Assembly (NCBI GenBank): GCA_021372825.1
Contig: JAJFTR010000023.1
Span: 1 to 50,728, forward strand
Direction: 5' to 3'
Source: Actinomycetes bacterium
Lineage (GTDB): Bacteria > Actinomycetota > Coriobacteriia > Anaerosomatales > Anaerosomataceae
Length of the DNA: 50,728 bases
A program made the position numbers and the translations under genes. Below the pieces are notes generated by a model that was not told the DNA's origin, searched no databases, and was given only the letters and a program-made list of their open reading frames with translations. Below, piece by piece: positions 1 through 50,728 of the stretch; the first letter of the stretch is position 1; the number at the start of each line of letters is the position of its first letter.

Positions 1-1227
1 GAGGCGGACGTCGTGGTGTTCAACACATGCGCCGTTCGCGAGGGGGCCGAGGAGCGCCTTCGCGGGCAAGTCTCGTCGCTCAAAGCCGCCAAGACAGTCG
101 ATCCTGACGTCATCATCGCAGTCGGGGGATGCATAGGGCAGAGGGATGGCGAGACACTTCTGTCGTACCTCCCGCACGTCGATGTCGTGTTCGGCACGCA
201 GAACATCGACCACCTTCCTTTGCTCATCGCATCGGCCCATGCGACACGTTCCCCGGTGGTCGAGCGTCTTGATGAGTCCTCCACGTTCGCGAGCGACCTT
301 CCGGCCGTCCGTGAGAGCTCCTGGCACGCCTGGCTGCCCATCACGGTGGGCTGCGACAACTTCTGCACTTACTGCGTGGTGCCGTACGTGCGCGGACGCG
401 AGCGTTCGCGTGCGTTCGAGGACATCGTCGCTGAGGCCGAGCGGCTCGTGGGCGACGGGGTGCTCGAGATCACCCTCCTTGGACAGAACGTCAACTCCTA
501 TGGCCGCGACCGCTACGGCAAGCCTCGCTTCGCCGAGGTGCTCCGCGCGGTCGCTCGCACGGGCGTGAAGCGCGTCCGGTTCGTCACCAGCCACCCCAAG
601 GACCTTTCGGATGCCACCATCGAGGTCATGGCGTCGGAGCCGGCGGTCTGCAACTACTTGCACCTGCCCGTGCAGAGTGGGTCGAACCGGGTCCTCGCAG
701 CCATGAACCGCCACTACACGCGCGAGCAGTACCTTGCCCTCGTCGAGCGGCTCTACGGCGCCCTACCGGACCTTGCGTTGTCGACGGACGTCATCGTGGG
801 ATTCCCCGGCGAGACCCCGGCGGACTTCGACGATACGCTCGACCTCGTGAAACGGTGCCGCTTCGACCAAGCCTTCACTTTTCTGTACTCGCCGAGGCGC
901 GGCACTCCCGCAGCTGCGATGAGCGACCAGGTGGCGTCCGATGTCGCCCAGGAGCGGTTCGAGCGCCTCGTCGAAGCGGTGCAGGCGTCGGCCAAGCTCA
1001 AGAACGAGGCGCTGCTCGGCACCGTGCAAGAGGTGCTGATCGAAGGCGCCTCCAAGCGCGACCCTCGCGCACTTGCCGGGCGCACGGCGTCCAACAAGGT
1101 CGTCCACGCGCCCCTGCCTGGCGGCACCGACGCGGCGAGCCTTGCAGGCGCCTTCGCGAAGGTCCGTATCCAAGAAGCGCACACATGGTTCCTCTCGGGC
1201 GTGCTTGAAGGGTATGAACGCCCATAG
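1..1227 (+). CDS. miaB: MiaB, tRNA methylthiotransferase (5' end cut off)
   Basis: Radical-SAM enzyme that adds a 2-methylthio group to N6-dimethylallyladenosine-37 of tRNAs reading UNN codons. The frame is open from base 1, so about 35-40 N-terminal residues lie outside the window. Seen in the fragment: UPF0004-domain cysteines at residues 10 (NTCAVRE) and 44 (VGGCIGQ), the radical-SAM triad CxxxCxxC at residues 118, 122 and 125, and a C-terminal TRAM-like region ending in a typical AHTWFLSG segment. miaA, which makes its substrate, lies 1.4 kb downstream on the same strand. The NTCAVRE and LPVQSGSNRVL signatures favour MiaB over RimO or MtaB. Confidence 0.95.
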   Translation, partial: EADVVVFNTCAVREGAEERLRGQVSSLKAAKTVDPDVIIAVGGCIGQRDGETLLSYLPHVDVVFGTQNIDHLPLLIASAHATRSPVVERLDESSTFASDLPAVRESSWHAWLPITVGCDNFCTYCVVPYVRGRERSRAFEDIVAEAERLVGDGVLEITLLGQNVNSYGRDRYGKPRFAEVLRAVARTGVKRVRFVTSHPKDLSDATIEVMASEPAVCNYLHLPVQSGSNRVLAAMNRHYTREQYLALVERLYGALPDLALSTDVIVGFPGETPADFDDTLDLVKRCRFDQAFTFLYSPRRGTPAAAMSDQVASDVAQERFERLVEAVQASAKLKNEALLGTVQEVLIEGASKRDPRALAGRTASNKVVHAPLPGGTDAASLAGAFAKVRIQEAHTWFLSGVLEGYERP

Positions 1228-1251
1228 ACACACATCTCGGAGGTGAGCGTC

Positions 1252-2619
1252 ATGTCAGTCGACGTATTCGGTGTCATCGCGCCGCATCCGCCCATCATCC
1301 TGCCTGAGGTCGGGGGAGACGAAGCCTCTGTGACCGAGGCGACCGCCCGTGCCCTACGCTACGCCCAGGAGCTCGTGGAGCGCTTCGATCCTGACACCAT
1401 CATCGTGATGTCACCACACGCCCCCGCGGTAGCCGACGCTTTCGTGGTGGAGACGTCCCCGTCCGTGGAGGGCACACTCGCGCAGTTCCGCGCACCGCAG
1501 GTGCGCCTGGACGTGCCCACCGACGTCGCCTTCGCCCGCGAGCTCATCGCCACCGCTGAGGAGCGAGGGATACCCACGCTTGCGCGCGAGGAGTTTCCCT
1601 CTCTTGCGCCGGGGGAGCTCGACCACGGCGTCCTGGTGCCGATGAGCTTCCTCGAGCCGTCGCACACCGTGCCCCACGTGATCCTGTCGCTCTCGTGGCT
1701 GCCGCTTGAGACGCACCGTCGCTTGGGTGAGGCGGTCGCCACCGTCGCGCAGGCGCAGAACAAGCGCGTCTTGTTCGTGGCGAGCGGAGATTGCAGCCAT
1801 CGCCTGAAGCCCGGCGCACCCGCGGGCTACTCGCCACGCGGCGCGGGATTCGACGCCATGCTCGTCGAGAAGCTCGAACACCAGCGGCTGGACGACCTTG
1901 TCCACACCGACGTGCAGTGGGCCGAGGACGCAGGGGAGTGCGGGTTGAGATCCTTCGTGACGCTTTCGGGCGTGCTCCCGCATGCCGCGAGCCGGGTGCT
2001 CTCCTACGAGGGACCCTGGGGCGTGGGGTACCTCACTGCGGTCGTCGGCCCTGCGCGGGTACTCGACGAGCTCACAACACCCACGAGCGGCGCCAAAGGC
2101 GGGATGCCGGGCGAGCCGGAGTCCGAACCGGTCGCACTCGCACGTCGCGCAATCGAGACGTACGTCCGTGAGCGCCGCGTCCTGCAACCCGACGAGCCGC
2201 AAGGACTTCTTGCTGGCCGAGCCGGGGCGTTCGTGAGCCTGCACCGCGGAGGGAACCTTCGGGGATGCATCGGCACCATCGCACCCACCGCACCGACCCT
2301 TGCCGAGGAGATCGTGCACAACGCGATCCAGGCTGCCACCGCCGACCCTCGGTTCCCCCCGTTGACGTCACGAGAACTCGACGACTTGGAGATCTCGGTC
2401 GACATCCTGCACGAGCCGGAGCCCTGCGACTTCGATGACCTCGACCCCTCTACCTACGGCGTGATCGTCAGCCGCGACTGGAGGCGAGGCCTGTTACTCC
2501 CGGATCTTGAAGGTGTCGACACACCCGAGCAGCAGGTGGCGATAGCGATGCAGAAGGCCGGTATCTCACCTTCTGAGCCCGTGAGGCTCGAACGCTTCAG
2601 GGTGGACCGCTATCGATGA
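1252..2619 (+). CDS. LigB-like/AMMECR1 fusion protein (AmmeMemoRadiSam type)
   Basis: 455-residue two-domain protein. Residues 1 to about 270 look like the class III extradiol-dioxygenase LigB/MEMO fold ([13 protein letters not shown] start, later SGDCSHRLK). Residues about 285-455 are an AMMECR1 domain with the hallmark LRGCIGTI. This pairing is known from the 'AmmeMemoRadiSam' system, whose biochemical role is not established; the radical-SAM partner is not in the window. The start at 1252 is chosen because GGAGGTG at 1239-1245 precedes that ATG by 6 bases; a GTG at 1243 lies inside the Shine-Dalgarno sequence. The stop overlaps the miaA ATG (ATGA), so translation is probably coupled. Confidence 0.85.
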
Positions 2620-3584
2620 CGGCGCCCTCGCACGACCGGTCCTCGCCACTCATCGCCATCGTCGGCCCCACTGCGGTCGGCAAGAGTGCGCTTGCCGAGG
2701 AGCTCGCGCTCGCCTTGGCGGGCGAGGTCGTGAGCGCCGACTCGATGCAGGTCTACCGTGGTATGGACATCGGCACGGCAAAGCCGCGTCCCTCTGAGCG
2801 CCGGGCGCCGATCCACTGTATCGACATCGCCGATCCCGGCACACCCTTCTCGGCAGCGCTGTACCAGCGAGCCGCCCGCGAGGCGATCGAGGACATCCGC
2901 GCGCGGGGCCGCATGGCGATCGTCTGCGGCGGCACCGGGTTGTATGTGCGCGCAGCGCTGGACGACATGGCATTCCCCGCCGGCGAGGCGAGAACGCCTG
3001 CGCGCGAAGAGCTGGAGCGGCTCGCCTCGGCGATCGGGCCCCAAGCGCTTCACGCCCGCTTGGAGACGATCGATCCTGACTCGGCCGCGCTCATCCACCC
3101 CCACAACGTGAGACGTACGATCCGCGCGCTCGAGATGGCGCGAGAAGGCGTCTCATACGCTGCGCAAGCCCGACGTTTCGCGCAACGCAGGAGCGTCTAC
3201 CCCGTGACGTTCATCGGACTCGACATGGCCCGCGAGGCCCTCTATGAGCGCATCGACGCGCGTGTCGACGCCATGGTGGCGAGCGGACTTCTCGAGGAGG
3301 TCCGAACACTTCTCGGCCAAGGTCTCCGAGATGCCCTCACCTCACCGCAAGCGATCGGCTACAAGGAGCTTGTGGAGGTCCTTGAGGGCAGAGCCTCGCT
3401 GGATGACGCCATCGCTCGCATCAAACAGGCCACACGGCGCTACGCGAAGCGGCAGCTCACCTGGTTCAGGGCAGATCCTCGCGTGCGGTGGATCGATGTG
3501 ACCGGGCTGTCTGGCGAAGCGATCGTAGAGCGCGCGGTTCGCCTGGTAGAATCGAACACGGCGGCCGAGCCTGCCGGCGCGTGA
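2616..3584 (+). CDS. miaA: MiaA, tRNA dimethylallyltransferase
   Basis: Transfers dimethylallyl from DMAPP to A37 of tRNA, the step before MiaB. 322 residues, the usual length. P-loop GPTAVGKS at residues 17-24, then [18 protein letters not shown], and the late motif [13 protein letters not shown]. Starts in a 4-base overlap with the preceding gene. Together with miaB it gives both i6A and ms2i6A steps in one gene run; the intervening LigB-AMMECR1 gene is not known to act in this pathway. Confidence 0.95.
3547..3552 (+). promoter_or_regulatory. Candidate extended -10 (TGGTAGAAT) ahead of dapF
   Basis: TAGAAT preceded by TGG, inside the 3' end of miaA and about 78 bases before the dapF start. 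No good -35 hexamer is visible at 16-18 bases. The same extended -10 word occurs ahead of the NlpC/P60 gene, which supports it slightly; it could still be chance within coding sequence. Confidence 0.3.
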
Positions 3585-3629
3585 CTCGGCTGCAAGCGTG
3601 TGCGCAACACGATGAAGGAGGTCGTCGCA

Positions 3630-4499
3630 GTGGAGCTCGCTTTCACCAAGATGAACGGATTGGGCAACGACTTCATCGTGATCGAAGACCTCGATCAGGA
3701 CCTCGACCTGGACTCCAGCGCCGTCGTGTGGCTGTGTGACCGTCATTTCGGCGTCGGAGCCGATGGAGTGATCCTCGTGCGCCCCGCGATGAGTGCCGAG
3801 GCGGACTACGCCATGCACTACGTCAACGCTGACGGCTCAGTCGCCGAGATGTGCGGCAACGGCGCTCGTTGCTTCGCAAAGTACCTCGTCGACCACGGCC
3901 TGGTGAGCGCCGAGACGAGCAGCCTCATGATCGAGACACTCGGAGGGATTCGTCCCGTACGTGTGACGCGGGAGCCAGACGGGACGATGGCTACCGCCAC
4001 GGTCGACATGGGCAAACCCGTCCTGGAGACACGCAAGATCCCTGTCCTTATCGACGACGACTTGGCATGCGAGTACCCGCTTGAGACGCCCGCTGGCACG
4101 GTGAAGATCACCGCCGTGAGCATGGGCAACCCGCACGCGGTGATCTGGGTCGACGACATCGACGAAGCGCCAGTGGATACGATAGGGCCGCTCATCGAGA
4201 CCCATCCCGCGTTCCCCCATCGTACCAACGTGGAGTTCGCCGAGCTGGTGGACCAGGAACGCATCCGCCTACGGGTGTGGGAGAGGGGATGCGGCGAGAC
4301 GCTCGCGTGCGGCACAGGCGCGTGCGCCACCCTGGTCGCAGCCGCGCTCTCGTGCAGGACCGGACGCACCGCCACGATCGAGCTCCCTGGCGGCGAGCTC
4401 TTCATCGAGTGGGACCCAGACGAGCATGTTTACATGACGGGCAGCGCCGCAGAGGTGTTCCGCGGCGCGATCACCCTCGAAGAAGACGACGAGCGCTGA
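3630..4499 (+). CDS. dapF: Diaminopimelate epimerase DapF
   Basis: Interconverts LL- and meso-diaminopimelate for lysine and peptidoglycan. 289 residues from GTG 3630, chosen because AAGGAGG at 3614-3620 lies 9 bases upstream; a GTG at 3600 has no such signal. Both catalytic cysteines are present: C75 in MCGNGAR and C227 in ACGTGAC. Family signatures MNGLGNDF and GVGADG are near the N-terminus. It is followed by dapL, whose product LL-DAP is the DapF substrate, so the pair covers the last two steps to meso-DAP. Confidence 0.95.
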   Translation: MELAFTKMNGLGNDFIVIEDLDQDLDLDSSAVVWLCDRHFGVGADGVILVRPAMSAEADYAMHYVNADGSVAEMCGNGARCFAKYLVDHGLVSAETSSLMIETLGGIRPVRVTREPDGTMATATVDMGKPVLETRKIPVLIDDDLACEYPLETPAGTVKITAVSMGNPHAVIWVDDIDEAPVDTIGPLIETHPAFPHRTNVEFAELVDQERIRLRVWERGCGETLACGTGACATLVAAALSCRTGRTATIELPGGELFIEWDPDEHVYMTGSAAEVFRGAITLEEDDER

Positions 4500-4606
4500 G
4501 TACGTCCCCACGCCTCGCGCGGGGTTCTGTTACCATGTTCCGAACGACCGGGCCCATGCGGTACCGGCCAGACTGTCACCCGAAGACCGTAAGGGGATGT
4601 TCCACC

Positions 4607-5764
4607 GTGAGGATCGCGAGCCGCATGGCCGACTTGCCGCCGTATCTGTTCGCCGAGATCGACCGCAAGAAGGAGGCGAAGCAGGCTCAAGGCATCGACG
4701 TGATCTCGCTCGGCATAGGAGATCCCGACACGCCCACGCCAGGCCACATCGTCGACGCAATGGCTGCGGCGATCCGCAACCCGAAGAACCACCAGTACCC
4801 CGCGTACGCCGGTTCGAAGGCCTACCGCCAGGCGGCGGCCACGTGGATGAAGAGACGCTTCGGCGTCGATGTCGACCCTGACACGGAGACACTCGCGCTC
4901 ATCGGCAGCAAGGAGGGGATCGCCCATCTCTTCCCGGCCTTCGTCGACCCCGGCGACGTCACCTTGGTCCCGGGGTGCGGATATCCTGTCTACCACGCCG
5001 GCGGCGTCCTCGTGGGAGGTAAGACGCATTGGATGCCGATGACCGCCGACAACGGCTTTCTCGCGGACTTCGAGAGCACTCCGGACGACGTTCTCGCACG
5101 AGCGAAGATGATGTTCCTGAGTTACCCCAACAACCCCACGAGCGCAGTGGCCGACGTCGATTACTTCGACCGCGCCATCGCCTTCGCGCGTGAGCACGAC
5201 CTGCTTCTCGTCCACGACAACGCGTACTCGGAGATCGGCTTCGACGGATACCGCGCACCGAGCATCCTCGAGCGCCCAGGCGCCAAGGACGTGGCCATCG
5301 AGCTCTTCAGCCTTTCGAAGGCCTACAACATGACAGGCTGGCGTGTCGCATTCGCCGTGGGCAACGCCCAGGCCATCAAGACCCTGGCCACCGTCAAGAG
5401 CAACATCGACTCCGGTGTGTTCACCGCGATACAAGACGCGGCGATCGAGGCCCTTCTCGGCCCCCAGGATTCGATCGTGGAGCTCAACCGGCTGTACCAA
5501 CGACGCCGCGACCTTGTGATGAGCGCTTTGGGTTCGATCGGCCTTGAGGCCGAGACACCCAAGGCCACGATCTACGTGTGGGCGAAGGTGCCGTCGGGAT
5601 ACTCATCGGCAGACTACGCCGCCAAGCTCCTCGACGAGGCGAACGTCATCGTCGCCGCGGGCACCGCGTACGGACCCTATGGCGAAGGGTATATCCGAAT
5701 CAGCCTCACCACGCCCGATGATCGGCTCGAAGCGGCCATCGAGCGTATCAAGAACGCCTTGTAA
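4607..5764 (+). CDS. dapL: LL-diaminopimelate aminotransferase DapL-like
   Basis: PLP class I/II aminotransferase of 385 residues. It would convert tetrahydrodipicolinate directly to LL-DAP, bypassing the succinyl or acetyl branches. Seen: LPPYLFAEIDRKK near the N-terminus, ISLGIGDPDTPTP, SYPNNPTSA, and the PLP-lysine motif SLSKAYNMTGWR. The start GTG 4607 has AAGGGG at 4591-4596 and begins just before the homologous region; the frame stays open upstream into dapF but that part reads as shadow. The dapF neighbour supports DapL over other subgroup aminotransferases. A weak hairpin (CCCC...GGGG near 4506-4524) lies in the 107-base gap after dapF. Confidence 0.88.
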   Translation: MRIASRMADLPPYLFAEIDRKKEAKQAQGIDVISLGIGDPDTPTPGHIVDAMAAAIRNPKNHQYPAYAGSKAYRQAAATWMKRRFGVDVDPDTETLALIGSKEGIAHLFPAFVDPGDVTLVPGCGYPVYHAGGVLVGGKTHWMPMTADNGFLADFESTPDDVLARAKMMFLSYPNNPTSAVADVDYFDRAIAFAREHDLLLVHDNAYSEIGFDGYRAPSILERPGAKDVAIELFSLSKAYNMTGWRVAFAVGNAQAIKTLATVKSNIDSGVFTAIQDAAIEALLGPQDSIVELNRLYQRRRDLVMSALGSIGLEAETPKATIYVWAKVPSGYSSADYAAKLLDEANVIVAAGTAYGPYGEGYIRISLTTPDDRLEAAIERIKNAL

Positions 5765-5787
5765 GGAGCGCGGCTCAGACCGCCCCT

Positions 5788-7131
5788 ATGACCGAGAACG
5801 ACAACGCATACTACCAAGTCGTCACCGACACGCAGGACCGCGCGGTGCTCGTAGGAGTGGATCGCGCGCGTTCTGATGGCATGTCGATCGCAGACGATCT
5901 GGAGGAACTCGCACGTCTCACCCAGACCGCTGGACCTCTCGTGGTCGCCACGGTCACCCAGCGCCTCGACCACCCCGATGCCCGTACTTTCATCGGCAAG
6001 GGGAAGGTCGAGGAGGTAGCTCGGCTCGCCGGCGAGCATGACGCCAACCTCGTGATCTTCGATGAGGAGCTCACGCCCAGCCAGCAAGCCGCCCTCGAGA
6101 CGCTGCTGCCCAGAGTCCGCGTCATCGACCGCACCGCCCTGATCCTGGAGATATTCGCCCTCCATGCGATCAGCCGAGAGGGGCGGCTGCAAGTCGAGCT
6201 CGCCCGGCAGGAGTACATACTGCCACGCCTACGCGGGATGTGGGGTCACCTCGAACGTGAACGCCTCGGCGGCGGCAGGGGAGCGCGTTTCGGCGCAGGC
6301 GAGTCCCAACTCGAAACCGACCGCAGGATGGCGCGCCGCCGCATCGCGGAACTCCGCCGGGAACTCGAGACCGTCTCCCGGTACCGGCGGACGCAACGAC
6401 ACGCACGGGCCGCGTCGGGGGTCTACCGTGTGGCGCTCGTGGGGTACACCAACGCAGGGAAGTCGACGCTTCTCAACGCTTTGACGGACGCAGGTGTGCT
6501 GGTCGCCGACAAGCTCTTCGCCACACTCGACGCGACCACACGCAGACTCGAGCTCCCCGAGGGCCGCCAGATCACGCTCACCGACACTGTCGGCTTCATA
6601 AACAAGCTGCCACACGGATTGGTGGAAGCATTCAAGTCAACGCTCGAGGAGGTCCGTGAGGCCGACCTCCAGCTCCACGTCGTCGACGCTTCCTCGCCCC
6701 ATGCACGCACGCAGATCGCCGCGGTCAACGAGGTGCTGCATGAGATCGACGCCTCCGGAAGACCTCAAGTGCTCGTGTACAACAAGTGCGACCTTGTCTC
6801 GCAAGACGAACTCATGAGACTGCGCGCAAGCGCGCCGAACGCGGTGTTCGTCTCGGCCAAGGACAGAGCCGGGTTGGACGAGCTGCTCGAGCGCATCGCC
6901 AACGAGGCATCACGGACCGAGACCACCATAGATGTGCTCATCCCGTATACGCGCGGGGAGGTCGTGCAACTCCTCCACGAGCGAGGGCATATCATCTCTG
7001 AGACGCACGAAACAAGCGGCACGCGGCTTACCGTGCGCGTCGCTGAGAGCGACGTTGGACGGCTTGCGCCGTTCAGAGTCGATCAGCCACGCGAGAACAC
7101 GCCCGGGGATGCGGACCTTCCGGAGAAATGA
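5788..7131 (+). CDS. hflX: GTPase HflX
   Basis: Ribosome-associated GTPase that splits stalled or stressed ribosomes. 447 residues. N-terminal HflX domain with ARTFIGKGKVEEV and the glycine-rich RLGGGRGARFGAGESQLE, then a G domain: G1 VGYTNAGKST around residues 215-225, G3 DTVGF, G4 NKCD. The AAGGAG at 5763-5768 lies 19 bases before the chosen ATG, too far for a normal ribosome site, so the start is uncertain although no better one is seen. Its stop lies 1 base from the convergent lexA stop. Confidence 0.93.
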   Translation: MTENDNAYYQVVTDTQDRAVLVGVDRARSDGMSIADDLEELARLTQTAGPLVVATVTQRLDHPDARTFIGKGKVEEVARLAGEHDANLVIFDEELTPSQQAALETLLPRVRVIDRTALILEIFALHAISREGRLQVELARQEYILPRLRGMWGHLERERLGGGRGARFGAGESQLETDRRMARRRIAELRRELETVSRYRRTQRHARAASGVYRVALVGYTNAGKSTLLNALTDAGVLVADKLFATLDATTRRLELPEGRQITLTDTVGFINKLPHGLVEAFKSTLEEVREADLQLHVVDASSPHARTQIAAVNEVLHEIDASGRPQVLVYNKCDLVSQDELMRLRASAPNAVFVSAKDRAGLDELLERIANEASRTETTIDVLIPYTRGEVVQLLHERGHIISETHETSGTRLTVRVAESDVGRLAPFRVDQPRENTPGDADLPEK

Positions 7132-7132
7132 C

Positions 7133-7756
7133 CTACACGCGCCGGAAGAGCGCGATCACCTTGCCGAGAACAGTGACGTCGCGGGCGTAGATGGGATCCA
7201 TACTCGGATTCTCTGGTTGGAGCCGGATCCTGCCGGACTCCCGGAAGAAGCGCTTCACGGTCGCCTCGTCGTCGATCATGGCCACGACGATGTCACCATC
7301 ATCAGCGGTGGGCTGCTGACGCACCACCACGAAGTCGCCGTCAAGGATGCCGGCGTCTATCATGCTCTCGCCCCGCACGCGCAGGATGAACGTCGCGTCA
7401 CCGGCGAACTCGGCCGGCAAGGGGAGGGTCTGCTCGATGTTCTCGGCAGCGAGGATCGGGGCGCCAGCCGCCACGGAGCCCACGACGGGGACTGCCTGGA
7501 CAGCGCCGTAGTCGACCGCACGCTCGGTATCGCGATAGTCGAGCACCTCGAGCGCGCGCGGCTTGCTCGGATCGCGGCGGATGAGCCCTTTTGATTCCAG
7601 GGCGGCAAGATGCGAGTGCACGGTGGAAGAGGAGGACAGGCCCACCGCTTCACCTATCTCCCTCACCGAGGGAGGGAAGCCGCGCCGGTGGATCTCGGAC
7701 CGGATGAAATCGAGTATCTGGCGCTGACGCCGTGTGAGCTCTGGATGATACTCCAT
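7133..7756 (-). CDS. lexA: LexA, SOS repressor
   Basis: Represses SOS genes and self-cleaves with RecA. 207 residues from ATG 7756, preceded by AGGGGGAC; the upstream in-frame extension is non-coding promoter DNA. N-terminal winged HTH (residues about 5-65) with [15 protein letters not shown]; cleavage site Ala97-Gly98 in VAAGAPI; catalytic Ser131 (GESMIDAG) and Lys168 (ATVKRFF). Autorepression is expected: a LexA-like box overlaps the -35 of its own promoter, and two more boxes serve the divergent LysM gene. Convergent with hflX with a 1-base gap. Confidence 0.97.
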
Positions 7757-7803
7757 GCGTCCCCCTGACACTGGACTGCCGGCACAACGCCTGATCTGCG
7801 TGA

Positions 7804-7832
7804 AGTGTACGCGAGACACGTCAAAAGTGCAA
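7804..7832 (-). promoter_or_regulatory. lexA promoter
   Basis: On the minus strand TTGCAC (7832-7827) and TACACT (7809-7804) are separated by exactly 17 bases. The predicted start of transcription near 7797 leaves a leader of about 40 bases to the lexA ATG. The LexA-like box 7830-7843 overlaps the -35. Confidence 0.6.
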
Positions 7833-7843
7833 ACACGCGTTCG
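7830..7843. promoter_or_regulatory. LexA box (degenerate) at the lexA promoter
   Basis: CAAACACGCGTTCG, one base off the palindrome CGAACNNNNGTTCG of Gram-positive/actinobacterial LexA boxes. It overlaps the -35 of the lexA promoter, the place expected for autorepression. Confidence 0.6.
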
Positions 7844-7852
7844 ATTCTGGGC

Positions 7853-7881
7853 TTGCGCACGAACATGTGTTCGCCTATAGT
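7853..7881 (+). promoter_or_regulatory. Promoter of the LysM (YneA-like) gene
   Basis: TTGCGC (7853-7858), a 17-base spacer, and TATAGT (7876-7881). A complete LexA box fills the spacer and another begins at the expected transcription start (about 7888), so full repression by LexA is predicted. Confidence 0.6.
7860..7873. promoter_or_regulatory. LexA box 1 of the LysM gene
   Basis: CGAACATGTGTTCG, a perfect match to CGAACNNNNGTTCG, lying in the spacer between -35 and -10 of the rightward promoter. Confidence 0.88.
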
Positions 7882-7886
7882 GAAGC

Positions 7887-7900
7887 CGAACACATGTTCG
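7887..7900. promoter_or_regulatory. LexA box 2 of the LysM gene
   Basis: CGAACACATGTTCG, a perfect match to CGAACNNNNGTTCG, 27 bases downstream of box 1 and over the predicted transcription start. Confidence 0.88.
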
Positions 7901-7965
7901 TCTGGCCAGGATGTCAGACCCGCCCGGTATGCTCAGCACATGACACTCGAGTGAGGGAGGCGCAG

Positions 7966-8334
7966 GTGAGGACCATGTATCGGCTACCAGAGGGCAGGAA
8001 CGCAGGTGCGCTGCACAACCGCGGCGCCAGTGGCCTTAGCACTGTCGAGATGGTTTCGGTCGCCCTCGTCGTGGTTGCGCTGCTGATCGTGGGGGCAGTG
8101 CAGGTCTCGCAGCGCAGCGTACCCGTCGTCGCCGACACCGTGACCGTCCTTGTCGAGCCCGCCGACACACTCTGGGGATTGGCCCGTTCGCACCCCGTCC
8201 AAGGTCTTTCCACTGCAGGCACCGTCGACCTCATCAAACAGATGAATGGCCTCGACACAAGCGCCATCATCGCAGGGCAAGCACTCGAGCTGCCTGCCGA
8301 CCCGGCTGAGGCGAGTACGATGGCGAGCCGCTAG
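7966..8334 (+). CDS. LysM membrane protein, likely SOS division inhibitor (YneA-like)
   Basis: 122 residues: a short cytoplasmic N-terminus, one membrane segment (about residues 29-47, [18 protein letters not shown]), then an extracytoplasmic LysM-like domain (about 58-111) with [17 protein letters not shown]. Start GTG 7966 is chosen for GGGAGG at 7955-7960; ATG 7975 is possible. In Bacillus the lexA-divergent gene yneA encodes just such a TM-LysM protein that blocks septation during SOS. Here orientation, architecture and two perfect LexA boxes agree, but sequence homology to YneA itself is not shown, so function is inferred. Confidence 0.72.
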
Positions 8335-8354
8335 GGCAACATCACACTCATCCG

Positions 8355-8383
8355 TTGCACCCCAATATGTTGCGTGCTAGGCT
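8355..8383 (+). promoter_or_regulatory. Candidate nrdR promoter
   Basis: TTGCAC (8355-8360), 17-base spacer, TAGGCT (8378-8383) with the extended -10 word TGC. Predicted start of transcription about 8390, some 23 bases before the nrdR ATG. Confidence 0.45.
8360..8375. promoter_or_regulatory. Possible NrdR box in the nrdR promoter
   Basis: CCCCAATATGTTGCGT matches the NrdR-box consensus ACACAATATATTGTGT at 12 of 16 positions including the central AATAT. NrdR usually binds two such boxes; a second is not evident here, so this is tentative. Confidence 0.35.
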
Positions 8384-8397
8384 GTTACGAAGCCTAG
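8377..8397. repeat. 7-bp inverted repeat over the -10 region of nrdR
   Basis: CTAGGCT (8377-8383) and AGCCTAG (8391-8397) are perfect inverted arms with a 7-base loop. The left arm contains the predicted -10. It may be an operator or a 5' hairpin; no known family is assigned. Confidence 0.5.
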
Positions 8398-8412
8398 ATG
8401 TGGGGGTGCTTC

Positions 8413-8859
8413 ATGCGCTGTCCGTACTGCGGATTCGCCGAGACGAAAGTAGTGGATTCTCGGGTCTCCGAGTCAGGGGACGCGATTCGGCGTCGTCGCG
8501 AGTGTCTGAAGTGTGAGGAACGTTTCACCACCTACGAGCGCCGCGAAGAGGTGCCGCTCATGGTGGTGAAACGCGACTCCAGCCGTGAACCCTTCGACCG
8601 CGGTAAGCTGCTGCGGGGACTAGTGGTGGCCACGGCCAAGCGCAACGTGAGCACAGCACAACTCGAGGCATTGATAGACGACATCGAGACGGAGCTGCAC
8701 AACTCGTTCTCGTATGAGGTGCCCGCGCGAGACCTCGGCGACATGGTGCTCAAGCGCCTGCTCGATCTGGACAAGGTGGCGTACATCAGGTTCGCATCGG
8801 TGTACAAGCAGTTCCAAGACCTCGATGAGTTCACCTCGGAACTGAAGAAGCTCGGGTGA
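8413..8859 (+). CDS. nrdR: Transcriptional repressor NrdR
   Basis: ATP/dATP-sensing repressor of ribonucleotide reductase genes. 148 residues. N-terminal zinc ribbon with cysteines 3, 6, 31 and 34 ([21 protein letters not shown]), followed by an ATP-cone (about residues 48-138, [20 protein letters not shown]). Start ATG 8413 has GGGGGTG just upstream. dut follows on the same strand, a fitting dNTP-pool neighbour. Confidence 0.96.
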
Positions 8860-8923
8860 GAGGCGCCCCCTTCTGGCAAGCTTCACGGTGTATCCCGGTG
8901 GTAGCACAACAGCGGATGGAGCT

Positions 8924-9367
8924 ATGGGCGACGTCACACGTATGAAGGTCCGGCGTCTCGACGCAGGACTGCCCTTGCCGGCCTATGCGCATCCAGGTGA
9001 CGCAGGGCTCGACCTGTACTCAGCGATCGACGTTGTGCTTCAGCCTTTCGAGCGCGCTCTTGTGCCCACAGGTATCGCCGTCGCCATCCCGGAAGGGCAT
9101 GCGGGCTTCGTGCAGCCCAGAAGCGGCCTCGCACTCCAGCGGGGCCTCGGGATGGTCAACTCGCCCGGGCTCATCGACAGCCACTACCGCGGCGAGATCA
9201 AAGTCGTCGCCATCAACCTGGACCCCCGAGAGCCGCTTCATATCTCGCGGGGCGAGAGGATCGCCCAGCTCATCATCCAGCGGTTCGTTTCCGTGGAACT
9301 CGACGAAGTCACGGGACTCGATGCCACGGCGCGAGGGGAGGGCGGCTTTGGAAGCACCGGCGTCTAG
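8924..9367 (+). CDS. dut: dUTPase (dUTP diphosphatase)
   Basis: Hydrolyses dUTP to dUMP and PPi; trimeric all-beta dUTPase. 147 residues. Conserved motifs in order: GDAGLDLYS (about 25-33), PRSGLAL, the substrate-binding [18 protein letters not shown], and the C-terminal arm [10 protein letters not shown]. Start ATG 8924 is chosen for the GGA-rich bases just upstream; ATG 8942 is also possible. The 3' end overlaps the start of the Nudix gene. Confidence 0.95.
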
Positions 9368-9821
9368 GCTACCGCGAGTGCGTGTGGCTGCTCTGATCGT
9401 CGTCGACGATAAGATCGTCGTCGTACGGCAGCGCAAAGGAGCCGATGCGTACTATCTGCTTCCAGGCGGCGGCGTTCAGCTGTTCGAGACCATCGCTGAC
9501 GCGTTACGACGCGAAGTCGCCGAGGAGACGGGGCTCTTGGTCGAGCCGGACCGCCCGCTTTTCATCAACGACACCATCGACCCTGGCGGGTCACGGCACG
9601 TGATCAACCTCACCTTCCTGTGCAGTGTCCTCGGAGGCGAGCTTCTTGCTGAGCCCGGCGACGCCACCATCGACGCGGTCGAGCTCGTCGACCCACAGTC
9701 CCTGGTCACGCTGGACTTCCGCCCGCCCATAGCCCACCAGATCCTCCAAGCGTGCCGAGAGCGCTTCCGATCACCCGCGCGATACCTTGGGCCGGTATGG
9801 ATTCCAGAGAGCCACGCGTGA
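9348..9821 (+). CDS. Nudix hydrolase
   Basis: About 157 residues with a complete Nudix box: glycine of GGGVQLFE, then REVAEETGL with the metal-binding glutamates, fitting Gx5Ex7REUxEExGU. The substrate cannot be told from the sequence. Start TTG 9348 is favoured because GGGGAGG (9335-9341) sits 6 bases upstream; GTG 9378, nearer the domain, lacks such a site. It overlaps the dut 3' end by 20 bases in another frame. The nrdR-dut context suggests nucleotide-pool sanitising, which is inference. Confidence 0.85.
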
Positions 9822-9877
9822 CCATCCCGAACGCACACTTCTGGCAACTTTACATAACTTGTCCCCTGGCGAAGGGA

Positions 9878-9943
9878 GGTGTGGCCGAGAGGAGAGGCTT
9901 CGGATAGGCCGTCCCACGGCGGATGCAAAGCCGCCGGCACACC
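9878..9943 (+). ncRNA. Folded leader of the purine permease gene, class unknown
   Basis: The 160-base gap before the permease can form a three-way junction: P1 GGTGTG (9878-9883) with CACACC (9938-9943); P2 either GGCC (9883-9886) with GGCC (9907-9910) or CCGA (9885-9888) with TCGG (9900-9903); P3 CGGCGG (9917-9922) with CCGCCG (9931-9936) closing loop ATGCAAAG. The aptamer-like fold, its place before a nucleobase permease, and 38 bases to the ATG suggest a regulatory RNA. It lacks the known purine-riboswitch core. GAGAGGCTT in P2 recalls a PyrR-binding loop but the rest does not fit. Confidence 0.4.
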
Positions 9944-9981
9944 ACGCATACGATCAGGACGTCTACGGAAGGACTGGTGCG

Positions 9982-11403
9982 ATGGAGGACTTCTTCAAGT
10001 TCAAAGAGCGCGGGACCGATCTTCGGACCGAGGTGATCGCGGGTGTCGCCACCTTCATGACGATGGCGTACATCATCTTCGTGAACCCGGGCATCCTGTC
10101 GGCGGCAGGTGTGCCGTTCGCCGGCGCAGCCACCGCCACCGCTCTTGGCGCCGCGCTGATGTGCGTGTGCATGGGCGTCTTCGCGAACCGCCCGTTCGCT
10201 CTCGCGTCCGGGATGGGCCTCAACGCGGTCGTGACCTTCTCGGTCATCGGATTCCAGCAAGCGAATGTCCCCTGGCAGGTCGGCATGGCGGTGATCTTCG
10301 TCGAGGGCCTCGTGATCCTCCTCCTCGTGCTCACTGGGCTCCGCGAGGCCGTGATGAACGCGATCCCGATCGATCTCAAACGCGCCATCGGGGTCGGGAT
10401 TGGGCTGTTCATCACGACGATCGGACTCAATGAGGGCGGCGTCATCCAGCCGAACTCGGCTACCTTGATAAGCCTCGGCGATTTCACGCAGAAGTACGTG
10501 TGGGTCACTCTCATCGGCCTTGTCGCGATCCTCATCTTCATGTCGCTCAAGGTGAAGGGCGACATCTTGTGGGGGATCCTGGTCGCTACCGTGGCAGCGT
10601 TGCTCCTGGGCGTGACGAGCCTCCCGAAGGACGGGATCGTCGGAGCGCTCGATTTCAGCACTTTCTTCGCCCCGTTCCAGCAGGTCGACGGAGGCATCGC
10701 ACTCACCAAGGTGTTCACGCCCGCCCTGCTCCTCATGGTCTTCGCGATCATGCTCACGGACTTCTTCGACACGATGGGGACCGTCATCTCGGTGGGCGAG
10801 CAGGCTGGCTTCGTGGACGAGAACGGCAAGGTCCCGGGCATCCGCAACATCCTGGCCATCGACTCCATCGCAGCCAGTGTCGGCGGTCTTTTCGGGGCGA
10901 GCTCGATCACGACCTATGTGGAATCCGCAGCGGGCGTCGCGGAAGGCGGGCGCACCGGGCTCACCAGCATCGTGACCGGCCTGCTCTTCGCTGCCTCGGC
11001 GTTCTTCGCACCCGTGATCGCCATGATCGGCGGCGGCTATGATGTCACCAACGCCGAGCACTTCAAGCAGCTGATCGGTGCGGGCTTCACCGTTCCTGAG
11101 GGTGCCTACTACATGTACCCGATCACCGCAGGCGCACTCATCGTCGTAGGGTTCTTGATGATGCGTGGCGTACGCGACATCCCCTGGACCGACCTGGAAG
11201 AGGCCTTCCCGGCGTTTCTCACGATCGTGGGCATCCCGCTCACATACAACATCAGTTACGGGATCGGCCTAGGCTTCATCAGCTACGTGCTCCTGAAGGT
11301 CTTCCACGGAAAGGCCAAGGACGTACACCCGCTGCTGTGGGTCGTGTCCCTCGCTTTCGCCGTCACCTTCGCCTTGCCCGCGATCCAGAAGGCGATCGGT
11401 TAG
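9982..11403 (+). CDS. AzgA/PbuG-type adenine-guanine-hypoxanthine permease
   Basis: 473 residues, about 12-14 membrane segments; imports purine bases by cation symport. It starts with FFKFKERGTDLRTEVIAG and TFMTMAYIIFVNP, typical of the AzgA/PbuG group, and has ALASGMGLNA, DFFDTMGT and the substrate-site SSITTYVESAAGVAEGGRTG. Start ATG 9982 has GGAAGGA at 9967-9973. The next permease gene begins immediately after its stop, so they form an operon. Confidence 0.92.
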   Translation: MEDFFKFKERGTDLRTEVIAGVATFMTMAYIIFVNPGILSAAGVPFAGAATATALGAALMCVCMGVFANRPFALASGMGLNAVVTFSVIGFQQANVPWQVGMAVIFVEGLVILLLVLTGLREAVMNAIPIDLKRAIGVGIGLFITTIGLNEGGVIQPNSATLISLGDFTQKYVWVTLIGLVAILIFMSLKVKGDILWGILVATVAALLLGVTSLPKDGIVGALDFSTFFAPFQQVDGGIALTKVFTPALLLMVFAIMLTDFFDTMGTVISVGEQAGFVDENGKVPGIRNILAIDSIAASVGGLFGASSITTYVESAAGVAEGGRTGLTSIVTGLLFAASAFFAPVIAMIGGGYDVTNAEHFKQLIGAGFTVPEGAYYMYPITAGALIVVGFLMMRGVRDIPWTDLEEAFPAFLTIVGIPLTYNISYGIGLGFISYVLLKVFHGKAKDVHPLLWVVSLAFAVTFALPAIQKAIG

Positions 11404-11412
11404 GTGGAACGC

Positions 11413-12768
11413 ATGCCGGGATCTCGACGTATCATCCAAACCGATGAGCGGCTGCCGCTCTTGCAGGCGGTACCGCTCTCGATCCAGCATCTCATGGCCA
11501 TGTTCGGGGCCACGGTCCTTGTGCCATACCTCACGGGCTTGAATCCCGGTATCGGCCTCATGACCTCCGGGCTGGGCACGATCATCTATCTCATCTGTGT
11601 GCGCAACAAGATCCCCAGCTACCTCGGGTCCAGCTTCGCCTTCATCGCACCGGTGATCGCCGTGGGGGGTGGAGCCGTCAACGGTGTCGCCCGTTTTCCC
11701 GAGAAGATCCCGTACGCGCTTGGGGGGCTTGTCGCCGCTGGCGTGGTCTACATGATCGTTGCGGCGATCGTGAAGGTCTTCGGAACCGATTGGCTGAACA
11801 AACTTCTCCCGCCCGCGCTTGTGGGTGCAGTCGTCATCGTGATCGGACTCGGGCTGTCGGCAACAGCGGTCAAGATGGCCATGTTCCCGTTCGCCGACCC
11901 TGCCAATGGGATCGATCTGAAGGGTCTCGCGGTCGCTGGGATCACACTTCTAGCGGCGGTAGTGTTTTCGTCGTATCTCAAGGGCTTCGCCAAGACGATT
12001 CCGATCTTGCTCGCCATCATCGTAGGCTACGTGGTGGCCGCGCTTGCGGGCATGGTGAGCTTCGAAGGCGTCGCCGCTGCCAGGTGGTTCGACGTGCCGT
12101 GGAACTACTTCACGTATCCCAAGTTCGACATCTCAGCTGTACTGATCATTGCGCCAGTCGCCCTCGTGGTGGTCGTAGAACATGTGGGGCACCTGCTCGT
12201 CATCAACGAGATCACCGGCAAGGACTTCACACCGAACCTGCCTGAGTCGCTTTTCGGTGACGGGCTCGCGACGGCGCTTTCAGCCGCGGTGGGCGGTACT
12301 CCTTCGACCACATACGCCGAGAACATCGGCGTCATGGCTGTGACCAAGGTGTTCTCCACTCAGCTGTTCTGGTTCGCGGGAGCCTTCGCGTTCATCATCG
12401 GCGGGTTCGTGCCCAAGATCTCCGCGCTCATCAACTCGATCCCGACCGCCGTCATGGGAGGCATTTCGCTACTACTCTTCGGCCTCATCGCTTCAAGCGG
12501 ACTGAGGCTCCTTGTGGAGAGCGGCATCGACTACAGCCACACACGCAACCTCACGCTGTCCAGCGTCGTCCTGGTCATCGGCATCGGCATGGAGACGGGA
12601 GGCTTCACGATCCCCATCGGTGAGTACACGATCCCCGGTATGGCGCTTGCCACGCTCATCGGAATCATCCTCAACCTTGTGCTGCCGTATGAGTCAGAGG
12701 GCCTCGCGCTTGACTCGCCGGACTTTTCGGCAGACCTCCAGGCCGAGGCAGCCGCCGAGGAACCCTGA
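11413..12768 (+). CDS. Uracil/xanthine permease family (NCS2) transporter
   Basis: 451 residues, about 14 membrane segments, nucleobase:cation symporter-2 family. Near the N-terminus is PLLQAVPLSIQHLMAMFGAT and VLVPYLTGLNP, close to UraA/PyrP. Later ALSAAVGGTPSTTYAENIG is the substrate-contact stretch, with the TTYAEN glutamate of uracil permeases. Start ATG 11413 is favoured over GTG 11404 because AGGTGG (11402-11407) then acts as ribosome site. Uracil is the most likely substrate. Paired with a purine permease, it covers both base classes. Confidence 0.9.
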   Translation: MPGSRRIIQTDERLPLLQAVPLSIQHLMAMFGATVLVPYLTGLNPGIGLMTSGLGTIIYLICVRNKIPSYLGSSFAFIAPVIAVGGGAVNGVARFPEKIPYALGGLVAAGVVYMIVAAIVKVFGTDWLNKLLPPALVGAVVIVIGLGLSATAVKMAMFPFADPANGIDLKGLAVAGITLLAAVVFSSYLKGFAKTIPILLAIIVGYVVAALAGMVSFEGVAAARWFDVPWNYFTYPKFDISAVLIIAPVALVVVVEHVGHLLVINEITGKDFTPNLPESLFGDGLATALSAAVGGTPSTTYAENIGVMAVTKVFSTQLFWFAGAFAFIIGGFVPKISALINSIPTAVMGGISLLLFGLIASSGLRLLVESGIDYSHTRNLTLSSVVLVIGIGMETGGFTIPIGEYTIPGMALATLIGIILNLVLPYESEGLALDSPDFSADLQAEAAAEEP

Positions 12769-13068
12769 GGTCGCACATCAGCAGGAGCTTCCGCGCGGAC
12801 GAACCGCCGCGCGCGCTCATAGCGACGGTCCCGGGCTGTGTACACGCGGTCCGGGACCGCTTCCTCGTCCGTACAGGTGTGCACGTGGATGTGCATCCGA
12901 TCTCACTGCGTCGATTGAAGGCCACCACCGACGACTCCCCTCGCACCCGCTTCGGCATCGTTCTACGCCTGATAATATATCTTATGTCAAGTTGACTACA
13001 GGGGCCTCAATAGCCGCGTTCCCCTGGTCATGGCAGATGCTTGGATGCCGTGAACCGGCCCCCGAGGC
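12769..13068. other. Intergenic region between convergent genes
   Basis: No coding sequence is supported. It holds a terminator-like hairpin (12826-12859) and a strikingly AT-rich island near 12968-12990 (contains ATAATATATCTTATG) next to the palindrome GTCAAGTTGAC. On the minus strand the island reads TTGACATAAG followed by an AT tract, but no good -10 lies at the right distance. Confidence 0.5.
12826..12859 (+). terminator. Hairpin after the uracil permease gene
   Basis: CGGTCCCGG (12826-12834) pairs perfectly with CCGGGACCG (12851-12859) over a 16-base loop, 57 bases after the permease stop. No T-run follows, so intrinsic termination is uncertain; the convergent gene on the other side makes a terminator plausible. 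Confidence 0.45.
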
Positions 13069-13419
13069 CTAGAATCCCAAGCCCTCGAAATCGTCGTCAG
13101 CGATCCCGTCGCCGAGGACGTCTACGAAGTAGGTCTCCTCGAACTCGCTCTTGGTCATCTCACTCAGGTCTGCTTGGACCGCGGCGAGCCATTCCCGCGC
13201 TTCATCGGCGGTGCCAAGCTCCGCGATGACGTGAACGGCGTCCTCGTCGTCGAGCTCGACGGCTTCGACCCGGAAGACGTCTTCCTCTGCGGGCAGCTCG
13301 ATCGTCGGCTGGCGCCACAGGATGTCGTCGCGCCACTCGAAGTCCGGGGAGTCTCCCGCGTCCACGCGGACGATCCGGAGCCGGTAGAAGTCGTCCGCAT
13401 TCCCGATCACACGCGCCAT
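13069..13419 (-). CDS. Small acidic protein of unknown function
   Basis: 116 residues, very acidic, no membrane segment or signal peptide. Start ATG 13419 has AGGAGGG 5 bases upstream. The sequence begins MARVIGNADDFYRLRIVRVD and ends in a run of acidic residues (GDGIADDDFEGLGF). I do not recognise a family. It is the last gene of a tight minus-strand run: 16 bases after the SH3 gene, and only small gaps back to iorA. Confidence 0.7.
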   Translation of the reverse strand: MARVIGNADDFYRLRIVRVDAGDSPDFEWRDDILWRQPTIELPAEEDVFRVEAVELDDEDAVHVIAELGTADEAREWLAAVQADLSEMTKSEFEETYFVDVLGDGIADDDFEGLGF

Positions 13420-13435
13420 CGACACCCTCCTCGCA

Positions 13436-13876
13436 CTACTCTTCGAGCTTCGTGTACTGACCACCTGCGGCGATGTATCCCTCATATCCTTGCGCGTCTC
13501 GCACGTGGTACCAGCCATCGGTCTTCTCGATCAGGAACAGCCTCACACCTTTGTCGAGTTTCTTGACCACCGTCGCACTCGTTTGAGGCTTCAAGCGCAT
13601 GTTCAGCCCGTCGACAAGGACCACTACCTGGGGACCTTCCCCTGTGACGCTTTCGGTCGTCCCCTCCCCCTTCACATCAGCGGCGCCGGTGGCGTCTTGC
13701 GCGGCCGTCGTTTCCGCGCTCGCGGAAGCCCGCGTCTCTCGCACGGCGTGGCGGTAGTCGGCATACGCGTCGAGCGCCATCCAGGTCACTACGACGAGCA
13801 GGACCCATGGAAGGACCTTCGTGAGCAGCTCCCTCAGGTCGAGATCGAACGACTTCTCGGATGGCGATCCGTTCAT
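13436..13876 (-). CDS. Membrane-anchored SH3-domain protein
   Basis: 146 residues. A single membrane segment near residues 20-37 (VLPWVLLVVVTWMALDAY), an Ala/Thr/Glu-rich linker, then a bacterial SH3 (SH3b) domain from about residue 82: VVLVDGLNMRLKPQTSATV and GWYHVRDAQGYEGYI. SH3b domains usually bind cell-wall material, so an extracytoplasmic role is likely. Start ATG 13876 is preceded by a G-rich ribosome site. Gaps of 16 bases on both sides place it in the paaK run. Confidence 0.75.
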   Translation of the reverse strand: MNGSPSEKSFDLDLRELLTKVLPWVLLVVVTWMALDAYADYRHAVRETRASASAETTAAQDATGAADVKGEGTTESVTGEGPQVVVLVDGLNMRLKPQTSATVVKKLDKGVRLFLIEKTDGWYHVRDAQGYEGYIAAGGQYTKLEE

Positions 13877-13892
13877 ACGCGACCCCCCCACG

Positions 13893-14441
13893 CTAGATGT
13901 ACAACCCACCGCCGTATACCGCAGGCTCCTCCACATGGTACTGCTCCATGAGGCCCACTATCTCCCCATCAGCGAGCGACAGGAACCCCCGTACTGCGAC
14001 AAGATCGATAGCTGCTATCGCGTCGAGCACCTCCACCCCTTCTCCCGTCGCGACCGCCTGGGCTTGTTCCCACAACAGCTCCGCTGCATCCGACAGGGCA
14101 TCCGCCGCAGTGACCAACCGTTTGGGGAGCGCCATCGTCGCCAGGTCCTCCGCTGCGATATGCATCTGTGAAGCGACCTCGGCAAGCTCTCGCCGCTCTT
14201 CTGTGTCTGGGTCGAGAGCGAGTGCCACCAGCTCGCCATCACTCAGCGCCGATAGCTGCCGGATGATGTTCTCAAGCGACCGCAATCCCGCACGTATTCC
14301 TTCACGACGGCCGATCAGTCCGAGCAGGTACCGCCTCACGGCGCGCCGCCACAGGTACAGCCCGAGAACAGCGAGGCCGATGAGCACGACCACCCCTAGG
14401 GCCGCCCAGATGATCACAGACGTGTTTGTCTGGATTGACAC
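13893..14441 (-). CDS. Membrane-anchored helical protein, unknown
   Basis: 182 residues. Residues about 8-31 form one membrane segment (IIWAALGVVVLIGLAVLGLYLW) followed by positive residues, so the remainder should be cytoplasmic. The rest is predicted mostly helical with many acidic residues and no motif I recognise. Start GTG 14441 has GGAGG 5 bases upstream. It begins 13 bases after the paaK stop, so it is probably co-transcribed. Confidence 0.72.
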   Translation of the reverse strand: MSIQTNTSVIIWAALGVVVLIGLAVLGLYLWRRAVRRYLLGLIGRREGIRAGLRSLENIIRQLSALSDGELVALALDPDTEERRELAEVASQMHIAAEDLATMALPKRLVTAADALSDAAELLWEQAQAVATGEGVEVLDAIAAIDLVAVRGFLSLADGEIVGLMEQYHVEEPAVYGGGLYI

Positions 14442-14454
14442 ACTTCCTCCGCGT

Positions 14455-15759
14455 TCAGTTCTCGCGCCGTTTGTCGATCACGTAGCGGGTCTTGCCCGCT
14501 GTGCGTTCTATACTACCAGGCTCCACCAGCGTCACTCTCGCGCGCAGCCCGACCACCGAATGTATCTTCTCCGCCACACGCCGCGTGAAGGCCACCATGT
14601 CGGCCATCACGTCGGAGAATATCTCCTCGGCCACTTCGATCCGCACCTCGAGATCGTCCATCGCTCCCGTGCGGTCCACCACGATGAGATAGTGGGGCTC
14701 GATACCTTCGACTTGGAAGAGGGCGTCTTCTATCTGAGATGGGAAGACGTTGACGCCCCTGATGATGAGCATGTCGTCAGTGCGCGTACGCACCCTGCGC
14801 ATGCGCGCTAGAGTCCGGCCGCATTCGCAAGGCGCCGTGTCGATCGCGGTAAGATCGTGCGTGCGGTATCGCAGAACGGGAAGAGCCTCCTTCGTGAGGG
14901 TCGTGATGACGAGCTCCCCCTCTTCCCCCTCCTCGACAGGCTCCCCCGTCGAGGGGTCCAAGACCTCGAACAGGAAGTGGTCCTCGGCCATATGCAGACC
15001 GCGACGGCACTCACACTCGCCTGCCACTCCCGGACCCATGACCTCCGAAAGCCCGTAGTTGTCGGTGGCAATTATTCCCAGGCGCCGCTCGATCTCGTCG
15101 CGCATCCTGTCACTCGAGGGCTCGCCGCCGAAAAGACCCACGCGAAGCGGAAGGGACGGGATGTCCACTCCGTTCTTCTCGGCGACTTCGGCCAGGTAGA
15201 GGGCGTAACTGGGTGTGCACACCAAGGCGGTCGTGCCGAAGTCCTGCATCATCATGAGGTGCCGCTCGGTGTTGCCGCTGCCCGCGGGGAACACCGTCGC
15301 ACCGATGCGCTCGATGCCATAGTGCATGCCCCAACCGCCCGTGAACATGCCGTACAGGAAGCCGACTTGCACGCGATCGGCCTTGGCGACCCCCGCCTCG
15401 GAGGCCACACGCGCGGTGAGCTCCGTCCAGGTGTCCAGGTCGCGTCGCGTGTAGCCGACAACGATCGGCTTGCCGGTCGTCCCCGACGACGAGTGTACGC
15501 GCACGACCTCTTCCACCGGCACCGCGAACATCCCGAAAGGATACGTGTCTCGCAACGCGCTCTTGTCTGTCATCGGGAGGAGCCGTACGTCATCCAGTGA
15601 GCGGATGTCGGAAGGGGTCACACCCCGCCGGTCCATCTGCTCGCGGTAGTACGGTACGCGCCCGTAGGCCCATGCGACTGTGTATCGGAGCCTGTCCAGC
15701 TGGAGGTTCGCCAACTTCTCGCGGTCCATTGTCTCGTGCTCGGGGTCCCAGATGGGCAT
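14455..15759 (-). CDS. paaK: Phenylacetate-CoA ligase (PaaK family)
   Basis: ATP/AMP-forming ligase making arylacetyl-CoA, cytoplasmic. 434 residues. AMP-binding loop HSSSGTTGKP, then YGLSEVMGPGVAGEC, LRYRTHDLT and the C-terminal RGVNVFPSQIED. ATG 15759 is chosen because GGAGG lies 6 bases upstream; GTG 15765 is too close to it. It follows an ACT-domain gene and iorAB. In anaerobes such clusters interconvert aromatic 2-oxoacids, arylacetyl-CoA and arylacetates; running in reverse it can yield ATP. Confidence 0.93.
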   Translation of the reverse strand: MPIWDPEHETMDREKLANLQLDRLRYTVAWAYGRVPYYREQMDRRGVTPSDIRSLDDVRLLPMTDKSALRDTYPFGMFAVPVEEVVRVHSSSGTTGKPIVVGYTRRDLDTWTELTARVASEAGVAKADRVQVGFLYGMFTGGWGMHYGIERIGATVFPAGSGNTERHLMMMQDFGTTALVCTPSYALYLAEVAEKNGVDIPSLPLRVGLFGGEPSSDRMRDEIERRLGIIATDNYGLSEVMGPGVAGECECRRGLHMAEDHFLFEVLDPSTGEPVEEGEEGELVITTLTKEALPVLRYRTHDLTAIDTAPCECGRTLARMRRVRTRTDDMLIIRGVNVFPSQIEDALFQVEGIEPHYLIVVDRTGAMDDLEVRIEVAEEIFSDVMADMVAFTRRVAEKIHSVVGLRARVTLVEPGSIERTAGKTRYVIDKRREN

Positions 15760-15807
15760 CGTCACGCCTCCGTTGCTTCGGTGCGCTCACTCGGGCACCA
15801 CGCGGCT

Positions 15808-16239
15808 CTATCCAGCGCTTGCGGCCAGTTCCTCCTGCGACACCAGCCTGACGGGCTTGTCCGAGAGAAGATGGAGTGCGCGGTCCACATCCGCAACGTT
15901 GATGACCACGTACGTCGAAACCAAGGAGTAGACGTACTCGATGTTCACTCCCGCCGAGGCGACGAGCTTCAGCACTCCGGCGAGACCTCCAGGGACATCG
16001 GGAAGGTCGATGCAGATGACGTCGTCTTCGCGGACCGTGAATCCCGAGGACCTGAGAGCCTCCTCAGCCGCCTCGGGGTCGTCGACCACAAGGCGCAGGA
16101 TCCCGTAGTCGGCGGTGTCTGAGACCGAAAAGCCGCGGATGTTCACACCGGCGTCCCCAAGAACGCTCGTGACCTCGCTCACGCGACCCGATTTGTTCTC
16201 GATGAACACCGAGAGCTGTTTGACTGCACGATCACTCAT
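15808..16239 (-). CDS. Tandem ACT-domain protein
   Basis: 143 residues holding two ACT domains (about 5-70 and 72-140): VKQLSVFIENKSGRVSEV and IDLPDVPGGLAGVLKLV. No catalytic domain is attached, so it is likely a ligand-binding regulator, probably sensing an aromatic amino acid or keto acid given its neighbours. Its ATG overlaps the iorB stop (ATGA), indicating coupling. A paralogue at 31287-31754 sits beside the second paaK. Confidence 0.88.
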   Translation of the reverse strand: MSDRAVKQLSVFIENKSGRVSEVTSVLGDAGVNIRGFSVSDTADYGILRLVVDDPEAAEEALRSSGFTVREDDVICIDLPDVPGGLAGVLKLVASAGVNIEYVYSLVSTYVVINVADVDRALHLLSDKPVRLVSQEELAASAG

Positions 16240-16832
16240 GTCTCGCACACTCCTTCCTGACACGCCGCGCGTCCGAGCTCGAACGCCTGGAGGTTCCCCT
16301 CGACCGTCTTCGGCGGCACACGGGATGCGATCACCTGTCGCCAGGTGGCCACATCGAACGGCAGGCCATACGAAGCGGCTCCCAAAAGGACGATGTTCGC
16401 CGAGCGCGGTGACCCCGCCTGGCACGCCAGACCCTCCGCGTCCAGGAAGACGGCGCCCTCATACGCCAGTGCGGCCACAAGCCCCGTCGGAGCGGGTAGC
16501 GCACCGGTAAGCACCGGTAAAGGCGGTATGACGCGTTCATTCACGACAAGCCTGCCTTCAGGGTTGAGGAGGGGCACCTTGCGTGCTGCTTCGATGACCT
16601 CGAAGGCGATCAGGTGGTCTGCTCCACCCTCGTCCACCATCGCGGAATACACCTTTTCACCAAAGCGCACCACGGTGTCCACTGACCCCCCGCGTTGGGC
16701 CATACCATGGACCTCCGAGAGCCTCACGTCATATCCCTCGGCCATCGCGACCTTCGCAAGCACATCACCCGCTAAGATCGTGCCCTGCCCTCCCACACCG
16801 GCAAGAACGACCGTGGTGACCGCGGTCATCAT
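16236..16832 (-). CDS. iorB: Indolepyruvate:ferredoxin oxidoreductase, beta subunit
   Basis: 198 residues, gamma-type domain of 2-oxoacid:acceptor oxidoreductases. The N-terminal VLAGVGGQGTILAGDVLA is the family hallmark, followed by EVHGMAQRGGSV. With IorA it oxidises aryl pyruvates to aryl-acetyl-CoA while reducing ferredoxin. Its start overlaps the iorA stop by 4 bases, and its own stop overlaps the ACT start. Confidence 0.94.
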   Translation of the reverse strand: MMTAVTTVVLAGVGGQGTILAGDVLAKVAMAEGYDVRLSEVHGMAQRGGSVDTVVRFGEKVYSAMVDEGGADHLIAFEVIEAARKVPLLNPEGRLVVNERVIPPLPVLTGALPAPTGLVAALAYEGAVFLDAEGLACQAGSPRSANIVLLGAASYGLPFDVATWRQVIASRVPPKTVEGNLQAFELGRAACQEGVCET

Positions 16833-18583
16833 GCACCCCCCTCCACGTCACACGCTGGGCCGCCAGGAACGATCGCGGCGACGCGGCAGAGCTGAACGCA
16901 CAGCCCGCAACCCACACAGGTGGCCGCATCGATCGTGGGGCGCCCGCTTGGAGTCTTCATGATCGCAGGACAGCCGATACGTACGCACGCGCCACATGCG
17001 GTACATCGCTCCTCATCCACCGCATAGGGCGGCTCGGCCATCGCCGAGACCAGCGCGCACGGCGCCTTGGCGATGACGACGCTCACGCCTGCCTCGGCGA
17101 TCGCGCGCTTCAGAGCCGCCTGCATGCCCGTGAGATCGAAGGCATCGACGGTGACCACCGACGCGGCACCGAGGGCGCTAGCGAGCGCCTCCAGGTCAAG
17201 GGCCGGGGCTGGTGTGCCATCCAGCCGTATCCCCGAGACGGGATTCCCCTGATGACCGGTCATCGCCGTCGTCCGGTTATCGAGGATCACCACAGTGCCG
17301 GCGGAGCCGTTGTACACCATGTTGAGGAGACCCGTGATGCCCGAGTGAGCGAACGTGGAATCGCCGATCACGGCGACTACAGGACCATCTGAGCTCCCCG
17401 CCAGTTCCATACCGTACGCCATGCCGATGCTCGCGCCCATATCCACACACGCGTGCATCGCAGAGAGAGGCGGAAGAGCGCCTAGCGTATAGCAGCCGAT
17501 GTCGCCGGTGACTGTCGCCTTGAGCTTGCCGAGCGCCCAGAAGACGCCGCGATGCGGACAGCCGGGGCACAGGAGCGGCGGCCTCGGCGGAAGGTCACCG
17601 AAAGGCTCACGCACCTCGGGCGCGGGCGCTCCGAAGGCAGCGGCCACGAGACCGGGTGTGAGCTCGCCCATCTCGGGAACGCCGGTCTCGATGACAGGGA
17701 TCCCTAGCGCTCTTACGTGAGTGGCGATGTACGGGTCGAGTTCTTCGACCACAGCAAGGTGCTCGACACCAGCAGCGAACTCGCGGAGCATGTCACGCGA
17801 GAGGGGGTTCACCATCCCCAACTTGAGCACCGACGCCTCGGGAAGAGCCTCTCGCACGTAGTCGTATGCGATGCCGGCGGTGATGATCCCATACGAGGAG
17901 TCACGCCATTCGATGCGGTTGAGCGCTGTCGACTCGGCGAAGGCCGCCAGCTGCTCGCTCCGGCGTGCCAGCACTCTACGGCGTCTTTGCGCCATTGCAG
18001 GCATCATCACCCACTTGTCGACATCCGGCACGAAAGAGGCCGCCTTCGCGACCTCATCGCGCTCTCCGGGCTCCACGGGCGCTTTCGAGTGAGACACACG
18101 GGTGGTCGAGCGCACCAGGACCGGTGTGTCGAAGCGCTCGGAGAGCTCGAATGCGGCGCGGGTGAACTCGAGGGCCTCCACGCTGTCCGACGGCTCGAGC
18201 ATCGGCACCTTCGCGAACGCCGCATAGTTGCGCGAGTCCTGCTCGTTCTGCGAGGAGTGCATTCCGGGGTCATCGGCCACGTACAGAACATATCCCCCGC
18301 CGACGCCGGTGTAGGCCAACGTGAACACGGGATCGGCAGCCACGTTCAGGCCCACGTGCTTCATGGTCACAAGAACGCGCTTGCCGCCCAAGCTCACGCC
18401 CGCGGCCACCTCGGCCGCTACCTTCTCGTTAGGCGCCCATTCGCAGTGGACCGATGGATACGTGGCCAGGTTCTCCAGGACTTCCGTGGACGGTGTCCCC
18501 GGGTAGCCGACACCGACGGCCACGCCTGCTTCCCACGCTCCGCGCGCGACGGCCTCGTTACCGGACATCAGAGTGCGCGACAC
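16829..18583 (-). CDS. iorA: Indolepyruvate:ferredoxin oxidoreductase, alpha subunit
   Basis: 584 residues. N-terminal pyrimidine-binding domain (MSGNEAVARGAWEAG, GYPGTPSTE), TPP-binding region with GDSTFAHSGITG and an Asn-containing follow-up, and a C-terminal ferredoxin domain with two 4Fe-4S motifs: CTACGACVRIGC and CVGCGLCVQLC. Start GTG 18583 is chosen because GGAGGTG lies 5 bases upstream; the longer frame to 18625 lacks a site. Oxygen-sensitive clusters fit an anaerobe. First gene of the run down to 13069. Confidence 0.95.
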   Translation of the reverse strand: MSRTLMSGNEAVARGAWEAGVAVGVGYPGTPSTEVLENLATYPSVHCEWAPNEKVAAEVAAGVSLGGKRVLVTMKHVGLNVAADPVFTLAYTGVGGGYVLYVADDPGMHSSQNEQDSRNYAAFAKVPMLEPSDSVEALEFTRAAFELSERFDTPVLVRSTTRVSHSKAPVEPGERDEVAKAASFVPDVDKWVMMPAMAQRRRRVLARRSEQLAAFAESTALNRIEWRDSSYGIITAGIAYDYVREALPEASVLKLGMVNPLSRDMLREFAAGVEHLAVVEELDPYIATHVRALGIPVIETGVPEMGELTPGLVAAAFGAPAPEVREPFGDLPPRPPLLCPGCPHRGVFWALGKLKATVTGDIGCYTLGALPPLSAMHACVDMGASIGMAYGMELAGSSDGPVVAVIGDSTFAHSGITGLLNMVYNGSAGTVVILDNRTTAMTGHQGNPVSGIRLDGTPAPALDLEALASALGAASVVTVDAFDLTGMQAALKRAIAEAGVSVVIAKAPCALVSAMAEPPYAVDEERCTACGACVRIGCPAIMKTPSGRPTIDAATCVGCGLCVQLCRVAAIVPGGPACDVEGGA

Positions 18584-18635
18584 GCGCTCACCTCCAGGCG
18601 ACGGATACGGTGTCTGACCTGCCACGATTCGAAGA

Positions 18636-18663
18636 ATGATAGCACACGTACCGCGCCTGACAG
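18636..18663 (-). promoter_or_regulatory. Candidate iorA promoter
   Basis: Minus strand CTGTCA (18663-18658), 16-base spacer, TATCAT (18641-18636). Predicted start of transcription near 18629 leaves a leader of about 46 bases to iorA. Confidence 0.4.
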
Positions 18664-18718
18664 GGCTGTCCGGCCGTTACGGCGTCCACCACGAGCGCCG
18701 CGCGAGCGCACAGGCCGC

Positions 18719-19861
18719 CTAGAAGCGCGAGGCTCCCACGTAATCGCCACGACTCGCGATGCGCTCGGTAAGTGACGAGACCTTCACGACGTCGCCTTGC
18801 GAGGGTGCGTGTATGAAGTCTCCGTCACCCACGTAGATGCCCACATGATGGACCCGCGAGGGGTCTCCGCCGGTTCCGAAGAAGACCAGGTCCCCCGGCC
18901 TGAGAAGATCGAGGCGGTCAGGGGCGATGTGCGCTCCGGCTGTGTACTGCGACCTGCTCGTACGCGGCAGATCGATGCCGATGCGCCCATAGACATACTT
19001 GCACAGTCCGGAACAGTCGAACCCCGAAGGGCTTGACCCGCCCCACACGTACGGCACACCCAGGTACTCAAGAGCTATCTTCACGACCTCCGGGTGTCCC
19101 GCGGGCAAGTCGCCAGCCGACGTTGCTGCGCGGCCACCACTCCCCGACCTCGCCGCCGCCAGCCTTGCGGCCTTCGCCGCACGCTCGGCCTCGAGCTTAC
19201 GCTGGCGCTCGGCCTCCTCGGCCATGAGACGCTTCACTTCCGAGTTGAGTGCCGAGACGTACTTCTCCTGCTTGGCGATCTGGGCCTTGATCCCCTCGGC
19301 ACGTCGCTCGGCCTCGGTACGCAGAGCCACCTGCTCGGCTTCGCGCGCCTCCAGGGACTTCTCGATCGACTCGACGCGCGCCTTCGCCTCTTTGGTCCTG
19401 GCCACCATCTGCGCATCCTGGCGGTTGACCCGCATCATGAGGTCCATCCGCGAGACGAAGTCCTCGAATGACGACGTGCCGAGAAGGACTCCGAGCACAC
19501 TCGTGCCGCCGTCTTTGTAGATGGCCGTCGCTCTTTTCGCAAGTTGGGCGTGTGACTCGTCGAGCTCGCGATTCGCGACCGCAAGGTCCTGGCGAGCGGT
19601 AGAGATCTGGCCGCGGGTCTTCTCAAGCGCTTCACAAATGGCGTTGTACTCCTCGACCTGCACTTCGAGGTCGTCGCCCATACGATCGAGATCGGCTTGA
19701 GCAGCGGCCGCCTCGGACTTCTTCTTCTCGATAGCAGGTGTCGTCGGAGCCGCAAGGGCAGGAAGAGATGAGACGCTCATGGCGAGACACACCGCGAGCA
19801 CAAGAAGACGTCGAGCAAGAACATGGGGGTCTCGACCTGGTGTGGTGACGTGTGGCCGCAC
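18719..19861 (-). CDS. Secreted NlpC/P60 peptidoglycan endopeptidase with coiled coil
   Basis: 380 residues. Signal peptide at residues about 15-37 (LLVLAVCLAMSVSSLPALA), a long coiled coil (about 40-225, rich in Glu/Ala/Lys), then an NlpC/P60 C40 domain from about 255. Catalytic Cys lies in FDCSGLCKYVY, His in VHHVGIYVG, third polar residue in FIHAPSQG. The layout matches RipA- and CwlO-type division or elongation hydrolases; FtsEX-like activation is possible but not shown. Start GTG 19861 has GGAGGTG upstream. Its own -10 is at 19930-19935. Confidence 0.92.
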   Translation of the reverse strand: MRPHVTTPGRDPHVLARRLLVLAVCLAMSVSSLPALAAPTTPAIEKKKSEAAAAQADLDRMGDDLEVQVEEYNAICEALEKTRGQISTARQDLAVANRELDESHAQLAKRATAIYKDGGTSVLGVLLGTSSFEDFVSRMDLMMRVNRQDAQMVARTKEAKARVESIEKSLEAREAEQVALRTEAERRAEGIKAQIAKQEKYVSALNSEVKRLMAEEAERQRKLEAERAAKAARLAAARSGSGGRAATSAGDLPAGHPEVVKIALEYLGVPYVWGGSSPSGFDCSGLCKYVYGRIGIDLPRTSRSQYTAGAHIAPDRLDLLRPGDLVFFGTGGDPSRVHHVGIYVGDGDFIHAPSQGDVVKVSSLTERIASRGDYVGASRF

Positions 19862-19929
19862 GGTTCACCTCCTGCTGCGACGAAGCTGCGACGGTGAGGC
19901 GACGCGAACGCCGCCGTTCGGTCGAGAAG

Positions 19930-19935
19930 ATTCTA
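19930..19935 (-). promoter_or_regulatory. Extended -10 of the NlpC/P60 gene
   Basis: Minus strand TGTGGTAGAAT: TAGAAT with the TGG extension, 69 bases before the start codon. No clear -35 at 16-18 bases. The 158-base gap to apt shows no other feature I can name. Confidence 0.45.
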
Positions 19936-20019
19936 CCACAAACAACAAGTGCCGATCATCCGCATGCGCGCAGGTCGTCGACACCGTACGCGTTGTTCTC
20001 GCTGTCGCGCACGCCTTTC

Positions 20020-20535
20020 TCAGAGCACGTGCATGAGGGAGACGACCCTCGCGTCGCCGAGCTTGTGCCTACCACCGAGGAAGTCGAGCTCGATCAAGAA
20101 CGCATAGCCCGCAGTGCGCGCACCCGTGCGTTCGACGAGTGAGTTCTTCGCCGAGGCGGTTCCGCCTGTGGCGAGGACGTCATCGACGATCAGCACGATG
20201 TCATCCGGCCCGATCGCGTCAGAATGGATCTCCAGAGAATCGGTACCGTACTCGAGCTCATATGAGGCGCTGGTCGTCTCGGCAGGCAGTTTGCCTGGCT
20301 TGCGTGCAGGAACGAATCCTGCGCCGAGCTTGTAGGCCAGAGCTCCGCCGATGATGAAGCCGCGCGCCTCGGCACCGAGAACCTTCGTGATCCCCGCGTC
20401 CTCGAACTCCTCGGCGATCATGTCGATAGCAGTCCTGAAGCCCTCGGGACTTCCCAGCAACGGGGTGATGTCCTTGAAGATCACGCCCTTCTGCGGAAAG
20501 TCAGGGATGTCCCGGATGTACGATTCCAGATTCAC
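20020..20535 (-). CDS. apt: Adenine phosphoribosyltransferase
   Basis: Salvages adenine to AMP with PRPP. 171 residues. N-terminal RDIPDFPQKGVIFKDITP is diagnostic; PRPP loop VLIVDDVLATGGTA; adenine-site region EARGFIIGGALAYKLG. Start GTG 20535 has GGAGG 7 bases upstream; the longer frame beyond is in the gap to hpt. Lies 76 bases after hpt on the same strand. Confidence 0.96.
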   Translation of the reverse strand: MNLESYIRDIPDFPQKGVIFKDITPLLGSPEGFRTAIDMIAEEFEDAGITKVLGAEARGFIIGGALAYKLGAGFVPARKPGKLPAETTSASYELEYGTDSLEIHSDAIGPDDIVLIVDDVLATGGTASAKNSLVERTGARTAGYAFLIELDFLGGRHKLGDARVVSLMHVL

Positions 20536-20611
20536 GAGCGTTCCTCCCGATTCTCGCGTGCACTTGACCACCCTAGCGGTTCTGGGTCTCGGCCGCCAGT
20601 TCGGCTCGCTG

Positions 20612-21157
20612 TCACCCCATGACCTCGTCGCGGACGGTCGCGATATAAGGCAGGTTACGGTAGCGGCCTCCCAGATCGAGTCCGTAGCCGACCACAAAGC
20701 GGTCGGGCATCTTCAAGCCCCTGTAAGCGATGGGGATGTCGGCGAGCCGCCGTGCGTCACGGTCGAGCAACGCACAGACGCCGAGACTCGCCGGGTTGCG
20801 CGATTTCAAGACGCCGAGCAGGTAGTTGAGGGTAAGACCGGTGTCGACGATGTCTTCGACGACCAGCACGTCTCGTCGGGTGATAGCGTCGTCGAGGTCT
20901 TTGGTTATGCGCACCGCCGCACCCGACGAGTAGCTCGAGATGGCCATGAAGTCCAGCGTCACGGGAAGGTCGATGCGCCGACACAGGTCGGCCAAGAACA
21001 CCAGTCCGCCGCGCAAGACCGTCACAAGCACAAGATCATGACCCGTATAGTCACGCGTTATGCGCCCGCCAAGGTCTTGACAGATGTCCTCGATCTCATC
21101 GGATGCGAGAAGCACAGAGTCGAGCAGAGGGTCGTGCAGTAACTGGTAGGCGGTCAC
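20612..21157 (-). CDS. hpt: Hypoxanthine phosphoribosyltransferase
   Basis: Converts hypoxanthine (and often guanine) to nucleotide with PRPP. 181 residues. VTVLRGGLVFLADLCR, the flexible-loop region SSYSSGA, PRPP motif VLVVEDIVDTGLTL and the C-terminal PDRFVVGYGLD are all present. Its GTG overlaps the stop of the upstream gene (GTGA), so translation is coupled to the PD-(D/E)XK-like protein. Confidence 0.96.
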   Translation of the reverse strand: MTAYQLLHDPLLDSVLLASDEIEDICQDLGGRITRDYTGHDLVLVTVLRGGLVFLADLCRRIDLPVTLDFMAISSYSSGAAVRITKDLDDAITRRDVLVVEDIVDTGLTLNYLLGVLKSRNPASLGVCALLDRDARRLADIPIAYRGLKMPDRFVVGYGLDLGGRYRNLPYIATVRDEVMG

Positions 21158-21600
21158 TGCCCATCTCCCGGCGTCCGCTCATCTGTGCTCGCGATATAGC
21201 CTCCGCCCGCCTCGTACGGCTGCTCTTCGGTGAGGATCCCGAACTTGAACAGCAGCTTCCGGAAGTCCTTTTGATACAAGATCTTGATGTTCACGTCCGG
21301 GTAGAGCTCCTTCAAGCGCCGGACCTTGCGGTTCTTCTTAGTGACCAGCTTCTGGTTCATCGTCGTGAGCTCGATGTACAGATCGAGATCAGGCAAGTAG
21401 AAGTCCGGCGAGAACGAGGCGATGACGTTGCCGTGGCGGTCCCACTCTATGGGGAATGTCGTTGGTTCGTACTCCCAGCGGATGCGATAGAAGTCCAGGA
21501 TCTGCGCCGCCACGCGCTCGCTGGCATGTGCGAAATCAACCGCTGCCGCCTGCGGAGAGACGGTCAGCGCGGTGCTCTTGTCGGTACTCGTGTCGCTCAC
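21154..21600 (-). CDS. PD-(D/E)XK nuclease-like protein of the hpt operon
   Basis: 148 residues. The core SFSPDFYLPDLDLYIELTT (Asp66, Glu77) with an upstream Glu43 in WEYEP and a following basic stretch KKNRKVRRLKELY resembles the PD-(D/E)XK nuclease fold. The usual lysine of ExK is replaced by Thr79, so activity is uncertain. Role unknown. It lies between an FtsR-like MerR gene (5 bases) and hpt (4-base overlap). Start GTG 21600. Confidence 0.65.
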   Translation of the reverse strand: MSDTSTDKSTALTVSPQAAAVDFAHASERVAAQILDFYRIRWEYEPTTFPIEWDRHGNVIASFSPDFYLPDLDLYIELTTMNQKLVTKKNRKVRRLKELYPDVNIKILYQKDFRKLLFKFGILTEEQPYEAGGGYIASTDERTPGDGQ

Positions 21601-21605
21601 GTCCC

Positions 21606-22313
21606 TTACATGACGTCATCGAACGCACGCGTGAGGGCGCGGTGCAGCATCGATCGCTTCAGGGCGTTCGTGAGCTCGGTGAGCTCGTTGAGCGCCTCAA
21701 GCAGCTTCTGGCGGGTCTCTGGTGTCCTGTGGAGAAACGACGGCATCAACACCTGTGAGAAGAAGGTGGCTTCTCGCTCGGCGAACGTCTCATACATGCG
21801 CAGATGCCGAGGCTCGATACCGAACTTCCGAAGATCCCAGCATGCATGAGCGATTGCGACATCGGGAGCTGGAAGCTCATCTCCATGCTCGCCTGCGACG
21901 AAGGCGACGAGCCCATAGTCTGCCAGCTCGCGCAAGAAAGCGACAGGCAAGCCCAAGGTGTCCGGAGCCGAGGAGAGCGGGACGGTCTCGGCATTCTCCA
22001 AAGGAAGACGGACCGCCTCGGCGCGCGATACGACGGGTTCAAGATCGGCAGGCACACGCCCCTTGTCAAGCTCCTTTAGCTTCTCGCGGATCACGGCAAG
22101 GGGCATGTAGTGGTCGCGCTGAAGCTTGAGCACAAGCTCGAGACGCGCGATGTCCTGCGGGTGGAACTTGCGATACCCACCGGATGTCCGTTCGGGCGAG
22201 ACGAGTCCCTCGTCCTCCAGGAAACGGACCTTCGAGATCGTGAGGTCGGGGTACTCCGGCTTGAGTTGCTCGACCACCTCGCCGATGGTCATGGACTCAT
22301 GCTCCGCGGCCAT
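21606..22313 (-). CDS. MerR-family regulator, FtsR-like
   Basis: 235 residues. N-terminal MerR winged helix: MTIGEVVEQLKPEYPDLTIS, VRFLEDEGLVSPERTSGGYR, then QDIARLELVLKLQRDHYMPL. The C-terminal half is helical with no cysteine metal site. The combination with an adjacent FHA gene matches the actinobacterial garA-ftsR pair, where FtsR activates ftsZ. Start ATG 22313 overlaps the FHA gene by 17 bases, pointing to coupled translation. FtsR identity is inferred from order and sequence type. Confidence 0.85.
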   Translation of the reverse strand: MAAEHESMTIGEVVEQLKPEYPDLTISKVRFLEDEGLVSPERTSGGYRKFHPQDIARLELVLKLQRDHYMPLAVIREKLKELDKGRVPADLEPVVSRAEAVRLPLENAETVPLSSAPDTLGLPVAFLRELADYGLVAFVAGEHGDELPAPDVAIAHACWDLRKFGIEPRHLRMYETFAEREATFFSQVLMPSFLHRTPETRQKLLEALNELTELTNALKRSMLHRALTRAFDDVM

Positions 22314-22761
22314 GTTGAACGCCTCCTCCTTCGAGGAAGACCATCTCGAAGCGACCCACCTGGACAGTATCCCCGCTGCGCAGAGACGCCTTGTCTACCC
22401 GCATGCCGTTCACGTAGGTCCCATTGAGGGACCCCACGTCCTCGATCGTCACTCCGTCCGCAGAGCTGTCAAGGATCGCATGCGCGCGTGACACGGTGAC
22501 ATCGTTCAAGAAGATATCGCTTTCTGGGTCACGGCCGATCGTGAGGACCGGCTGGTCGAGATAGAAACGCTCCCCCACTTCGACGCCCTTGCGCACCACG
22601 AGCATCGGGACATCGGATGATTCGAACTCCGTGTCGACCGTCGGCATTTCGACAGTGAGGGGTTCGAATGACGCGGTGGTTCCGTGAAGGCGCGCACCAC
22701 AGGTGGGGCACTCACGAGCATCCGGGGTGACCGCCGCACCACACTCAGGGCACATGTCCAT
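22297..22761 (-). CDS. FHA-domain protein with zinc ribbon, GarA-like
   Basis: 154 residues. Zinc ribbon CPECG...CPTCG (residues about 3-24), a linker with a TVEMPTVDTEF stretch rich in possible phospho-acceptor threonines, and an FHA domain (about 55-145): LTIGRDPESDIFLND, VSRAHAIL, GSLNGTYVNG. GarA of mycobacteria is phosphorylated on N-terminal threonines by PknB/PknG and then folds on its own FHA domain. The zinc ribbon is extra. ATG 22761 is chosen because GGAGG lies 9 bases upstream. Confidence 0.88.
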   Translation of the reverse strand: MDMCPECGAAVTPDARECPTCGARLHGTTASFEPLTVEMPTVDTEFESSDVPMLVVRKGVEVGERFYLDQPVLTIGRDPESDIFLNDVTVSRAHAILDSSADGVTIEDVGSLNGTYVNGMRVDKASLRSGDTVQVGRFEMVFLEGGGVQHGRGA

Positions 22762-22796
22762 TGCCGACAACCTCCGTCCCTCTCCAGAAGAAGGAC

Positions 22797-23057
22797 TCAG
22801 CTCAACAGCCCGAAGTCCCTTCGCTTGAAGGACTGCGCGATCTGCTCTTCGAGTACGGTCACGACCTCCGGATTCTCGAGCACGTGCGCGAGCTTCTCCT
22901 CGTTAAGACGGTTCTTCACGTACGGGTCTTTGAGCGCGTCCGTGAGCTTGCGACCGTTACGGACCTCCCGGATCACGTACTCCACGACACGTTCCTCCAC
23001 CGCATCGATGGCCATTTCGTCGAGAAACGCCTGGATCTTCTCAGCGAGCGTTGCCAC
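22797..23057 (-). CDS. Small conserved-looking protein, unknown
   Basis: 86 residues, helical, charged: MATLAEKIQAFLDEMAIDAV and later NEEKLAHVLENPEVVTVLEE. No known motif. Start GTG 23057 with GAGGAGG 4 bases upstream. It lies between the FHA gene and the RsiG-like gene with short gaps and likely shares their transcript. Confidence 0.7.
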   Translation of the reverse strand: MATLAEKIQAFLDEMAIDAVEERVVEYVIREVRNGRKLTDALKDPYVKNRLNEEKLAHVLENPEVVTVLEEQIAQSFKRRDFGLLS

Positions 23058-23081
23058 ACGTCCTCCTCGTTCGCGGGTGCC

Positions 23082-23420
23082 TCATGACGTAGCCGGACCT
23101 TCTTCTTGCTCGTCATCATCCTCGGTGTCGATGGTAACATCCACTCGAGAGACACCACGCAGGTCGCTCGCCAGTATCTCGATCAAGCGCTCGATGTCGT
23201 GACCAGACACGACATCGCCTCCCGAGTCATGCTGCTCTTTCAGACGCCGTACGAGTTCCGCGCGCAGGATGTCGATCTTGCCGTGCAGCACGCGACGCCG
23301 ATAGCTCACGCGTTGCTCTTCGGCATAGAGTTCGTCCAGGAGCGAACGGAGGTCCTCGACGGACTTCTCCTCCAGGTTGAGGAGGGCGTCATCGCTCGAG
23401 TGCTTGTTCTCCTCGTCCAT
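23082..23420 (-). CDS. RsiG-like anti-sigma/c-di-GMP-binding protein
   Basis: 112 residues, start ATG 23420 with GGGAGGAG upstream. Residues 22-60 form the helix-hairpin of the RsiG family, including LLDELYAEEQRVSYRRRVLH. It carries E35-x3-S39-x2-R42-x3-H46-x3-D50, which is the c-di-GMP motif E(X)3S(X)2R(X)3Q(X)3D with Gln replaced by His. In Streptomyces, RsiG with c-di-GMP holds sigma WhiG; deep-branching forms with one motif act as dimers. The acidic tail (DTEDDDEQEEG) is less conserved. No sigma gene is in view. Confidence 0.72.
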   Translation of the reverse strand: MDEENKHSSDDALLNLEEKSVEDLRSLLDELYAEEQRVSYRRRVLHGKIDILRAELVRRLKEQHDSGGDVVSGHDIERLIEILASDLRGVSRVDVTIDTEDDDEQEEGPATS

Positions 23421-23500
23421 GTCTCCTCCCGACCACCGCGGACTGATGCTCGTTCGAGGTTGATTGTAGCAGACACCGCCGACACCCCTCGACCTCCGCC

Positions 23501-24295
23501 TCACCTCGACCGTGCGGGTCCGAGGGATCTCGAGATGCTGAACGTTTCAGCAAACACGTCGGCCCGGCGCTTCTCGGCCAGGCTCAGCGCAGCTGGCTCC
23601 AGCGCCACTCCCAGAGTGGTGCTCACCGCGCGCGCCACCGCCTCGACGATGCGCTCGATCGCCGGCGCGCTGCCCAGAGCATCGGCCAGCGTCACTGTCA
23701 CACGGCGGAGTTCGCCGGCCGCGTCTGAATCCAGGTGGAACACATCCACCTCTGCCGTCACGTCACGTGTCCGCACGAAAGAGCCGTGCTGCAAGACCGT
23801 CTCCCGATCCCACACCTGAGCGCTTCCTGAGAGCTTGGCCGCCCCAAGCGACAGGTCGGCGTTCGTCGCGTGCAAGTAGCACGCGGCGGCATGCGGTGTC
23901 CCTCTCGGACGCGCGGTGAGCTCAGCGGGTACTCCGAGGTCACGGTACGTTTCCGCGAGCGCAGCGCACAGGTAGCGGTAACTCGCCGACACCCCTCGCG
24001 GAACCCCATCGGCCAGAGAGGCGACGATCGAGTACGTGAGCTCGTCGTCGTGAAGTACCCCCCTGCCGCCCGTCGGGCGCCGCACGATATCGAATCCACG
24101 CCTCTCACAGGCCTCGCGGTCCACGTCAGCGATCTGCTGGAAACGGCCGAGAGAGACCGTGGGGACTCTCCACTGGTACAAGCGCAGTGTGGGAGGCGCC
24201 TCACCGTCGGCCACCGATGTCAGAACGGCCTTGTCGATGCCCATGTTCAGAGCGCCATCGACCCGGTCTTGGATGATCACACGCCAGGTACGCAC
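23501..24295 (-). CDS. Lipoate-protein ligase family (LplA/LipM-like)
   Basis: About 264 residues, biotin/lipoate A/B transferase fold. RRPTGGRGVLHDDELTYS matches the RRxxGG substrate loop, and AKLSGSAQVW holds the conserved lysine. It could attach lipoate, or transfer octanoate as LipM does, to GcvH. The protein ends without a clear LplA C-terminal domain, so octanoyltransferase is a real alternative. Start GTG 24295 lies 6 bases after the gcvPB stop; an overlapping GTG at 24331 lacks a ribosome site. Confidence 0.8.
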   Translation of the reverse strand: MRTWRVIIQDRVDGALNMGIDKAVLTSVADGEAPPTLRLYQWRVPTVSLGRFQQIADVDREACERRGFDIVRRPTGGRGVLHDDELTYSIVASLADGVPRGVSASYRYLCAALAETYRDLGVPAELTARPRGTPHAAACYLHATNADLSLGAAKLSGSAQVWDRETVLQHGSFVRTRDVTAEVDVFHLDSDAAGELRRVTVTLADALGSAPAIERIVEAVARAVSTTLGVALEPAALSLAEKRRADVFAETFSISRSLGPARSR

Positions 24296-24300
24296 GGGCC

Positions 24301-25788
24301 TCAGAGCGCTCCGTCTCTCATCGGCTTCCACGCAAGGTCCGGCTCTCGCGCCGCGCGCGCCTCATCAAGACGCCGCACAGGAGTCGAGTATGGGGCGCCG
24401 TGCAGCATCTCTGGATCGCTCTTCGCCTCTTCCGCGATCGCGAGCATCACGTCTGCGAACCGGTCGAGTGTCTCAAGGCTCTCGGTCTCGGTAGGCTCGA
24501 TCATCATCGCTTCGTGAACGATGAGCGGGAAGTAGACCGTGGGCGGGTGGATCCCATAGTCGAGCAGCCGTTTGGCGATGTCCAAGGTGCGGACGCCATG
24601 CTCCTTGCGCTGACGCTCAGCCGAAAGCACGAACTCGTGCATGCAGCGCCGGTCGTAGGGAAGCTCGTACTCGCCGCGCAGACGCTGCGCGAGGTAGTTC
24701 GCCGAGAGCACCGCCTGCTCGGACACGTCCTTGAGCCCGTCACCGCCGAGCGCGCGGATGTAGCTGTACGCCCGGACAAGCACACCGACGTTCCCAAGGA
24801 ACGACCGCACGCGGCCGATCGTCTTCTCTGGGGTGTGCAGGTGATACTCGCCCTCTCCATCGCGCACCACGACAGGAGAAGGCAAGAACTCCGCCAACGC
24901 AGGCGCGACGCACACAGGTCCCGCTCCAGGACCGCCGCCGCCATGGGGAGTCGCAAAGGTCTTGTGCAGGTTGATGTGCATGACGTCGAAGCCGAGGTCG
25001 CCCGGACGCGCATGTCCCATGATCGCGTTGAGGTTCGCACCATCGCAATACGCAAGTGCCCCCGCCTCATGCACAAGCTGGGTGATCGCACAGATGTTCT
25101 CGTCAAAAAGCCCCAAGGTGTTGGGGTTGGTGAGCATGATCGCGGCCACATCTGGTCCCAGCGCGGCTCTCAGTCCGTCCAGGTCCACCCCTCCCCGCGC
25201 GTCGCTGGGCACCTGCGTGACCTCGTAGCCGCACATCGCCACCGTCGCGGGGTTCGTGCCGTGAGCGGAATCCGGGATGATCACGCGCTTACGCGCGTCG
25301 CCCATGGCCACATGATAGGCACGGATCACCATGAGCCCGGTGAGCTCTCCATGCGCCCCGGCAGCGGGCTGGAGAGAGACCGCAGGCAGACCCGACACTT
25401 CGCCGAGAGCAGACTGGAGGTCATACATCAGGTGCAGGAGTCCCTGAACGGTCACTTCGGGCTGGTACGGGTGTGCATCAGCAAAGCCGTCCAACCGACA
25501 GGCCCACTCGTCGATCTTGGGGTTGTACTTCATGGTGCACGACCCGAGCGGGTAGAACCCTGTGTCCACTCCGAAGTTCGCGCTCGCCAGACGCTCGTAG
25601 TGGCGCGCGATCTCGACTTCGGTCACGTGCGGCAACGCCGGCGCCTCGCGGCGGAGCATGCCGCCCAGAGCCGCATCCATGTCTACGTCGGGCACATCCG
25701 GTTCGGGCGGCGTGACACAGCGTGACTCGGGCGTGCCGCTCTCGAAGATCAGCCGGCCCGTCAGAGGGGGTCTAGTGCCCTGGCTCAC
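24301..25788 (-). CDS. gcvPB: Glycine decarboxylase subunit 2
   Basis: PLP-bearing C-terminal half of split P-protein. 495 residues. The PLP lysine lies in [19 protein letters not shown]; the N-terminal [11 protein letters not shown] and [13 protein letters not shown] are typical. Partners are GcvPA, GcvH and GcvT, all directly upstream. Starts GTG 25788 in a 4-base overlap with gcvPA. Converts glycine to CO2 and aminomethyl-lipoyl-GcvH. Confidence 0.97.
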
Positions 25789-27113
25789 AGCGACACCACC
25801 TCCTCCACGAACGCGTCCATCTGCGCTCGCGTGCGCTTCTCGGTAACGGCGAAAAGCACCATCCCCGAGTAGCGTTCCCCGAAGCGAGAGAGGTCGAGCC
25901 CCGCGAGGTAGCCGCGGTCCAGAAGCGCCTCTTGCATCGCTCGGACATCACCTTCATAGCGCAGAGCGAACTCGTACCCGAACGGACGGCCGTTGGCTGG
26001 ACTGAAGGCGCCTGTCCGCACAAGAGCGTCGTGGAGGTAGTGTGCCTTGGCGACGCACGCAGACGCGATCCCGGCAAGCCCCTCCTGTCCCACAGCGGCC
26101 AGGTAGACTCCCGCCGCAATCGCATTGAGCGAATGGTTCGAGCAGATGTTCGAGGTCGCCCTCTCTCGGCGGATATGCTGCTCGCGCGTCTGCATCGTGA
26201 GTACGAAACCAGGCCTGCCGTCGACATCGACGGTTCGTCCGACGATGCGTCCGGGCATCTGCCGCAAGAACTCCTGCCGGCAAGCGAAGAGCCCCAACCC
26301 GGGCCCGCCATACGACATCGGATTGCCGAGCGACTGCCCCTCGCCCACGACGATGTCGGCCCCGAACGAAGACGGCGGCTCCATGATGCCGAGCAGCACA
26401 GGATCGGCCGAGACGACGCAGAGCGCGCCCGCCTCGTGCGCGATCTCACCCACAGACGCGAGGTCTTCGACCGTGCCGAGGAACGACGGACAGGAGACGA
26501 GCACCGCCGCCGCGTCAACGACACTCGACCGAAGCGCGTCGAGGTCGATGCACCCATCGGGCGCCGGACATTCCACCACGCTGATCGCGCCGGAGGCCGC
26601 ATAGGTGCGGAGCACATCCCGCCACTCCGGGTGCACACCCTCGCTCACCACCACCGAGTGCCGCTTGGTGACGCGAGCTGCCATGAGCGCCGCCTCCACG
26701 AGCGCGGTGGCGCCGTCGTACACCGAGGCGTTCGCCACGTCCATGCCCGTGAGCGCACACACCATCGACTGATACTCGTAGGTCGCTTGGAGCGTCCCCT
26801 GGCTCACCTCTGGCTGATAGGGGGTGTATGCGGTGAAGAACGCGGGCTTGCTCACCACAGCGTCCACGATGGCAGGGATGTAGTGGTCATAGCACCCTCC
26901 GCCGAGAAACGACACCAGATGCGTCGCGTTCTCAGCAGACAACGCCTCGAGCTCTGCTGCGAGCTCGATCTCGCTCAACCCGCGGGCAAGAGAGACCCCC
27001 GTCTTCAGGCGCACGCTCTTTGGGATGTCCTCGAACAACTCGTCGATGTCGCGCGCGCCGATGGCGCGCAGCATACTCTCCTGCTGCTCGCAGGTCACCG
27101 GTATGAAGCGCAT
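25785..27113 (-). CDS. gcvPA: Glycine decarboxylase subunit 1
   Basis: 442 residues, N-terminal half of split P-protein. [20 protein letters not shown] start, [16 protein letters not shown] and [20 protein letters not shown] are characteristic. It lacks the PLP lysine, which is supplied by subunit 2. Begins 4 bases after the gcvH stop with AGGAAG upstream; ends overlapping gcvPB. Confidence 0.97.
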
Positions 27114-27117
27114 CGCG

Positions 27118-27501
27118 TCAGGCTTCCTGAGCGACGAACGACTCGTAGTCCTTCGCGGTCATGAGCTCGTCGAGCTCGCCAGGATCGCTCATCTTCACCT
27201 TGATCATCCAGCCCACACCGTACGAATCCTGGTTGATGACCTCAGGAGTGTCCTGGAGTTCCGGGTTCACTTCGACGACCTCGCCAGAGACCGGAGCGAA
27301 CAGCTCCGACACTGACTTCACCGACTCGATCTCGCCGAAGGACTCTCCACGTGTAACAGGGTCACCGACACTCGGCAGATCGACGTACACGACTTCGCCG
27401 AGTTGCTCCTGAGCAAAGTCGCTGATACCGATCGTGGCGACGTCTCCGTCGACCTTTACCCACTCGTGCTCTTTGTCATACCTGAGGTCTGCGGGATACA
27501 T
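27118..27501 (-). CDS. gcvH: Glycine cleavage H protein
   Basis: Lipoyl carrier of the glycine cleavage system. 127 residues. Lipoyl-lysine K62 in GEIESVKSVSEL, N-terminal LRYDKEHEWVK, C-terminal GWMIKVKMSDPGELDELM. Start ATG 27501 has AAGGAG 8 bases upstream. Likely substrate of the lipoate ligase at the operon end. Confidence 0.97.
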   Translation of the reverse strand: MYPADLRYDKEHEWVKVDGDVATIGISDFAQEQLGEVVYVDLPSVGDPVTRGESFGEIESVKSVSELFAPVSGEVVEVNPELQDTPEVINQDSYGVGWMIKVKMSDPGELDELMTAKDYESFVAQEA

Positions 27502-27524
27502 GTGAAGCACTCCTTTCGAGGTGA

Positions 27525-28631
27525 CTACGACGACACGGCGCTGAGCGATGTTCGTGTGACGAACGGCGGACGGACGACCGTTGCGGTCGCGTGCTTGCGG
27601 CGGAGAGCGACCGAAAGTTCCGTACCAGGTACCGCAAGGGCAGTCGGCACGTAAGCCGTCCCGATGCCATGTCCGAGTGTGGGCGAGAACGTACCGCTTG
27701 CCACCTTACCGACCTCCACTCCGTCGTGCAAGACAGCATACCCGTGCCGTGGGACGCCGTCTGGGACGTCCAGGCCCACGAGCTTTCGCACCGGACCGGC
27801 CTCCTTGATGCGCGCGATCGCCTCCCGTCCTATGAAGTCCCCCTTTTGTAGCGACACGGTCCAGCCGAGTCCCGCCGAGATGGGGTCCACACCGCGATCC
27901 ATATCGGTCCCGTACAGCGCGTAACCCATCTCCAGGCGCAAGGTGTCGCGCGCGCCCAGTCCGCACGGTGTCACCTCTTGGAACGACAGAAGCGCGCGCC
28001 AGATTCCCACGGCGTTCGAGACATGGCAGACGATCTCAACGCCGTCCTCTCCTGTGTAGCCGGTCCGCGCGACCAGGACCGGTGTCCCTCCCAGAGTCGC
28101 CTCGGCGATCGAGAACCGCGGCGGCGCCTCGAAGCCGGGCTGGGCCAACTCACGGATGACCGCGAGCGCACGGGGACCCTGCACCGCGATGAGAGCCGTC
28201 CTGTCGGACTCGTCTACCGCCTCCACTGTGTCCGGCAGATGCTCTGTGATCCAGTCCCAGTCGGTGCCGCGATTGGCAGCGTTGCCCACCACCATATACT
28301 CGAGGTCGCCGGTATGGTACACGATCAAGTCGTCGATGATCCCGCCGTCCTCATCGCACATGAGCGTGTACATCGCCGATCCGAGTTGGCCGATCTTGTC
28401 CACGTCGTTCGTGACGATCCTCTGCAGCGCTTCGCTGACCCCAAAGCCGAACAGCCGGAACTCCGCCATGTGGCTCACATCGAAGATGCCCACCCGCTCA
28501 CGCACGGCCCGGTGCTCTTCGATGATGCCCGAGTACTGCACGGGCATCTCCCAACCCGCAAACGGCACCATGCGCCCTCCGAGCGCGAGATGCTCCTCAT
28601 AAAGAGGTGTACGCAGCAGTACCTCACTCAT
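27525..28631 (-). CDS. gcvT: Aminomethyltransferase (T protein)
   Basis: Transfers the aminomethyl carbon to tetrahydrofolate, releasing ammonia. 368 residues. MVPFAGWEMPVQYSG near the N-terminus, FDVSHMAEF, ARTGYTGEDGVEI and KGDFIGREA match the family. Start ATG 28631 has AAGGAAGG upstream. Only 45 bases separate it from dacA, so there is no room for a glycine riboswitch directly ahead. Dihydrolipoyl dehydrogenase is not in the window. Confidence 0.96.
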   Translation of the reverse strand: MSEVLLRTPLYEEHLALGGRMVPFAGWEMPVQYSGIIEEHRAVRERVGIFDVSHMAEFRLFGFGVSEALQRIVTNDVDKIGQLGSAMYTLMCDEDGGIIDDLIVYHTGDLEYMVVGNAANRGTDWDWITEHLPDTVEAVDESDRTALIAVQGPRALAVIRELAQPGFEAPPRFSIAEATLGGTPVLVARTGYTGEDGVEIVCHVSNAVGIWRALLSFQEVTPCGLGARDTLRLEMGYALYGTDMDRGVDPISAGLGWTVSLQKGDFIGREAIARIKEAGPVRKLVGLDVPDGVPRHGYAVLHDGVEVGKVASGTFSPTLGHGIGTAYVPTALAVPGTELSVALRRKHATATVVRPPFVTRTSLSAVSS

Positions 28632-28676
28632 GTGTCGCCTTCCTTCTCGCCTGCGTGTCCCCGCTCTGCGCCGCAC

Positions 28677-29942
28677 TTACTTCGTCGGCAATACCTGTAC
28701 GGGTATCGCTTGCAACGGTCCGCCGAACACTTTACGCCATAGACGCGTAGCGCCGATCTTGATCCCTTCCCACCAACCGGGCTCGGCCACGTCAGCGCCT
28801 GCGACGATCGGCACTTGCGCCAGCAACCGGTCTCCCTGCACGACAGAGAGCGTACCCACACGGTCTCCGCGCTTCACCGGTGCCGCAACCTCGCTCACCG
28901 TGTCGGCAGTCATTGTCACGGGGCCACGCACGTCGAACACCGCCACTGACGTCGTCTCAGCCACCACGGCAGGGACCCGCACGTCCAGGTAGTCGCTCAC
29001 CGTCAGAAGGGCGGCTGTCGTCTCGGCAGACGTGACCTGCTCGACACGGTAGTGTGTGAATCCCCAGTCAAGCAGTCGCGCCGCCTGAGAGAAACGCTGC
29101 TCCTCACTGGAGGCGCCCATCACGACCGCGATCAACTCGATGCCGTTCCTTTTCGCGGAGGCGACCACGCAGTAGCCTGCGTCGTTCGTCCAACCGGTCT
29201 TGACCCCGGTCGCTCCTTTGTAGGTGCGAAGAAGCTTGTTCGACGCTTCGAAGACGACGCTCGTGCCGTCTTTTCTCGGCACGCTGACCTCGCGCATGCT
29301 CACGATCTGGCGGAAGACCGGGTCCTGCATCGCGTAGCGTGCCGCCGTGGCAAGGTCGGCAGCCGATGTGAAGTGGCCATACTCATCCAACCCGTGCGCG
29401 TTAGTGAAGTGCGAGTCTTCCATGTCGAGTTCCGCAGCCTTGGCGTTCATCTTCTGAGCGAATGCATCCTCCGTGCCGGCCACGTGCATCGCAAGAGAGA
29501 TGGCGGCATCGTTGCCCGAGTGCACGAGCATCGCTTGCAGAAGCTGCCGCACACTCAGCTCCTGACCCGCCCGAAGGCCTACCCCGGCCTCGCCCACTCG
29601 TGTCGCCTCGACAGGGACCGTGACACGCTCATCGAGGTCTGAGACGGTCTCCAGGACCACGATAGCCGTCATTATCTTGGTCGTGCTCGCCATGGCGCGG
29701 TGCGCGTCGATGGCTCGCCCCCACAACACCTCGCCGTCCATCGTTTCGAGTACGCCCGCGGGCACCGACATGTCCGGTGCTTGCGCTTGAAGTGAGGGGA
29801 CCGACCCGATCGTCGCCCCACCGATGAGGTCCGCAGGTGTGACCGTGGCCTGCGCCGGACCCGACGTCAGCAACAGGGCAGCGGCAAGGAGGCCGCACAT
29901 CGCGGTCAACGAGCGCACGGCGCGGCTTCTTCGAGAGACCAT
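28677..29942 (-). CDS. D-alanyl-D-alanine carboxypeptidase (PBP5/DacA type)
   Basis: 421 residues, trims the terminal D-Ala of peptidoglycan stems outside the membrane. Signal peptide at residues 1-32 (LTAMCGLLAAALLLTSGPAQA region); active-site motifs SxxK at S86-K89 (STTK), SGN (HSGNDAA), KTG (GVKTGW). A PBP5-type C-terminal beta domain and a final amphipathic helix (about 390-415) suggest membrane attachment. Start ATG 29942 is chosen for GGAG 8 bases upstream. It may head the gcv transcript. Confidence 0.94.
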   Translation of the reverse strand: MVSRRSRAVRSLTAMCGLLAAALLLTSGPAQATVTPADLIGGATIGSVPSLQAQAPDMSVPAGVLETMDGEVLWGRAIDAHRAMASTTKIMTAIVVLETVSDLDERVTVPVEATRVGEAGVGLRAGQELSVRQLLQAMLVHSGNDAAISLAMHVAGTEDAFAQKMNAKAAELDMEDSHFTNAHGLDEYGHFTSAADLATAARYAMQDPVFRQIVSMREVSVPRKDGTSVVFEASNKLLRTYKGATGVKTGWTNDAGYCVVASAKRNGIELIAVVMGASSEEQRFSQAARLLDWGFTHYRVEQVTSAETTAALLTVSDYLDVRVPAVVAETTSVAVFDVRGPVTMTADTVSEVAAPVKRGDRVGTLSVVQGDRLLAQVPIVAGADVAEPGWWEGIKIGATRLWRKVFGGPLQAIPVQVLPTK

Positions 29943-29982
29943 CCACACTCCAAGGGACATGATCGGCGATGGGCACTCCGAC

Positions 29983-29988
29983 ATTCTA
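29983..29988 (-). promoter_or_regulatory. Candidate -10 of dacA
   Basis: Minus strand CGGTAGAAT, 41 bases before the dacA start codon. No convincing -35. It shares TAGAAT with two other candidates in this window. Confidence 0.35.
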
Positions 29989-30064
29989 CCGATTCGACGC
30001 CGCTCTGGCGCAGCCATAGCGCCATGCACCATCAACAGAGCGTCACTCGGCCAACACTGATTGG

Positions 30065-30070
30065 TATACT
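30065..30070 (+). promoter_or_regulatory. Extended -10 of the prepilin gene
   Basis: TTGGTATACT: TATACT with the TGG extension, 50 bases upstream of the ATG. The -35 is weak (GTCACT at 30042-30047). The 177-base gap to dacA holds these two divergent promoters and nothing else I can name. Confidence 0.5.
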
Positions 30071-30119
30071 CGGTACGCACGAGAGGGGCAGGCGAAACAG
30101 GACGGGGGGTACTTGAAGC

Positions 30120-30470
30120 ATGCGCGTCCGCGAGGCGAAGCTCACCGCACCAGACGACGGCTTCACGATGCTCGAGATCACGTTCGTGGTACTGGTGATT
30201 GGCATCCTCGCCGCGATCGCGCTCGCCGCGTACCACGGCTCCAGCGGACGAGCGCAAGACGCCGCATGCCGAGCGAACCAGCGCGTCTTAGAGTCCGCCA
30301 TACCCATGTACGCGGCGGAGACCTCCGGGACGGTGTACCCCGACACGATCCAAGACCTCGCGCCATACGTCCGCAACGACTGGACGAAGATCGCCATATG
30401 CCCTTCAGACGGGACATCGCTCACCTATGACCCCGTCACACACGACATCTCCTGCCCTAACCACCCCTGA
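30120..30470 (+). CDS. Type IV pilin/pseudopilin-like protein
   Basis: 116 residues. Prepilin signal: short charged leader ending in Gly14, then FTMLEITFVVLVIGILAAIAL, with Phe at +1 and Glu at +5. The C-terminal part is small, with cysteines at 49, 94 and 111. Pilin-like proteins of this size may be minor pilins or secretion pseudopilins. No pilus assembly genes are in the window. The GGDEF-like gene follows after 27 bases. Confidence 0.82.
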   Translation: MRVREAKLTAPDDGFTMLEITFVVLVIGILAAIALAAYHGSSGRAQDAACRANQRVLESAIPMYAAETSGTVYPDTIQDLAPYVRNDWTKIAICPSDGTSLTYDPVTHDISCPNHP

Positions 30471-30497
30471 ACAAGACCCGCACCCAAGGAGGCCGCA

Positions 30498-31325
30498 GTG
30501 AAGCACTCTCGGTTCGAGGCGTTGATCATCGCACTCGGAGCGATCGTCATCATCACCCCTGTCCTTCTGGGACCTCCTCTGAACCCTCAATGGCAGGAGC
30601 TGGTCGCGCAAGGGCTGCTTGTCGTCGTACTCGCCTCGGCGGTGCACTGGGGTCGCGATGGAGGATCGCTTGCCGCGGCGGCCGCCATGTTCGCCTACGT
30701 GGTGATCAGGGTCCCCCTCCTCTCGACCGAGGGACTCACGTCGAACACCGTTGGGATGATCCTCACGCGAATGATCACGTTCAGCTTGGTGGGAGTGCTC
30801 GGCGGAGAGCTCTTTGCACGGCTGAAGTACCTGCTGGCGCGGTTGGAAGGCTCAGCCATGCTCGATCACGTCACGAACGTCTACAACCGCAGATACTGCG
30901 CAAGGGCGATCGGGGACGGTATAGGCGGGTTCCAGCGCTACCAAACGCCCTTCTCGGTCGCCCTTGTGAGCCTTTCTCCAGGACTTCTCAACGACCTGCA
31001 CACCGCACGACAGAACACGATGCTCCGTACCGTCGCCTCACGGATCCGCAACGACGTGCGGCTCGTCGATGACATCGGCTACCTCGGTGACGGCCGCTTC
31101 ATGCTCCTGTTCCCTCACACGGACAAATCAGGAGCGCGTGCCGCCTCCGACCGGGTGTGCGCGACTGTGAGAGAAGCGCTTGGAGCGCGCGACCAATCCG
31201 TCGTCACTGTGACGCTTGGGTGCCCTGAGGACATCGACGCCCTGTGTGAGCTCGCACGATCACTCGACCCGGAGGTGGACCTTCCCTTAGACGCCGGTGT
31301 CGACGATGTCGGACAGCGGTCTTGA
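30498..31325 (+). CDS. Membrane protein with degenerate GGDEF domain
   Basis: 275 residues. About four membrane segments in residues 8-105, then a GGDEF-like domain from about 118 (DHVTNVYNRRYCARAI). The signature loop reads YLGDGRFMLLF in place of GGDEF, so diguanylate cyclase activity is probably lost; it may bind c-di-GMP or GTP or only scaffold. Start GTG 30498 has AAGGAGG at 30486-30492. Its last 39 bases overlap the convergent ACT gene. Confidence 0.8.
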   Translation: MKHSRFEALIIALGAIVIITPVLLGPPLNPQWQELVAQGLLVVVLASAVHWGRDGGSLAAAAAMFAYVVIRVPLLSTEGLTSNTVGMILTRMITFSLVGVLGGELFARLKYLLARLEGSAMLDHVTNVYNRRYCARAIGDGIGGFQRYQTPFSVALVSLSPGLLNDLHTARQNTMLRTVASRIRNDVRLVDDIGYLGDGRFMLLFPHTDKSGARAASDRVCATVREALGARDQSVVTVTLGCPEDIDALCELARSLDPEVDLPLDAGVDDVGQRS

Positions 31326-31754
31326 ATCCGGCAGGTACAGAGCGTCGGCGTTCGCGAGCTGGATGCCCGCCTCGGCCAAGACGCGGGCCGCACGGACAGG
31401 GTCGTCCACCCGGAAGATGTCGATTGCGGCGTCCGCGCTCGGCTCGACGAAGCAGTAGGCATACTCCACGTTGATGCCCGCGTGACCGAGGGCTTCAAGC
31501 ACGTCCGCGAGTCCTCCCGGCCGATCGGGCACCTCTACCGCGATCACCTCGGTGAGCGACGCACTGAAGCCCGCGTTCTCAAGCACGTCGGCGGCCGCGT
31601 GAGGGCGGTCGCATATGACTCGCACCACCCCGAACTCAGAGGTATCGGCCACCATGAGCGCCCGCATGTTGAGACCCGCATCGCCAAGCGCCCGTGTAAG
31701 TTCGGCGAGCCGTCCCGTGGTGTTCTCCAGAAAGACACTCAACTGCTCGACCAT
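31287..31754 (-). CDS. Tandem ACT-domain protein, second copy
   Basis: 155 residues, paralogue of the protein at 15808-16239: VEQLSVFLENTTGRLAEL and VEVPDRPGGLADVLEAL mark the two ACT domains (about 1-68 and 70-140). It begins immediately after the paaK stop on the same strand, so it is co-transcribed. The 3' end overlaps the convergent GGDEF gene by 39 bases. Ligand unknown; aromatic amino acids are likely from context. Confidence 0.88.
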   Translation of the reverse strand: MVEQLSVFLENTTGRLAELTRALGDAGLNMRALMVADTSEFGVVRVICDRPHAAADVLENAGFSASLTEVIAVEVPDRPGGLADVLEALGHAGINVEYAYCFVEPSADAAIDIFRVDDPVRAARVLAEAGIQLANADALYLPDSRPLSDIVDTGV

Positions 31755-33062
31755 CTACTGAACGCCCCCTTCGGAACGCAGGTCGATGACACGTCTGGCC
31801 TTGCCTTCGCTGCGTTGTATGGACTTGGGCTCGACGAGCTTGACATCGATGGAGACGGCAAGCGCCGAGGCGATCTCCGCGGCGACTGTCCTCCGCAGAT
31901 TCTCGAGTGCTTTGACCTCATCGAAAGGCACTTCCGGGCCGATCTCGACATGCACCTCCGCATGGTCCATAGCCCCTCGTTTCGTCAATACGACCTGGTA
32001 GTGCGGGGCGACTCCCACGATGCCGACAAGCACCTGCTCGATCTGACGGGGGAACACGTTCACACCGCGAACGATGATCATGTCGTCGGTGCGTCCCCCG
32101 ATCCGCTCTATCCGCCGCGATGTGCGCCCGCATGGACACGTACCGGGAACGATCCGCGAGATATCCCTCGTGCGATAGCGCACAAGGGGAGCCGCTTCCT
32201 TGGTGATGGTCGTGATCACCACTTCGCCTGATTCTCCATCGGGCAGTGGCTCCAGTGTGTCAGGGTCGACTATCTCCACGATGAAGTGGTCTTCGTTCAC
32301 ATGCAGACCGTTCTTGCACTCGCACTCGAATGCGACTCCCGGCCCCATGACCTCCGAGAGGCCGTAGATGTCCAAAGCGGTGATCCCGAGAATCTGCTCC
32401 ACTTGCGTCCGCATGTTGTCACTCCACGGCTCGGCTCCAAGAACGCCGAAACGTACAGGAAACTCGCGGACGTCCATCCCCATCTCAAGGGCGGTCTCGC
32501 CGATCAGGAGCGCGTAGGAGGGCGTGCATGCGAGACCCGTGACCTGGAAGTCACGCATGACCTGCACCTGCCGGTGCGTGTTGCCTCCGGAGATAGGGAC
32601 CACAGCAGCGCCCAAGCGCTCACAGCCGTAGTGAAGCCCTAGACCGCCAGTGAACAGGCCGTAGCCGTAGGCGACCTGGACGACGTCGTCAGGGGTCCCT
32701 CCTGCTGCGACGATCGCGCGAGCGGCGAGATCGCTCCAGCGCTCGATGTCTGCTCGAGTATAGCCCACGACCGTGACTTGCCCGGTCGTACCGGAGGAAG
32801 CATGCAAGCGCACGACCTCACGCATGGGAGACGCGAACATGCCGTACGGATATGCCGCCCTGAGGTCGTCCTTCACCGTGAACGGGGCCTTATGGAGGTC
32901 CTCGGGGGAATGCACCATCTCGGGACGGAAGCCTGCCTCATCGAACTTGTCGCGATAAGGCCTCACGCGGTGGTACACGCGGTCGAGCGTGTCTTGGAGA
33001 CGCTCGCGCTGTAGCGCCTCAAGGTCCTTGCGAGACATGGCCTCGTAGTCCGGCTGGAACAC
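31755..33062 (-). CDS. paaK: Phenylacetate-CoA ligase, second copy
   Basis: 435 residues, PaaK family with HASSGTTGQVTVVGY, YGLSEVMGPGVAFEC, VRYRTRDISRI and RGVNVFPRQIEQ. Clearly a paralogue of the 14455-15759 protein but with different substrate-facing residues, which may mean another arylacetate. Start GTG 33062 is likely; ATG 33038 is possible. Followed directly by the ACT gene; no second iorAB accompanies it. Confidence 0.93.
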   Translation of the reverse strand: MFQPDYEAMSRKDLEALQRERLQDTLDRVYHRVRPYRDKFDEAGFRPEMVHSPEDLHKAPFTVKDDLRAAYPYGMFASPMREVVRLHASSGTTGQVTVVGYTRADIERWSDLAARAIVAAGGTPDDVVQVAYGYGLFTGGLGLHYGCERLGAAVVPISGGNTHRQVQVMRDFQVTGLACTPSYALLIGETALEMGMDVREFPVRFGVLGAEPWSDNMRTQVEQILGITALDIYGLSEVMGPGVAFECECKNGLHVNEDHFIVEIVDPDTLEPLPDGESGEVVITTITKEAAPLVRYRTRDISRIVPGTCPCGRTSRRIERIGGRTDDMIIVRGVNVFPRQIEQVLVGIVGVAPHYQVVLTKRGAMDHAEVHVEIGPEVPFDEVKALENLRRTVAAEIASALAVSIDVKLVEPKSIQRSEGKARRVIDLRSEGGVQ

Positions 33063-33105
33063 CTCTACCCCTACTCCCCACTGACGGCGCCGGGTGCGCT
33101 GGCAC

Positions 33106-35055
33106 TCACGGCGCGGGCGTTGAGGACGTGGACGGCTTGGAAGGACTCACCGTCTTGGTCCCGACGCGCACGACCTCCGGCTCAGGCTTGTACACCGACT
33201 TGAAGGTGTCGGTCCGTATGATCGTGCCGCCCTTCTTGACGATCCTCGTCACCACGATCGTACGGCCGTTGACACCCTTCTCTTCCACCACGCGAGTACC
33301 CTTGGGCAAAGTCGGGTCTTTGATCTCCTCGACAGGGTATTTCACGATGTTCGTGAAGTCGCCCGTCTTGTACTCCACATCGTACCCAGGGTCGGTACCG
33401 TAAAGCGAGATAGTGACGGTCGAGGAGGAGTATGACGTGGCGATGAGGACCCACGTCTTGGTGTCGTTCTTGAACTTGAAATCCGGCCCACCCCACGACA
33501 CCGTGGCATCACGACCCTTGGGGTAGTGGCTGATGTACAGCGAGTGATTGTGCCGCTCGACGACCGGCAGCCCCGAGAAGAACACGGTGTTGAAGATCGT
33601 CGTACCCACTTGGCAGACCCCGCCGCCGAGCTGTGGCACGAGCTCGCCGTTGACGATCGCATTGGCTTCCTGGTAGCCCTTCTCGGCTGTGCGAGGGCCG
33701 ATCGTCTCATTGAAGGAGAAGACGCCCCCCGGCGGCACGAGCGTCCCATCGAGGGCGTCCGCGAGCAGGTGGATGTTGTTCACGCGCGGCTTGTTGGAAG
33801 CGGCGTAGTCCGTGGTGTACGTGGAGATGCGCTCCTTGATGCCCATCTTCTTGGCGTCGCCGGTGGTGATCGCCGGTTCCACGCGCTTCATCGCAAGCTC
33901 CACCGTGCGCGCCTGACCGGGGCTCGAAAGAGTCTCGTAGAGTGTCACGGCCAGCGCGTCCGCGTCCAGCCCAAGACCGTCTTGGGACGGGACGATCGAA
34001 ACGGTACCGTTAGACACTTTGAACGTCGCGTCCCGCGCGACCTTACCGACCTCTTTGATGAGCGGGACCACGGTTGCGGACACCTCGGCGCTGTCAAGGT
34101 AGCACACCAGTGTTGCAGTGCCAGGAGCTACACTCTGTGTGGCCGCGGACGACCGGAACGCGATCCACTTTGCGATCTGCTCCGGAGCGACCTCCCACCT
34201 CTTCGCGTCATAAGTGAGCGTCACCGGCCCGCTCACGAGCGCTGTGGCCGCCTCATAAGCGGCCTTGGCGCCGTCCTCGGTTATCGAGGCTTCCACCGGC
34301 GCCAACTGCACGTCCACGACGCGGTCTGCCGAGACGAATGCCGCCTGGATCTTCTCCTTGGCGCGGGATTCCTCGACGGCGGTACCCTCCTTTGGAGGGA
34401 CGAGCGTCACCTGAGTGCCCGAGACTTCGACAGACGCGTCAACAGCAAGCGTACCGGCCTCTTCGGTGACGGTCTCGAGGAACACGCCCAGCAGCTCCGC
34501 GTCCGTGCTCGCCACCAGCGGGATGTCCCGGGCACCGAACCACGCACCCACACGGCCGGCAGCGGCCGCAAAGAAGCCGGAGTCCCTGCCGACAGAGTAT
34601 GCGGCCTGTGCGAGCGACGTGGCGTCGACCGTGGCGCCCACCTGGTCGGACGTGAGGGACCACTCCTTAGCGTCCAAACGGACGGTCACTGGTCTACTGA
34701 TGAGCGTTCCGGCCTTCTGCCTGATCGTGGCAGCCGCCTCGGAGCGGCTCATGCCGCCGACCGCGATGTCCCCCACGTGAACCCCAGGGTGCACGCGACC
34801 TGCCGAGGCGATGACATCCACGAGCGCCGCGACGACCACGATGGCGACAAGAACGCACCCCACGATCGCGAGTCGTCGAGCCCTAGGGGACGCCTCTGGC
34901 AAGAACCATGCCCTCGAAGACCGGCGTTCCCGTCCCGAGGAACGCTCGCTCTTGCGCAGACGTGGTCCTGTATCACTCGAAGGAGACTGCCCTACGGGCT
35001 CGCCTCCGGGTTCCTCCTCAATCCGGCTGAGGTCGTTCCACGCACTCTCGGTCAT
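33106..35055 (-). CDS. VanW-family cell-envelope protein with peptidoglycan-binding and G5 domains
   Basis: 649 residues. Cytoplasmic basic N-terminus, one membrane segment (about 60-80, LAIVGCVLVAIVVVAALVDV), two or more PG_binding_4 repeats (RPVTVRLDAKEWSL, GPVTLTYDAKRWEV), a VanW domain (VPPGGVFSFNETIGPRT, GGGVCQVGTTIFNTVF, RHNHSLYISHYP), a G5-like domain and a Pro/Ser-rich tail. It probably faces the wall. Despite the name, vancomycin resistance is not implied. ATG 35055 is chosen because the TATAAT at 35103-35098 leaves about 36 bases of leader. Confidence 0.9.
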   Translation of the reverse strand: MTESAWNDLSRIEEEPGGEPVGQSPSSDTGPRLRKSERSSGRERRSSRAWFLPEASPRARRLAIVGCVLVAIVVVAALVDVIASAGRVHPGVHVGDIAVGGMSRSEAAATIRQKAGTLISRPVTVRLDAKEWSLTSDQVGATVDATSLAQAAYSVGRDSGFFAAAAGRVGAWFGARDIPLVASTDAELLGVFLETVTEEAGTLAVDASVEVSGTQVTLVPPKEGTAVEESRAKEKIQAAFVSADRVVDVQLAPVEASITEDGAKAAYEAATALVSGPVTLTYDAKRWEVAPEQIAKWIAFRSSAATQSVAPGTATLVCYLDSAEVSATVVPLIKEVGKVARDATFKVSNGTVSIVPSQDGLGLDADALAVTLYETLSSPGQARTVELAMKRVEPAITTGDAKKMGIKERISTYTTDYAASNKPRVNNIHLLADALDGTLVPPGGVFSFNETIGPRTAEKGYQEANAIVNGELVPQLGGGVCQVGTTIFNTVFFSGLPVVERHNHSLYISHYPKGRDATVSWGGPDFKFKNDTKTWVLIATSYSSSTVTISLYGTDPGYDVEYKTGDFTNIVKYPVEEIKDPTLPKGTRVVEEKGVNGRTIVVTRIVKKGGTIIRTDTFKSVYKPEPEVVRVGTKTVSPSKPSTSSTPAP

Positions 35056-35097
35056 GCGTTGTGTGTCCCGTCCCTTGGCTGCCACGAACGTCCAGGC

Positions 35098-35103
35098 ATT
35101 ATA
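35098..35103 (-). promoter_or_regulatory. Candidate -10 (TATAAT) of the VanW gene
   Basis: Perfect TATAAT on the minus strand after AGG. TTGTCA is present upstream but only 11 bases away, too near for a normal -35. Confidence 0.45.
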
Positions 35104-35172
35104 CCTGACGCACCTGACAAGCGTCGCGGAGCCGATGCCCGGCGGTAACCTGCCACACCAAGGCTTGTGTGG

Positions 35173-37677
35173 CTAGCCGCCCTCGATAGCCCGCTCGACC
35201 CGAGCTATGAAGCGCGCCAAGATGTCCTGCGCGAGCTCATCTGTCGCACCCTCACTGAACACCTCGACAAGCGGCTCGGAAGCATGCGGGAGGACAAGCG
35301 CCCAGCCACCGTCCCCACAGACACGCACCCCTTCGGTCATCTCGACCTCGTGCTCTTGCGCAAGCTCTGCCATCGAGCGCATGACGGCGCCCTTGCGGTC
35401 GAACGGGCAGGGAACACTCGCGTGAGCCAGATGGAACGCAGGGAGCGTTCCCACGACCTCGTCAAGAGACGTCCCGAGGCGATCGAGCATCTTCAAGAGC
35501 ATCCCCACCGTCATCACGGCATCGTAGGATGCGAGGAATTCCGGGAACACGAAACCACCGGTCTGCGAGCCGGCGAATCCCACGTCTTCGCGCAGGGCAG
35601 CCGCCGACAGCGAGCGCCTCGAGGTGCCCACCCGCACGACTTCCCGCCCGCTTCCAGCTACGATGTCCTCGATGACGTGGGAAGCGGTGAGCGGCACCGC
35701 AAGACCGCGCGCCGTCTGATCGGTCTCGCACCACAGGCGCACCATCGCGTGAAGCGCCGTGTTCCTGTCGAGCACCGTGCCATCTCCGAGCACCAAGGTG
35801 ACGCGCTCAGCGGTCGCGTCCATCGACACTCCAAAGGCCGCGCCGAAGGTACACACGGCACGCGACAAGACACCGATCTGCTCGTCGCGCTGCTCGGCTG
35901 TGACGCGCGTCTTCTCGGAGTCGACGAAGGGCCTGAGCGCGACCAGGTCCACCCCCCAGCGCGCACCGATCTGCGGCAGGACGAAGGAGGCTGGGCTCAG
36001 CCCCATGTCCACCACGATCGTGGGATTGTGCTTCACGATGCCCTCTCCGCCCAGCGCATCGAGCAGCCCGGAGGCGTAGTACTCAAGCGCACGCGGCGGG
36101 TACAGGATCTCCCCCACGTCCTCGAAGAACGCTCGGCGGAACTCCTGCCGGAAGTACAGCCGCTCCACCTTCTTCTCCACCCACGGCGCAAGGTCGATAC
36201 CGCGTTTGTCATAGAAGTGGATCTCTACGGTCTGTGGATCGGTGGCCGAGGCGCACACGTGGACGCCGCCCTCGCAGCGGGTGTCCCGGGTCGTGAAGCG
36301 CGTGACGGCAGGAGACGCGACCCTCAAGTCACGCACGTTGTTCCCCGTGGAGTTCAGACCCGCCACCATCGCTCGCTTGATCATGCGCGCAGCGCGGCTG
36401 GAATCGCGGCTGACCACGACGTGACTCTTGGTCGGGAGGGTACTGCCGAAAGCCTGAGCGAGTCGCAGGGCGAGATCGGGGGTGATGTCGATGTTCACGA
36501 GCCCCGCGATACCATCACTGCCGAACAAGGAGCGCACTCCTGTGCTCTCCCAGATGATCGAAGACGACACCATCGCGCCCGATTCGATCCGCTTGTAGGG
36601 GTAGACCTGGACATCGTTTCCCACGATCGCCCCGTGTCCCACCACGGTCTCGTCACCGATCGCAACCCCTGGCTCGACGCGTGCCCGGGCCCGGATGTCC
36701 ACACCCCTACAGAGCACCGCACCCTGCACTGCCGATCCGGCGCCTATGAAGGAGTCCGACCAGATGATGGAGCGTTCCACGTCCGTATCATGACCGATCA
36801 GACAGTTGTCGCCGATCACGGTGTAATCACCGATCCGGGCACCGGACCGGATACGGGTGTTCTCACCGATCACCACTTTCGTCCCGATCTCGGCGCCAGG
36901 ATCGACCTCGACGCCCTTCCCGTACCACACGTCACCGAGAGCGCGGGTACCCGGTATGAAGATGCGGGCCTTGCCGTCCAAGACGTCACGGTGTGCCTGG
37001 ACATACGACTCCAGACTGCCGATATCACACCAATATCCGTCCGCCACGTACCCATACAAGTCATGACCCTCCCTCATGAGTGAGGGGAACAGGTCGGAGG
37101 AGAAGTCGTACGCCTTGCCTTCGGGGATGAAGTCGAAAACCAGCGGGTCGAGCACATAGATGCCGGTGTTGATGGTGTCCGAGAACACCTGCCCCCACGT
37201 GGGTTTCTCCAAGAAGCGCTGGATCTTGGCGTCTTCGCCTGTGATGACGACACCGAAATCGAGGGGGTTCGGCACCCGCGTGAGAACGATCGTCACCGGG
37301 CCGCCATGCGAGTGATGGAAATCGATGACCTTCCCCAGATCGATGTCGGTGAGCGCGTCGCCCGAGATGACCAAGAAGGGCTCGCCCGACAGCGCGTCCT
37401 TGGCGTTCCTCACCGAACCTGCCGTGCCGAGAGGAGATTCCTCCACCGCGTAGGTGATACTCATCCCCCATTCTTCGCCATCGCCGAAGTGGTCCTCGAT
37501 CATCTTGGGCATGAAGGCCAGTGTCGCGACGACCTCGGTCATCCCGTGGTGTTTGACCAGCCCGAGGATGTGCTCCATGACCGGCTGGTTGAAGATCGGC
37601 ACCATCGGTTTCGGGCGCATGCTCGTCAGCGGACGGAGGCGGGTCCCTTCCCCGCCGGCCATGATGACAGCTTTCAC
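35173..37677 (-). CDS. Sugar-phosphate nucleotidyltransferase fused to phosphomannomutase-like domain
   Basis: 834 residues. Residues 1-232: nucleotidyltransferase ([39 protein letters not shown]). Residues about 250-350: left-handed beta-helix repeats. Residues about 370-834: phosphohexomutase fold with [17 protein letters not shown]. The phosphoserine loop (TASHN in the family) is replaced by [10 protein letters not shown], so the mutase is probably inactive. Substrate is likely mannose-1-P/GTP or glucose-1-P. Start GTG 37677 has GAGGAGG 7 bases upstream. Confidence 0.87.
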
Positions 37678-37732
37678 GTCATCGCCTCCTCGGTCGGCGC
37701 GACCCGCGCGCCAGCGTCCCTTTCCATGACTC

Positions 37733-38365
37733 TCACTCTGCTTGCTTTGCTCGCGCGAGTGCTTGCCTTCCCCTGACGGTGTATCCCGCCGCCGCTGAAA
37801 GCGACAGCACGGTGCCCACGTACACGAGCCACATTCCGAGAGGGACCGGCGTCTGTCCGGTGCCCGGCAGCCACTCCGGCCCAGCCAGACCCGCTCCCGG
37901 CACCATCGGCCATCCCGCGATGAGTGATGCGAAACCGCAGAAGAGCACCGCCGTCGTGAGCTTGCCCACATACGTCACGGGAAGAATGACACCGTGACGC
38001 TCCAGTACGTACGACCCGTACAGCAAGTAGACATCGCGTCCCAGAAGCAGGACCGGTATCCACACCGGCAAGACACCGATGACATACAGCCCGATTACTC
38101 CAGAAGCAAGTAGCAGCCGGTCCACGAGCGGGTCGATGATCTTCCCCAGCTGGGTGACCGTGTGCGTCCGGCGTGCGATCTGCCCGTCGACCCAGTCGGT
38201 GGAGGCCGCAAGGGTGTAGAGCGCGAATGCCGCGATGCGGGACCGCTCCGTATCACGCAGAAGCACGGAGAAGAAGAAGGGCACTAATAGCAGGCGTAGC
38301 AGTGTCACGACGTTCGCGACAGAATAGACATTGTGGCTGGCCTGATCAGTGCGTTCTTCTACCAC
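37733..38365 (-). CDS. pgsA: CDP-alcohol phosphatidyltransferase, PgsA-like
   Basis: Makes phosphatidylglycerol-phosphate from CDP-diacylglycerol and glycerol-3-P in the membrane. 210 residues, 5-6 membrane segments. The motif Dx2DGx2ARx8Gx3Dx3D is complete: [10 protein letters not shown] then [10 protein letters not shown]-terminal [17 protein letters not shown] fits PgsA; a cardiolipin or inositol-phosphate enzyme cannot be excluded. Start GTG 38365 has AAGGAG 6 bases upstream and overlaps corA by 7 bases. Confidence 0.85.
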
Positions 38366-39312
38366 CAGTCTCTCCTTCGGAAATACCAGAGCATCGCACC
38401 GCCGATGAACACCATGGACCCGATCACGACGGGAAACGACCATGCCGCCTCAGCCGGTGGCCACATCCCCCTGAGCAGGTTCATCCCGTATATGCCCGAC
38501 AACAGCGTAAGCGGCATGAAGATGGTGGCGATGATCGTCAGTTGCTTCATGATGAGATTCATGCGGTTGGATTGGGACGACAGGTAGATGTCCATGCTGC
38601 CGTTCGCCATGTCGCGGTAAGTCTCGATGGAATCCTGGACCCGCGCGAGATGGTCTCCCACATCCTGGAAGTACATGTAGGCGTCCGGCTCGACGAAAGC
38701 CTCAAGCCGGGCAAGACCCCGTACGATGTCACGCTCGGGAGCTACCGCCTTGTGGAGCTGTATTAAAGATCGTTTGGCTGCGAACAGACGCTGGAGATGC
38801 TCCTGCCGGGCACCCTGCAACATCAGGTCCTCTAAGTCTTCCAACTCGTCGGCGATATGTTCGACCACTGGGAAGATGTCATCCACCGACTCATCAAGGA
38901 TAGCGTGGAGGGTCCACTCCGCGCCGCGCCTCAAGAACTCGTTGGCGCTCTCTGCGACGCGGTCGAGAGGCTCGAACCCGTCTTGATGCGCGGTCACAAG
39001 ATGCTCCTCGCCAAGAAAGACATCGAGCTCGTGGGTCTCGAGCCTGACGCCATCAATGGCATACGGGGCAAGCCAGATAAGGAAGGTGAGGTCGGGGTAG
39101 ACGTCGTACTTCGGCCGCTGTGGGAAATGAAGACAGTCCTCCACCGCCAGCGGCGGCAGCGGGAAGCGCTCACTCACTCGACCGAACGTCTCTTCGTCGG
39201 GATCGGTGATGTCCACCCACACCGGTCCGGTAAGCTCAGCCGGAAGCGACTCCAACCCGTCTGACTTGAGCTGCCCGTCCTTGACCCAGCGGACGGTGAT
39301 ACGTGAGGACAT
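38359..39312 (-). CDS. corA: CorA-family Mg2+/Co2+ transporter
   Basis: 317 residues, pentameric divalent-cation channel. Large cytoplasmic N-domain, two C-terminal membrane helices and the pore signature YGMN between them (LLSGIYGMNLLRGMWP). Start ATG 39312 has GGGGG upstream. Overlaps pgsA. Confidence 0.94.
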   Translation of the reverse strand: MSSRITVRWVKDGQLKSDGLESLPAELTGPVWVDITDPDEETFGRVSERFPLPPLAVEDCLHFPQRPKYDVYPDLTFLIWLAPYAIDGVRLETHELDVFLGEEHLVTAHQDGFEPLDRVAESANEFLRRGAEWTLHAILDESVDDIFPVVEHIADELEDLEDLMLQGARQEHLQRLFAAKRSLIQLHKAVAPERDIVRGLARLEAFVEPDAYMYFQDVGDHLARVQDSIETYRDMANGSMDIYLSSQSNRMNLIMKQLTIIATIFMPLTLLSGIYGMNLLRGMWPPAEAAWSFPVVIGSMVFIGGAMLWYFRRRDWW

Positions 39313-39369
39313 ACCTACCCCCGAACGCTTGCAGTGGACAGCATCAGCATAGCAGAGCGACCCATCGGC

Positions 39370-40542
39370 TCAGTCACCGAAGACCTGCTTGTTCACCTGC
39401 TTGGCCTTCAGGAACTCCTCGTAGGTCTCGGCGAACGTCTGCGAGCCGTCCTTGCCGGTGAGGACGTAGTACAAATAGCCGGTCTTTGCCGGGTTCGCTG
39501 CGGCCCGGAGAGCCGCGAGCCCTGGGTTGCTGATAGGCCCAGGAGGCAACCCATCGCGTATGTACGTGTTGTAGGGGCTTCTTGTCTGCAGGTCCTTCTC
39601 CGTGAGCTTCGTCGTACCCTCAGGCAGCGTGTACAGGACGGTCGCGCACAACTGGAGCCTCATGGGCTTCTGGAGCCGGTTGTAGATGACAGAAGAGACG
39701 AGCGGGAACTCCTTGGGAAGCTTGGTCTCGCGCTCGAGGATCGAGGCGATGATCGCGACGTCGTACACGTCGAGGTTCTTGGAACGCGCGTAGGTGAGGT
39801 CCACCTTCGCGATATTGGCGTCGAAGGCGTCGAGCATCATCTCGACAACCTCCCGCGCGGAAGTGCCCTCGCGCACCTTGTAGGTCGCAGGGAACAAGAA
39901 GCCCTCGAGAGAGCGCTTGTAGGCTCGCTCAAGGTACGGGTGCTCGGCGACGAACTCGGAGGCGCCCGAGGTGACGAGTGCGAGCATCTCGTCGTGGGGT
40001 ATCTTGGCTCGTTCGGCGAATCGCGCTGCGATCTGCGTGGCCGTGAACCCCTCCGGTATCGTGACCGTGTAGTAGGTGACACGCGGGCCCGAGGCCAGCG
40101 CCTTGAGCACCAACTCGTCGGGCATCCCCGTCGACAGGTCGTACTCCCCTGCCTTGAGCTGGCCGTCCAAGCCCGCTTGCCGGGCGTTCCAGCGGAAGAG
40201 GACGGGGTTTCTCACCACGCCAAGGGCCGCGAGCTGCTCGCCTATCTCGGCGGTCGAAGATCCTGAGGCGATCACGACATGCACGGGCTGGCCCGCGACG
40301 ACATCAGCACCTGATGTGCCGTGAAACGCCCATGCGGCGATGGCCACAGCAAGGGCGAGGACGAGCACGACGACGGTCACGGCGGCGTACAGGCGTCGTG
40401 ACCGTCGTCGAGGTCTGCGTGCGCGAACAGCGCCACTGCGCGCAACGTCCCGGGTTCCCGCGCGGCGGCGCGCGGAGTGGACGCCTGCACGCGCGGACGT
40501 ATGGTTTCTGCGTGTACGTGCCTTCGTCTCGTGCACAGTCAT
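39370..40542 (-). CDS. mltG: Endolytic transglycosylase MltG
   Basis: Cuts nascent glycan strands at the membrane. 390 residues with an unusually long Arg/Ala-rich cytoplasmic N-terminus (about 1-48), one membrane segment (about 50-70), LysM-like subdomain and YceG catalytic domain; catalytic Glu in ASILERETKLP, then YNRLQKPMRLQ and LPPGPISNPG. ATG 40542 chosen; its ribosome site is weak. Elsewhere mltG often sits by ruvX and aroE; here it follows an HAD gene. Confidence 0.93.
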   Translation of the reverse strand: MTVHETKARTRRNHTSARAGVHSARRRAGTRDVARSGAVRARRPRRRSRRLYAAVTVVVLVLALAVAIAAWAFHGTSGADVVAGQPVHVVIASGSSTAEIGEQLAALGVVRNPVLFRWNARQAGLDGQLKAGEYDLSTGMPDELVLKALASGPRVTYYTVTIPEGFTATQIAARFAERAKIPHDEMLALVTSGASEFVAEHPYLERAYKRSLEGFLFPATYKVREGTSAREVVEMMLDAFDANIAKVDLTYARSKNLDVYDVAIIASILERETKLPKEFPLVSSVIYNRLQKPMRLQLCATVLYTLPEGTTKLTEKDLQTRSPYNTYIRDGLPPGPISNPGLAALRAAANPAKTGYLYYVLTGKDGSQTFAETYEEFLKAKQVNKQVFGD

Positions 40543-40625
40543 CCCATCGACGGGTGCTGTGCGAAACACTACCACGCGATCCTGACTTCTGCGAAGAACC
40601 GGCGTCCGTGCCCAGACGCGTGATC

Positions 40626-41375
40626 CTATTCGATGATCTCCCAACCGTGCGAGCGCGCATGGCCGGCTAGCTTCTCGTCGGGATGGACGGCCACGGGGTG
40701 CCCGACCGCTTCAAGCAGGGGTACGTCGCCTAGACTGTCAGCGTATGCATAGCTGGCTGCCCAATCCACGGATCCATCGTCAAGATGTGCTCTCGCCCGC
40801 ACGAGTTTGCCCTCGCCCAGGCAGGTGGGTTGTTCGCTCTGACCGGTGTAGCGGCCATCCTTGACGACCAGAGGCGTTCCCACCACCTCGTCGATGCCCA
40901 GATGCTCACCGATTCGCTGCAGCATCTGCGTCGGAGTGGCCGAGACGAGCACTACTCGATGTCCTTGCGACTTATGGACCTGCACGCGCTCCATCACATC
41001 ATGGCGCACGAGCGGCAAGACGTAGTTCTCGGCGATCCAATCGAAAGAGCGCCGTGCTTCTTCCTCGGTCCATCCGCGGACTGTCCATCCCAGATGCCGG
41101 GTCCACATCTCGCGGTAGAACGACTCGGGGATGAGTCCCAGCCGCCACAGCGGGTACAGGGACATGTGCACGGTCATGAAAGTGCCGAACTGCGCCTGTC
41201 CCTTGCGGTGCTCGCGACGCTCCTGGGCGATCCCACCCCAGAGGTGGCCCGTGTAAAGCGTCCCGTCCAGGTCGAAGAGAGCCGCCACCGTCCGCGCGGG
41301 GTCAGCTCCCGCGGCCGACTCGCGGACGGCAGGTATCGTGTCGACCATCACGCCGTCCCTATCACTCACAGCCAT
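40626..41375 (-). CDS. HAD-IB family phosphatase (SerB-like)
   Basis: 249 residues. HAD motifs: FDLDGTLYTG (nucleophile Asp), VLVSATPTQ, and YADSLGDVPLLEAVG. Subfamily IB with helical cap, as in phosphoserine phosphatase and the HAD half of some PlsC fusions. Substrate unknown; the downstream position in the degV-plsY region hints at a lipid-phosphate role. Start ATG 41375 has GGGGGT upstream. Confidence 0.85.
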   Translation of the reverse strand: MAVSDRDGVMVDTIPAVRESAAGADPARTVAALFDLDGTLYTGHLWGGIAQERREHRKGQAQFGTFMTVHMSLYPLWRLGLIPESFYREMWTRHLGWTVRGWTEEEARRSFDWIAENYVLPLVRHDVMERVQVHKSQGHRVVLVSATPTQMLQRIGEHLGIDEVVGTPLVVKDGRYTGQSEQPTCLGEGKLVRARAHLDDGSVDWAASYAYADSLGDVPLLEAVGHPVAVHPDEKLAGHARSHGWEIIE

Positions 41376-41434
41376 TCGACCCCCATATCGCGTCGCGCCA
41401 GCTCCCCACGTCCCGATACGGGCCAGAACGGCCG

Positions 41435-42301
41435 CTAGACGCGCTCTGGTGAACCCCAGAAGCCGATCGCGAGACCTCCCGGCCCTACATGCGTGCCGAT
41501 GATCACACCGATCCTGCCCTGTCTCACACCGGCGACCGGGCAACGCTCGGTGAACAGCCGCTCCAGAGCCGCGGCATCCTCCGGGCACTGCCCATGGTTG
41601 ATTATCACCGTTTGCCGCGCGGGTTCTATCATGCGTTCACAGGTCATGTCCGCGAGCATCGCAAGAGCGCGCTTGCGTCCGCGCGTCTTCTTGAGGACCG
41701 CAAGCTCGCCCTTGGAGTCGACATGCAAGACCGGCTTGACGTCCAGCATCCCGCCGACGGCGCCGACAGCGGCCGACACTCTGCCGCCACGAACGAGATA
41801 CTCGAACGTATCGACGGTGAACACCGCGTTCGCCCGCAGGCGGTTGCTCTCGGCCCACCCCACGACCTCTTCGACCGGCACACCGCTCTCGAGCTGCGAG
41901 ACCATCTCAACGAGCAGGAGTCCCTGGCTTACCGAGACCGCAAGCGAGTCCACGACGTACACGTGCGCATCGGGGTGCTCGGCCATGAAGCGCTCACGCG
42001 CGGCGACCGCACCGTCATAAGAGGCGCTCAACCCCGAGGAGATCGTCACCACTACCGCGGCTTTGCCTTGCTCGTATGCCGATCGGAACGCCGCCTCGCA
42101 GTCGGTCGGACGCACCTGAGCGGTCGTTGAGCGCGCGCCTTGCCGAAGCGTGTCGTAGAAGTCGTCGATGTCCATCCCATCGCCGAGATGCTGTTCCTCG
42201 CCGAGCGTGTACGGCATGTGCAAGAGACCGATGCCGTGCTCGTCAAGAGTCTCCTGCGGCAGGTCACAGGCGGTGTCCGTGAATACCAGTGCGTCGCTCA
42301 C
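41435..42301 (-). CDS. DegV family (FakB-like) fatty-acid-binding protein
   Basis: 288 residues. DegV fold: VFTDTACDLPQETLDEHGI, TISSGLSASYDGAV, EYLVRGGRVSAAVGAVGGML and a C-terminal IIGTHVGPGGLAIGFWG. FakB proteins bind an acyl chain so that FakA can phosphorylate it. Start GTG 42301 with GGAG 6 bases upstream. Lies 56 bases after the tetR gene. A second DegV protein is at 43707. Confidence 0.92.
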   Translation of the reverse strand: MSDALVFTDTACDLPQETLDEHGIGLLHMPYTLGEEQHLGDGMDIDDFYDTLRQGARSTTAQVRPTDCEAAFRSAYEQGKAAVVVTISSGLSASYDGAVAARERFMAEHPDAHVYVVDSLAVSVSQGLLLVEMVSQLESGVPVEEVVGWAESNRLRANAVFTVDTFEYLVRGGRVSAAVGAVGGMLDVKPVLHVDSKGELAVLKKTRGRKRALAMLADMTCERMIEPARQTVIINHGQCPEDAAALERLFTERCPVAGVRQGRIGVIIGTHVGPGGLAIGFWGSPERV

Positions 42302-42357
42302 AGGGTTCTCCGTTCGTGTCGGTCAGGCAAAGTGAGGGCGGTCGAGTCGCGGCGGGA

Positions 42358-42960
42358 TCACGTGTCGGCGATCCCCAGGGCCGAGACGATCTGACGAGAG
42401 GCGACATCGGTGTCGATCGGTTCATCGGAGAGCGACCCCTCCAGCACCAACCCGTCGAGCATCGCGGTGAGCATGGCGGCGAGCGTTCGACTGCTGAGGA
42501 CAGAGGCACGCTCAGCTTGCGTGTGCACCTCGTCTATGACCTTGGTGAACGCGTTCAGGACATCATCGCGAAGACCGCCCAAGAAGTCGCGGACACTGCC
42601 TTCCACAGGAGACAGCTGAGTCATCGCGGCGGCGATAAGGTTCTTCTCGCGCATCCCGAACTCGAGGTAACCGGCGATCATCCCTCGCAGCCGCTCGGCG
42701 GGCCTAAGACCGCCGTCGTCCGCGCGCAGTATCCGCTCGAGATCCGCATGGACTTGGTCGAGGACGTTCTCGTATATCTCGCGTTTACTCGAGAAGTGGT
42801 AGTACAGCGCCGCCTTGGTGACCCCCAGGCGTTCGGCGATGTCACTCATCGACACGCCGAGATAGCTCCCCTCCGAGAAGAGCCCGCGCGCCGTGTCGAG
42901 TATCCGCTGCCTGCTGTCGCTGCGCCTCCCAGTGACTGTGTGAGACACCTGCAGTGTCAT
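42358..42960 (-). CDS. TetR-family regulator
   Basis: 200 residues. HTH at about 30-52: SMSDIAERLGVTKAALYYHF, preceded by RQRILDTARGLFSEGS. The ligand domain is TetR_C-like and unassigned. The AAGGAG touches ATG 42960; GTG 42948 (codon 5) would leave 12 bases, so the exact start is uncertain. A palindrome 17 bases upstream is the likely operator. It sits between plsY and degV, so lipid or fatty-acid response is inferred. Confidence 0.88.
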   Translation of the reverse strand: MTLQVSHTVTGRRSDSRQRILDTARGLFSEGSYLGVSMSDIAERLGVTKAALYYHFSSKREIYENVLDQVHADLERILRADDGGLRPAERLRGMIAGYLEFGMREKNLIAAAMTQLSPVEGSVRDFLGGLRDDVLNAFTKVIDEVHTQAERASVLSSRTLAAMLTAMLDGLVLEGSLSDEPIDTDVASRQIVSALGIADT

Positions 42961-42977
42961 CTCCTTCGTGCGGACAG

Positions 42978-42999
42978 ACTTACTGACCGTTCGGTAAGT
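42978..42999. promoter_or_regulatory. Probable TetR operator
   Basis: Arms ACTTAC (42978-42983) and GTAAGT (42994-42999) are perfectly inverted, and ACCGTTCGGT (42986-42995) inside is itself a palindrome offset from them. Located just before the tetR start, in the gap after plsY. Confidence 0.6.
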
Positions 43000-43054
43000 G
43001 AGACGCTAGAAGAAGACCTCGTCGTCGTCAAGAAGAATCGGAACGACAGGGCGC

Positions 43055-43702
43055 CTAAGTCCCCCACTGCCGACGACCGGCGGTGTCACGGTCGAACCAC
43101 AGCCGGCGAGCGAGCACGCGCCAGCGCTCCTGCCCCTCGGGAACGGGTCTGCCGTTGGCCTCTAGACGCTTGAGAGCCGTGAGTAGCGCCATCGCGACGC
43201 ACCCCCACGTCGTCGCCGCGGGTTGCGCGGACGCGACGCTCATCACCGGCAACATGATCAACCCGAGCCATGCCAAAAGACCCTCGGCATGGATGAGGAG
43301 GCCCACGATCATGAGCGATGCCTGCAGCACGAGTCCTTGCGGGAACAAGACCAGAAGCGTCCCCAGGGCGCACGAGAGCGCCCTGCCGCCGGTGAAATGC
43401 AGGTAGAGCGACCACGCATGGCCCGCCATCGCGCACAGACCCACCGCGAAGGCGGCCGCTCGGCCCAAGTCGAGTGTATCGAACGTGACCCAGACGGGAC
43501 CCGCAGCCTTCGCGACGTCGAACAGCCCGACCGGAACGACCGACCAATGGCCGATCACATGCCAGGCGTTCGATCCGCCAACGCTGCCTGAGCCGTGCTC
43601 GCGTATGTCGACGCCGCGGAACCACTTGCCGACGAGATACGCGCTCGGCACCGACCCGAGCAGGTACGCGACGATGCACATGCAGACGACTTCCCACCAC
43701 AT
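43055..43702 (-). CDS. plsY: Acyl-phosphate:glycerol-3-phosphate acyltransferase PlsY
   Basis: First acylation of glycerol-3-P from acyl-phosphate, in the membrane. 215 residues, about five membrane segments. Family motifs are recognisable but diverged: GSVPSAYLVGKW, GSGSVGGSNAW (usually GSGNxGATN), and GHAWSLYLHFTGGRAL. Start ATG 43702 has GGAG upstream, 4 bases after the degV stop. Acyl-phosphate made through DegV/FakB would be its substrate, so the order is meaningful. Confidence 0.85.
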   Translation of the reverse strand: MWWEVVCMCIVAYLLGSVPSAYLVGKWFRGVDIREHGSGSVGGSNAWHVIGHWSVVPVGLFDVAKAAGPVWVTFDTLDLGRAAAFAVGLCAMAGHAWSLYLHFTGGRALSCALGTLLVLFPQGLVLQASLMIVGLLIHAEGLLAWLGLIMLPVMSVASAQPAATTWGCVAMALLTALKRLEANGRPVPEGQERWRVLARRLWFDRDTAGRRQWGT

Positions 43703-43706
43703 GGCG

Positions 43707-44552
43707 CTACTCCGCGAAGAACGACACGCTCAGCACGGGACCGACATGAGCGGCCATCACCGGCGTGAACCACGTGATGAACATCTCGACGACATCGAAG
43801 CGCTGGCGGATCCGCTCGGACAACTCCTCGGCTGCCTCGGCCTTGTTGCCGTGGCTGATGGCCATGTGGACCGGGCGGTCGCCGACGGCCGTCGCGGTGA
43901 GCTCGAGCATCTCTTCTACGGCCGAGTGCCACGTATGGGGACGGGCCACGCCTTCGACCGAGCCGTGACCGGGGCTGATGCCGACGATCGGCTTGACCTG
44001 CAGCATAGTGCCGAGCAGTGCCGCCGCCGACCCGATACGGCCTCCTCTGCGAAGATACTCGAGTGTCTCCACGACAGCCAAGATCTGCGAGCGGCTGCCG
44101 ACCTCGCGGGCACGGGCGATGACCTCGTCGACCGAAGCGCCAGCCGCAGCAGCACGCGCTGCCTCCAACACGATGAAACCCTCGGCGGGAGCGGCTGTCC
44201 GCGTATCGACGACATGGAGGGGCAGATCGGGGCGCATACGCTGCACCGCCTCGGCCTCTTGGAGGCAGCTGCTAAGCTCGCGCGCGAGCAACAGCGCGAC
44301 AATATCGTAGCCCTGCGATGCGAGCCCATCGCAGACCTCGATAAGCTGCTCTGGAGTGAACGCCGAGGTGGTGACGCGACGGTCGTCAGTGGCGAGCCGA
44401 TGGTAGAACTCCTCCGGAGACAGGTCCACGCCGTCGAGGAACGTCTCGTCGCCCCATACGAGTGTAAGGGGAACGACGTGTATGTTGTTCTCCTGCGCCA
44501 ACTCGGGCGGGAGGTTGGCCGCTGAATCCGTCACGATCGCTACGCGTCTCAT
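43707..44552 (-). CDS. DegV family (FakB-like) protein, second copy
   Basis: 281 residues. MRRVAIVTDSAANLPPEL, VTTSAFTPEQL, EYLRRGGRIGSAAALLGTML and VKPIVGISPGHGSVEG are DegV signatures. Start ATG 44552 has AGGAGG upstream. It precedes plsY by 4 bases. A long, folded leader lies upstream. Differences from the other DegV protein may mean a different acyl-chain preference. Confidence 0.92.
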   Translation of the reverse strand: MRRVAIVTDSAANLPPELAQENNIHVVPLTLVWGDETFLDGVDLSPEEFYHRLATDDRRVTTSAFTPEQLIEVCDGLASQGYDIVALLLARELSSCLQEAEAVQRMRPDLPLHVVDTRTAAPAEGFIVLEAARAAAAGASVDEVIARAREVGSRSQILAVVETLEYLRRGGRIGSAAALLGTMLQVKPIVGISPGHGSVEGVARPHTWHSAVEEMLELTATAVGDRPVHMAISHGNKAEAAEELSERIRQRFDVVEMFITWFTPVMAAHVGPVLSVSFFAE

Positions 44553-44831
44553 TTTGCCTCCTGATCTTCTGCGGGGGCTCACTTCCGAGTCCCGAACACC
44601 TCCGTCGTCCGTGCTGAGACACGACATCTCCCCTACGCGTTACCACGCTCTTCCTCTGGCGCATCCGCACGCCCGGTCCGCCAAGACAGGCGGCTACCCG
44701 GCAACCCGGAAGGGAGAGAGCCTGGTCATGCGACAAGAGCGCGCGAACCTGCATGTCGCATGCCCACAGCGGCGGCGTGCTTGCCCCGACGGCACGTCCA
44801 CAGCTGAGCCCTTTCGGTCTCGGTGAGTATA
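44553..44831 (-). promoter_or_regulatory. Promoter and long folded leader of degV-plsY
   Basis: No gene is seen between 44553 and 44917. TATACT (44831-44826 on the minus strand) is a good -10, putting the transcript start near 44819 and giving a leader of about 267 bases. In it: an 8-bp stem CATGCGAC (44727-44734) with GTCGCATG (44755-44762); a hairpin CCGCC/GGCGG (44678-44682, 44689-44693); and, on the transcript, GTGGTAACGCG (44646-44636), one base from the T-box core GTGGTACCGCG. Stem I of a T-box could not be identified, so the class is open. Confidence 0.4.
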
Positions 44832-44917
44832 CCCACTGTCGCGCGGAAGTCGTGCACGACACATATGACGCCAAGAAGGGGGATCCGCACCGACCCACAT
44901 CACACATCACCGAGTGC

Positions 44918-47335
44918 TCAGGCGCCAGACCGGCGTACCCATTTGCGCACCTCGAGCAGCGACATCCACATGATGGTGAGCAGCGCCACGACGCCCACCG
45001 TCGAAGGAGGCAGCCACACGAGCTTGAGCTGAGCGCTGATCGCCGGAACATAGAGCGCCACACAGATGAACACCGCGGTAGCCAGCGCCCACAGGCTGAC
45101 GACCTTGTTCGCGAAGACGCCTACCCGCGCAAGCGGCTGACGGTCTGAGCGAGAAACGAACGCGAGCGCCACGTGCCCGATCATCCACGCAGTGAAAGCG
45201 AGCGAGCTGCGTTGGATCTCGCTCCACCCCTGGGCGCCTGCCCAATAGTAGGCGGCCATTACAGCGGCGAACAGGAAGAACCCCTTGAGTGCGATGTCGC
45301 GCAACTGCGGCCCGTCGAGGATGCGGCGCGTCACCTTCTCCGGTCCGCGCGTATGGATGTCCGGCTCGGCAGGTTCCGCGACGAAACCGGCGGACGCGGC
45401 AAGGTCCATGAACAGCTCGAGCAAGATGATCTGGACAGGTGAGAAAGGCAGCGGCAGGCCGAAGAGCGCCGGCAGCAGGAACACCGCGATCAGGGCCAGC
45501 TTAACGGAAAGGTAGTACTTCACGCCCTTGCGGAGGTTGTCATAAAACACGCGCCCCTCGAAGATCGCAGTGGTGATGGTCGCGTAGTTGTCGTCGGCGA
45601 CGATGGCGTCAGCGACGTCTTTGGCGACATCGGTACCCCGGATACCCATGGCGATGCCGATGTCAGCGCCCTTGATGGCGAGCGAGTCATTGATGCCGTC
45701 ACCAGTGACGGCGACCTTGAGCCCGCGACGCTGAAGCGCTTCGACGATACGATACTTGTGCTGGGGCGTCGTACGAGCGAACACCTGGACCCTCCCCACG
45801 ATCCCGTCGAGTTCGCTGTCACTCTTCTCGTCGAGTTCGGGCCCCGTGATGACTTCACCGTCGCCCTGGCCGATCCCCACTTCTCGAGCGATCGCAGAGG
45901 CGGTTGCCGGATGGTCTCCGGTCACCATGATCGTGCGCACACCAGCCCGGCTCATCGCTGCGATGGCGGTCGGCACCTCTTTGCGCGGCGGGTCTTCGAA
46001 GGAGAGCAACCCGGCGAACTCCAGGTCACGCTCCAGAGTCTCCCACTTGGCGTCCCTCTCGCCCTCGCCCACACGCCCGGTGGCCACGGCGACCAGCCGA
46101 CGAGCGTCGGCCGCGTCCCTTAGTAGAGCATCCCGCACCTCGGCTGGCACCGCGGCGCACTTCTCGAGGACCTCTTCTGGAGCGCCGCTCACGTACAACG
46201 AACCGTCGTTGCGCAGGACGGCCTTGGTCTTCTCGCCCTCACCCAGTTCCCGGCGCCGCAGGATCTGCCGTGGGTCGAGGCCGATCCCCATCTGTTCCGC
46301 TCGACGCCTGATGGCCATGTCGATGAAGGTCGCGTCGACCGGCGAGATCGCTCCCATCGCGGCTGTGATCGCTTCCCTCTCGTCGGTGGCCGGATAGATG
46401 CGGGAGAGCGTCATCTTGCTCTCGGTGAGAGTCCCGGTCTTATCGGTGACGATGACATCGACCGCACCCATTGTCTCGGCCGCTTGCAGACGCTTGACCA
46501 GGAAGTTCTGTTTCGACAACCGATAGGAGCCCAGGCCGAGCACCATGGTGACGATGATCGGCATTTCCTCGGGAATCGTAGCGAATGACAATGACAGACC
46601 GGTGAGGATCATCTCGTTCAGCGGCTTCCCACGCAGGACACCGATGAGCGGTATCACTATCGAGAACCCCACCGCGACCCACACGAGCTTGCCCGAAAGC
46701 TCCTTCATCGCCTTCTGCAGCGGCGTCTTGGGAGGCTTCACCGTTTTGAGGCCCTCTGCCAGCTCGCCGATCTTGGTCTGCCCGGCCGTTGCGGTCACTT
46801 GCGCCGTCGCGCTCCCGGCGAGCACGATCGTGTCCGCATACACGCTCTCCCCCGTGGACTTCTCGACCGGCAGGGACTCGCCGGTGAGCGCTGACTCGTC
46901 GATCTGAAGTCCGAGAGCCTGCGAGACGGTCGCGTCTGCGGCGATCTTGGTACCGGCCGCGAGCACGAGCGTGTCTCCGACCACCACATCGACCGCATCG
47001 ATGTGCGTGACACGTCCGTCGCGCACGACCGCAGCCTGGGGGCTCGCCATCGCAGAGAGTCTATCGATAGACCGCTTGGCCCGGTACTCGTTCTGAACCT
47101 CCGCCAGCGTCAGAAGCAAGATGATCACGAAGATCGTGATCGCGTCGGTTGGCTTGCCGAGAATCGAGTAGAGCACGCCCACGACCAGCAACAACACGAT
47201 CATCGGCTCCCGGACTTCTTCCCACAGGATGTCGAGGAACGTCACATGCGAGGGCGCGAAGATGATGTTCGGACCGCTCTCGGCGAGTCTGCGTGCGGCT
47301 TCAGCAGAGGTCAGGCCCTCGGGTCGGTCGTCCAT
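44918..47335 (-). CDS. Cation-transporting P-type ATPase
   Basis: 805 residues. Actuator motif TGES (ALTGESLPV), phosphorylation site DKTGTLTES, hinge GDGINDSLAIKGADIGIAM, about eight membrane segments. The M4 motif is PEEMP rather than the PEGLP of SERCA-type pumps, and the M6 region (ELFMDLAASAGFVAEP) also differs, so Ca2+ is not assured. Shorter than typical P2 pumps. Its 5' flank (47336-47500) shows no clear promoter. Confidence 0.9.
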   Translation of the reverse strand: MDDRPEGLTSAEAARRLAESGPNIIFAPSHVTFLDILWEEVREPMIVLLLVVGVLYSILGKPTDAITIFVIILLLTLAEVQNEYRAKRSIDRLSAMASPQAAVVRDGRVTHIDAVDVVVGDTLVLAAGTKIAADATVSQALGLQIDESALTGESLPVEKSTGESVYADTIVLAGSATAQVTATAGQTKIGELAEGLKTVKPPKTPLQKAMKELSGKLVWVAVGFSIVIPLIGVLRGKPLNEMILTGLSLSFATIPEEMPIIVTMVLGLGSYRLSKQNFLVKRLQAAETMGAVDVIVTDKTGTLTESKMTLSRIYPATDEREAITAAMGAISPVDATFIDMAIRRRAEQMGIGLDPRQILRRRELGEGEKTKAVLRNDGSLYVSGAPEEVLEKCAAVPAEVRDALLRDAADARRLVAVATGRVGEGERDAKWETLERDLEFAGLLSFEDPPRKEVPTAIAAMSRAGVRTIMVTGDHPATASAIAREVGIGQGDGEVITGPELDEKSDSELDGIVGRVQVFARTTPQHKYRIVEALQRRGLKVAVTGDGINDSLAIKGADIGIAMGIRGTDVAKDVADAIVADDNYATITTAIFEGRVFYDNLRKGVKYYLSVKLALIAVFLLPALFGLPLPFSPVQIILLELFMDLAASAGFVAEPAEPDIHTRGPEKVTRRILDGPQLRDIALKGFFLFAAVMAAYYWAGAQGWSEIQRSSLAFTAWMIGHVALAFVSRSDRQPLARVGVFANKVVSLWALATAVFICVALYVPAISAQLKLVWLPPSTVGVVALLTIMWMSLLEVRKWVRRSGA

Positions 47336-47499
47336 GGCTCACTCCCATCATTGTGGTCTTACGCGTTGATGGTGAACAGCCGGAGAGCATGAACCCGATC
47401 GGCTCTCAAGACCTTCCATCGCGGTCGAAGTACTTGATACCCAACGCCATCGGCGACAGTCACGCGACCACGTGTCTGAGTTCACCACATAGTGGGCAC

Positions 47500-47769
47500 C
47501 TGTCCCAGAACATCGTGGACACCTGCCGAGCTCGAGGAACGGATCGTGGTGATCCGAGGCGAGCTCGTGGATCCGCTTCGAGGCGGGGTGACGCTTTGGC
47601 ACAAGGAGGTGATCATGCTCGTCGCGGACCTCGATGTCCGCATCCTGACGGAAGAGGGTGAGGTGCTCAGGCACCTCACCCTCGATCCGACCAAGAACCA
47701 TCAGGCTATCAAGTCCCAGAACGTGTCCACGATGTCGTGACACATCTGTCCATGATGTCCTGAGACATC
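47500..47769 (+). mobile_element. IS481-like remnant with terminal repeats
   Basis: A 13-bp perfect inverted repeat, ACATCGTGGACAC (47510-47522) and GTGTCCACGATGT (47723-47735), brackets a short piece coding for the end of an integrase-type transposase. At the right end two 23-base copies (47724-47746, 47747-47769) match at 20 of 23 bases. It ends 4 bases before the CCA end of tRNA-Pro. The element seems internally deleted. Confidence 0.6.
47535..47740 (+). pseudogene. Transposase C-terminus, IS481-like
   Basis: About 68 codons. The segment DVRILTEEGEVLRHLTLDPT followed by KNHQ resembles the last residues of IS481-type DDE transposases (...GELLRELTLDPTRDYQ). The catalytic core is absent, so it cannot be functional. 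An in-frame GTG/ATG upstream exists but the N-terminal residues show no transposase similarity that I recognise. Confidence 0.55.
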
Positions 47770-47772
47770 ACA

Positions 47773-47849
<77 letters not shown>

Positions 47850-47938
47850 TCGGCCGCCCTCACGGGCAGCGAGTAACCATAGTACGGTTCATGCGCCGCA
47901 CGTTCAAGTCGCAGATGCCTGTCACGAGCGCGCGCCTG

Positions 47939-49153
47939 TCACACGGAGCGTTTCGCCCGCACCAGCGCCGCCACGCGATCCAGCAGTTCGCGGGCGATCA
48001 GACGCTTGTCGAGCACGGGAAGCTCCTCAGCAGCATAGGACGTCACGAGCACCACACGGTTCTCATCGGTCTCGAAGCCGAGCTCACCCGAGACGTCGTT
48101 GGCCACCACGAGGTCGAGCTTCTTGGCCAGGAGCTTCTCACGTGCCGAGGCACGCACGCCGGATGTCTCGGCGGCGAACCCCACGAGCACCGCTCGGCCA
48201 TCGTTGCGCTCGCCCAGCTCGGCCAGGATGTCGGGGTTGCGCTCGAGCGCGAGTGTCTCGGGCGCCTCGGCCTTCTTGATCTTGCCGCTCGCGAAGGAGG
48301 CGGGACGGAAGTCGGCCACCGCGGCCGAGGCGATCACCACGTCGGAGGAGTCGAACCGTGCGAGCACCGCCGCTCGCATCTGCAGCGCGGTAGTCACGCG
48401 CACGACCTCCACGCCGAACGGGTCCGGCAGCGTGACCGGGCCGGTCACCAAGCTCACGCGTGCACCTCGACGAGCAGCTTCCTCGGCGATCGCGAAGCCG
48501 GTCTTGCCCGACGAACGGTTGCCGATGAAGCGCACGGGATCGATCGGCTCGTGGGTGGGCCCTGCCGTCACCAGCACGTGCAGGCCCGACAGGTCGCGCG
48601 CGCGGGTGGCCTCGGCCTGCGCGGCATCGGCGATCACGGCGATGTCCGCGAGCCTCCCCTCGCCGACGTCTCCACACGCGAGCGCTCCGTACGCGGGCTC
48701 GACGAATGTGTAACCGCGTGCGCGCAGCGCGTTCACGTTGGCCTGCGTCACGTCCTTGCGCCACATGTGCGTGTTCATCGCCGGCGCCACGATCACCGGC
48801 GCCTCTGTCGCCAGCACGGTCGTGGTGAGCATGTCGTCCGCTCGGCCATGTGCGAGTTTGGCGATGACGTTGGCGGTACACGGAGCGATCACCACCACGC
48901 TGGCCTCCTCGGCAAGCGAGATGTGGTGCACCTTGCTGCCGGGCTCGTCGGCCCAAAGCGAGACCGCGACCGGCTCTCCGGAAAGAGTGCGGAAAGTGAG
49001 AGGGGCAACGAAACGCGTGGCCGACTCGGTCATGACGACTTTGACGCGGAAGCCGCGCCGCGAGAGCTCTCGCACGAGCTCGCACGCCTTGTATGCACCG
49101 ATGCAGCCGGTGACACCGACGAGGATCGTCTGCTGTTCACGCTTGGACGCCAT
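47939..49153 (-). CDS. coaBC: CoaBC: phosphopantothenoylcysteine decarboxylase / phosphopantothenate-cysteine ligase
   Basis: Bifunctional coenzyme A enzyme. 404 residues. N-terminal flavin CoaC domain: VTGCIGAYKACELVREL, active His in KVHHISLAEEA, PAMNTHMW, and the catalytic Cys in GALACGDVGEGRL. C-terminal CoaB domain from about 190: VLVTAGPTHEPIDPVRFIGN, ASAAVADFRP. Start ATG 49153 has AGGAGG 5 bases upstream. Confidence 0.96.
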   Translation of the reverse strand: MASKREQQTILVGVTGCIGAYKACELVRELSRRGFRVKVVMTESATRFVAPLTFRTLSGEPVAVSLWADEPGSKVHHISLAEEASVVVIAPCTANVIAKLAHGRADDMLTTTVLATEAPVIVAPAMNTHMWRKDVTQANVNALRARGYTFVEPAYGALACGDVGEGRLADIAVIADAAQAEATRARDLSGLHVLVTAGPTHEPIDPVRFIGNRSSGKTGFAIAEEAARRGARVSLVTGPVTLPDPFGVEVVRVTTALQMRAAVLARFDSSDVVIASAAVADFRPASFASGKIKKAEAPETLALERNPDILAELGERNDGRAVLVGFAAETSGVRASAREKLLAKKLDLVVANDVSGELGFETDENRVVLVTSYAAEELPVLDKRLIARELLDRVAALVRAKRSV

Positions 49154-49208
49154 GTCCACCTCCTGGCGTCAAGGATACACCGAGGAGACACGCCCGATGC
49201 CGCCGGAG

Positions 49209-49490
49209 CTAGCCGATGAGCACCGCGCCGGGGCACGCCGCATGCGCGCGCCGGTTCGCCGAGTAAAGCGGTGCATCCAGCAGCGTGGCGACGGCAGGTG
49301 CGCACGCGTCGTACACGTCACAGCCGAGCCGATCCGCCTGCTCGAGTGACGCATCCGTCACACGCTCGTGTGGCGGAACGCTCACGATGCCAGAAAGCGC
49401 AGGGACGCGCACAGCCTTTGCCGCACTCACCGGTCCCGCCTTGCGGCGTACGGTGCGCAAGCGAGCGGATCTGGATGGGTCTTGACGCAC
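49209..49490 (-). pseudogene. PIN-domain (VapC-like) C-terminal remnant
   Basis: The last 50 or so residues, QADRLGCDVYDACAPAVATL then LDAPLYSANRRAHAACPG, follow the C-terminal pattern of PIN toxins (YDA..., then TADRR). The TAD aspartate is replaced by Asn in SANRR and the N-terminal catalytic half is missing, so it is a remnant. The first 40 residues of the frame overlap the Rhs fragment in another phase and are probably not coding. Confidence 0.5.
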
Positions 49491-49771
49491 TCGTATTCCC
49501 GCACTCTTGAGATCCCGTAGGTGTACGTGGTGGCGCCAGAGGCTGTGACAGAGCGGACAAGGCGGTTCTCGGCGGCTCGCGTGAAGACGGTCGTCGCACT
49601 CTCAGCGGAAGCGGTAGCGCGACACGTGAGCGCGAGCGAGGGGCGGTGGGCGTAGGAGAAGGTCGCGGTGCCGGCGGGTCCCGACTCCGTGCGGGAGGTA
49701 ACTCGGTCGAGGTCGTCGTATGTGCTGCTCGCGCTTCCGGAGGTCGCTCCTGAGAGCGACTCGACCCGCAC
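49427..49771 (-). pseudogene. Rhs/YD-repeat fragment
   Basis: About 114 codons with YD-repeat signatures: STYDDLDRVTSRTESGPAG, TTVFTRAAENRL and GATTYTYG. An intact Rhs protein is over 1000 residues; this piece has neither the N-terminus nor the conserved core end, so it looks like a displaced fragment. It lies downstream of the small genes that follow the Rhs core at the window edge. Confidence 0.7.
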
Positions 49772-49791
49772 GTGGGAACCGAGCACAGACC

Positions 49792-49977
49792 TCACCTGGC
49801 GCACAGGTTGATGAACAGAATCAGACACAGAACGCCGAGCACCCGACTTGCGAACACAGCTCGCCTGAATTGCAGATCGGTCAGCTGTATGCCGCTGGTG
49901 GCGGCGCGGGAGCGAATGATCCCCTTCCCGAACAGCAAGCTCGTCAGGCCGAGTACTACTAGGATGACCTTCTCCAC
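49792..49977 (-). CDS. Small two-helix membrane protein
   Basis: 61 residues from GTG 49977: segment VILVVLGLTSLLFGKGI near the N-terminus and RVLGVLCLILFINLC near the C-terminus, with a charged loop between. No family recognised. Lies between Rhs fragments, so it may be an immunity or accessory gene, but nothing shows this. Confidence 0.55.
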   Translation of the reverse strand: MEKVILVVLGLTSLLFGKGIIRSRAATSGIQLTDLQFRRAVFASRVLGVLCLILFINLCAR

Positions 49978-50005
49978 GTCAGGCTGCCTCTCCGCTCTGT
50001 GGGGC

Positions 50006-50221
50006 CTAGGGGAATACGTAGAACCACTGAAGCGCAACGCCAGGGGAGCTCACACCTGCCTGACCGTAGTCGTTGTCGACGATGTGCTGGCCCATCGCGT
50101 TGAAATCCCATGGCATCGATCTGTCATTGTCTGACCGCCATCCGTAGGAGCCCCCACCCACGTATCCACCCGCCACCTCGATGTAACGATTGCCCGGCTC
50201 CGTTCGGCCGGGGCCGATCAT
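50006..50221 (-). CDS. Small unknown protein, coupled to the preceding gene
   Basis: 71 residues, Gly-rich (GNRYIEVAGGYVGGGSYGWR). ATG 50221 overlaps the previous stop in ATGA. No domain recognised. It may be a piece of a former longer Rhs C-terminal or effector protein. Confidence 0.45.
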   Translation of the reverse strand: MIGPGRTEPGNRYIEVAGGYVGGGSYGWRSDNDRSMPWDFNAMGQHIVDNDYGQAGVSSPGVALQWFYVFP

Positions 50222-50430
50222 GCAACTATATCCTCTGCCGGCAGGCCGATGGTGACGACCCCGCCATACATGTGGCTATCAGTCATGGCACCGTTGTGGT
50301 AGTTCAGAATCAAGTCGCCTGTCATTCCCACCAGATTCAACTCGACCACCGTCATGTTGAGATCGATATACGCGGACTCTACTCCTTCCATCTCGATCCA
50401 GGCTTCAGCCTCCCCGACAGCGGCCGCCAA
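50218..50430 (-). CDS. Small unknown protein after the Rhs tail
   Basis: 70 residues from TTG 50430 (ATG 50391 also possible), with alternating hydrophobic residues (VESAYIDLNMTVVELNL). It is in the same frame as the shifted Rhs tail and separated from it only by the TAG at 50442-50440, so it could be the continuation of a broken gene rather than a separate one. Confidence 0.45.
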   Translation of the reverse strand: MAAAVGEAEAWIEMEGVESAYIDLNMTVVELNLVGMTGDLILNYHNGAMTDSHMYGGVVTIGLPAEDIVA

Positions 50431-50439
50431 CCATCGCGC

Positions 50440-50728
50440 CTAGGTGTCCTTGCGCCTCAGACGGCCGAGGTGCTGCCGCGTGAGCATCGCCTCGTAGTGC
50501 AGCCGCATGCCCTTGGCCCACCAGTACCGGCCAGCTTCTTGTTCTTAGTGTGCTTCGACGCGTGTATCGCCACCTCGCCGGACGACACCTTGCCGTCCCC
50601 GTCCAGGTCAGCGACCGCGCCGCTCGGGTCGCTCGCCCCCACCGGGTCCCCCTGGCAGTACGCGTAGGCGTTCAAGCTGAGAGGGTCTCCGGCGCTCGGC
50701 GGTGCGGGGTCCGGTGAGAGGAAGCGGA
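50440..50728 (-). pseudogene. Rhs-family core C-terminus, cut by window edge and frameshifted
   Basis: From the edge the frame reads RFLSPDPAPPSAGDPLSLN then AYAYCQGDPVGASDPSGA, the canonical Rhs core end. It is followed by a dockerin/EF-hand-like loop, DLDGDGKVSSGE. This frame ends at 50457. A shift of frame between 50545 and 50459 gives instead GRYWWAKGMRLHYEAMLTRQ and a stop at 50440, a more protein-like tail. Either sequence error or true decay. The main part of the gene lies outside the window. Confidence 0.75.

What the first reader, a model, noticed from the sequence alone, without database searches (positions are those of the whole stretch)
23082..23420. RsiG-like protein with a His-variant c-di-GMP motif
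E35-x3-S39-x2-R42-x3-H46-x3-D50 reproduces the RsiG motif E(X)3S(X)2R(X)3Q(X)3D except His for Gln, in a one-motif protein as in early-branching actinobacteria. If it binds c-di-GMP and a sigma factor outside sporulating lineages, it would extend this switch. It sits with the GarA-like/FtsR-like genes.
Basis: partly seen in the sequence, partly recalled or inferred. Interest (0 to 1): 0.72.

Follow-up and report, generated by a model that had tools for sequence, protein, structure and literature searches.

The report
Single-motif RsiG anti-sigma in Anaerosomatales
The gene encodes a small protein of a known kind (RsiG) that most likely uses the signal molecule c-di-GMP to hold back a sigma factor (WhiG); in this little-studied order of subsurface bacteria that switch very probably controls the main type IV pilus gene, a role so far proposed only for a distant relative.

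Summary
The 112-aa minus-strand ORF carries E35-x3-S39-x2-R42-x3-H46-x3-D50 and scores far above the Pfam RsiG cut-off (65.4 vs 27 bits); its best solved match is Rubrobacter RsiG. The His variant is not new: PNAS 2021 (PMC8325347) reports it as common, and His-bearing Conexibacter RsiG binds c-di-GMP and WhiG. What is added: (1) the organism falls in the order Anaerosomatales (OPB41, Coriobacteriia), a lineage absent from that paper. (2) RsiG and a true WhiG co-occur: RsiG in 65/69 genomes of this order and 0/130 of other orders of the class; WhiG over cut-off in 66, all in this order. (3) The motif, always with His, and the gene order rsiG-(p86)-garA-ftsR are conserved, also in Thermoleophilia and Aquicultor. 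(4) No genome of the order has flagellin, yet a sigma-28-type promoter precedes the major type IV pilin in 30 of 30 loci scanned (background 1 of 3344 windows). In the own genome the exact box occurs once in 1.94 Mb, 60 bp before pilA. Most likely, c-di-GMP-armed RsiG homodimers sequester WhiG and so shut off pilA. A new member of a known kind with a sharp, testable prediction. No binding was tested.

The parts
23082..23420 (-). rsiG: single-motif RsiG family protein, 112 aa; predicted long helix 21-65, Gly-containing linker, helix 73-87
23271..23318 (-). codons 35-50, the motif E-x3-S-x2-R-x3-H-x3-D
22797..23057 (-). 86-aa protein without family match, 24 bp downstream of rsiG; conserved neighbour in the order
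22297..22770 (-). GarA/OdhI-like protein: zinc ribbon plus FHA domain, 26 bp downstream of the 86-aa gene
21606..22313 (-). FtsR (MerR-type regulator), overlaps the garA-like gene by 17 bp
23501..24331 (-). upstream neighbour conserved across the order, here called lplA (lipoate-ligase-like by inspection; no family search was run on it)

Best explanation
The ORF is an orthologue of the single-motif RsiG anti-sigma factors. Two copies pair as an antiparallel coiled coil; [quoted passage not shown] When c-di-GMP falls, WhiG is released and transcribes the major type IV pilin operon from a sigma-28-type promoter. Shown here by computation: family membership, motif conservation, presence and co-distribution of WhiG, WhiG contact residues, c-di-GMP enzymes, absence of flagellin, the promoter at pilA. 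Inferred from the Rubrobacter and Conexibacter work: homodimerisation, c-di-GMP binding, WhiG sequestration and the direction of control.
For: Family. Motif conservation: 19, 35, 46, 57. WhiG in own genome (G000:C35, 356 bits, cut-off 343): 3, 13, 20. Co-distribution: RsiG in 65/69 genomes of the order and 0/130 of other orders of the class; WhiG over cut-off in 66, all in the order. The four genomes without RsiG also lack the adjacent 86-aa gene, and three of them are 64-73% complete, so missing sequence is likely. WhiG R27, N31, K37, G41, R42 align with Rubrobacter WhiG R43, N47, K53, G57, R58, residues that touch RsiG or c-di-GMP; Streptomyces WhiG has Q and H at the first two (48; contacts from PMC8325347). 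c-di-GMP enzymes: 13 GGDEF domains and 1 EAL domain in own genome. No flagellin in 69/69 (28); no FlgM in own genome. Promoter: TAAA-N14-16-GCCGATAA has 29 hits in 69 genomes against 1 for the reversed pattern, 9 of them before a pilin gene; 30/30 pilin loci have a box of at least 11/12 at 79-104 bp, background 1/3344; the exact box occurs once in the own genome, 60 bp before pilA, between pilC and a prepilin peptidase-like gene, minor-pilin-like genes and pilM (39, 40, 45, 50). Predicted fold matches RsiG anatomy.
Against: No binding, dimer or expression data exist for this protein or this order. Rubrobacter D39 (pairs with WhiG R43) is Asn15 here, although most relatives keep Asp. The promoter consensus is shared by all sigma-28-type factors, so WhiG is assigned as its reader because it is the only such factor found. 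No sigma-28 box was found before rsiG or whiG. Pilins were scanned in the 30 best-matching of 63 genomes, not all.
Confidence: 0.85

Rival explanations
1. It is an RsiG that holds WhiG without needing c-di-GMP, or that senses a different ligand, the motif being kept for the coiled coil or for WhiG contact.
For: Conservation of the motif could reflect WhiG contact as well as ligand contact. R. radiotolerans RsiG forms the dimer without ligand (PMC8325347).
Against: All five ligand-contacting positions are conserved across distant lineages, the His version binds c-di-GMP and not c-di-AMP in C. woesei, and all 69 genomes of the order encode GGDEF proteins.
Confidence: 0.07
2. RsiG acts on WhiG, but the main output is not the pilin: other sigma-28 targets (c-di-GMP enzymes, chemotaxis-like or secreted proteins) matter more.
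For: Exact boxes in single relatives precede a GGDEF-EAL protein (L077), CheB (L076), a histidine kinase (L067), a Crp-type regulator (L086) and secreted-looking proteins without family match (L068, L074, L075).
Against: Only the pilin box was seen to recur across the order (30/30 loci scanned), and it is the only exact box in the own genome.
Confidence: 0.06
3. A coiled-coil protein that only resembles RsiG by a chance heptad pattern.
For: The protein is mostly helix and weakly matches unrelated coiled coils.
Against: Pfam E 3.8e-18, residue-level alignment to Rubrobacter RsiG, conserved synteny and strict co-distribution with WhiG.
Confidence: 0.02

Closest known systems
Single-motif RsiG of Conexibacter woesei (Thermoleophilia; PMC8325347)
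   Same: Single motif with His in place of Gln; small protein; WhiG partner. Loci of the same class (Solirubrobacter, Thermoleophilaceae and others) also have rsiG followed by garA and ftsR (the C. woesei locus itself was not examined).
   Different: Lineage (Coriobacteriia); an 86-aa gene sits between rsiG and garA in most of the order. No biochemistry exists for the present protein.
Single-motif RsiG of Rubrobacter radiotolerans (PDB 7lq2, 7lq3, 7lq4; PMC8325347)
   Same: Motif helix aligns residue for residue; the WhiG contact residues tested are conserved; predicted WhiG target is type IV pili.
   Different: Gln instead of His; in Rubrobacter several pil operons and c-di-GMP enzyme genes carry the promoter, here one exact box at pilA in the own genome.
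Twin-motif RsiG of Streptomyces venezuelae (PDB 6pfj)
   Same: Same motif and family (phmmer 2.7e-8), same sigma partner type.
   Different: Two motifs in one chain, monomeric, controls sporulation.

Membership tests
RsiG (PF22802) | Profile match above the curated cut-off | tested here: met
   65.4 bits against 27, E 3.8e-18
RsiG (PF22802) | E-x3-S-x2-R-x3-[Q/H]-x3-D motif, conserved in homologues | tested here: met
   31/31 sequences in the order sample; 79/80 named loci, L190 has Gly for Glu35; invariant in a 32-sequence alignment across lineages
RsiG, single-motif subtype | One motif in a short chain with one long helix, a Gly-rich linker and a C-terminal arm helix | tested here: met
   112 aa, one motif; AlphaFold2 helices 21-65 (pLDDT about 90) and 73-87 (lower confidence), linker with Gly67, Gly68 and Gly73
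RsiG, single-motif subtype | Antiparallel homodimer | not testable with these tools
   Only single chains can be predicted here
RsiG (PF22802) | Binds c-di-GMP | not testable with these tools
   Needs a binding assay; the His variant binds in C. woesei (PMC8325347)
RsiG (PF22802) | WhiG-type sigma factor in the same genome | tested here: met
   NF004935 WhiG, 356 bits against 343
RsiG (PF22802) | Partner WhiG keeps the residues contacting RsiG and c-di-GMP | tested here: met
   sigma-2 R43, N47, K53, G57, R58 of Rubrobacter all kept; KYVAGR read in 29 of 30 order WhiGs, the other not matched by the pattern used; sigma-4 contacts not checked
RsiG (PF22802) | Binds and inhibits WhiG | not testable with these tools
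   Needs co-purification or two-hybrid
FlgM-type anti-sigma | PF04316 match | tested here: not met
   Own genome has no FlgM match and the ORF has no such Pfam hit

The most novel reading that the evidence does not exclude
In Anaerosomatales the c-di-GMP-RsiG-WhiG switch is the dedicated on/off control of surface pili used to meet insoluble electron acceptors (Parvivirga shows pili-like appendages only with ferrihydrite), and co-expression of rsiG with garA and ftsR ties this decision to 2-oxoglutarate metabolism and cell division. The ancestral job of RsiG-WhiG in Actinomycetota would then be pilus control, later recruited for sporulation.
Probability: 0.2. Interest if true: 0.7.

Novelty: new member of a known kind. 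Interest (0 to 1): 0.46.

Why it matters
RsiG-WhiG was called the only known sigma/anti-sigma pair targeted by c-di-GMP (PMC8325347). Finding it nearly universal in a third early lineage, in an order without flagellin and with the pilin promoter conserved across it, supports the idea that pilus control was an early function, and predicts how pili are switched in a group whose cultured members are non-motile subsurface bacteria covered with pili-like appendages (PMC9686372).

Tried and rejected
Flagellar role for the sigma factor: rejected, no flagellin in 69 genomes. FlgM as competing anti-sigma in the own genome: none found. WhiG control of the pilin-like gene in the window (30120): no box, best 8/13. 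Autoregulation of rsiG or whiG by WhiG: no box, 9/13 and 8/13. Sigma-28 sites within the window at up to 3 mismatches: 7 found against 3.2 expected, none with fewer than 3 mismatches, not followed further. Loss of RsiG in four relatives: not supported, the neighbouring gene is missing too. Comparing the model with PDB folds: not run, because a single long helix would match anything.

Full report
What is there. The minus-strand ORF at 23082-23420 encodes 112 residues and is a member of the Pfam family RsiG (E 3.8e-18, 65.4 bits against a cut-off of 27). Its best solved relatives are the Rubrobacter radiotolerans RsiG structures (7lq2, 7lq3, 7lq4) and Streptomyces RsiG (6pfj). The only departure from the textbook motif, His46 for Gln, is not new: Schumacher et al. 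2021 (PMC8325347) state that His is frequent at that place in the first motif of twin-motif proteins, and the His-bearing single-motif protein of C. woesei binds c-di-GMP (25 uM alone, 1.7 uM with WhiG) and not c-di-AMP.

Where it is. Named relatives from the genome collection place this gene neighbourhood among 'Coriobacteriia bacterium' and 'Anaerosomatales bacterium' records, that is, the order Anaerosomatales, formerly OPB41, of class Coriobacteriia (PMC9686372). The window's own record is unnamed, so this placement rests on its relatives. In 199 genomes of the class, RsiG is in 65 of 69 of the same order and in none of 130 from other orders. WhiG over its cut-off is in 66 genomes, all of the same order. 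The four genomes of the order without RsiG also lack the adjacent 86-aa gene; three of them are only 64-73% complete and one is 91%. Across the phylum the family is in 248 of 396 sampled genomes. The 2021 survey found it in 134 of 673 actinobacterial genomes; the two samples were drawn differently and are not directly comparable.

The locus. The order GcvPB, lplA-like, rsiG, 86-aa gene, garA-like, ftsR holds from lplA to ftsR in all 30 order loci examined; GcvPB is also found in 28 of them. In 79 of 80 named loci rsiG is followed by garA and ftsR, including Solirubrobacter, Thermoleophilaceae, Candidatus Aquicultor and Candidatus Solincola; the exception, L190, is cut by its contig end. The garA-ftsR link across Actinobacteria is known, with the region upstream of garA described as variable (PMC6683498). 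The 2021 RsiG paper does not mention GarA, and no paper held discusses RsiG together with Coriobacteriia. In the window the gaps are 24 and 26 bp and then a 17-bp overlap, so co-transcription is likely (inference).

The partner. The own genome has one WhiG (G000:C35), beside an XerC/D-type recombinase gene (that gene named by inspection). Its sigma-2 residues R27, N31, K37, G41 and R42 match the Rubrobacter residues that contact RsiG or c-di-GMP (contacts from PMC8325347). The genome has 13 GGDEF domains and one EAL domain.

The target. No genome of the order encodes flagellin, so this flagellar-type sigma factor has another job. An exact sigma-28 consensus search over 69 genomes gave 29 sites against 1 for the reversed control, and nine lay before a type IV pilin gene. 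Choosing pilin loci by protein similarity instead, independently of the promoter, all 30 scanned had a box of at least 11/12 starting 79-104 bp before the start codon, against 1 of 3344 background windows. In the own genome the exact TAAAG-N14-GCCGATA occurs once, ending 60 bp before pilA, in a cluster with pilC, a prepilin peptidase-like gene, minor-pilin-like genes and pilM. This is the target type proposed for Rubrobacter, supported here by conservation across an order.

Mechanism. By analogy with 7lq4, two RsiG chains form an antiparallel coiled coil, bind two c-di-GMP and hold WhiG; a fall in c-di-GMP frees WhiG to transcribe pilA. AlphaFold2 gives one confident long helix (21-65), a Gly-containing linker and a less confident helix (73-87), the anatomy of a single-motif RsiG. 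Dimerisation, ligand binding and inhibition were not tested. Cultured Anaerosomatales are non-motile rods with pili-like appendages, which in Parvivirga appear only with ferrihydrite; a link to this switch is a proposal. The appendages' reported diameter, 0.8-0.9 nm, is thin for type IV pili (my own knowledge), so they may be something else.

Verdict. The added value is the third lineage, the strict pairing with WhiG and the conserved pilin promoter.

Noticed in passing
window 30120-30470 and 30498-31325 (+): A type IV pilin-like gene followed by a membrane protein with a degenerate GGDEF domain (YLGDGRF in place of GG[DE]EF), about 7 kb from rsiG; the pair is conserved in 8 of 9 relatives fetched; the window copy has no sigma-28 box.
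   Followed up: partly
G073:C30:108126-108406 (L090): In a relative, a FlgM-like gene (over the Pfam cut-off) lies directly behind an exact sigma-28 promoter although the order has no flagellin; FlgM matches, mostly weak, occur in 6 of 69 genomes. Some species may have a second anti-sigma for WhiG.
   Followed up: partly
L068, L074, L075: Sigma-28 boxes lie about 220 bp before secreted-looking proteins without any Pfam match in three relatives.
   Followed up: partly
window 22797-23057 (-): An 86-aa protein with no family match sits between rsiG and garA through most of the order and in some other deep lineages.
   Followed up: partly
L066:1722-2234: A NapC/NirT-type multihaem cytochrome gene starts 194 bp downstream of an exact sigma-28 box in one relative.
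   Followed up: no
L190:3001-3306: One relative's RsiG has Gly in place of the motif's Glu35, the only departure seen among 80 named loci.
   Followed up: no
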